Source: a virus
Length of the DNA: 23,793 nucleotides
Reading direction: 5' to 3' (one strand)
Virus record (IMG/VR): IMGVR_UViG_3300029990_000052
Span: 1 to 23,793 of that record
Position numbers and translations under genes: made by a program. Under the pieces are notes generated by a model. It did no database searches. It worked only from the letters and a program-made list of their open reading frames with translations, and was not told where the DNA came from. Positions within the stretch are counted from its first letter, which is position 1, and the number at the start of each line of letters is the position of its first letter. This document shows, piece by piece, positions 1-23,793 of the stretch.

Positions 1-1162
1 GGCCGTCGATGTCAATATGGGTTTCGCCATCATCACCATTCCATCCCTGCGAGGCTGTTCGGACTGTATACAACTTTCTGCCAATTGGGGAATATGTTGA
101 GGCGATCAATATCCCGTGACCAAACGGCCTACAGTGTAGCGGCTGGTAAATGCCTTTTAGTCGCGCGCGAAGCACAAGACCATCATTAACAAACAATGGC
201 GCGATATAAAGGCCATTATTATGCTGTGCCGGATAAGGCATGCCTCGAAGGCCGATACTTGTATGCCCTAATGTATGATTACCATGTTTTCCGGCTGCTA
301 CTGATCCGCCTTTCTGCGTATAGGAACGCGCGAAATAATGCCCTGTTTGACTTAGTAGTGAGTTTGTTTGATCGCAGATTTTATACGTTTCATTGTTAGT
401 AAATCCTGCGTCCATAATAGCTCCCGTCCCTCCAAAGATCAGACATCCGTAAGGATCGGATAACATTTCCGAGTCTGGATCGCCGAAATGGAACTGCTGA
501 TAAACAAGAGGCGAGTAGTAAGCTATAATTTTGGAGAAAAAATGAAACTCAAATCCATCACCGGCCAATAGCCAATTAACAGCATCGGCATTAGCCGCGA
601 TTGATTTATTAATATAAACCCCGGACGCTAATTGTCCTGTCGTTGGAAATAACCCGATGCCGGTATCTGCATCGGTCATAGTTTCAAAGCCACGCGCTAA
701 AGCAAATATGGTATTAGCATCATCCACCCGCAAATACAACTGCGTCCCGGTCACTTCATTGCTCCGGTAAACGGCTTTATTCGTCCCGGAAAACGCCTTG
801 CTCCATCCCAGCGGCGCGGCTTTCGTAGTAATGGTTCCTGTGGCCGGGGTTGCTGGCGTGCCGGTAACGGTAAAATCAAAACTCAATGCCGATACATTGC
901 TGATCTGCTTGATACCATTGTATTCTGTTTGGTCCGCGCCGCTGATTTCAACTTTTGTTAAGCTGTCTGCCGCATAGCCATGTGTGGTAGCAAAAGTAAC
1001 CGTGACGGTACTGCCTGAGCGGGTAATGCTGGATGGGGTTTTGCTGTTATAACCATTCACCAGACAGGCATCCAACACCGCTACCAACGCGCCCGCCGTG
1101 CCGCTTAATACCGGCGCGCCGGTATCGGTGGATCGTAATAAAACAACGGTGGTTCCGCTCAT
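1..1162 (-). CDS. Phage tail-tip/baseplate-associated virion protein, C-terminus off the window
   Basis: The reading frame opens at ATG 1162 and stays open to base 1, so at least 387 residues are present and the C-terminus is missing. The start follows an AGGA Shine-Dalgarno about 7 bases upstream. The protein begins MSGTTVVLLRSTDTGAPVLSG and has a Thr/Ser/Gly-rich beta-type N-terminal part (to about residue 110), then a section with K-A-F-S-G-T-N-K-A-V-Y-R-S and L-R-V-D-D. No membrane segment or signal peptide is seen. I know similar sequences as conserved uncharacterised proteins downstream of tape measure genes in phages of Gamma- and Betaproteobacteria; that recollection is the only family evidence. 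It is the last gene of the visible late operon, separated from the upstream 1231-residue gene by a REP-like palindrome. A structural role at the tail tip is inferred from position; exact function unknown. Confidence 0.75.
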   Translation of the reverse strand, partial: MSGTTVVLLRSTDTGAPVLSGTAGALVAVLDACLVNGYNSKTPSSITRSGSTVTVTFATTHGYAADSLTKVEISGADQTEYNGIKQISNVSALSFDFTVTGTPATPATGTITTKAAPLGWSKAFSGTNKAVYRSNEVTGTQLYLRVDDANTIFALARGFETMTDADTGIGLFPTTGQLASGVYINKSIAANADAVNWLLAGDGFEFHFFSKIIAYYSPLVYQQFHFGDPDSEMLSDPYGCLIFGGTGAIMDAGFTNNETYKICDQTNSLLSQTGHYFARSYTQKGGSVAAGKHGNHTLGHTSIGLRGMPYPAQHNNGLYIAPLFVNDGLVLRARLKGIYQPLHCRPFGHGILIASTYSPIGRKLYTVRTASQGWNGDDGETHIDIDG

Positions 1163-1177
1163 TTTTTAAATCCTGTG

Positions 1178-1232
1178 GTAGGGGCGAATTTATTCGCCCG
1201 GTTTTGGAATAGGCGAATAAATTCGCCCCTAC
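1178..1232. repeat. REP-like inverted repeat, family A, copy 1
   Basis: Two perfect 21-base arms (1178-1198 and 1212-1232; core TAGGGGCGAATTTATTCGCC and its reverse complement) flank a 13-base spacer. Each arm is itself a near-palindrome (GGGCGAAT-TT-ATTCGCCC). It fills the junction between the stop of the 1231-residue protein (1235-1237) and the ribosome-binding site of the next gene. It has no T-run, so it is not a standard intrinsic terminator, but the RNA would fold strongly and could affect read-through or mRNA stability. Confidence 0.9.
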
Positions 1233-1234
1233 AA

Positions 1235-4200
1235 TTAATTCGCATCGCCTCTAATCTGTATTTTGAAATTATCGGTGTAAACCGTTGGATCGGATTGCAA
1301 TGTGGTACGTGCCAACCATAGCGGGTAATTTGCTGCCACGGTGTTAAACCTTAACACATTGCCGGCTGCCCAGCCGGTTCCCCAACCGTGAAAATTAATC
1401 GTGAAATATGGCGCCAAGGTGATCGGATTAACCGGCGCGAAATTGACTCCCGTACTGCCTTGCGCTACCAGGCCGGAATATTCGCCGTAACAGTTAAACG
1501 CCGTCGATCCGGTAAACACCAGCGCCCAACGTTCCTGAATCGTCCCGGCATTGGTCACTGTCAAGGGGTAAAGCACATCATTAAACGATGCGGTTGCCTG
1601 TAAGCCAGGCGTATCGCTAAACTCATTAGTCCAGGTCGCCTGGTCAAACAAACCGGTGACGCGGCCCTGTAGGTCACTGATCACCAAAGCGCTACTTAAA
1701 AAACTGGTGTTAGCGGGATAGGCATGCCGGATCGGCTTCATCAACTGCACTTCTCCGGTTATCTGCACATCGGTAATCAGCGCCATATCTTCGATGCGGT
1801 GTTCAATTCTAAGCGGCCACGCATAGCCGGTTAAATCCAGCGGGTCAGCCATTGTGACTGTGCCTGCATCCAGATTGGTTACATACTTGGTGGTGGGGAT
1901 AATCAGGCCGTTAGCGTCAAAAATCTTGGCATAACTGAGCAAGGTGCGTTGGCAATCATAAATAGCCCCGGCGATGGCAGGGGGTGGCAGAATTGAATCT
2001 TGTGTATTATGTACTACGCCCACATTGCCGACGCGGAAAACAGGCACGCGGCCGTCTTGCGGCAGGCGCACGGTTTCAACACCCAGTACTGACGCATCCA
2101 GGGGAATATAACTGACCAGCACGGCGTTAAACTTGACGGTTTCCGGCTTGACCAGCATCGGCGTCCAGATTTTGCCTTCGCTATCAATGTTAGCCGCGTT
2201 ATACCAGACTTCCGCTTTCGCGGCGGCAGGCAGGGCGCTGGCTAAAAGCATTTTGCCGAAGACAATACTACCCACGCCGGACAGCCAGTCAATTTTTCCG
2301 CTGATCCATTCGGAAATGATTTCGCCATTATTGTTCGCGCTTGCAGTGATATTCTCGCCGTTGCGGGTGACGGCATTAATCTGGAATTGCCCGGTGGCCA
2401 GAGGCGCGCCCGGCGTCCTGAATGCTACCGCGCAGGTATAACAGGCTCCGGGCGTTGTCACCAGGCCCAGCAAAGTCAAGGTGTTCGCACCTGCCACCCA
2501 ATCGGTCAAGGTCACCATGCCAGTTTGATAATCGATAGTTCCGGCCAGGATCGCGCTGTCGGTTAAATTATCGTGCGCGCGATAGATACTGCCGCTGCGG
2601 TCGATGTACGCGGCTCCCGCAAAGGTGAATTTGATTGAATTGGCAATAATGTCGTCGTTGGTGACGGTGGTTAAATCTATAGTCAAATTAGCCAGGGTAA
2701 TACTGCCGGTTTTAGCTGTAGGCGCGGCGCTGTTCAGCGCATAATGCGCGGTTAAAGCCGTTCCTGGCGGCAACGTTTGATCGGTTTCCCGGCCTAAATA
2801 ATAGCCTTTGCTTATCGTGCGGTTTAGATAGCCGTGAGTAAGATGTTCATTCACGTCGATATAAACACCCCACGTCGGGAAAGTGGTCGATAATGTTCCC
2901 ATAAATTTATTAATCCAGGCCGTTCCGGTACTGTCAAACGATACCGATCCGGTTGCATAATTGATGGTGCCGATATTACTACCCGATTCATTGATAATGA
3001 TCCCCGAGCCATTATCAAATACTAAACGCGACCGGTTTACAGACGGCAACGCGAAGCCGCCTATGCCGCCTCCGGTAAAATCAATGCTGGATATAAAGCC
3101 ACTGTCGCTTTGCGGCACGAATACCTGATAAGAAAAACTGGCCGAACCGGGTTTAACCGGCGTCCGGCTTAATGTAAAACTGACTACGCCAAACGCATCG
3201 CCGGTGACGGTAAAGGTATCCAGTTCCGATAAATTCTGGCTCCAGGCCAGGTTAAAAACAGTTGCCGGAGGCGGAATGAGCGTGGGTATAAGCACTAATT
3301 CGCCGGTTTCATTAATAAGGGTTCCCGTCGCATCGCCGCTAATTGTTCCGTTAGCGGCGGCAGTGGCGGTTTTAGCGCCGCCATTAGTCCAACTGATGGT
3401 CAATGATCCAGGTACGACCGGCACATCTGTTAACGTCATGCGCGCTCTTGGCGGCGGCGGCGTTAATACGCTGGTTTGCAGGTTATAAGTAAGCGGCGTC
3501 GCCCAACTAAAAATAATCGCGCTAGCTATGTCCGGTAGCGCGCCTAGTGTCACAATCACCGAGCCGGTCGCATAATCGACCGTGCCTGCGCCCACGCCGG
3601 TACTGGCCCCGCTGATATGGCCGTTGCCGTCATCGGTCAAACGATACCACTTGTCGAGCGCCTTGAAATCCACGCTCAGGCTGTTTGGGGTTGGCGCGGG
3701 GCTTAAGGTTTGCACATAGTTGAAAGAGCGATTATTGATGGTCACTGGAATGCTGATGGTCTCCGCATTATCATACAAGGCTACGGCGGCAGTCGCGGTC
3801 GCGCTAACGGTGGCGCTCCAGGAAGATGTCTTGGTGATTTTAATATGTCCGTTAGCGTATACAACCAAGCCGCCGAAACTCCCCGCGCTGCCGTTGGCCA
3901 ATACCAGATTTCCAGCGCCGTCGTCCTTGTAAACCACGCCGTCGATAGTCAATACCAGCAAACAGGGCAGAAAACCGCGCCCCATATATAAATCATCTGC
4001 ATAATCCGGCGCTACGCTGCCCGCGAGATAGGCTGATTGCGTCAAGGCATTATATACGCCGGCCTGCTTGTAATTAACCTTGCTCATGCCTGCGACAATA
4101 TCCACCAGCGGAACTTCCGCCTGAGCTGATGGCACCAGGGCGCTATAAGGCGAGTCCACCATAACGGTCATGTCGCTCAATGAGAGCGCCTGAGTAATTT

Positions 4201-4930
4201 TTTTAACACCGAAGTATTGCGCCGCGTCTGCGACCGAGACTGTGCGTACCAGGGTCGGACTGCCATGCACAGAAAGCCGGGTTATGTCAGCGCCAAAATA
4301 TTTAGCGGTTAAGGCCGTGCTGACTTCGAAGATCAAAATATCCTTGTAAAAATTGCCGCCGGCATCGGTATATAAATGCGTTTCACGAGAGTCAATCTTG
4401 ATAATCCGGAAAAATTGCTGCTGCGCCACGTAACCGGCTTTCTCCTGACTGAGCAAAATCACATCGCCGACCTGAAAGGATTCAACCGGGGCGGGACTGG
4501 TTAAACTCGTCGCGTTGGAAATACTGAAGACCCGGATCATCTTTTGGCCTTCGACATGATCAGAATACAATACCCAGTCGGATTCCGGCCCCTGCACGCT
4601 GTAGGATTCAATCCGGTTACGCGCGGCGCTGCGTTCATCGGTCCAGCTCGCCGTGCTGAACAAGGTGACATTGACATGCGGATCATCCGGCGGATCGGTC
4701 AAAATAACATGAGCGCCCAGGTAGGTGTCGGTGTTGGACGTTTGCACGCCCATGTAAACCTTGCGTAAACTGACCCGGCCGTAAGTACGATCCAGTTGGC
4801 TGATGTCGTTAAAAATATTATTAACCAGGCCGTCCGCTACTTCGATGCCGGTCATTTTTCCGCCGCCGTCAGTGTAATCGGTCATCCGTTCGGATTTGAG
4901 CAGCTTTAAGTCGGTTTCGGATATTGCCAT
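1235..4930 (-). CDS. Large tail-tip/baseplate-type virion protein with repeated beta modules (1231 aa)
   Basis: ATG at 4930 follows AAGG with a 6-base spacer. The N-terminal 150 residues (D-L-K-L-L-K-S-E-R-M-T-D, then D-R-T-Y-G-R-V-S-L-R-K) resemble a conserved family found downstream of tape measure genes in proteobacterial phages. From about residue 430 the protein carries at least five degenerate modules of the pattern G-x-I-x(n)-G-T-[IV]-[DN]-[YW]-x-[TS]-G-x-[VI], centred near residues 447, 533, 658, 800 and 880 (G-T-V-D-Y-A-T-G-S-V, G-T-L-I-N-E-T-G-E-L, G-T-I-N-Y-A-T-G-S-V, G-T-I-D-Y-Q-T-G-M-V, G-K-I-D-W-L-S-G). They are rich in Thr, Gly and Val and look like tandem beta-sandwich units. 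The C-terminal 300 residues lack them. It lies between the 124-residue tail protein and the next virion protein, so a distal-tail or host-contact role is inferred. No catalytic motif was recognised. Confidence 0.8.
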   Translation of the reverse strand: MAISETDLKLLKSERMTDYTDGGGKMTGIEVADGLVNNIFNDISQLDRTYGRVSLRKVYMGVQTSNTDTYLGAHVILTDPPDDPHVNVTLFSTASWTDERSAARNRIESYSVQGPESDWVLYSDHVEGQKMIRVFSISNATSLTSPAPVESFQVGDVILLSQEKAGYVAQQQFFRIIKIDSRETHLYTDAGGNFYKDILIFEVSTALTAKYFGADITRLSVHGSPTLVRTVSVADAAQYFGVKKITQALSLSDMTVMVDSPYSALVPSAQAEVPLVDIVAGMSKVNYKQAGVYNALTQSAYLAGSVAPDYADDLYMGRGFLPCLLVLTIDGVVYKDDGAGNLVLANGSAGSFGGLVVYANGHIKITKTSSWSATVSATATAAVALYDNAETISIPVTINNRSFNYVQTLSPAPTPNSLSVDFKALDKWYRLTDDGNGHISGASTGVGAGTVDYATGSVIVTLGALPDIASAIIFSWATPLTYNLQTSVLTPPPPRARMTLTDVPVVPGSLTISWTNGGAKTATAAANGTISGDATGTLINETGELVLIPTLIPPPATVFNLAWSQNLSELDTFTVTGDAFGVVSFTLSRTPVKPGSASFSYQVFVPQSDSGFISSIDFTGGGIGGFALPSVNRSRLVFDNGSGIIINESGSNIGTINYATGSVSFDSTGTAWINKFMGTLSTTFPTWGVYIDVNEHLTHGYLNRTISKGYYLGRETDQTLPPGTALTAHYALNSAAPTAKTGSITLANLTIDLTTVTNDDIIANSIKFTFAGAAYIDRSGSIYRAHDNLTDSAILAGTIDYQTGMVTLTDWVAGANTLTLLGLVTTPGACYTCAVAFRTPGAPLATGQFQINAVTRNGENITASANNNGEIISEWISGKIDWLSGVGSIVFGKMLLASALPAAAKAEVWYNAANIDSEGKIWTPMLVKPETVKFNAVLVSYIPLDASVLGVETVRLPQDGRVPVFRVGNVGVVHNTQDSILPPPAIAGAIYDCQRTLLSYAKIFDANGLIIPTTKYVTNLDAGTVTMADPLDLTGYAWPLRIEHRIEDMALITDVQITGEVQLMKPIRHAYPANTSFLSSALVISDLQGRVTGLFDQATWTNEFSDTPGLQATASFNDVLYPLTVTNAGTIQERWALVFTGSTAFNCYGEYSGLVAQGSTGVNFAPVNPITLAPYFTINFHGWGTGWAAGNVLRFNTVAANYPLWLARTTLQSDPTVYTDNFKIQIRGDAN

Positions 4931-4941
4931 TTTAAACCTTT

Positions 4942-5002
4942 TGTAGGGGCGAATTTATTCGCCCTGTTTGTTTGTCAATGGGCGAATAAATTCGCCCCTA
5001 CA
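4942..5002. repeat. REP-like inverted repeat, family A, copy 2
   Basis: Perfect 23-base arms at 4942-4964 and 4980-5002 (TGTAGGGGCGAATTTATTCG plus CCC, and its reverse complement), with a 15-base spacer. It lies between the 124-residue tail protein and the 1231-residue protein. The right arm overlaps the stop codon (TAG, 5000-4998) of the upstream gene, so the repeat supplies that stop. Confidence 0.9.
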
Positions 5003-5372
5003 ATTCAATGAATTTTAACGTGACGGCATACCAGTCTTCGCTTGCCGGGTTGCTATAGTCAATGACTTGTTTGGCGGTTATGCCCGGCTGCGCGAATATC
5101 ACGCTATATGTTACGCCTAACAAACCGAGCGACATCACCAAACCGGGCGTCGCCTGTTTCAGCCGCAACAGTTCCAGCGTGGCTTTACTGGCCCAGGCGT
5201 AATCATCGCCGCCCTGCAAGGTTATCGGCCTGCCTGCCAACGCGGCGGCGGCTTCTATTATCAGACCGCCATTTACTGCCGTGTTAATGCTTTGCTTGAC
5301 CGGCGAATAAGCGTATTCATCAATCCAGATCAAATCCGTTGGCAGCGTGATCGAATCCAGCATAAGCGCCAT
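4998..5372 (-). CDS. Conserved phage tail protein (124 aa), downstream of tape measure
   Basis: ATG 5372 directly follows the tape measure stop (TAAATG arrangement), so the two are translationally coupled. The protein contains L-P-x-D-L-I-W-I-D-E-Y-A-Y-S-P-V near residues 11-26, A-G-R-P-I-T-L-Q-G-G-D-D near 46-57, and ends W-Y-A-V-T-L-K-F-I-E-L. I recognise this arrangement as a conserved small protein that commonly follows the tape measure gene in phages of Pseudomonas and Burkholderia, but know no defined function. A role in the distal tail or tail-tip assembly is inferred from position. Its TAG stop is part of a REP-like palindrome, which suggests the original C-terminus was one or a few codons different. 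Confidence 0.8.
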   Translation of the reverse strand: MALMLDSITLPTDLIWIDEYAYSPVKQSINTAVNGGLIIEAAAALAGRPITLQGGDDYAWASKATLELLRLKQATPGLVMSLGLLGVTYSVIFAQPGITAKQVIDYSNPASEDWYAVTLKFIEL

Positions 5373-8300
5373 TTACATGCCCACGCTGGACCGCAATCCG
5401 GCGGACTTGAGCGTTTTAAATAATTTATCCATATCGCTTTCATTGAATTGGCCTGCTACTACTGTCTCGCCACCTGGCGCGCTAAATTGCACATGCACAG
5501 TTTTATTAGCGGCCTGAACCAATGTTGAGGACGGCGCTTGCGCGGCGGCATTAACCGCATTACCGGCAAATTTTTGTAAATCGGCAGAAGGAAGAGAAGG
5601 AATTGAAGCCGTTGGATTATTTCTTGCCTGAAATTCCAGTTTTTTAATTTGCGCATTTTCTATCAATAAACGTATATTTTCTTTGGCCCTGCCCATCGCG
5701 CCTTGAAAATCTCCGCCTTTAGTATCTTTATAAGTGTTGGTCATCAATTGCATAGCCTGACCTTTAAGTTCAAGCGCATTATTTTCCGCCAAAATAGTGT
5801 TTAATCCTTGCGTTAATGCCGGCCAGATTGCCTTATCGATGCGATCTGCCGCGCCGGTAAATATCCCTTCACTGGTGATGCTCCGGGAACTCAACGATCC
5901 CAAACTGTAAAGCGCATTATATAAACCGCTGGCAAGATTTTGATAATTAATCTGTTTGCTTGCAGCCAGGCTTTCCCGGCGTATTTTATTGGCGTCAACC
6001 AAGCCGCCACCAGCGAATTTAGCGGGTAATTGCCCGGCGTTAACCAGGCGCATGACCGGCACGCCTAACGCCTGTACGGCTTCCTTGCGAACAATAAATT
6101 CCCCCGCTTCCAGCAAGGCGCGTATTTTATCGCCGCCGCCGAATCCTGGCAGCATGCCGGTGCGTTTTGGATAGCCTCCTCCCTCGTAACCTAAAACCGG
6201 GCCGCCTATTGATTGGGCATTTTGGGTAACGATAGTAATCACCTTAGTTTCCGGTTTGGTTAGTTCGGCAATAGCCGCTTGCGCTGCGCTTAGGCTGCTT
6301 GCATCCATGCCAACTTTCATCAGGTATTCTTTTGAAAGCGCCGTGGTCATTTCAGTGATTTTGGCATTGGCGGTAGTTAATCCGGCAGTGGCCTCGTCCA
6401 AAGCGGATTTGACAGCTAACGCATTCTTTCCATGAGCGACGCCGTTATCAATCAGCGCCTGTTTTTCAACGTCATAAAGACGATTCAAATTATCCTTGGC
6501 TTTGTACTGGGAAAGATCGCCTTCAACGTTGGTTTTCGTTAAATTACCCGCCAGGTCTTTAGCCTCAGCTGTCAACTCATTGATTTTTTGTAAATCCGCT
6601 TTCTCGCCTTTTTTGCGCTCCTCCCGGATCTCATTCATAGTGGCATCAAAATCACTTTGATCTTGCGCTATTTTTTCATGCTCGGTTTTACCCTCCTGAT
6701 CAAGAGCGCGTAACGCCTTCTCATGAGTGTTGGCCAGCGCTTGAATATCCTCGCGTGATTGAGCGAACGCGGCATTTTCCTCGCCGTAAAGCGTGGAAAG
6801 CTTGGCGACTTCGCCCGCGTAAAAATCCGCGATGCCCCGGTAAACGGATAGTTTTGCTTCCTTTTTTGAGGTCTCAACCGCTGCCAGACGGTCAGCGTTA
6901 GCCTTGGCGCTAACCAGTTCGGCGGCGTATTCCTGCTCAATCAATTGCAGTTTAAACGTGGCGGCCTGTTGATCCAGGGCGATGGTTTGGTTAATCGCGG
7001 CCACTTTAGCGGCCACCCGTTGCGACTCTTTGGCGGTGTCGCTGATATCGGCGGCATCGATGGCGGCTATCCGGTCGGTCAAGCCTTGCTGGATGGCGGC
7101 CGCTTGGGTTTTGGTTTCCGTGTCAATGGTGGCGGTCAGGGATTTGATGGCTGCCTGCGTGGCGGCGAACGCCTGTTGTTGTTCCAGCGCGGCGGCTTTG
7201 ATGACTTCGGTTTTTTGCTGTTCGGCGGCTTTTATTTTGCCGGCGCTATCGGCATCGGCGCCATTCACTTTGCCTATGTCATCGCGGATTCCATCATATC
7301 GCACGCCCAGTGCATCCAGTTCTGCACTGAATTCTTTAACACTGGCAAACGTTAAAGGCCGGGTTATGAAACTGCCAAAAACAACAAACTTTTCGGTCAT
7401 CTGTGCGATATTTGCGGTCAGCACATCAAACCATTTGAATTGCACCGCCCATTCGCCGATCATTTTGCCGAAATCCCATGCCATCCAAACGACAAATAAG
7501 CCGTTTAACGCTTTGCCCAACACGCCCAAAGCCCTCGAAAAAATGCCGCTGGATACGGCTGCGGTTTCCTGTGTCGAGGCCAGGCGCGTATTAGCCGTTG
7601 CTAATCTGGTTTGACTGGCTTCCATTGCTTTTTGCGCGGCGGTTAGCCGCGTAATGGCTGCGGCTTGCGCAGTAGTGTTGGCCGTTAATGCCACGCGCAT
7701 TTCCGCCTCAAATACCAGTTGCTGTTTAAGTTGCACAGTTAACGCCGCTTCCTGCGCTTTAACCTGCAATAAAGCAATAGCAGCGGCGCGGGCCTCCTGC
7801 TGGGCGATGGCCGCTATCCGAGCGGCGGCGGCATTATCAAAAAAAGCCTTGGTGGAGGCGATCATCCCAACTACCAGGCGCGCGGCATAGGCTTCCGCCA
7901 GGGTCATAATGCCGGAAACGACGGCATCAAAGTTTTGGGCGACAGCTTGTAAAACGGTTGAAAGCTTGGATGTGGCTGAATTGGCAACGTCCGAGTTGCC
8001 GATAAACTTAAGCAGGGCATTATTAACCTGCGTCATCGCGCCGCTAACCGTGACCGGCAGCACGGCGAATTGAGCCGCTACCTTACCGGCGCTGTTGCTC
8101 AGCGCATTGATCAACTTATCGGATGTGAGTTGACCGGCTTCGGCCATTTCCCGCAATTTGGCGACAGGAACGCCCAAGCCGTCGGCCAAGGCTTTCGCCA
8201 GGCCGGGCGCCATCGACATGACCGAGTTTAAATCCTGGCCGCGTAACATGCCCAGGCCCAACGCTTGCGAGAATTGCAGGATGGCTGCCGAGTCCTGCGC

Positions 8301-8732
8301 TGCACCCTGGCTGGTTAAGGCGATAGCTTTATTGAGGGTTTCGGTAGTGGCGAACGCTTGTTCCTGCGTGCCGCCCAATACTTTGATAGCGGTGGCTAAT
8401 TTTCCGTAAATGGTATAGGTATCGTCCAGCCCGGTGCGGGTGCGCTGGGCGATAGCGAATAAATTGGTTTGCGCGGTGTTGAATTGTTCCGTGCCGTCCG
8501 TGACCAGTTTAAGCCGGGCTTCCAGGGTGCGGTAACTGTCTGATAGACTGATGGCCTCTTTAGCCAGGCCCACGAATAAGGTTATGCCCAGAATGCGCTT
8601 GGCAGCGGTTTCAAGCCGTTCCACGCCGGTGATGATCGATTGCGTGCCCGCGTTTACACTACGGATAGCCGGGCCGGTTTGGTCCTCGCCGCTAATTAAA
8701 ATTCTGATTGCTAGATCACGTAAACCGGCCAT
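5373..8732 (-). CDS. Tape measure protein (tail length and assembly)
   Basis: 1119 residues from ATG 8732. An in-frame ATG at 8780 adds 16 residues, but those are encoded by a REP-like palindrome and are unlikely to be native. Residues about 45-220 match the tape measure N-terminal domain (D-S-Y-R-T-L-E-A-R-L-K-L-V-T-D, then G-Q-D-L-N-S-V-M-S-M-A-P-G-L). Long Ala/Gln/Lys-rich coiled coils cover roughly 300-400 and 480-720. A hydrophobic segment with L-F-V-V-W-M-A-W lies near 400-430. Near 850-890 is the typical late motif G-F-G-G-G-D-K-I-R-A-L-L-E-A-G-E-F-I-V. It is the longest gene but one and sits between the tail chaperone and tail-tip genes. At about 1.5 angstrom per residue, the rule for lambda-type tails, it would specify a tail near 165-170 nm. 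With no sheath gene seen, a long non-contractile tail is inferred. Confidence 0.93.
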   Translation of the reverse strand: MAGLRDLAIRILISGEDQTGPAIRSVNAGTQSIITGVERLETAAKRILGITLFVGLAKEAISLSDSYRTLEARLKLVTDGTEQFNTAQTNLFAIAQRTRTGLDDTYTIYGKLATAIKVLGGTQEQAFATTETLNKAIALTSQGAAQDSAAILQFSQALGLGMLRGQDLNSVMSMAPGLAKALADGLGVPVAKLREMAEAGQLTSDKLINALSNSAGKVAAQFAVLPVTVSGAMTQVNNALLKFIGNSDVANSATSKLSTVLQAVAQNFDAVVSGIMTLAEAYAARLVVGMIASTKAFFDNAAAARIAAIAQQEARAAAIALLQVKAQEAALTVQLKQQLVFEAEMRVALTANTTAQAAAITRLTAAQKAMEASQTRLATANTRLASTQETAAVSSGIFSRALGVLGKALNGLFVVWMAWDFGKMIGEWAVQFKWFDVLTANIAQMTEKFVVFGSFITRPLTFASVKEFSAELDALGVRYDGIRDDIGKVNGADADSAGKIKAAEQQKTEVIKAAALEQQQAFAATQAAIKSLTATIDTETKTQAAAIQQGLTDRIAAIDAADISDTAKESQRVAAKVAAINQTIALDQQAATFKLQLIEQEYAAELVSAKANADRLAAVETSKKEAKLSVYRGIADFYAGEVAKLSTLYGEENAAFAQSREDIQALANTHEKALRALDQEGKTEHEKIAQDQSDFDATMNEIREERKKGEKADLQKINELTAEAKDLAGNLTKTNVEGDLSQYKAKDNLNRLYDVEKQALIDNGVAHGKNALAVKSALDEATAGLTTANAKITEMTTALSKEYLMKVGMDASSLSAAQAAIAELTKPETKVITIVTQNAQSIGGPVLGYEGGGYPKRTGMLPGFGGGDKIRALLEAGEFIVRKEAVQALGVPVMRLVNAGQLPAKFAGGGLVDANKIRRESLAASKQINYQNLASGLYNALYSLGSLSSRSITSEGIFTGAADRIDKAIWPALTQGLNTILAENNALELKGQAMQLMTNTYKDTKGGDFQGAMGRAKENIRLLIENAQIKKLEFQARNNPTASIPSLPSADLQKFAGNAVNAAAQAPSSTLVQAANKTVHVQFSAPGGETVVAGQFNESDMDKLFKTLKSAGLRSSVGM

Positions 8733-8748
8733 TGTTTTTCCGTTTTTG

Positions 8749-8824
8749 TAGGTTGGTTTAGCGATAGCATAACCCGACATTTGCCATGATAATTGTCGGG
8801 TTACGCTATCGCTAAATCCAACCT
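8749..8824. repeat. REP-like inverted repeat, family B
   Basis: Arms of about 30 bases (8750-8779 and 8794-8824) with one substitution and one indel; each carries the core TTAGCGATAGC and TAACCCGACA in opposite orientation, with a 14-base spacer. Similar palindromes are scattered through some methanotroph genomes as far as I recall. It lies just upstream of the tape measure gene, and an ATG inside it (8780-8778) is in frame with that gene. Confidence 0.85.
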
Positions 8825-9053
8825 GAGATAATTAAATACTAATTTAGTATTAATTTAATATTAAAAATATATTAGTATGCCGGCCAGGGTTTATAACCCC
8901 GGCTGATCAGATTTACGCTATTTCCCGTTAAATTAAACCTTAGTCGTGGATAATTGCATCGCTGCCTGGCTCTGCTATGCAGCAGCCAGACAATTATTCT
9001 TGGGATTTTATATTTGCATGTCCTTCTTGCCAAATTGATAGCCGAAACTGTAT
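8825..9053 (-). other. Non-coding, AT-rich structured spacer before the tape measure gene
   Basis: No convincing gene. It holds several dyads: 8966-8989 (CTGGCT and CTGC paired with GCAG and AGCCAG, triloop, one bulge), enclosed by ATAATTG/CAATTAT at 8950-8956 and 8991-8997; 8883-8903 (GCC-A-GGGTT / AACCC-C-GGC, 3-base loop); and an AT palindrome AATACTAA-T-TTAGTATT near 8835-8851. A 61-codon frame here (9057-8872) overlaps the frameshift product stop as ATGA but its composition is not protein-like. The region may affect expression of the tape measure relative to the chaperone; this is inference. Confidence 0.55.
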
Positions 9054-9206
9054 TCATTCGCTACTATTAAATTTCAGTACATTCAAAAAAAATCCCCAGC
9101 CGTAGTCAAATACCCTGCTATGACCGCGCTCAATCAATCTGCAACAGAGCCGGTCGATGGCGTCTCTGTCGTTTCCGGCGCGGCGGGTTCGAGTCCCGCC
9201 AGGATC
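9054..9206 (-). CDS. Tail assembly chaperone -1 frame extension (GT-like C-terminal part)
   Basis: This 50-codon frame has no credible start of its own and is reached by a -1 frameshift from the 113-residue chaperone at codon 90 (TTG, 9208-9206). Reading from G 9206 it encodes D-P-G-G-T-R-T-R, then A-I-D-R-L-C-C-R-L-I-E-R-G-H and the tail V-F-D-Y-G-W-G-F-F-L-N-V-L-K, ending TGA 9056-9054. The joined product would be 140 residues. The frame is open across the stop of the zero-frame product, and its composition is protein-like, unlike the following DNA. Overlapping G/GT chaperones made by frameshifting directly upstream of the tape measure gene are the rule in lambda-type and many other long-tailed phages. 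The shorter product would be made in excess and the extension would bind tail tube protein; that division of labour is known for lambda and inferred here. Confidence 0.78.
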   Translation of the reverse strand, partial: DPGGTRTRRAGNDRDAIDRLCCRLIERGHSRVFDYGWGFFLNVLKFNSSE

Positions 9207-9475
9207 AAAAAAGGGCTGTTCACCTGTTTAAATCCGTCGATCACCAGTTGCAATTCACTACCTGTTAAATCATCTATACTTTCGCACTCAGGGAAAACAA
9301 TAAACGGCGTTACCAAAGCCGCTATTTCCGCGAAGCGCGGCCCTAACAGGGTATTAACATCTATTTTATCCAGGTCGGTGAATCCGGATAATAACTGCCG
9401 AATGTCTTTAACGCGCAACTCCTGCACGGTAATAACGCGGTTTTCATCAAGATTTATCGTTTTGCTGTTGCGCAT
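9134..9475 (-). CDS. Tail assembly chaperone, zero-frame product (G-like)
   Basis: 113 residues from ATG 9475, located between the tail tube and tape measure genes, the standard place for tail assembly chaperones. It opens with a short beta-type segment (I-N-L-D-E-N-R-V-I-T-V-Q-E-L-R-V-K-D) followed by helices (D-I-R-Q-L-L-S-G-F, L-L-G-P-R-F-A-E-I). The last 23 residues, after Phe89-Leu90, are Pro/Thr/Glu-rich and low in complexity, as expected for a dispensable tail after a frameshift site. A slippery run and hairpin at codons 88-98 redirect a share of ribosomes into the -1 frame. The product should coat the tape measure protein during tail assembly and be absent from the virion. Function rests on position and architecture rather than on a clear family match. 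Confidence 0.78.
   Translation of the reverse strand: MRNSKTINLDENRVITVQELRVKDIRQLLSGFTDLDKIDVNTLLGPRFAEIAALVTPFIVFPECESIDDLTGSELQLVIDGFKQVNSPFLILAGLEPAAPETTETPSTGSVAD
9182..9215 (-). promoter_or_regulatory. Programmed -1 ribosomal frameshift signal
   Basis: On the minus strand the sequence CCCTTTTTTG (9215-9206) contains two overlapping X-XXY-YYZ heptamers in the zero frame: C CCT TTT and T TTT TTG. After a 5-base spacer (ATCCT) comes a perfect 6-bp GC stem, GGCGGG (9200-9195) with CCCGCC (9187-9182), and a 7-base loop. Slippery site, spacer and stem all fit the bacterial -1 signal. The -1 frame is open for 50 codons and the zero frame stops after 23 more codons. Confidence 0.8.
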
Positions 9476-9489
9476 ATTGATTTCTACGG

Positions 9490-9534
9490 TGGGAGCGGCT
9501 TTGGCCGCGATGAGCGCGGCTAAAGCCGCTCCTA
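9490..9534. repeat. REP-like inverted repeat, family C
   Basis: Arms GGAGCGGCTTTGGCCGCG and CGCGGCTAAAGCCGCTCC differ at one position and are separated by a short spacer. Each half is itself nearly palindromic. The unit occupies the gap between the tail tube stop (9546) and the chaperone start (9475). GC-rich repeats of this form are common extragenic palindromes in gammaproteobacteria. No T-run follows on the minus strand. Confidence 0.85.
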
Positions 9535-9545
9535 CGGCGCAATTC

Positions 9546-10295
9546 CTAGAATGATTCGACGGTATAAGGCGTGATTTTTCCGCTCATTGTTTCCATCCGT
9601 CCGGCAAATCCTATTTCAACAAATTTGTCATCCATAAAATTAACATCGCCATCCGATACCAAAAGCGCTCGATCTACATTGATAATTAACGCTTTTCCGT
9701 CGGACAGGTTGCGTCCGTCCAGTTTTAAAGCGCCCTGTATTTGCGGCTTGGTCGCGCCAGAAACGGTAAATCCGGCGATGGCGGCATGCGCATAGTTAAC
9801 CTTTAAAGCCTTTTCGGCGGTAATCAGTCCGCCCGTAATCGCCTCGATCATACCCAACGCGTAATTGATTTTATAATCAACATTTTCAACAAACGTCAAC
9901 GCGGGCGTGGATGCGACAGCTTCTTCAACGGTTACGCTGGCAGCGGTGATATTCCGGCTTGCCAGCGGCACATAAACGCCCAATTTAGCGATGATCGCTT
10001 CATCTGATACCGTGCCTGATCCGCTGCTTAAATCGGCTTCATCGCCCATCAGCGCCATAGCCAGCGAGGTGCGGTCAAAGTTGGTTATTTTGACCTTTAA
10101 CTCAGATGGCTTGGGGATAGCGACTGAAGCGGTAATTTGCCCGTAAGAACCTTTATCTTTTGATATTTGCTCTTTAATATCGGACTTATTGGAAATAGTG
10201 AATTCAGCGAGGCCGGGTATCTGTTTCCAGCCGGTAGGGACGCCGTTTAATTCACGGTTTAAATAAAGTGTGCCTTCGGCTAATAATCCGGCCAT
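9546..10295 (-). CDS. Major tail tube protein
   Basis: 249 residues from ATG 10295, with GAGG 8 bases upstream. The N-terminus (M-A-G-L-L-A-E-G-T-L-Y-L-N-R-E-L-N-G) and the segment W-K-Q-I-P-G-L-A-E-F-T-I-S-N-K-S-D fit tail tube proteins of long-tailed phages. The rest is strongly beta-type, with V-N-Y-A-H-A-A-I-A-G-F-T-V-S-G and a C-terminus M-E-T-M-S-G-K-I-T-P-Y-T-V-E-S-F. It sits after the tail terminator and small protein genes and before the chaperone gene, the normal place for the tube subunit, which must be made in large amounts and stacks as hexameric rings around the tape measure. No contractile sheath gene neighbours it. Alternative: a tube with an added beta domain near residues 105-175 (A-A-S-V-T-V-E-E-A-V, then F-V-E-N-V-D-Y-K-I-N-Y). 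Confidence 0.88.
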   Translation of the reverse strand: MAGLLAEGTLYLNRELNGVPTGWKQIPGLAEFTISNKSDIKEQISKDKGSYGQITASVAIPKPSELKVKITNFDRTSLAMALMGDEADLSSGSGTVSDEAIIAKLGVYVPLASRNITAASVTVEEAVASTPALTFVENVDYKINYALGMIEAITGGLITAEKALKVNYAHAAIAGFTVSGATKPQIQGALKLDGRNLSDGKALIINVDRALLVSDGDVNFMDDKFVEIGFAGRMETMSGKITPYTVESF

Positions 10296-10298
10296 GAT

Positions 10299-10496
10299 CT
10301 AATCCTCGCTTAAAGTTAAAATGTCTTTTTCAATCGGCATGACGACGCCGCGTTCGATAAGCCAGGTTTTCATCGCTGCGTTAACGCGCAGGGTTTCACC
10401 GGCTTTATAAATTTTTCCTGCATGGACATGTTGCGTTTTAAACACAACCGTGACTAAATCATCATCAAAATTTTCGTGCTTTTCGTGGACAGTCAT
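10299..10496 (-). CDS. Small conserved phage protein (65 aa), possible SH3-like fold
   Basis: ATG 10496 lies directly after the stop of the terminator gene, with GGTG nearby. The sequence has H-V-H-A-G-K-I-Y-K-A-G-E-T-L-R-V (residues about 22-38) followed by W-L-I-E-R-G-V-V, a compact beta-turn-helix arrangement that I associate with small uncharacterised phage proteins next to head-tail joining genes (DUF7210-like; from memory, not searched). The 112-residue protein at 13041-13379 has a comparable F-K-A-G-E-T-I-E-I segment, so the two may share a fold. Likely a small neck or tail accessory protein; function not known. Confidence 0.75.
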   Translation of the reverse strand: MTVHEKHENFDDDLVTVVFKTQHVHAGKIYKAGETLRVNAAMKTWLIERGVVMPIEKDILTLSED

Positions 10497-10976
10497 TTAG
10501 TTCACCACTATTTTCCTGATTTTAAATATCAGGCTGAATTCTGCATAACCCAGATTGTATTCAGGTTCGGCGCGTCCTGCGTAGATAAACGGCCTGAAAA
10601 AGTTCTTGCCGGGCGGCAACCAACCGGATAATGTTTCAATGCACTGTTGCAGTAATATCCCGGCCAGGTTTTCGGTTAATTTATCGTCGATTTGAGATAC
10701 CTGGTGCTCGACAATGATAATCAAATGCCAGTCCTGATCCTCAACCACGCCGGTGCCGTTGGTTAATTGACTGGCTATATCCGCCGCGCCCGGCATCACG
10801 AAACACGCCGGCAATAAGGGTCCAATATCCGTTAAACCGGCGATCAATGACGGATTGCTGATGGTCTTGAATAGTTGCAGATACGTTGTCTCATCGTTTT
10901 CATCCGTTTGCGCCACAGTCGCCAGCGCCGTTAAACGGTCAATAATCATCTGCTCGGCATCGTAAACATGAGTCAT
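10497..10976 (-). CDS. Tail terminator/tail completion-type protein
   Basis: 159 residues; ATG 10976 overlaps the previous stop as ATGA, so it is translationally coupled to the GpZ-like gene. It starts with a helix (Y-D-A-E-Q-M-I-I-D-R-L-T-A-L), followed by P-A-C-F-V-M-P-G near residue 58 and a beta region W-H-L-I-I-I-V-E-H-Q-V, ending in Y-A-E-F-S-L-I-F-K-I-R-K-I. The alpha-beta order and gene position (after GpZ-like, before tail tube) fit tail terminators (lambda U and gp37-type proteins), which cap the tube and join it to the head. Assignment is by position and secondary-structure pattern; sequence similarity to lambda U is not evident. Confidence 0.68.
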   Translation of the reverse strand: MTHVYDAEQMIIDRLTALATVAQTDENDETTYLQLFKTISNPSLIAGLTDIGPLLPACFVMPGAADIASQLTNGTGVVEDQDWHLIIIVEHQVSQIDDKLTENLAGILLQQCIETLSGWLPPGKNFFRPFIYAGRAEPEYNLGYAEFSLIFKIRKIVVN

Positions 10977-11476
10977 CGCAAACCCGCTTCCAGTTTTTCC
11001 AGATAACGGCGCTGTAATTCGTTGGCGGCTTCATCGGCCACCTGTCCGGCGATGACTTGCGCCTGCGGCAGTTCGACGACTTGTTCAACCAACGGAAATC
11101 GCTGTGCGCCCTTGCGTTTAAAAATGGAGATATGGCCGGTGCGCATTCTGGCGACAAAACCGCCCGCCCAATAATATTGTCCTGCGGACGCGCCGCCGGA
11201 TTCTTGCGTTAATTTTCCGGCATAAGCGGCTTTAACCGGATTCAACCCTAAAAAAATAATGCCCTGGTAATCAGTGGAACGTTTAAACACCCGGAAATTT
11301 TTAAACACTTTGCCGGGCAAGCCGGTGGCAAGCGCCATCCTGTCTTTCAACAGTTTATCGGCAAAGGTGGTCGTGGTCCGTAGCGCCGACCGCTGCGCGT
11401 TAAAGATCGTGCGCGGCGCTACGTTTAAAAACCGTTGCAAATCACTTTGATCTAAATTTATCTTTAAATTTATCAT
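10973..11476 (-). CDS. Minor tail protein Z-like tail completion protein
   Basis: 167 residues; its ATG (11476) overlaps the preceding stop by one base (TAATG). N-terminal V-A-P-R-T-I-F-N-A-Q-R-S-A-L-R-T-T-T-T-F-A-D-K-L is the helical region typical of the GpZ/neck family, followed by a beta part with Y-Q-G-I-I-F-L-G-L-N-P-V-K-A, a G-G-F-V-A-R-M-R-T-G-H-I-S-I-F-K-R-K-G segment and a C-terminal helix E-A-A-N-E-L-Q-R-R-Y-L-E-K-L. In lambda, Z acts at the end of tail assembly and is needed for DNA injection. Position between the head-tail joining protein and the terminator agrees. Confidence 0.78.
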   Translation of the reverse strand: MINLKINLDQSDLQRFLNVAPRTIFNAQRSALRTTTTFADKLLKDRMALATGLPGKVFKNFRVFKRSTDYQGIIFLGLNPVKAAYAGKLTQESGGASAGQYYWAGGFVARMRTGHISIFKRKGAQRFPLVEQVVELPQAQVIAGQVADEAANELQRRYLEKLEAGLR

Positions 11477-11802
11477 TAAAATCGTTTTATTTTAATCACC
11501 GCTAATTCACTGATCCGGTCAATTGTTATTGCAATCGCCTTATATTGATATTTGCGCACTGTGATACTGTCAAACTGCGCGATCCCGTTATCTTCAATAT
11601 CATTAGCCTTGACTGTTAATGTATAGATGGCATCGTTAAACCCTATTCTTCCGACCGCATCGTTTTGTTCAATCCTTTCAAAAATCGCTTGTATGGGAAT
11701 ATCGCCTCCGGCTTTATTAATTAAAACCGTCTCCCCGAATGTGGCCATTAAAGCCGTATCAAGAGCGGCTTCGGTGAATGAATGTTTAATTGATAAAGTC
11801 AT
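11476..11802 (-). CDS. Head-tail joining protein (lambda FII-like)
   Basis: 108 residues, close to the lambda FII length (117). A short N-terminal helix (A-L-D-T-A-L-M-A-T-F-G) is followed by a beta barrel pattern: V-L-I-N-K-A-G-G-D-I-P-I-Q-A-I-F-E-R, A-I-Y-T-L-T-V-K, D-S-I-T-V-R-K-Y-Q-Y-K-A-I-A-I-T-I-D-R-I. This pattern and the location directly before the Z-like gene fit the FII/head-tail attachment family, which forms the surface to which tails bind. The ribosome-binding site is weak (AAAAG). Sequence match is to the general pattern only. Confidence 0.68.
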   Translation of the reverse strand: MTLSIKHSFTEAALDTALMATFGETVLINKAGGDIPIQAIFERIEQNDAVGRIGFNDAIYTLTVKANDIEDNGIAQFDSITVRKYQYKAIAITIDRISELAVIKIKRF

Positions 11803-11809
11803 CTTTTAT

Positions 11810-12100
11810 TTATCCATCTTTTTTGGCGTAATAACTTGATCCTACCCTATGCAAATCCAATTTTTCTAATTCTGTTTTAGTCATTTCTTTAAAATTCAGG
11901 TATTGAATTAAACAATGATCCGCCTGGAAACAAATGCCATAACAATCGCTTAAATCCGCGTGACTGGCGGCTATCCTATTGATGGCTTGCTCCCTGGTTA
12001 TGCTGGCTCCATCGGTAAACAGCCGGTAATGATATTCACTTTGTCTCCGGTCTTCACCCTGTTGTCTGTTTTTGGGTTTTCTGTGATCATCTTTCGGCAT
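11810..12100 (-). CDS. Hypothetical basic/polar phage protein (96 aa)
   Basis: Start chosen at ATG 12100 (M-P-K-D-D-H-R-K-P-K). A TTG at 12148 would add 16 residues, but these are read from a REP-like half-palindrome and look spurious. The N-terminal 25 residues are highly charged (K-N-R-Q-Q-G-E-D-R-R-Q-S-E); the rest (Y-R-L-F-T-D-G-A-S-I-T-R-E-Q-A-I-N-R-I, then C-Y-G-I-C-F-Q-A-D-H-C) holds three cysteines. No clear Shine-Dalgarno is seen. I do not recognise the family. It belongs to the group of small accessory genes between capsid and neck genes, 7 bases upstream of the FII-like gene. Confidence 0.6.
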   Translation of the reverse strand: MPKDDHRKPKNRQQGEDRRQSEYHYRLFTDGASITREQAINRIAASHADLSDCYGICFQADHCLIQYLNFKEMTKTELEKLDLHRVGSSYYAKKDG

Positions 12101-12110
12101 TTTGGTTTTT

Positions 12111-12150
12111 TGTAGGGGCGAATTTATTCGCCCTGTCTGTTTTGTCAATG
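12111..12150. repeat. REP-like repeat, family A, half element (copy 3)
   Basis: One 23-base arm (12111-12133) identical to the arms of copy 2, followed by a spacer resembling that of copy 2 up to GTCAATG (12144-12150). The second arm is missing. The stop codon of the adjacent membrane protein gene (TGA, 12147-12145) lies inside the spacer, so the element borders directly on coding DNA. Confidence 0.85.
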
Positions 12151-12339
12151 ATCTTTTGTTAAAAGCCGGATGCAGGCGGTCAGTTCTCTTAATGTTGTAT
12201 TAGTATCCGCTTGCAACTTCATCCACTCGCTGTGTTCGGTCCTTTGATTCTTGATAAGAAAATAAATCAAGGCGAACAGACAGGCTAATATTGCGCCTAA
12301 AAGCCCAGTATTGGCGAATAACGACGAAAGCACATCCAT
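12145..12339 (-). CDS. Small single-pass membrane protein (64 aa)
   Basis: ATG 12339 follows CAGGA of the upstream gene's last codons. Residues about 11-29 (T-G-L-L-G-A-I-L-A-C-L-F-A-L-I-Y-F-L-I) form one membrane helix, followed by a charged, probably helical cytoplasmic part (K-N-Q-R-T-E-H-S-E-W-M-K-L-Q-A-D-T-N-T-T-L). N-out topology is expected from the positive residues after the helix. This is the general design of small phage membrane proteins, including some holins and holin-associated proteins. With an M15 endolysin elsewhere in the operon and no other holin seen, a lysis role is possible, but position among morphogenesis genes does not prove it. Confidence 0.7.
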   Translation of the reverse strand: MDVLSSLFANTGLLGAILACLFALIYFLIKNQRTEHSEWMKLQADTNTTLRELTACIRLLTKDH

Positions 12340-12342
12340 TAT

Positions 12343-12516
12343 TTATTTCCTGATTTTAAGCGTTGGATAAACCGGCCTGCCGTCCCGCAACCAATATAGT
12401 TTTTCGCATTCCAGGCATTCCTTCATGCCTAATCGCTCATCAATTTTAAAATTAACGCATTGATGCGCCCGTGGACAATACCAGCCCCTTAATAAATTTA
12501 TCCAATTCAGAATCAT
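12343..12516 (-). CDS. Small Cys4 zinc-ribbon-like protein (57 aa)
   Basis: ATG 12516 (M-I-L-N-W-I-N-L-L-R-G-W) is the first ATG after the pilin stop; the same frame extends upstream to 12621 only as a shadow of the pilin gene. A GAGG touches the start codon, so initiation may depend on coupling to pilin translation. Two cysteine pairs, C-P-R-A-H-Q-C and C-L-E-C, separated by about 18 residues, suggest a zinc ribbon. No family recognised. It ends three bases before the membrane protein gene and is probably co-expressed with the pilin. Confidence 0.65.
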   Translation of the reverse strand: MILNWINLLRGWYCPRAHQCVNFKIDERLGMKECLECEKLYWLRDGRPVYPTLKIRK

Positions 12517-12526
12517 CCTCTTTTTT

Positions 12527-13048
12527 TCACCGGCAGATAGACGGCAGATAGCGCTGCGGCACGCTGGTCGCCGCGCCTGTTCCCGCCACCGGATTGGAGG
12601 CGGCTGTCGCGGAACACTCAAAAGCCAGTCCTCCGCCTGTCACCGTGTAGACAAATTCAATCGCTTTTGATGACGCATCGCCGCCAATGGTTGGCGATAA
12701 TGTCACCAAAACTTTGGCCTGATTATTCGTTAACCCACCCATACCGGCGACGCCATAGCTTGGCGTAGAGCCTACATATTTTGAATCCGCGATTGATTTC
12801 AGCCAGTCGCCGATAATAGTGCCCGGTAATGGCTGAGTAACCGGCATTTGTCCGTTGCTGGAATATTCTTCCATCAACGGCAGTTTGCCGCTGCTGGCCA
12901 GACTGATAATAACGGCAACCTTGGCGCGCGTGGTGTAATCGTTATAAGCTGGAATGGCAATGGCCGCGAGAATTCCGATGATCGCCACCACGATCATCAG
13001 TTCAATGAGAGTAAAACCACGCGCTAATCGTAGTCTGGTGTTACCCAT
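12527..13048 (-). CDS. Type IV pilin (PilA/PilE-like prepilin) encoded in the phage late operon
   Basis: 173 residues from ATG 13048, which overlaps the upstream stop (ATGGGTAA) and has GGGGA upstream. A longer frame to 13129 lies inside the previous gene and is not needed. Leader [11 protein letters not shown] ends in Gly11, the prepilin peptidase site, followed by Phe12 (+1), Glu16 (+5) and a 20-residue hydrophobic helix ([16 protein letters not shown]). Then comes [12 protein letters not shown] and a globular domain with Cys145 and Cys172 that could form the pilin disulfide loop, ending R-Y-L-P-S-I-C-R. Length and all hallmarks match complete major-type IVa pilins, so it looks functional. 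No pilus machine genes are near. It would need host PilD and assembly proteins. Role unknown: altered pili, receptor blocking or superinfection exclusion are inferences. Confidence 0.92.
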
Positions 13049-13379
13049 TCTTTTCCCCGTCTTCGTTAACCGGCTTTTTGGGTTTCCTGTGCGCGGCTTT
13101 TTGCGTATGTTGTTCAGTTTCTGTTTCAAACTGATTAATTTCCTCGTCCGTTAACAACCCCCTGTGCCAGTCATAAACGGGCAAAATGCCTTTCGGCAAA
13201 TCCCCGGCTATTTCTATCGTTTCACCGGCTTTAAACTGATGCGGGACAACGCCGACATACACCTTTTCTTTAGCATCAAGAAACTCTAAAAGATGACTGC
13301 GGGCGGCGTATTGTTCCGGCGTTAATTTTAACGCTACGCCTGCCGGAATCGTGGTCGCGGTTTCAAGTTTTATTTTCAT
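13041..13379 (-). CDS. Hypothetical head-associated protein (112 aa)
   Basis: ATG 13379 with AGGG 8 bases upstream, directly after the capsid stop at 13390. Residues 1-75 are ordered ([20 protein letters not shown], then [18 protein letters not shown]); the C-terminal 35 are charged and low-complexity ([18 protein letters not shown]). Position just after the major capsid gene is that of small head-completion proteins (lambda FI region), but no family match is claimed. Its stop overlaps the pilin start by three bases, which couples the pilin to capsid-level translation. Confidence 0.7.
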
Positions 13380-13389
13380 CGCGGCGACC

Positions 13390-14322
13390 CTAAGTCAATG
13401 TAACCAGGCAAGCCTTTTGCCAGTAACCGTAACCGACATTGCGCATGGCCTTGATACCGTATTGATGCACGTCTTCCTTAAATTCCAGCTCGGACCCTTC
13501 GGCGATGGCATCCACTTTAACGCCGTATTCTTCCTGGCGAATAAACGGTGAAATCAAGCCGTCATCACGAAATACGACGAACTTGTTTGTCCAGGAGGTG
13601 AGCCGTGGATTAACAGCCAGTTTTACGCCAAAACCACCCAAGGAACCCACAGCTTGAATCAGGTTTGAGGTATTGCCCAATACGGTGGTGCCCAGTGCCG
13701 CGCCTGCAGATTGTAGAAATCCTACAGGAATCATCACCGTAAAATCGGTAGCATCTTCATTCATCGGCTGGCCCTGGTCGTCCAGTAGACCGTACATTTG
13801 CTGCACTGCCGTCAAAATGGCGCTTTGCATTTCAGGCGCTGTTGGAGCCGTCGTAATAGCTACGTCATAACTGATTGAATTTGATTGCGCGCCGCTATCG
13901 CCTTCGCTGTGATCGGTATCGAAATAATATTGACCGTCATAACAAAGCTGCGAAGCGCCATTAAGAATCAGCGTCGATAACAGTTGCGCCCAATGGTTAT
14001 TGGCGCGTTTGGCCATTTCATTAATCCGGATGAGAATCTGCCCGGTTTTATCGCGGCGCATCCAGTCCACGGGTATTTCCAGCGTGGCTTCAAACTTTTT
14101 GTTGGCGATAGTCACGCCGTTGTCGCGCAGACCTTTGGCTAAACGGCCGCCGATCCATTCGCGCATGACCGGCGACATGCCCAGCCATTTGTAGGTTTCC
14201 GATTCCTGGTTGCTCTCGAACAGCATGGACAACGGGTTAACCCATGAATCCGCTGCGGTAACTTCCAGAACTTCGTAAAAAGTGCCGATGATCGCCCGGC
14301 TCGATAATGATCCTAAACTCAT
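13390..14322 (-). CDS. Major capsid protein, Mu GpT-like
   Basis: 310 residues, like Mu T (about 305). ATG 14322 has GAGGG 8 bases upstream. The sequence has the Mu T-type features: N-terminal S-R-A-I-I-G-T-F-Y-E-V-L-E, K-W-L-G-M-S-P-V-M-R-E-W near residues 46-57, F-E-A-T-L-E-I-P-V-D near 79-88 and Y-D-G-Q-Y-Y-F-D-T-D-H near 128-138. It follows the protease/scaffold and decoration genes, so it would assemble the HK97-fold procapsid on the nested scaffold product. The pairing of a Mu-type capsid with lambda-type terminase and portal marks the genome as mosaic. Confidence 0.9.
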   Translation of the reverse strand: MSLGSLSSRAIIGTFYEVLEVTAADSWVNPLSMLFESNQESETYKWLGMSPVMREWIGGRLAKGLRDNGVTIANKKFEATLEIPVDWMRRDKTGQILIRINEMAKRANNHWAQLLSTLILNGASQLCYDGQYYFDTDHSEGDSGAQSNSISYDVAITTAPTAPEMQSAILTAVQQMYGLLDDQGQPMNEDATDFTVMIPVGFLQSAGAALGTTVLGNTSNLIQAVGSLGGFGVKLAVNPRLTSWTNKFVVFRDDGLISPFIRQEEYGVKVDAIAEGSELEFKEDVHQYGIKAMRNVGYGYWQKACLVTLT

Positions 14323-14324
14323 GG

Positions 14325-14732
14325 CTAGACCCTCACTGCTTCAAATTCGACGATGGCAACGCCGGTGCTGACCCAACGCGATACCCAGCCGATTTTACTG
14401 TTGCTGGTCCCCGTGAGCGTAAATGTGTTGTCATCGCTCGCATAGACCGGCGGACGATCATTGGCGGTAATGGCGATGGCTGCAATCGGTAGTTGAATGC
14501 GGCCACGGGTTTTTACCTGTACCAGTTTTTCACCGGCGGCGCCCAGACTGTTATCCATGCCCATGGTGGCAAAGCCCAGGAACGGATCGGCGGCCACCAA
14601 AGGCCGTGCGTAACCCGCTCCGTTTTCACCGACCGCCGCGCCCTGATAAATAATCTCGGACGCGATAACGGGATAATCTTCGAGGTCGCCGAGCTGGTAA
14701 TCGCGCGGCAAATCTTTTGCTAATGTAGTCAT
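14325..14732 (-). CDS. Head decoration/capsid cement protein
   Basis: 135 residues; ATG 14732 overlaps the stop of the protease gene by one base (TGATG). The sequence is Gly/Ala-rich and beta-type: Y-Q-L-G-D-L-E-D-Y-P-V-I-A-S-E-I-I-Y-Q-G-A-A-V-G, F-L-G-F-A-T-M-G-M-D-N-S, V-Q-V-K-T-R-G-R-I-Q-L. This pattern matches the small capsid-stabilising proteins (lambda D position; DUF2190-like) that lie between protease/scaffold and capsid genes. The C-terminus (V-A-I-V-E-F-E-A-V-R-V) is typical of that group. It would bind the expanded capsid surface. Confidence 0.8.
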   Translation of the reverse strand: MTTLAKDLPRDYQLGDLEDYPVIASEIIYQGAAVGENGAGYARPLVAADPFLGFATMGMDNSLGAAGEKLVQVKTRGRIQLPIAAIAITANDRPPVYASDDNTFTLTGTSNSKIGWVSRWVSTGVAIVEFEAVRV

Positions 14733-15232
14733 CAGGCTGTTGCTCCTAAACGTTTAACCAAGCCCTTTTCAACGGCGGTTTGATAGGCTACATAAGAAGT
14801 CATGGTCGGAAATTCGGCTTTTAAGGTAGCGTCGGTTTTATATTGGTGTTCCCACAAATCTTTGCCGGTTAACTGCGTGGTTTTGTCAGCGTTGTCATCG
14901 TTAAACGCCGGAGCGGCGTGAGGAACAGGTTTGGGCGTATCGTCTGATAATTTAACCGACATCGCCTCGCGGGCGGTTTTTTCAGCGCCGAGGATTTTTA
15001 ACGCGGCTTCGGCGGCGGTGGTTTTACCGTCGAATTTGAATTGCGCGATTAAGGCGTCATGGCCTAAAGTGGCCAGGGCTTCAATGCCTTGAATGCGGGC
15101 GCGTTCGTTTTCAGCGCCTTGGGCAATGCCCACGGACAGACCGGCTTGGTAATATTCATCGGTCAGGGTTTTGGCAAAATCGGGCTGCTCGGCAAAGAGC
15201 GATTCTTTGGTGAGGGTTTGGGGCTGATTCAT
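14732..15232 (-). CDS. Scaffold protein from an internal start in the protease gene (lambda Nu3-like)
   Basis: In-frame ATG 15232 (Met281 of the protease) has a good Shine-Dalgarno, AAGGA with a 9-base spacer, exactly at the junction between the S49 domain and the C-terminal region. The resulting 166-residue product (M-N-Q-P-Q-T-L-T-K-E) is charged and helical, with a central E-N-E-R-A-R-I-Q-G-I-E-A-L segment. In lambda, Nu3 is made in the same way from the 3' part of gene C. Direct evidence is only the start codon, the binding site and the domain boundary. Confidence 0.65.
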   Translation of the reverse strand: MNQPQTLTKESLFAEQPDFAKTLTDEYYQAGLSVGIAQGAENERARIQGIEALATLGHDALIAQFKFDGKTTAAEAALKILGAEKTAREAMSVKLSDDTPKPVPHAAPAFNDDNADKTTQLTGKDLWEHQYKTDATLKAEFPTMTSYVAYQTAVEKGLVKRLGATA

Positions 15233-16072
15233 AGCGGGTTTTCCTTGTCGGGAGGGGTTTAAAAAAGAGGGGATGCCAGAGAGTTGGGTAATAAGCGCTT
15301 CCAGCGAACCTAACCGGTCCGCCATGCCCACGGCAATGGCATCACCGGCAATATGCATGCCACCCAAGCCAAAATTGGCGATAACAGCCTCGCGCGTGGT
15401 AGCGCGATAATCCATCACGGCGGTTATAAAAACTTCCGCCAGGTTATCGACGGTTTTTTGATTCTGGGCTTTGCCTATATCGCTGGCCGGGTCAGCATGT
15501 TTAAGCGGCGATTGGCTGCTGATAAATTTGATGGTGTTCTCGTCATCATTAATCGAGGCTTGCATGACTACGCCGATTGAACCCACCCGCGCGGTATTGC
15601 TGACCACGATTTCACCGGCGGCTGAAGCAATCCAGTAAGCGGCGGACGCGCCGATATCTGATATATAAGCAGTAACGGGTTTAATGGCAGTGGCGGCGCG
15701 TACTTGGGCGGCGAATTCCGATACGCCGGCGACTTGACCGCCGGGACTGTCGATTTCAAGAATAATGGCTTTTACGGCGGGATCATCAACGGCGGTTTGC
15801 AGATCAGTGGCGAGCGTTTGAATCGAAGTCGCGCCGGATATTTGCGTGAACAAATCCGCATAGCGAAAAATAGGGCCGATCACCGGGACTAATGCCACGC
15901 CATCACGTAAAGAGGAAGAATGCGTGTTGGCAAGGGGTTTGCCCAGCCGGGTCGCGACCGCTTCAGGATCGCCGAAGCCTTGCGCGATGGCGATAACCTG
16001 ATTCAGCGCTTCCGGGGTGATGGCCCAAAGCGAGCTTTGCAAAGCTTTTAATACATGGGAGTGTGGTTTCAT
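14732..16072 (-). CDS. S49-family head maturation protease with C-terminal scaffold region
   Basis: 446 residues from ATG 16072, with GAGCGGA upstream. Residues 60-265 form an SppA/ClpP-like domain: I-L-E-I-D-S-P-G-G-Q-V-A-G near 104-116, nucleophile Ser143 in D-I-G-A-S-A-A-Y-W, R-V-G-S-I-G-V near 162-168, and Lys191 (P-L-K-H-A-D-P) as the likely general base. Residues 281-446 are the scaffold part, also made from an internal start. This is the lambda C/Nu3 arrangement: the protease removes scaffold from the procapsid and digests itself. It precedes the decoration and capsid genes with a one-base overlap. A small inverted repeat (16077-16096) covers its ribosome-binding site. Confidence 0.9.
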   Translation of the reverse strand: MKPHSHVLKALQSSLWAITPEALNQVIAIAQGFGDPEAVATRLGKPLANTHSSSLRDGVALVPVIGPIFRYADLFTQISGATSIQTLATDLQTAVDDPAVKAIILEIDSPGGQVAGVSEFAAQVRAATAIKPVTAYISDIGASAAYWIASAAGEIVVSNTARVGSIGVVMQASINDDENTIKFISSQSPLKHADPASDIGKAQNQKTVDNLAEVFITAVMDYRATTREAVIANFGLGGMHIAGDAIAVGMADRLGSLEALITQLSGIPSFLNPSRQGKPAMNQPQTLTKESLFAEQPDFAKTLTDEYYQAGLSVGIAQGAENERARIQGIEALATLGHDALIAQFKFDGKTTAAEAALKILGAEKTAREAMSVKLSDDTPKPVPHAAPAFNDDNADKTTQLTGKDLWEHQYKTDATLKAEFPTMTSYVAYQTAVEKGLVKRLGATA

Positions 16073-16496
16073 TTCCGCTCACGTTTGCAAGTGAGCAGGT
16101 AGAGTGACATAAAGTTTGTGCCATTTGCACATGAGTTTTGGCACTAATTCAAAAAACCGCGAAATAACGCGATAGCGGCACGAAAATTGAAAATGAATAT
16201 GAAGGGCTGGGATGAATTGGCTAAAAATTGGACAATCTGACAAAACAGATTATTTATCAAAATATTACCCGGTAAAAACAGGCGAAATAAGGCGGGTTAT
16301 CCACAAAATTTGTGGATAAGTTTTTCGCCACAGATTTACCTGATTAGCTAGCTTATCCGCGTGCAGTTGATGATGCGGTCGAATAAACCGGCGTTTTTAA
16401 AAAAAATTTTCCGGTTGAATGCCCGTGGGAATTCGAGCAGATTATTGATGTTGGATTTTTTCCGGATTGAGTTTAAATTCCCAGACGGAACATGTT
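16073..16496. other. Non-coding AT-rich block upstream of the protease gene
   Basis: 424 bases without a convincing gene. It contains GCTCAC/GTGAGC (16077-16082, 16091-16096) over the protease ribosome-binding site, a GTGCCA/TGGCAC dyad (16118-16123, 16139-16144), the DnaA-box palindrome (16297-16319) and an AACCGG/CCGGTT dyad around an A/T run (16386-16416). A 35-codon plus-strand frame with AAGGG (16212-16319) is possible but unproven. No clear sigma-70 promoter toward the protease gene was found. Confidence 0.6.
16297..16319. promoter_or_regulatory. Palindromic pair of consensus DnaA boxes
   Basis: Inverted arms of 11 bases around a single central base contain TTATCCACA (16297-16305) and TGTGGATAA (16311-16319), both exact matches to the DnaA box TTATNCACA in opposite orientation. 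Outer arms GGCGAAA (16281-16287) and TTTCGCC (16323-16329) extend the dyad. A near-match, TTATCCGCG, lies about 30 bases to the right. On the plus strand the hairpin is followed by GTTTTT, so it could instead act as a weak intrinsic terminator. Confidence 0.6.
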
Positions 16497-16868
16497 TTAT
16501 GGCTTCAACCCTGCCGCCGCCCCTTTAACCGCGCCCTCGACAATCGTCGATATAAATTGATTGGCTTGCTCCATCCCGGCGGTTTGGTTAGAATCCGACG
16601 AACCTAAAGCAAAACTGCGACTACCATCCTTATTGACCGAGCCGGAGAAATCCTTAACAGCGGTGTCCGTGCCAAACTTACATATCCAGGCATGGGTCTC
16701 GGAACCGTCGGAGAATTTACCTGTATAATTTTTGATACTGCATCCAAATAAAACAAATAGCAAAAACCAAAGAATCAAACTAAAAAAACAAACAGATATA
16801 AATCTGAAAGATATTTTTAATAGAGGTTTTGTCTGGGGCAGGTTTTCTATTTCAAAATGATGTCGCAT
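16497..16868 (-). CDS. Putative phage-encoded lipoprotein (123 aa)
   Basis: ATG 16868 follows AGGA by 8 bases. After a charged 20-residue N-terminus comes a long hydrophobic segment (F-I-S-V-C-F-F-S-L-I-L-W-F-L-L-F-V-L-F-G-C) ending in the lipobox-like L-F-G-C at about Cys43. The remainder (G-K-F-S-D-G-S-E-T-H-A-W-I-C-K-F-G, then I-S-T-I-V-E-G-A-V-K-G-A-A-A-G) would face the periplasm or outer membrane. The N-region is longer than in standard lipoproteins, so a plain membrane anchor is possible. The gene is more AT-rich than its neighbours and lies between portal and protease, where lambda-type phages have no gene; it looks like a moron. Small phage lipoproteins often block superinfection, but no such family is recognised here. 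Confidence 0.65.
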   Translation of the reverse strand: MRHHFEIENLPQTKPLLKISFRFISVCFFSLILWFLLFVLFGCSIKNYTGKFSDGSETHAWICKFGTDTAVKDFSGSVNKDGSRSFALGSSDSNQTAGMEQANQFISTIVEGAVKGAAAGLKP

Positions 16869-16881
16869 CGGCTATTCCTGA

Positions 16882-17115
16882 TTACGGGTTATGTTTGCAA
16901 GCGGGTAGGGGCAGTTTGAAATTAATTTGATCAACACACGCGGATGAATAATTACCATCCCAGTCGCTATTAATTAAATTTCCATGCATGGCATCAAATA
17001 CAGCAATATCACAACAATATACCGGCTTATTTCCGGCCATAGCCCTGATTTTTTGCTCATTGGTAGAGCCGATTTTGGTATTTTTTGATAACGTACAGTA
17101 ATATATCAATACCAA
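16882..17115 (-). CDS. Hypothetical small Cys-containing protein (up to 77 aa), TTG start
   Basis: The frame begins two bases after the portal stop with TTG 17115, preceded by GGGG at a suitable distance; the first ATG (M-A-G-N-K-P-V-Y-C-C-D) is 25 codons later. The sequence includes K-N-T-K-I-G-S-T-N-E-Q-K-I, then Y-C-C-D-I-A-V-F-D-A-M-H-G and C-V-D-Q-I-N-F-K-L-P-L-P-A-C, with five cysteines in all. No family recognised. It precedes the lipoprotein gene by 13 bases and probably forms one accessory unit with it. Coding status is moderately supported by its tight placement. Confidence 0.5.
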   Translation of the reverse strand: MVLIYYCTLSKNTKIGSTNEQKIRAMAGNKPVYCCDIAVFDAMHGNLINSDWDGNYSSACVDQINFKLPLPACKHNP

Positions 17116-17116
17116 T

Positions 17117-18679
17117 TTACTGCCCCGCCAATGTGGGTATTATTGCCTGTTCCAGGCCCGCCCCGACACGCATTTTATGTTCATTGGCTCGCGCTTTATG
17201 TTTGCCCCACCAATCCAGACCATCATGCAAAACGGATTCATTTGCAATTGTTGATATGCCGATATCAATACGATCTCTGGCGGCGGCAACTTCGCGTTGC
17301 GGGTCTATCGCCCCCGGACCGTCCCCGATCCAATCCGAACTTTCCCAGTAGGCACGTAATACCGGGTCTTCAAAAAAACCCCGCGCCTGAATCGTTCCGG
17401 CGGAAATTTCACGCGCCAGCCATTCGCTGTAAACAGGTCCGCAAAAATAACTGGCCAGAAATTCGCGGCGTATTTTAAACAGCCGCCAGGCGTCTAACAG
17501 GGCCGCGCGGGCGGCGCTGTAACTGGAGGTGAAGTGCTTTATCAAAACCTCAAACGGCAAGCCGAGTTCCACGCCGATTTGCCGCAAAATAGCCTGTACG
17601 AACGGATCGAATTCCGAGTTGGGACGGCCCGGATTGGATTCGATCACTTCCTCGCCCGGTAACAGGTTGACCGCTTTGCCGGGGCCGTCCAATCCGGCAG
17701 GTGGATAATTTCCGGTCCATTTTCCCGCCGCATCCATATAATTTTTTCTACCGTCGTCATCGAACAGATCCCCGAACGCGGTGGGGTCCATCTTCAGGAA
17801 CACGGCAAACGCGCCGGAGACAACAGCGGCTTGCAGTTCAGCATCGGTATAACGGGCCAGTTGTTTTAACGGCTCTATCACCGGCGCTAATAACGGCACG
17901 CCGCGCACTTGTCCGGGCCGTAAACGTTCATAAAGATGAATGACGTTGCGGCGGCCTGTTTTAACCCCGAATGCCTCCACAATCGTCCAGGTGCGCTTTA
18001 AACCCGGTTTCCAGGTTGTCGGATGCTGGTTGCAAATATGGTAGCGCAGCGGCGCGCCGTTGCCGTCTATTTCAATACCGGCAATCAGGGTGGCGGTGTC
18101 GCGAACATCATTCTCGTTGCAGACCCGGTCCGCTTCGATTAACTGGATAGCCGGGACGCTGCGATTACCGCGTTTGGATTCAGTGAGGATGGAAAATATA
18201 TCGCCTGATTCCAGCATGGATCGGAATGCCAATGCCTGAATGCCGTAAAAATTTAAGCCGCGCGTGATATCGCAGTCCGTTGATTCAGCCCATAGACTGA
18301 ACCGGGAATTGATTTCATCCTGCCAAATGCCTGCCTGGCCGGATTCAAGACCTAATTTTGCACCGTCAAGATTGGCCCGCATGGTCAAACCCGTGCCGAC
18401 CACATAGGTGGTCATCGTTTTTAAAGCGCCGCCTGCGATGGGCGTGTTACGGACCAGATCACGGGAGCGGGAGCGCAGGGTGGGCAGGTCGGCGATAGTA
18501 TCGTCGCTGACATCGCCGGTTATCGGGTTATATCCGCCCAGTGCCGGACGCATCCGGGACGCGCCGTTATAACCGCCGCTTTTCTCATACGCGCCTATTA
18601 TCGCTCGGGCCTTGTAGCGTTGCACGGCGCGTTGCGGGTTGAAATATTCGATGATTTGATCGGCGAGGGTTTTTTTCAC
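17117..18679 (-). CDS. Portal protein, lambda GpB family
   Basis: 520 residues (lambda B is 533), starting at GTG 18679 with AAGGA 8 bases upstream. Diagnostic parts are the N-terminal R-Y-K-A-R-A-I-I-G-A-Y-E near residues 21-32, S-R-S-R-D-L-V-R-N-T-P-I-A-G-G-A near 70-84, V-G-T-G-L near 93-97, the clip/stem-type segment with H-L-Y-E-R-L-R-P-G-Q-V-R-G-V-P-L-L-A-P-V, and W-L-A-R-E-I near residue 427. The dodecameric portal forms the DNA entry vertex and binds terminase and connector proteins. The gene follows the endolysin gene after 29 bases rather than a connector gene directly, as in lambda. Confidence 0.93.
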   Translation of the reverse strand: MKKTLADQIIEYFNPQRAVQRYKARAIIGAYEKSGGYNGASRMRPALGGYNPITGDVSDDTIADLPTLRSRSRDLVRNTPIAGGALKTMTTYVVGTGLTMRANLDGAKLGLESGQAGIWQDEINSRFSLWAESTDCDITRGLNFYGIQALAFRSMLESGDIFSILTESKRGNRSVPAIQLIEADRVCNENDVRDTATLIAGIEIDGNGAPLRYHICNQHPTTWKPGLKRTWTIVEAFGVKTGRRNVIHLYERLRPGQVRGVPLLAPVIEPLKQLARYTDAELQAAVVSGAFAVFLKMDPTAFGDLFDDDGRKNYMDAAGKWTGNYPPAGLDGPGKAVNLLPGEEVIESNPGRPNSEFDPFVQAILRQIGVELGLPFEVLIKHFTSSYSAARAALLDAWRLFKIRREFLASYFCGPVYSEWLAREISAGTIQARGFFEDPVLRAYWESSDWIGDGPGAIDPQREVAAARDRIDIGISTIANESVLHDGLDWWGKHKARANEHKMRVGAGLEQAIIPTLAGQ

Positions 18680-18708
18680 GGTGCTTTTCCTTTTCAGCTA
18701 CTTTCGGG

Positions 18709-19125
18709 TTATGCCAGGTGTTTACCGGCTTGGAAATCAGCCAGGGTTAAACCTCCGGTCGCCTGGCAATGACATTTCTCCGTAAACTTGGTCCAACGGC
18801 CCGCCCATTCAAGGCCCACGCTTTCAGCTATCTTTCCGCAGTGTTCCCAAGTCTTGGCATTATCCCAAACTGCTTTGCCGCCGACTATTGGCACAAAATC
18901 AAAAGCGCATTTCCAGTTGTGGTGACTAAATCCACCTTTGGCATTAGTTACTTTCAAGCCCGGTATTGTTCTGCCTTTTGCGTAAAGCGCGTTTTGCGCT
19001 TCAATATCGCGGTAAGTGCTGGTAATAATGACATCGATTCCCTGTTTTTTACAGGCATCAATGAAGGCTATGCAAAGGGCGGCCACATGGGGGTTTAAAT
19101 CGTCGATAGCACGGCTGTTTACCAT
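18709..19125 (-). CDS. M15-family peptidoglycan peptidase (endolysin)
   Basis: 138 residues from ATG 19125, which overlaps the stop of the preceding gene (ATGGTAA); a longer frame to 19185 lies inside that gene. Motifs fit M15C L-Ala-D-Glu peptidases: S-T-Y-R-D near residues 36-40, S-H-H-N-W-K-C-A-F-D (67-76) with zinc ligands His69 and Asp76, G-L-E-W-A-G-R-W near 104-111 carrying the catalytic Glu106, and His119. The usual Gly of S-x-H-x-x-G-x-A-x-D is Lys72. No signal peptide is present, so release needs a holin. It would cleave the peptide stems of peptidoglycan at lysis. Its place between the connector and portal genes is unusual. An entry-related virion enzyme is a less likely alternative. 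Confidence 0.87.
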   Translation of the reverse strand: MVNSRAIDDLNPHVAALCIAFIDACKKQGIDVIITSTYRDIEAQNALYAKGRTIPGLKVTNAKGGFSHHNWKCAFDFVPIVGGKAVWDNAKTWEHCGKIAESVGLEWAGRWTKFTEKCHCQATGGLTLADFQAGKHLA

Positions 19126-19346
19126 TGAGGCGTTACCGTGCGCGAGCGACTGCCTCTTGTTTGCGCGGCACTCAATTCCTGACATTTACGTTGCCAGTAA
19201 TCAATGCTGTTGCGCACTTCAAGGGCATCGGCCCGCGTTAAAAAGCGTTCGCCGAATTTAACCGTCTGGCCGGTTTGCAGTTCGGTATCGGCGGCCATCC
19301 ATTCCGTTAATTTTGCTTCAGCCTGGTCTAACGTTAAGCCTGCCAT
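19119..19346 (-). CDS. Small gpW-position head-tail connector-type protein
   Basis: 75 residues from ATG 19346 with AAGGATT upstream. It begins M-A-G-L-T-L-D-Q-A-E-A-K-L-T-E-W, continues with Q-T-V-K-F-G-E-R-F-L-T-R-A-D-A-L-E-V-R-N-S-I-D-Y-W and ends in a basic tail (R-G-S-R-S-R-T-V). The helix-hairpin-helix arrangement and its place between large terminase and portal match lambda W and related small proteins (DUF6148-like, from memory). W-type proteins bind below the portal after packaging and stop DNA leaking. Its stop overlaps the endolysin start by seven bases. Confidence 0.8.
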   Translation of the reverse strand: MAGLTLDQAEAKLTEWMAADTELQTGQTVKFGERFLTRADALEVRNSIDYWQRKCQELSAAQTRGSRSRTVTPQW

Positions 19347-19349
19347 GAT

Positions 19350-19619
19350 TCAATCCTTGTTTTTGTGATTGATGAGATTGTAAATGGTGCGGCGGGGTAT
19401 GCCGTGCAGTTGTTCGATTTGCTGAATACTGCGCCCGGCGCTCAGTTCATTATTGATGGTTTGTTTTTTGCTGTCAATTAGGGCGCAGCGTTTGGCTATA
19501 TAGGCTTGTTCGCCGCCCCATTGCTGCCGGATATGTTGTTCAATATCGCGGGCAGTCTCCGGCGTTATGGCGGCGCGTTCCATAAATGTCGTGATAATGC
19601 TCGCTATGATGTCGGTCAT
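19350..19619 (-). CDS. Mor/C-family-like DNA-binding regulator
   Basis: 89 residues; ATG 19619 overlaps the preceding stop by one base (TAATG). The central segment I-R-Q-Q-W-G-G-E-Q-A-Y-I-A-K-R (about 28-42) matches the beta-strand region of Mu Mor and C proteins (W/F-G-G-x-x-x-Y-I-P-K), and the end S-I-Q-Q-I-E-Q-L-H-G-I-P-R-R-T-I-Y-N-L-I is a helix-turn-helix. Mor and C are dimeric activators of Mu middle and late promoters. Here the gene lies inside the late operon, so it might amplify late transcription or act as a packaging-associated DNA-binding protein. Family membership is by motif only. Confidence 0.78.
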   Translation of the reverse strand: MTDIIASIITTFMERAAITPETARDIEQHIRQQWGGEQAYIAKRCALIDSKKQTINNELSAGRSIQQIEQLHGIPRRTIYNLINHKNKD

Positions 19620-19975
19620 TATGGACGGGTAATTTTTTGTATTTCATCAACAGTGAAAAAAGCGACCGGGGCATTAAGGTCCAGCCAGTCGCTTATCAGT
19701 TTTTCAAATTCCGCCAGTTTTAAAGTATTGTCCTGTATCTGTTTCAACCAATTGAAAGCCGGTTCCCCGCATTCTTCAAAGGCGTTTTCTCCGATGACTT
19801 CAAGTAAGTCACGGCCATTAACAAAATCGTGAGCCGTAAAGGGCGTATTAATGCCGACCGAGACGGAATCTACATCCGGGTTATCATAAAAGGCGGCTTC
19901 GGCGGCGACCGCATAGCTGTCAAAGTCGCCGTCAAAATGTTCTTCATCCAGGCTGTAACTGTACTTGAAATTCAT
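19619..19975 (-). CDS. Hypothetical acidic protein (118 aa)
   Basis: ATG 19975 overlaps the previous stop as ATGA. The protein is acidic: Y-S-L-D-E-E-H-F-D-G-D-F-D-S-Y near residues 7-21, A-A-E-A-A-F-Y-D-N-P-D-V-D, then helical F-N-W-L-K-Q-I-Q-D-N-T-L-K-L-A-E-F-E-K-L-I-S-D-W-L. No signal peptide or membrane segment. No family recognised. The overlaps on both sides place it firmly in the operon. The acidity could suit a DNA-mimic or protein-binding role, but nothing shows that directly. Confidence 0.72.
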   Translation of the reverse strand: MNFKYSYSLDEEHFDGDFDSYAVAAEAAFYDNPDVDSVSVGINTPFTAHDFVNGRDLLEVIGENAFEECGEPAFNWLKQIQDNTLKLAEFEKLISDWLDLNAPVAFFTVDEIQKITRP

Positions 19976-20208
19976 AACCAGCTTTCTACGATTTTGGGGT
20001 CATCATCGGGCCATTTTTGAATCCGGGTAGTCAGTGAATTAATTTGAATGGCCGGATTATCTGATAAATTTTGAATTATTTTACGCAAGTCCGGCAGGGT
20101 TGCAGCGATCATAATTTCCCCCGTTGGCTGGTCCAAAACAAACTTCCTGGCGACAAAACTATCAGGGAAATCGCTTGGGTGATCGTAGATGGTCCATATT
20201 TCCAGCAT
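19972..20208 (-). CDS. Conserved small hypothetical protein (78 aa)
   Basis: ATG 20208 directly follows the large terminase stop, with GGGGA upstream. The sequence I-W-T-I-Y-D-H-P-S-D-F-P-D-S-F-V-A-R-K-F near residues 4-23 and the ending D-D-D-P-K-I-V-E-S-W-L match a widespread family of short bacterial and phage proteins of unknown function that I recall by this Y-D-H-P motif. Its stop overlaps the next start. No function can be assigned. Confidence 0.75.
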   Translation of the reverse strand: MLEIWTIYDHPSDFPDSFVARKFVLDQPTGEIMIAATLPDLRKIIQNLSDNPAIQINSLTTRIQKWPDDDPKIVESWL

Positions 20209-22119
20209 TTATTTTCGTCCCCAACCTGCCAGATTAATGCCGCCACTGTTAATCACCGTTTCAATATCCGGCAATTTACTTCGCGTTTCTTCATCCAAAG
20301 CATGGCCGTATTTATCCAGCAATTCATCCCAACGGGCTTTGGTGTGCAAATGCAGTCTTAAGTCCTGATGGTGCGCGGCGGCATAGGCATAAACAAAAGT
20401 ATCAAGTGGCTCATTTCTTGCTCCGCGCTTCTTGATAAAGCGGTTGGCGCGTGGGTCGAAGGTTTCCGATGTTATACCACTGAAAAAATACTGTGGCAAA
20501 TCATCGCTGAAATGCACCATGCGCTCATGCTGCTCTTTATCACCATCGGTGGCAAGACGGCCATACAGGACGTTTTTAATGGCTACGGTGCCGACGTGCT
20601 GGATATGCACGCCTTTTTTCATCAGTTGCCCGCGCCAGTTGACATCCTGGGCTTTGGGTTTGGACAAAACCGGCGCATTGTTCGGGATGGCCCCAAAAAT
20701 GACCATAGGGCGGCGTATCATCCTCCGGCGTACATAGTCCTTGACTGCTTCGGTTCTGTGGCCGCCTGCGTCGATTGCGGTGGCTTCTATGCCTAACCTG
20801 TGGCCGTTAACATGTTCTATCGGTTTGTTAAGCAGTTCGGTTAACGCGACCCAGACGCCATCATCCGCCGGATCGCCCATAAGTTCCACATAATCCAGCA
20901 CCCAACACGCCATGCCTTTACCCCAGCCGACGATCTGCACGGCCAGGCGGTTGTCTTGGGTGTCAACGCCTGCCGTGACCGCGCACACGCCCAAAGGGGC
21001 CACTCTGAGGCGGTACGGCTCGACACGGTCGGCGATGACATTCATTTTAACTGCCCGCATGCTGGGGTCTTCCCAGGCGACGGCGAGGCGGCTGTTTAAA
21101 AAACTTTTTAATCTGGCTATGTCGTTATACGCCTGTAACCACATATCGACCAGGGTTGCCCAGCGCGGACCCAGGCCGATCTGGTAATACAGGGCGTTGA
21201 TGTGGTAGCCGCGCAGCTTGGGTCCGGGATGGGTGGCGATCCAGCGGCCTTTTTTGATCATTTCGGTTTTATAGTGTTCTTCGATCTCGCAGGCGCATTC
21301 GGGACAGACATACCGGGCGTCATGACCGCCTTCGCTCCAGTGCAGGCCGGACCATTCAAACAGGATTTCTTCATTGCAATGCGGGCAGGGCATGAAGTAT
21401 TTGCGCTGGTCGGATTTTTCGTAAAGTTCCTCAGTACGGCAAATGCCTTTAATGCCGGGGGAGGATATGTACAGGCGCTTGTAGTTAGCCGGAAAGGCGG
21501 AGGTGCGATCTTCGAGCAGCATCAAGGGATCATCGCCGGTGACCAGGTTACCGGCAAACTCGGTCAGTTCATCAACGATCAGGAATTTAACAGTGGTGGA
21601 TTTCAGGCGGCTTGGGGATCCGGCATGTTCAAGATAGAGTTGACCGCCGATAAAGTCTTTAAACTCTTTGGTATTGGCGCTGTTGCGGCTGTTTTGCGAG
21701 GTTAATACCGCTTGCACGGCGGGCGTTTCTTCGATCATGGGGTTAAGTTTTTGCGCGATCCATTTGTTCATGCCGACTTCGCCGGGCAGGCAGACCATCA
21801 CGGGGCCGGAGCCGTTGGCCATGAAGTAGGCTAGGGCGTGGGTGGCCACGGTGGTTTTGCCAAATTGGATGGGGAACATTAACACCACATCCTTGACGGT
21901 GGAACGCGCGGACATGCAATCCATCGGTTCGCGCAATGGCGGGTTGCGGTCGGTATGGAATGGCCCCGGCTCGGCGCTGCCTTTTTTGGACAGGCGGATT
22001 TCGGCGTCGGAAAATTCGGACACGGTTTGGATTTTACGCGGCGCGAAGGCGCGGGCACGGGTGGCGTGGATCAGGCGGGCGGCGTTGGGGTAGGCCGTTG
22101 GGGTTTGTTCTATCTGCAT
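20209..22119 (-). CDS. terL: Terminase large subunit, lambda GpA family
   Basis: 636 residues from ATG 22119, which has GGTGG three bases upstream; a GTG at 22125 would add two residues. ATPase part: Walker A-like F-P-I-Q-F-G-K-T-T with Lys88, Walker B-like L-I-V-D-E-L-T-E near residues 183-190. Two cysteine pairs (C-P-H-C near 243 and C-P-E-C near 273) form the zinc-binding insertion of this family. Nuclease part: A-G-V-D-T-Q-D-N-R-L near 388 and A-I-D-A-G-G-H-R-T-E-A-V near 448 supply acidic metal ligands. Length agrees with lambda A (641). It cuts concatemers and drives DNA into the procapsid through the portal. A BrnTA cassette separates it from its small-subunit partner. Confidence 0.95.
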   Translation of the reverse strand: MQIEQTPTAYPNAARLIHATRARAFAPRKIQTVSEFSDAEIRLSKKGSAEPGPFHTDRNPPLREPMDCMSARSTVKDVVLMFPIQFGKTTVATHALAYFMANGSGPVMVCLPGEVGMNKWIAQKLNPMIEETPAVQAVLTSQNSRNSANTKEFKDFIGGQLYLEHAGSPSRLKSTTVKFLIVDELTEFAGNLVTGDDPLMLLEDRTSAFPANYKRLYISSPGIKGICRTEELYEKSDQRKYFMPCPHCNEEILFEWSGLHWSEGGHDARYVCPECACEIEEHYKTEMIKKGRWIATHPGPKLRGYHINALYYQIGLGPRWATLVDMWLQAYNDIARLKSFLNSRLAVAWEDPSMRAVKMNVIADRVEPYRLRVAPLGVCAVTAGVDTQDNRLAVQIVGWGKGMACWVLDYVELMGDPADDGVWVALTELLNKPIEHVNGHRLGIEATAIDAGGHRTEAVKDYVRRRMIRRPMVIFGAIPNNAPVLSKPKAQDVNWRGQLMKKGVHIQHVGTVAIKNVLYGRLATDGDKEQHERMVHFSDDLPQYFFSGITSETFDPRANRFIKKRGARNEPLDTFVYAYAAAHHQDLRLHLHTKARWDELLDKYGHALDEETRSKLPDIETVINSGGINLAGWGRK

Positions 22120-22144
22120 AGCCACCGAATTAAAAAAGAGGATG

Positions 22145-22176
22145 TTATCAGCAGATTGGGCTTGGAAGGCTGATAA
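22145..22176. promoter_or_regulatory. 8-bp inverted repeat upstream of large terminase
   Basis: Perfect arms TTATCAGC (22145-22152) and GCTGATAA (22169-22176) enclose 16 bases. On the minus strand the dyad is followed after 8 bases by TTTTTT and then the terL ribosome-binding site. It could be an operator or an attenuator between cassette and terL; no direct evidence separates these. Confidence 0.35.
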
Positions 22177-22180
22177 TAAA

Positions 22181-22200
22181 TCATGATTTAGCCATCCCGT
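22181..22200. repeat. Direct repeat, left copy, bounding the BrnTA cassette
   Basis: TCATGATTTAGCCATCCCGT matches 22810-22829 at 19 of 20 positions. On the minus strand it reads as the last codons of the small terminase (G-M-A-K-S-stop instead of G-M-G-K-S-stop), so it is a duplicate of that gene's 3' end. Confidence 0.85.
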
Positions 22201-22214
22201 AGCGCGTACATGGC

Positions 22215-22243
22215 TTTACATTTCTATTTTTTGCATCTACAAT
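22215..22243 (+). promoter_or_regulatory. Sigma-70 promoter of brnTA
   Basis: TTTACA (22215-22220) and TACAAT (22238-22243) are separated by exactly 17 bases. The predicted transcription start, 6-8 bases after the -10 element, falls at or next to the brnT ATG (22250), which implies a leaderless or nearly leaderless mRNA. In known brnTA operons the BrnA-BrnT complex represses this promoter. Confidence 0.7.
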
Positions 22244-22249
22244 TTGCTT

Positions 22250-22522
22250 ATGATAACTTTTGATGAAACCAAGCGTGCAGCAAATATTAAAAACCATCAC
22301 CTTGATTTTATCGGCTGTGAAACCATTTTTGACGGCTTCACCATTGTCCGCGAAGACAGCCGCGACCGCTACGGTGAATTGCGTTTGCAGACCTTGGGCG
22401 TGTGGCATGGCTTAGTGGTCTTTGTAGTACATACGCCACGCGGTGAAAATGATCATATAATCTCGATTAGAAAGGCAGAAAAACATGAAGAACGTATCTA
22501 CTGGCAATATCATCCCGGCTGA
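22250..22522 (+). CDS. brnT: BrnT-family ribonuclease toxin
   Basis: 90 residues from ATG 22250; a TTG at 22244 is in frame but lies on the -10 element. Family hallmarks are M-I-T-F-D-E-T-K-R-A-A-N at the N-terminus, H-H-L-D-F followed by I-F-D-G-F-T near residues 18-30, E-D-S-R-D-R-Y-G-E-L-R near 34-44, V-V-F-V-V-H-T near 56-62 and I-I-S-I-R-K-A-E-K-H-E-E near 70-81, which carries the conserved Arg and His region. BrnT is a RelE-fold RNase that cuts mRNA and stops growth; BrnA neutralises it. It is transcribed opposite to the phage late genes from its own promoter, overlaps brnA by 38 bases, and is bounded by a duplicated terS end. It appears intact. Confidence 0.93.
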   Translation: MITFDETKRAANIKNHHLDFIGCETIFDGFTIVREDSRDRYGELRLQTLGVWHGLVVFVVHTPRGENDHIISIRKAEKHEERIYWQYHPG

Positions 22523-22808
22523 GCACAGTGACTGGGAAACGGTTAATGCTATGACCGACGCGGATATACACCACGATGCCGATAGTCCACGCACGTTTGT
22601 ATCAGACTGGGAGGGTGCATTGCTTAAACAAAGCGGCGTAGTCATCGGACAAGTTAAAATGCGCGGCAAAAACAAACGTCCTATCAAAAAACAAGTGGCT
22701 GTCCGATATGATGTTGATGTACTGGAAGCCTTCAAAGCCACAGGACGAGGCTGGCAAACACGCATGAATAATGCCTTGAAAGACTGGCTTAGGGAACACG
22801 CCGCGTAG
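22485..22808 (+). CDS. brnA: BrnA-family antitoxin
   Basis: 107 residues from ATG 22485, inside the end of brnT (GAAAGGCAG upstream supplies a binding site). The N-terminal half is acidic and probably disordered (D-A-D-I-H-H-D-A-D-S-P), the part that would wrap the toxin. The C-terminal half (K-K-Q-V-A-V-R-Y-D-V-D-V-L-E-A-F-K-A-T-G-R-G-W-Q) is the ribbon-helix-helix DNA-binding domain of BrnA, ending N-N-A-L-K-D-W-L-R-E-H. BrnA binds BrnT and represses the shared promoter. The stop lies one base before the terS stop on the other strand, so the two genes converge with no room for a terminator. Confidence 0.9.
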   Translation: MKNVSTGNIIPAEHSDWETVNAMTDADIHHDADSPRTFVSDWEGALLKQSGVVIGQVKMRGKNKRPIKKQVAVRYDVDVLEAFKATGRGWQTRMNNALKDWLREHAA

Positions 22809-22809
22809 T

Positions 22810-22829
22810 TCATGATTTACCCATCCCGT
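22810..22829. repeat. Direct repeat, right copy, at the 3' end of small terminase
   Basis: TCATGATTTACCCATCCCGT is the reverse complement of the last codons and stop of the small terminase gene. It pairs with 22181-22200 (19 of 20 identical) to bound the BrnTA cassette. Confidence 0.85.
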
Positions 22830-23337
22830 TAAACGTCCTGCTCAGTTCATCCAGTAAGTATTCAACTTGATCCGCCAGTATGGCCCGGATTTTCTGCTCG
22901 TCTTTTTCGGCGGCCAGTTGCGGGGCGAGTATGTCCGGCAGGGATTCCAGCCGGTTGCGGATAATGGCGTCGCCATCGGCAACGGCCATCTTTACATCCT
23001 GGGCTACCAGCAATAGGCCGACTTCTTTTTCATACATGATCTTGGCTTGCATGGCGGCGTATTTTTCCCGCATGGCGCGGGCTTGCTGGTAGGCGCTGCC
23101 CGCTTTGCCGGTCATGTCGTCCATAATCCCGGCGGCTTTGCGCTCGCGGTTTTCCTGGTGGCGGTCGGCGTGGACTTGAAAGCTGGGGTTGGCGGTGTCT
23201 TCAATCCGTTGCAGCGAGGCTTCCACGTCGATTTTATCGCCATCCATAACCAGACGGCCCGCGTCTTTTAGCTGGGTTATCCAGCCGGGTTGGCGGTCGA
23301 TATGTTGGGCGAATTCCAGGGGGGACATGAGGCTCAT
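22810..23337 (-). CDS. Terminase small subunit
   Basis: 175 residues from ATG 23337, with GAGG seven bases upstream; the frame runs open to 23499 but there overlaps the previous gene in another frame, so the shorter start is preferred. N-terminal M-S-P-L-E-F-A-Q-H-I-D-R-Q-P-G-W-I-T-Q-L-K-D-A-G-R-L-V is a winged-helix DNA-binding part like lambda Nu1, followed by a long helical region (Y-Q-Q-A-R-A-M-R-E-K-Y-A-A-M-Q-A-K-I-M-Y-E-K-E-V-G) for oligomerisation and a C-terminal part contacting the large subunit. Lambda Nu1 is 181 residues. It recognises the packaging site. Its last five codons are duplicated at 22181-22200 beyond the BrnTA cassette. Confidence 0.83.
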   Translation of the reverse strand: MSLMSPLEFAQHIDRQPGWITQLKDAGRLVMDGDKIDVEASLQRIEDTANPSFQVHADRHQENRERKAAGIMDDMTGKAGSAYQQARAMREKYAAMQAKIMYEKEVGLLLVAQDVKMAVADGDAIIRNRLESLPDILAPQLAAEKDEQKIRAILADQVEYLLDELSRTFNGMGKS

Positions 23338-23368
23338 GGCGCGGCCTCGGGTTGTTTGTAAAAAATTC

Positions 23369-23566
23369 TCATAATTCGGGGCTTCCCCCTTCCCCTTTGT
23401 ATGATGCGCACGCGGGTATTCCCGGCCATTTAAGCTGCGTTGGATTGATATTAAGCAAACATACGCCCATTCCGGTGTTAGGGCAACCCACTTGATCATG
23501 CTGCCAGTTCTGGCAGGCGCGGCAGGTTTTTCCGGGCGGATTTTTAGTAAAAGCTATACTTTGCAT
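23369..23566 (-). CDS. Small Cys-rich phage protein (65 aa)
   Basis: ATG 23566 is preferred; a TTG at 23575 would add three residues. Cysteines occur in C-R-A-C-Q-N-W near residue 16, G-C-P-N-T-G-M-G-V-C and P-A-C-A-S-Y-K, a layout for binding one zinc ion. Short proteins of this type lie just upstream of small terminase genes in other phages and may be zinc-binding DNA-associated proteins, but no function is known. It ends 31 bases before the terS start and is the first visible gene of the late operon. Confidence 0.7.
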   Translation of the reverse strand: MQSIAFTKNPPGKTCRACQNWQHDQVGCPNTGMGVCLLNINPTQLKWPGIPACASYKGEGGSPEL

Positions 23567-23652
23567 ATCTATCAAAATTCGGAGTTATCAACCATGCAAG
23601 ATTATGAAATACTCCCATCATCCAGGAAGTGCTCAGGGGCATCGTAATTTCC

Positions 23653-23793
23653 ATGACCGCCATTGATCCCCTTAAGCTTCCCGATGTGGCGCGGCTATTA
23701 GAGGCGTGCGCAGCCAGAGAAGAACTTGATCCAATATCTCAGAAGATGTTGGCAGATTTAGCAGCCGGGCTAACATTGCTCGGATCGGCTCAG
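23653..23793 (+). CDS. Partial plus-strand hypothetical gene at the right edge
   Basis: From ATG 23653 the frame is open to the window end (47 codons). It reads M-T-A-I-D-P-L-K-L-P-D-V-A-R-L-L-E-A-C-A-A-R-E-E-L-D, then K-M-L-A-D-L-A-A-G-L-T-L-L, two amphipathic helices with protein-like composition. The frame extends upstream to 23608 without a stop, so an earlier GTG (23629) is possible. It is divergent from the late operon, so this gap (23567-23652) may hold divergent promoters, though none is clear. No family recognised; the C-terminus is missing. Confidence 0.5.
   Translation, partial: MTAIDPLKLPDVARLLEACAAREELDPISQKMLADLAAGLTLLGSAQ

Follow-up and report, generated by a model that had tools for sequence, protein, structure and literature searches.

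The closest described counterparts of the locus analysed here are the tail-assembly chaperone genes G/GT of phage lambda and E/E+E' of phage P2, which it resembles in gene position, in the -1 overlap and in the layout for two products from one start. The slippery heptamer of lambda is GGGAAAG. In P2 the tail chaperone frameshift takes place at TTTTTTG, the heptamer also present here, and, unlike our locus, P2 and its relatives in Burkholderia reportedly have no hairpin downstream (PMC3091744). A -1 frameshift at T TTT TTC has been predicted for the tail chaperone group (phrog_1442) of the Casadabanvirus phages D3112 and JBD88a (PMC4378225). Outside phages, -1 frameshifting in Escherichia coli dnaX combines an internal Shine-Dalgarno (SD), a slippery heptamer and a 3' hairpin, with an SD spacing of 9–14 nt (PMC5009743, PMC3711429).

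The window, i.e. the whole stretch of DNA analysed, comprises 23,793 bases and is a virus record. Its minus strand carries a lambda-type terminase and portal, a major head protein, a tail terminator, an Ig-domain major tail protein and a tape measure protein, and the single ORF between the last two (113 aa) sits in the position of lambda G/GT. Three hallmarks of G/GT-type genes (Xu, Hendrix and Duda 2004) were found: a locus between major tail protein and tape measure, a second ORF overlapping in the -1 frame without a convincing start of its own, and an in-frame slippery heptamer kept in relatives. A sequence-only reading of the window had already proposed a programmed -1 frameshift in a chaperone gene before the tape measure, and we recovered its two in-frame heptamers on the minus strand, the 6-bp GC hairpin 5 bases after them, the predicted 140-residue product beside the 113-residue one and the adjoining tape measure gene, with the major tail protein on the other side. 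The 50 open codons of the -1 frame also held, although the extension ends in LKFNSSE and not in LK as that reading had it, and the gap that it put at about 400 bases measures 353 nt between the zero-frame stop and the tape measure ORF, or 273 nt once the 80 nt occupied by the extension are counted.

Table 1. Features of the predicted frameshift locus and its flanking genes (positions in the window)
Feature	Position	Strand	Evidence or remark
Zero-frame chaperone ORF ("G-like", 113 aa)	9134..9475	-	phrog_7608, 1.9e-7; predicted beta-hairpin and helices, pLDDT 79
Slippery sequence CCCTTTTTTG, in-frame C_CCT_TTT and T_TTT_TTG	9206..9215	-	T_TTT_TTN at the same place in 14/16 viral relatives
AGGTGA, weakened remnant of the family's internal SD (GGAGGTGA in relatives)	9220..9225	-	about -8.4 kcal/mol vs up to -18 in relatives; alone not significant
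GGCGGG-ACTCGAA-CCCGCC hairpin, probable 3' stimulator	9182..9200	-	5 nt past the slip site
-1 frame extension ("T-like", 50 codons and stop)	9054..9206	-	
Major tail protein with Ig-like domain	9546..10295	-	phrog_807, 2.3e-33
Tape measure protein (Met at 8732 is the probable true start)	5373..8780	-	PF20155, 1.6e-55; phrog_3519, 5.7e-85

Direct reading of the minus strand gives AAC AGC CCT TTT TTG ATC CTG GCG across the slip region, where CCT TTT TTG, preceded by AGC, are codons 88–90 of the ORF. C_CCT_TTT (9215–9209) and T_TTT_TTG (9212–9206) are both in frame and in phase for a tandem -1 slip, and a spacer of ATCCT (9205–9201) separates them from the hairpin. From there the -1 frame stays open (9057–9206) up to a TGA at 9056–9054, encoding DPGGTRTRRAGNDRDAIDRLCCRLIERGHSRVFDYGWGFFLNVLKFNSSE. 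Such an arrangement is rare within the window: among the 45 in-frame X_XXY_YYZ heptamers of its main genes, an extension past the stop follows only from these two and from one in the last codons of gene 10973–11476, which simply runs into the next gene. Inside the extension there is a second T_TTT_TTG, within a T8 run (GGA TTT TTT TTG, 9085–9092, minus strand), in phase with the -1 frame and kept in the relative L002; a second slip there would end after about six codons. The stretch between the extension and the tape measure (8781–9053) is AT-rich and non-coding with inverted repeats, and its counterpart in L002 is shorter and unrelated.

A search of viral contigs with the 113-aa protein returned 16 loci, one identical over the region (L001), one 82% identical (L002) and the others 32–57% identical. 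The same-position heptamer T_TTT_TTN is in frame in 14 of the 16, and the motif CRLIERGH..YG.xFF, which across relatives can also be written C(R/H)L(I/V)E.GH...YG..FF, appears in the -1 frame of every relative readable far enough. Of the exceptions, L013 has both frames but no obvious heptamer before the T frame, and L016 has both parts in one frame, again without a heptamer. When the T part alone served as query (alignment A2), 47 loci were found, nearly all with this part placed in the -1 frame relative to a chaperone ORF upstream; three of them (L050, L053 and L061) have AAACCCT instead of T_TTT_TTN, and L045 is cut off. Both halves lie in one frame in five loci, L037 (the L016 contig), L038, L064, L078 and L091, the last being the in-frame G-T fusion of published record LR797314, and these natural fusions show both halves to be parts of one chain. 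L091 (3025) carries a T8 run from which the -1 frame reaches a stop after seven codons, so that a shift there would yield a short form, the reverse polarity, as in dnaX, where the shift shortens the product. We do not claim such an inverted polarity (zero frame long, shift short) for the in-frame fusions, since a T8 run followed closely by a -1 stop occurs in L091 alone.

The region translated solely in the -1 frame evolves as coding DNA under purifying selection. Between the window and L002, its nearest distinct relative, 11 of the 15 differences in this T-only region fall at third positions of the -1 frame (binomial p 0.002), with dN 0.07 and dS 1.68, rough values for so short a stretch. This bears on whether the overlap could be an artefact of sequencing or assembly, or the remains of a pseudogene, as a homopolymer site in a metagenome record might suggest: L001, another contig, matches the region without a difference, the layout recurs in L002 at about 80% identity, and purifying selection acts on the -1 frame. 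Given the conserved layout this explanation is in practice refuted, and we rate it the least probable of all. Re-initiation is a more serious contender, in which the T part would be a separate 27-aa protein started from a -1-frame TTG that overlaps the zero-frame stop (TTGA). That overlap is present in both the window and L002, and L013 has TAATG at the equivalent place, yet a start codon is missing there in relatives including L010, and no stop interrupts the -1 frame between that point and the heptamer. Moreover, natural in-frame fusions are known, and in the dual-coding stretch before the stop neither frame is interrupted although the window and L002 have overlaps differing by 63 nt in length; we consider re-initiation very unlikely. 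Since the heptamer and the -1 extension are kept, in-frame fusions exist and the dN/dS is of coding type, a programmed -1 frameshift in a lambda G/GT-type tail-assembly chaperone gene is, judging from the sequences compared, very likely, and the prediction of the sequence-only reading stands on gene order and codon-position substitutions as well.

That reading had put its emphasis on the downstream hairpin and had missed what seems to be the conserved partner of the slip site across the family, an internal SD with GGAGG about 10 nt upstream. GGAGG or AGGAGGTGA precedes the slip in most loci, GGAGG ending 10 nt before T_TTT_TTN, within the 9–14 nt reported for SD-stimulated -1 shifting (PMC5009743). 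As conservation of the encoded E-V-N could in principle explain this sequence, codon usage was compared: the Glu codon within the SD is GAG in 36 of 36 cases (GAA in none), against GAG:GAA ratios of 176:149 elsewhere in the same genes (Fisher p 1.2e-9) and 107:88 for Glu before Val in the long ORFs of the same loci (p 4.5e-9). Near-identical loci were excluded from these tests, although the remaining ones are related and the p-values overstate their independence. Pairing with the anti-SD reaches -11 kcal/mol or better at 25 of 43 sites vs 2.6% of random positions.

For an independent test, the pattern GGAGGTNAAN6TTTTTTG was searched on its own in viral contigs, with a scrambled SD as control. 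The full overlap architecture (at least 60 open codons in the zero frame, with the -1 frame running 40 codons or more beyond their stop) was found in 35/80 among the matches listed, 33 of which were judged by eye to be tail chaperone-like, the exceptions being L131 and L150, whereas the control gave 1/80 among the matches listed, not a chaperone. These counts are to be read as fractions and not as totals, and certain contigs had already come up in the earlier searches. A short DNA pattern (GGAGG, 10 nt, TTTTTTN) can thus find frameshifted tail chaperones without protein homology. The upstream SD also weighs against the idea that the fusion comes from edited transcripts produced by RNA polymerase slippage at the T run. 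T runs of 6–9 occur at these sites and slippage has been described on T runs longer than 8 (PMC3711429), but the window has just six Ts, three relatives use AAACCCT with no long run, and in relatives the X_XXY_YYZ phase is preserved exactly in frame, together with an upstream SD, an element whose target is the ribosome and not the polymerase. We regard polymerase slippage as slightly less probable still than re-initiation, and retain ribosomal frameshifting.

The window itself departs from the family in this respect. Upstream of its slip site it reads AAACAGGTGAACAGCCC, in which the pairing of AGGTGA is at a level reached by about 11% of random positions, and L002 has GCGGTGA at the same place. 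The GC hairpin (six G-C pairs, a 7-nt loop and a possible outer U-G pair) is common only to the window and L002 among the viruses covered by a pattern scan (L001 being the twin of the window), and would therefore be a device of this lineage and not of the family. A stem-loop a few nt downstream, as in dnaX, is thus found here (6-bp GC stem, 5 nt), while its folding z-scores of -1.2 over 40 nt and -1.35 over 84 nt are weak evidence by themselves. From AGCCCTTTTTTG through the end of the hairpin, 36 of 37 nt are identical to L002, the single change lying in the loop, in comparison with 22% of positions differing in the upstream gene (78% identical; binomial p 0.0013 for the slip-plus-hairpin stretch). 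This near-identity, to which dual coding contributes too, would fit selection acting on the slip site and the hairpin; no compensatory or covarying stem pairs were seen between the window and L002. Read on the plus strand, the hairpin is GGCGGGTTCGAGTCCCGCC, a perfect tRNA T-arm, which we take as coincidence, as ARAGORN finds no tRNA and L002 has lost the match through one loop change. A general trade-off, in which a weak SD is offset by a strong hairpin, was also considered and is unsupported: SD strength and downstream folding are uncorrelated over the 43 sites (Spearman 0.15, p 0.35), and the window and L002 amount to one anecdote. That an upstream stimulator was replaced by a downstream one in the window lineage is offered as a suggestion.

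From sequence layout, conservation and coding signature, which the comparisons establish, we infer the slipping itself, its efficiency, the contribution of each element and the role in assembly. Most ribosomes would read the zero frame and make the G-like protein of 113 aa, and a minority would shift into the -1 frame on T_TTT_TTG (or on C_CCT_TTT), around Phe89-Leu90, to make a GT-like protein of 140 aa with the conserved T motif at its end. If lambda is taken as the model, the short form would coat the tape measure and the long form recruit the major tail protein. In the window lineage the downstream hairpin would probably aid the slip, with a weak contribution from the upstream AGGTGA; for most relatives a strong internal SD 10 nt upstream would assist it.

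Structure models are supportive of the chaperone identity, not decisive, as the fold matches are weak. The AlphaFold2 model of the 113-aa protein (pLDDT 79), a beta-hairpin followed by helices, has the HK97 tail-assembly chaperone 2OB9 as its best PDB match (E 0.39), and its viral structure matches (BFVD) include several tail chaperones (prob 0.75–0.85). The natural fusion L016 is modelled with a G-like domain joined by a poorly predicted linker to a helical T domain, and its matches include N15 GT with weak scores. PHROG 7608, the family matched by the window ORF, has no assigned function; Pfam gave no named family at threshold for either half of the window gene, with PF10109 appearing below threshold in one relative, and tblastn of the 113-aa protein against phage records gave no match.

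Other features of the neighbourhood deserve mention. A REP/BIME-like double hairpin (GTAGGAGCGGCTTTAGCCGCG...CGCGGCCAAAGCCGCTCCCAC, 9489–9535) lies between the major tail protein and the chaperone and is nearly identical in L002 although the flanks diverge; it may be a REP of host type, or else an attenuator holding chaperone expression below that of the tail protein. The structural cluster also includes a phage-encoded type IV pilin (12527–13081, minus strand; PF00114 1.5e-8, N-methylation motif 3.3e-8), possibly involved in receptor mimicry or superinfection exclusion, and a prepilin-like gene is present between the major tail protein and the chaperone in phages F10 and LESphi3. Phages PCA1, MuM16-1, ACF1 and HS6 (L092, L093, L094 and L095) have a related major tail protein with the tape measure almost directly after it, and none of the four has an annotated chaperone gene between the two.

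At the thresholds used there is no recognisable sequence similarity between the window gene and the chaperones of lambda or P2, and the G part of Casadabanvirus shows only remote similarity (hhalign probability 52). The tail chaperones of Pseudomonas phages F10, MD8 and LESphi3 are distant homologues, matched in both frames, with GAGGTGAACCCGCA-TTTTTTC and the -1 extension ICVLVRLGHHHVLEYPWSLFLTAL, and in F10 and LESphi3 the same genes flank the chaperone on both sides as in the window. Unlike the window, all three have an upstream GAGGTGA and no hairpin of the window type; their records annotate the zero-frame half only. Within Casadabanvirus (L097/L098), JBD88a has GGGAGGTGAACAGCGG-TTTTTTC, with a strong SD (GGGAGGTGA) 10 nt before T_TTT_TTC, whereas D3112 has the slip without an SD, which makes them a natural pair for testing the SD.

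The window gene is a routine, so far unannotated, new case of a well-known kind with a P2-type heptamer; the unusual and more useful part is the family-wide SD. The family is large and mostly unannotated, and its slippery sites usually come with an extra ribosome-gripping signal. In the literature searched, which lay outside subscription journals, we found no description of an SD stimulator in tail-chaperone frameshifting. A tentative scenario, which we hold to be possible but somewhat short of probable, is that PHROG 7608 and its kin rely on a dnaX-type SD 10 nt before U_UUU_UUN for their G:GT ratio, that the window lineage has mostly swapped it for a downstream GC hairpin, and that others have dropped the shift and fused the halves in frame. 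The 5' SD and the 3' hairpin could then be compared as possibly interchangeable means of setting one protein ratio. In dnaX, an unrelated gene, both accompany one slippery heptamer; here the SD of the relatives is dnaX-like and that of the window is degraded.
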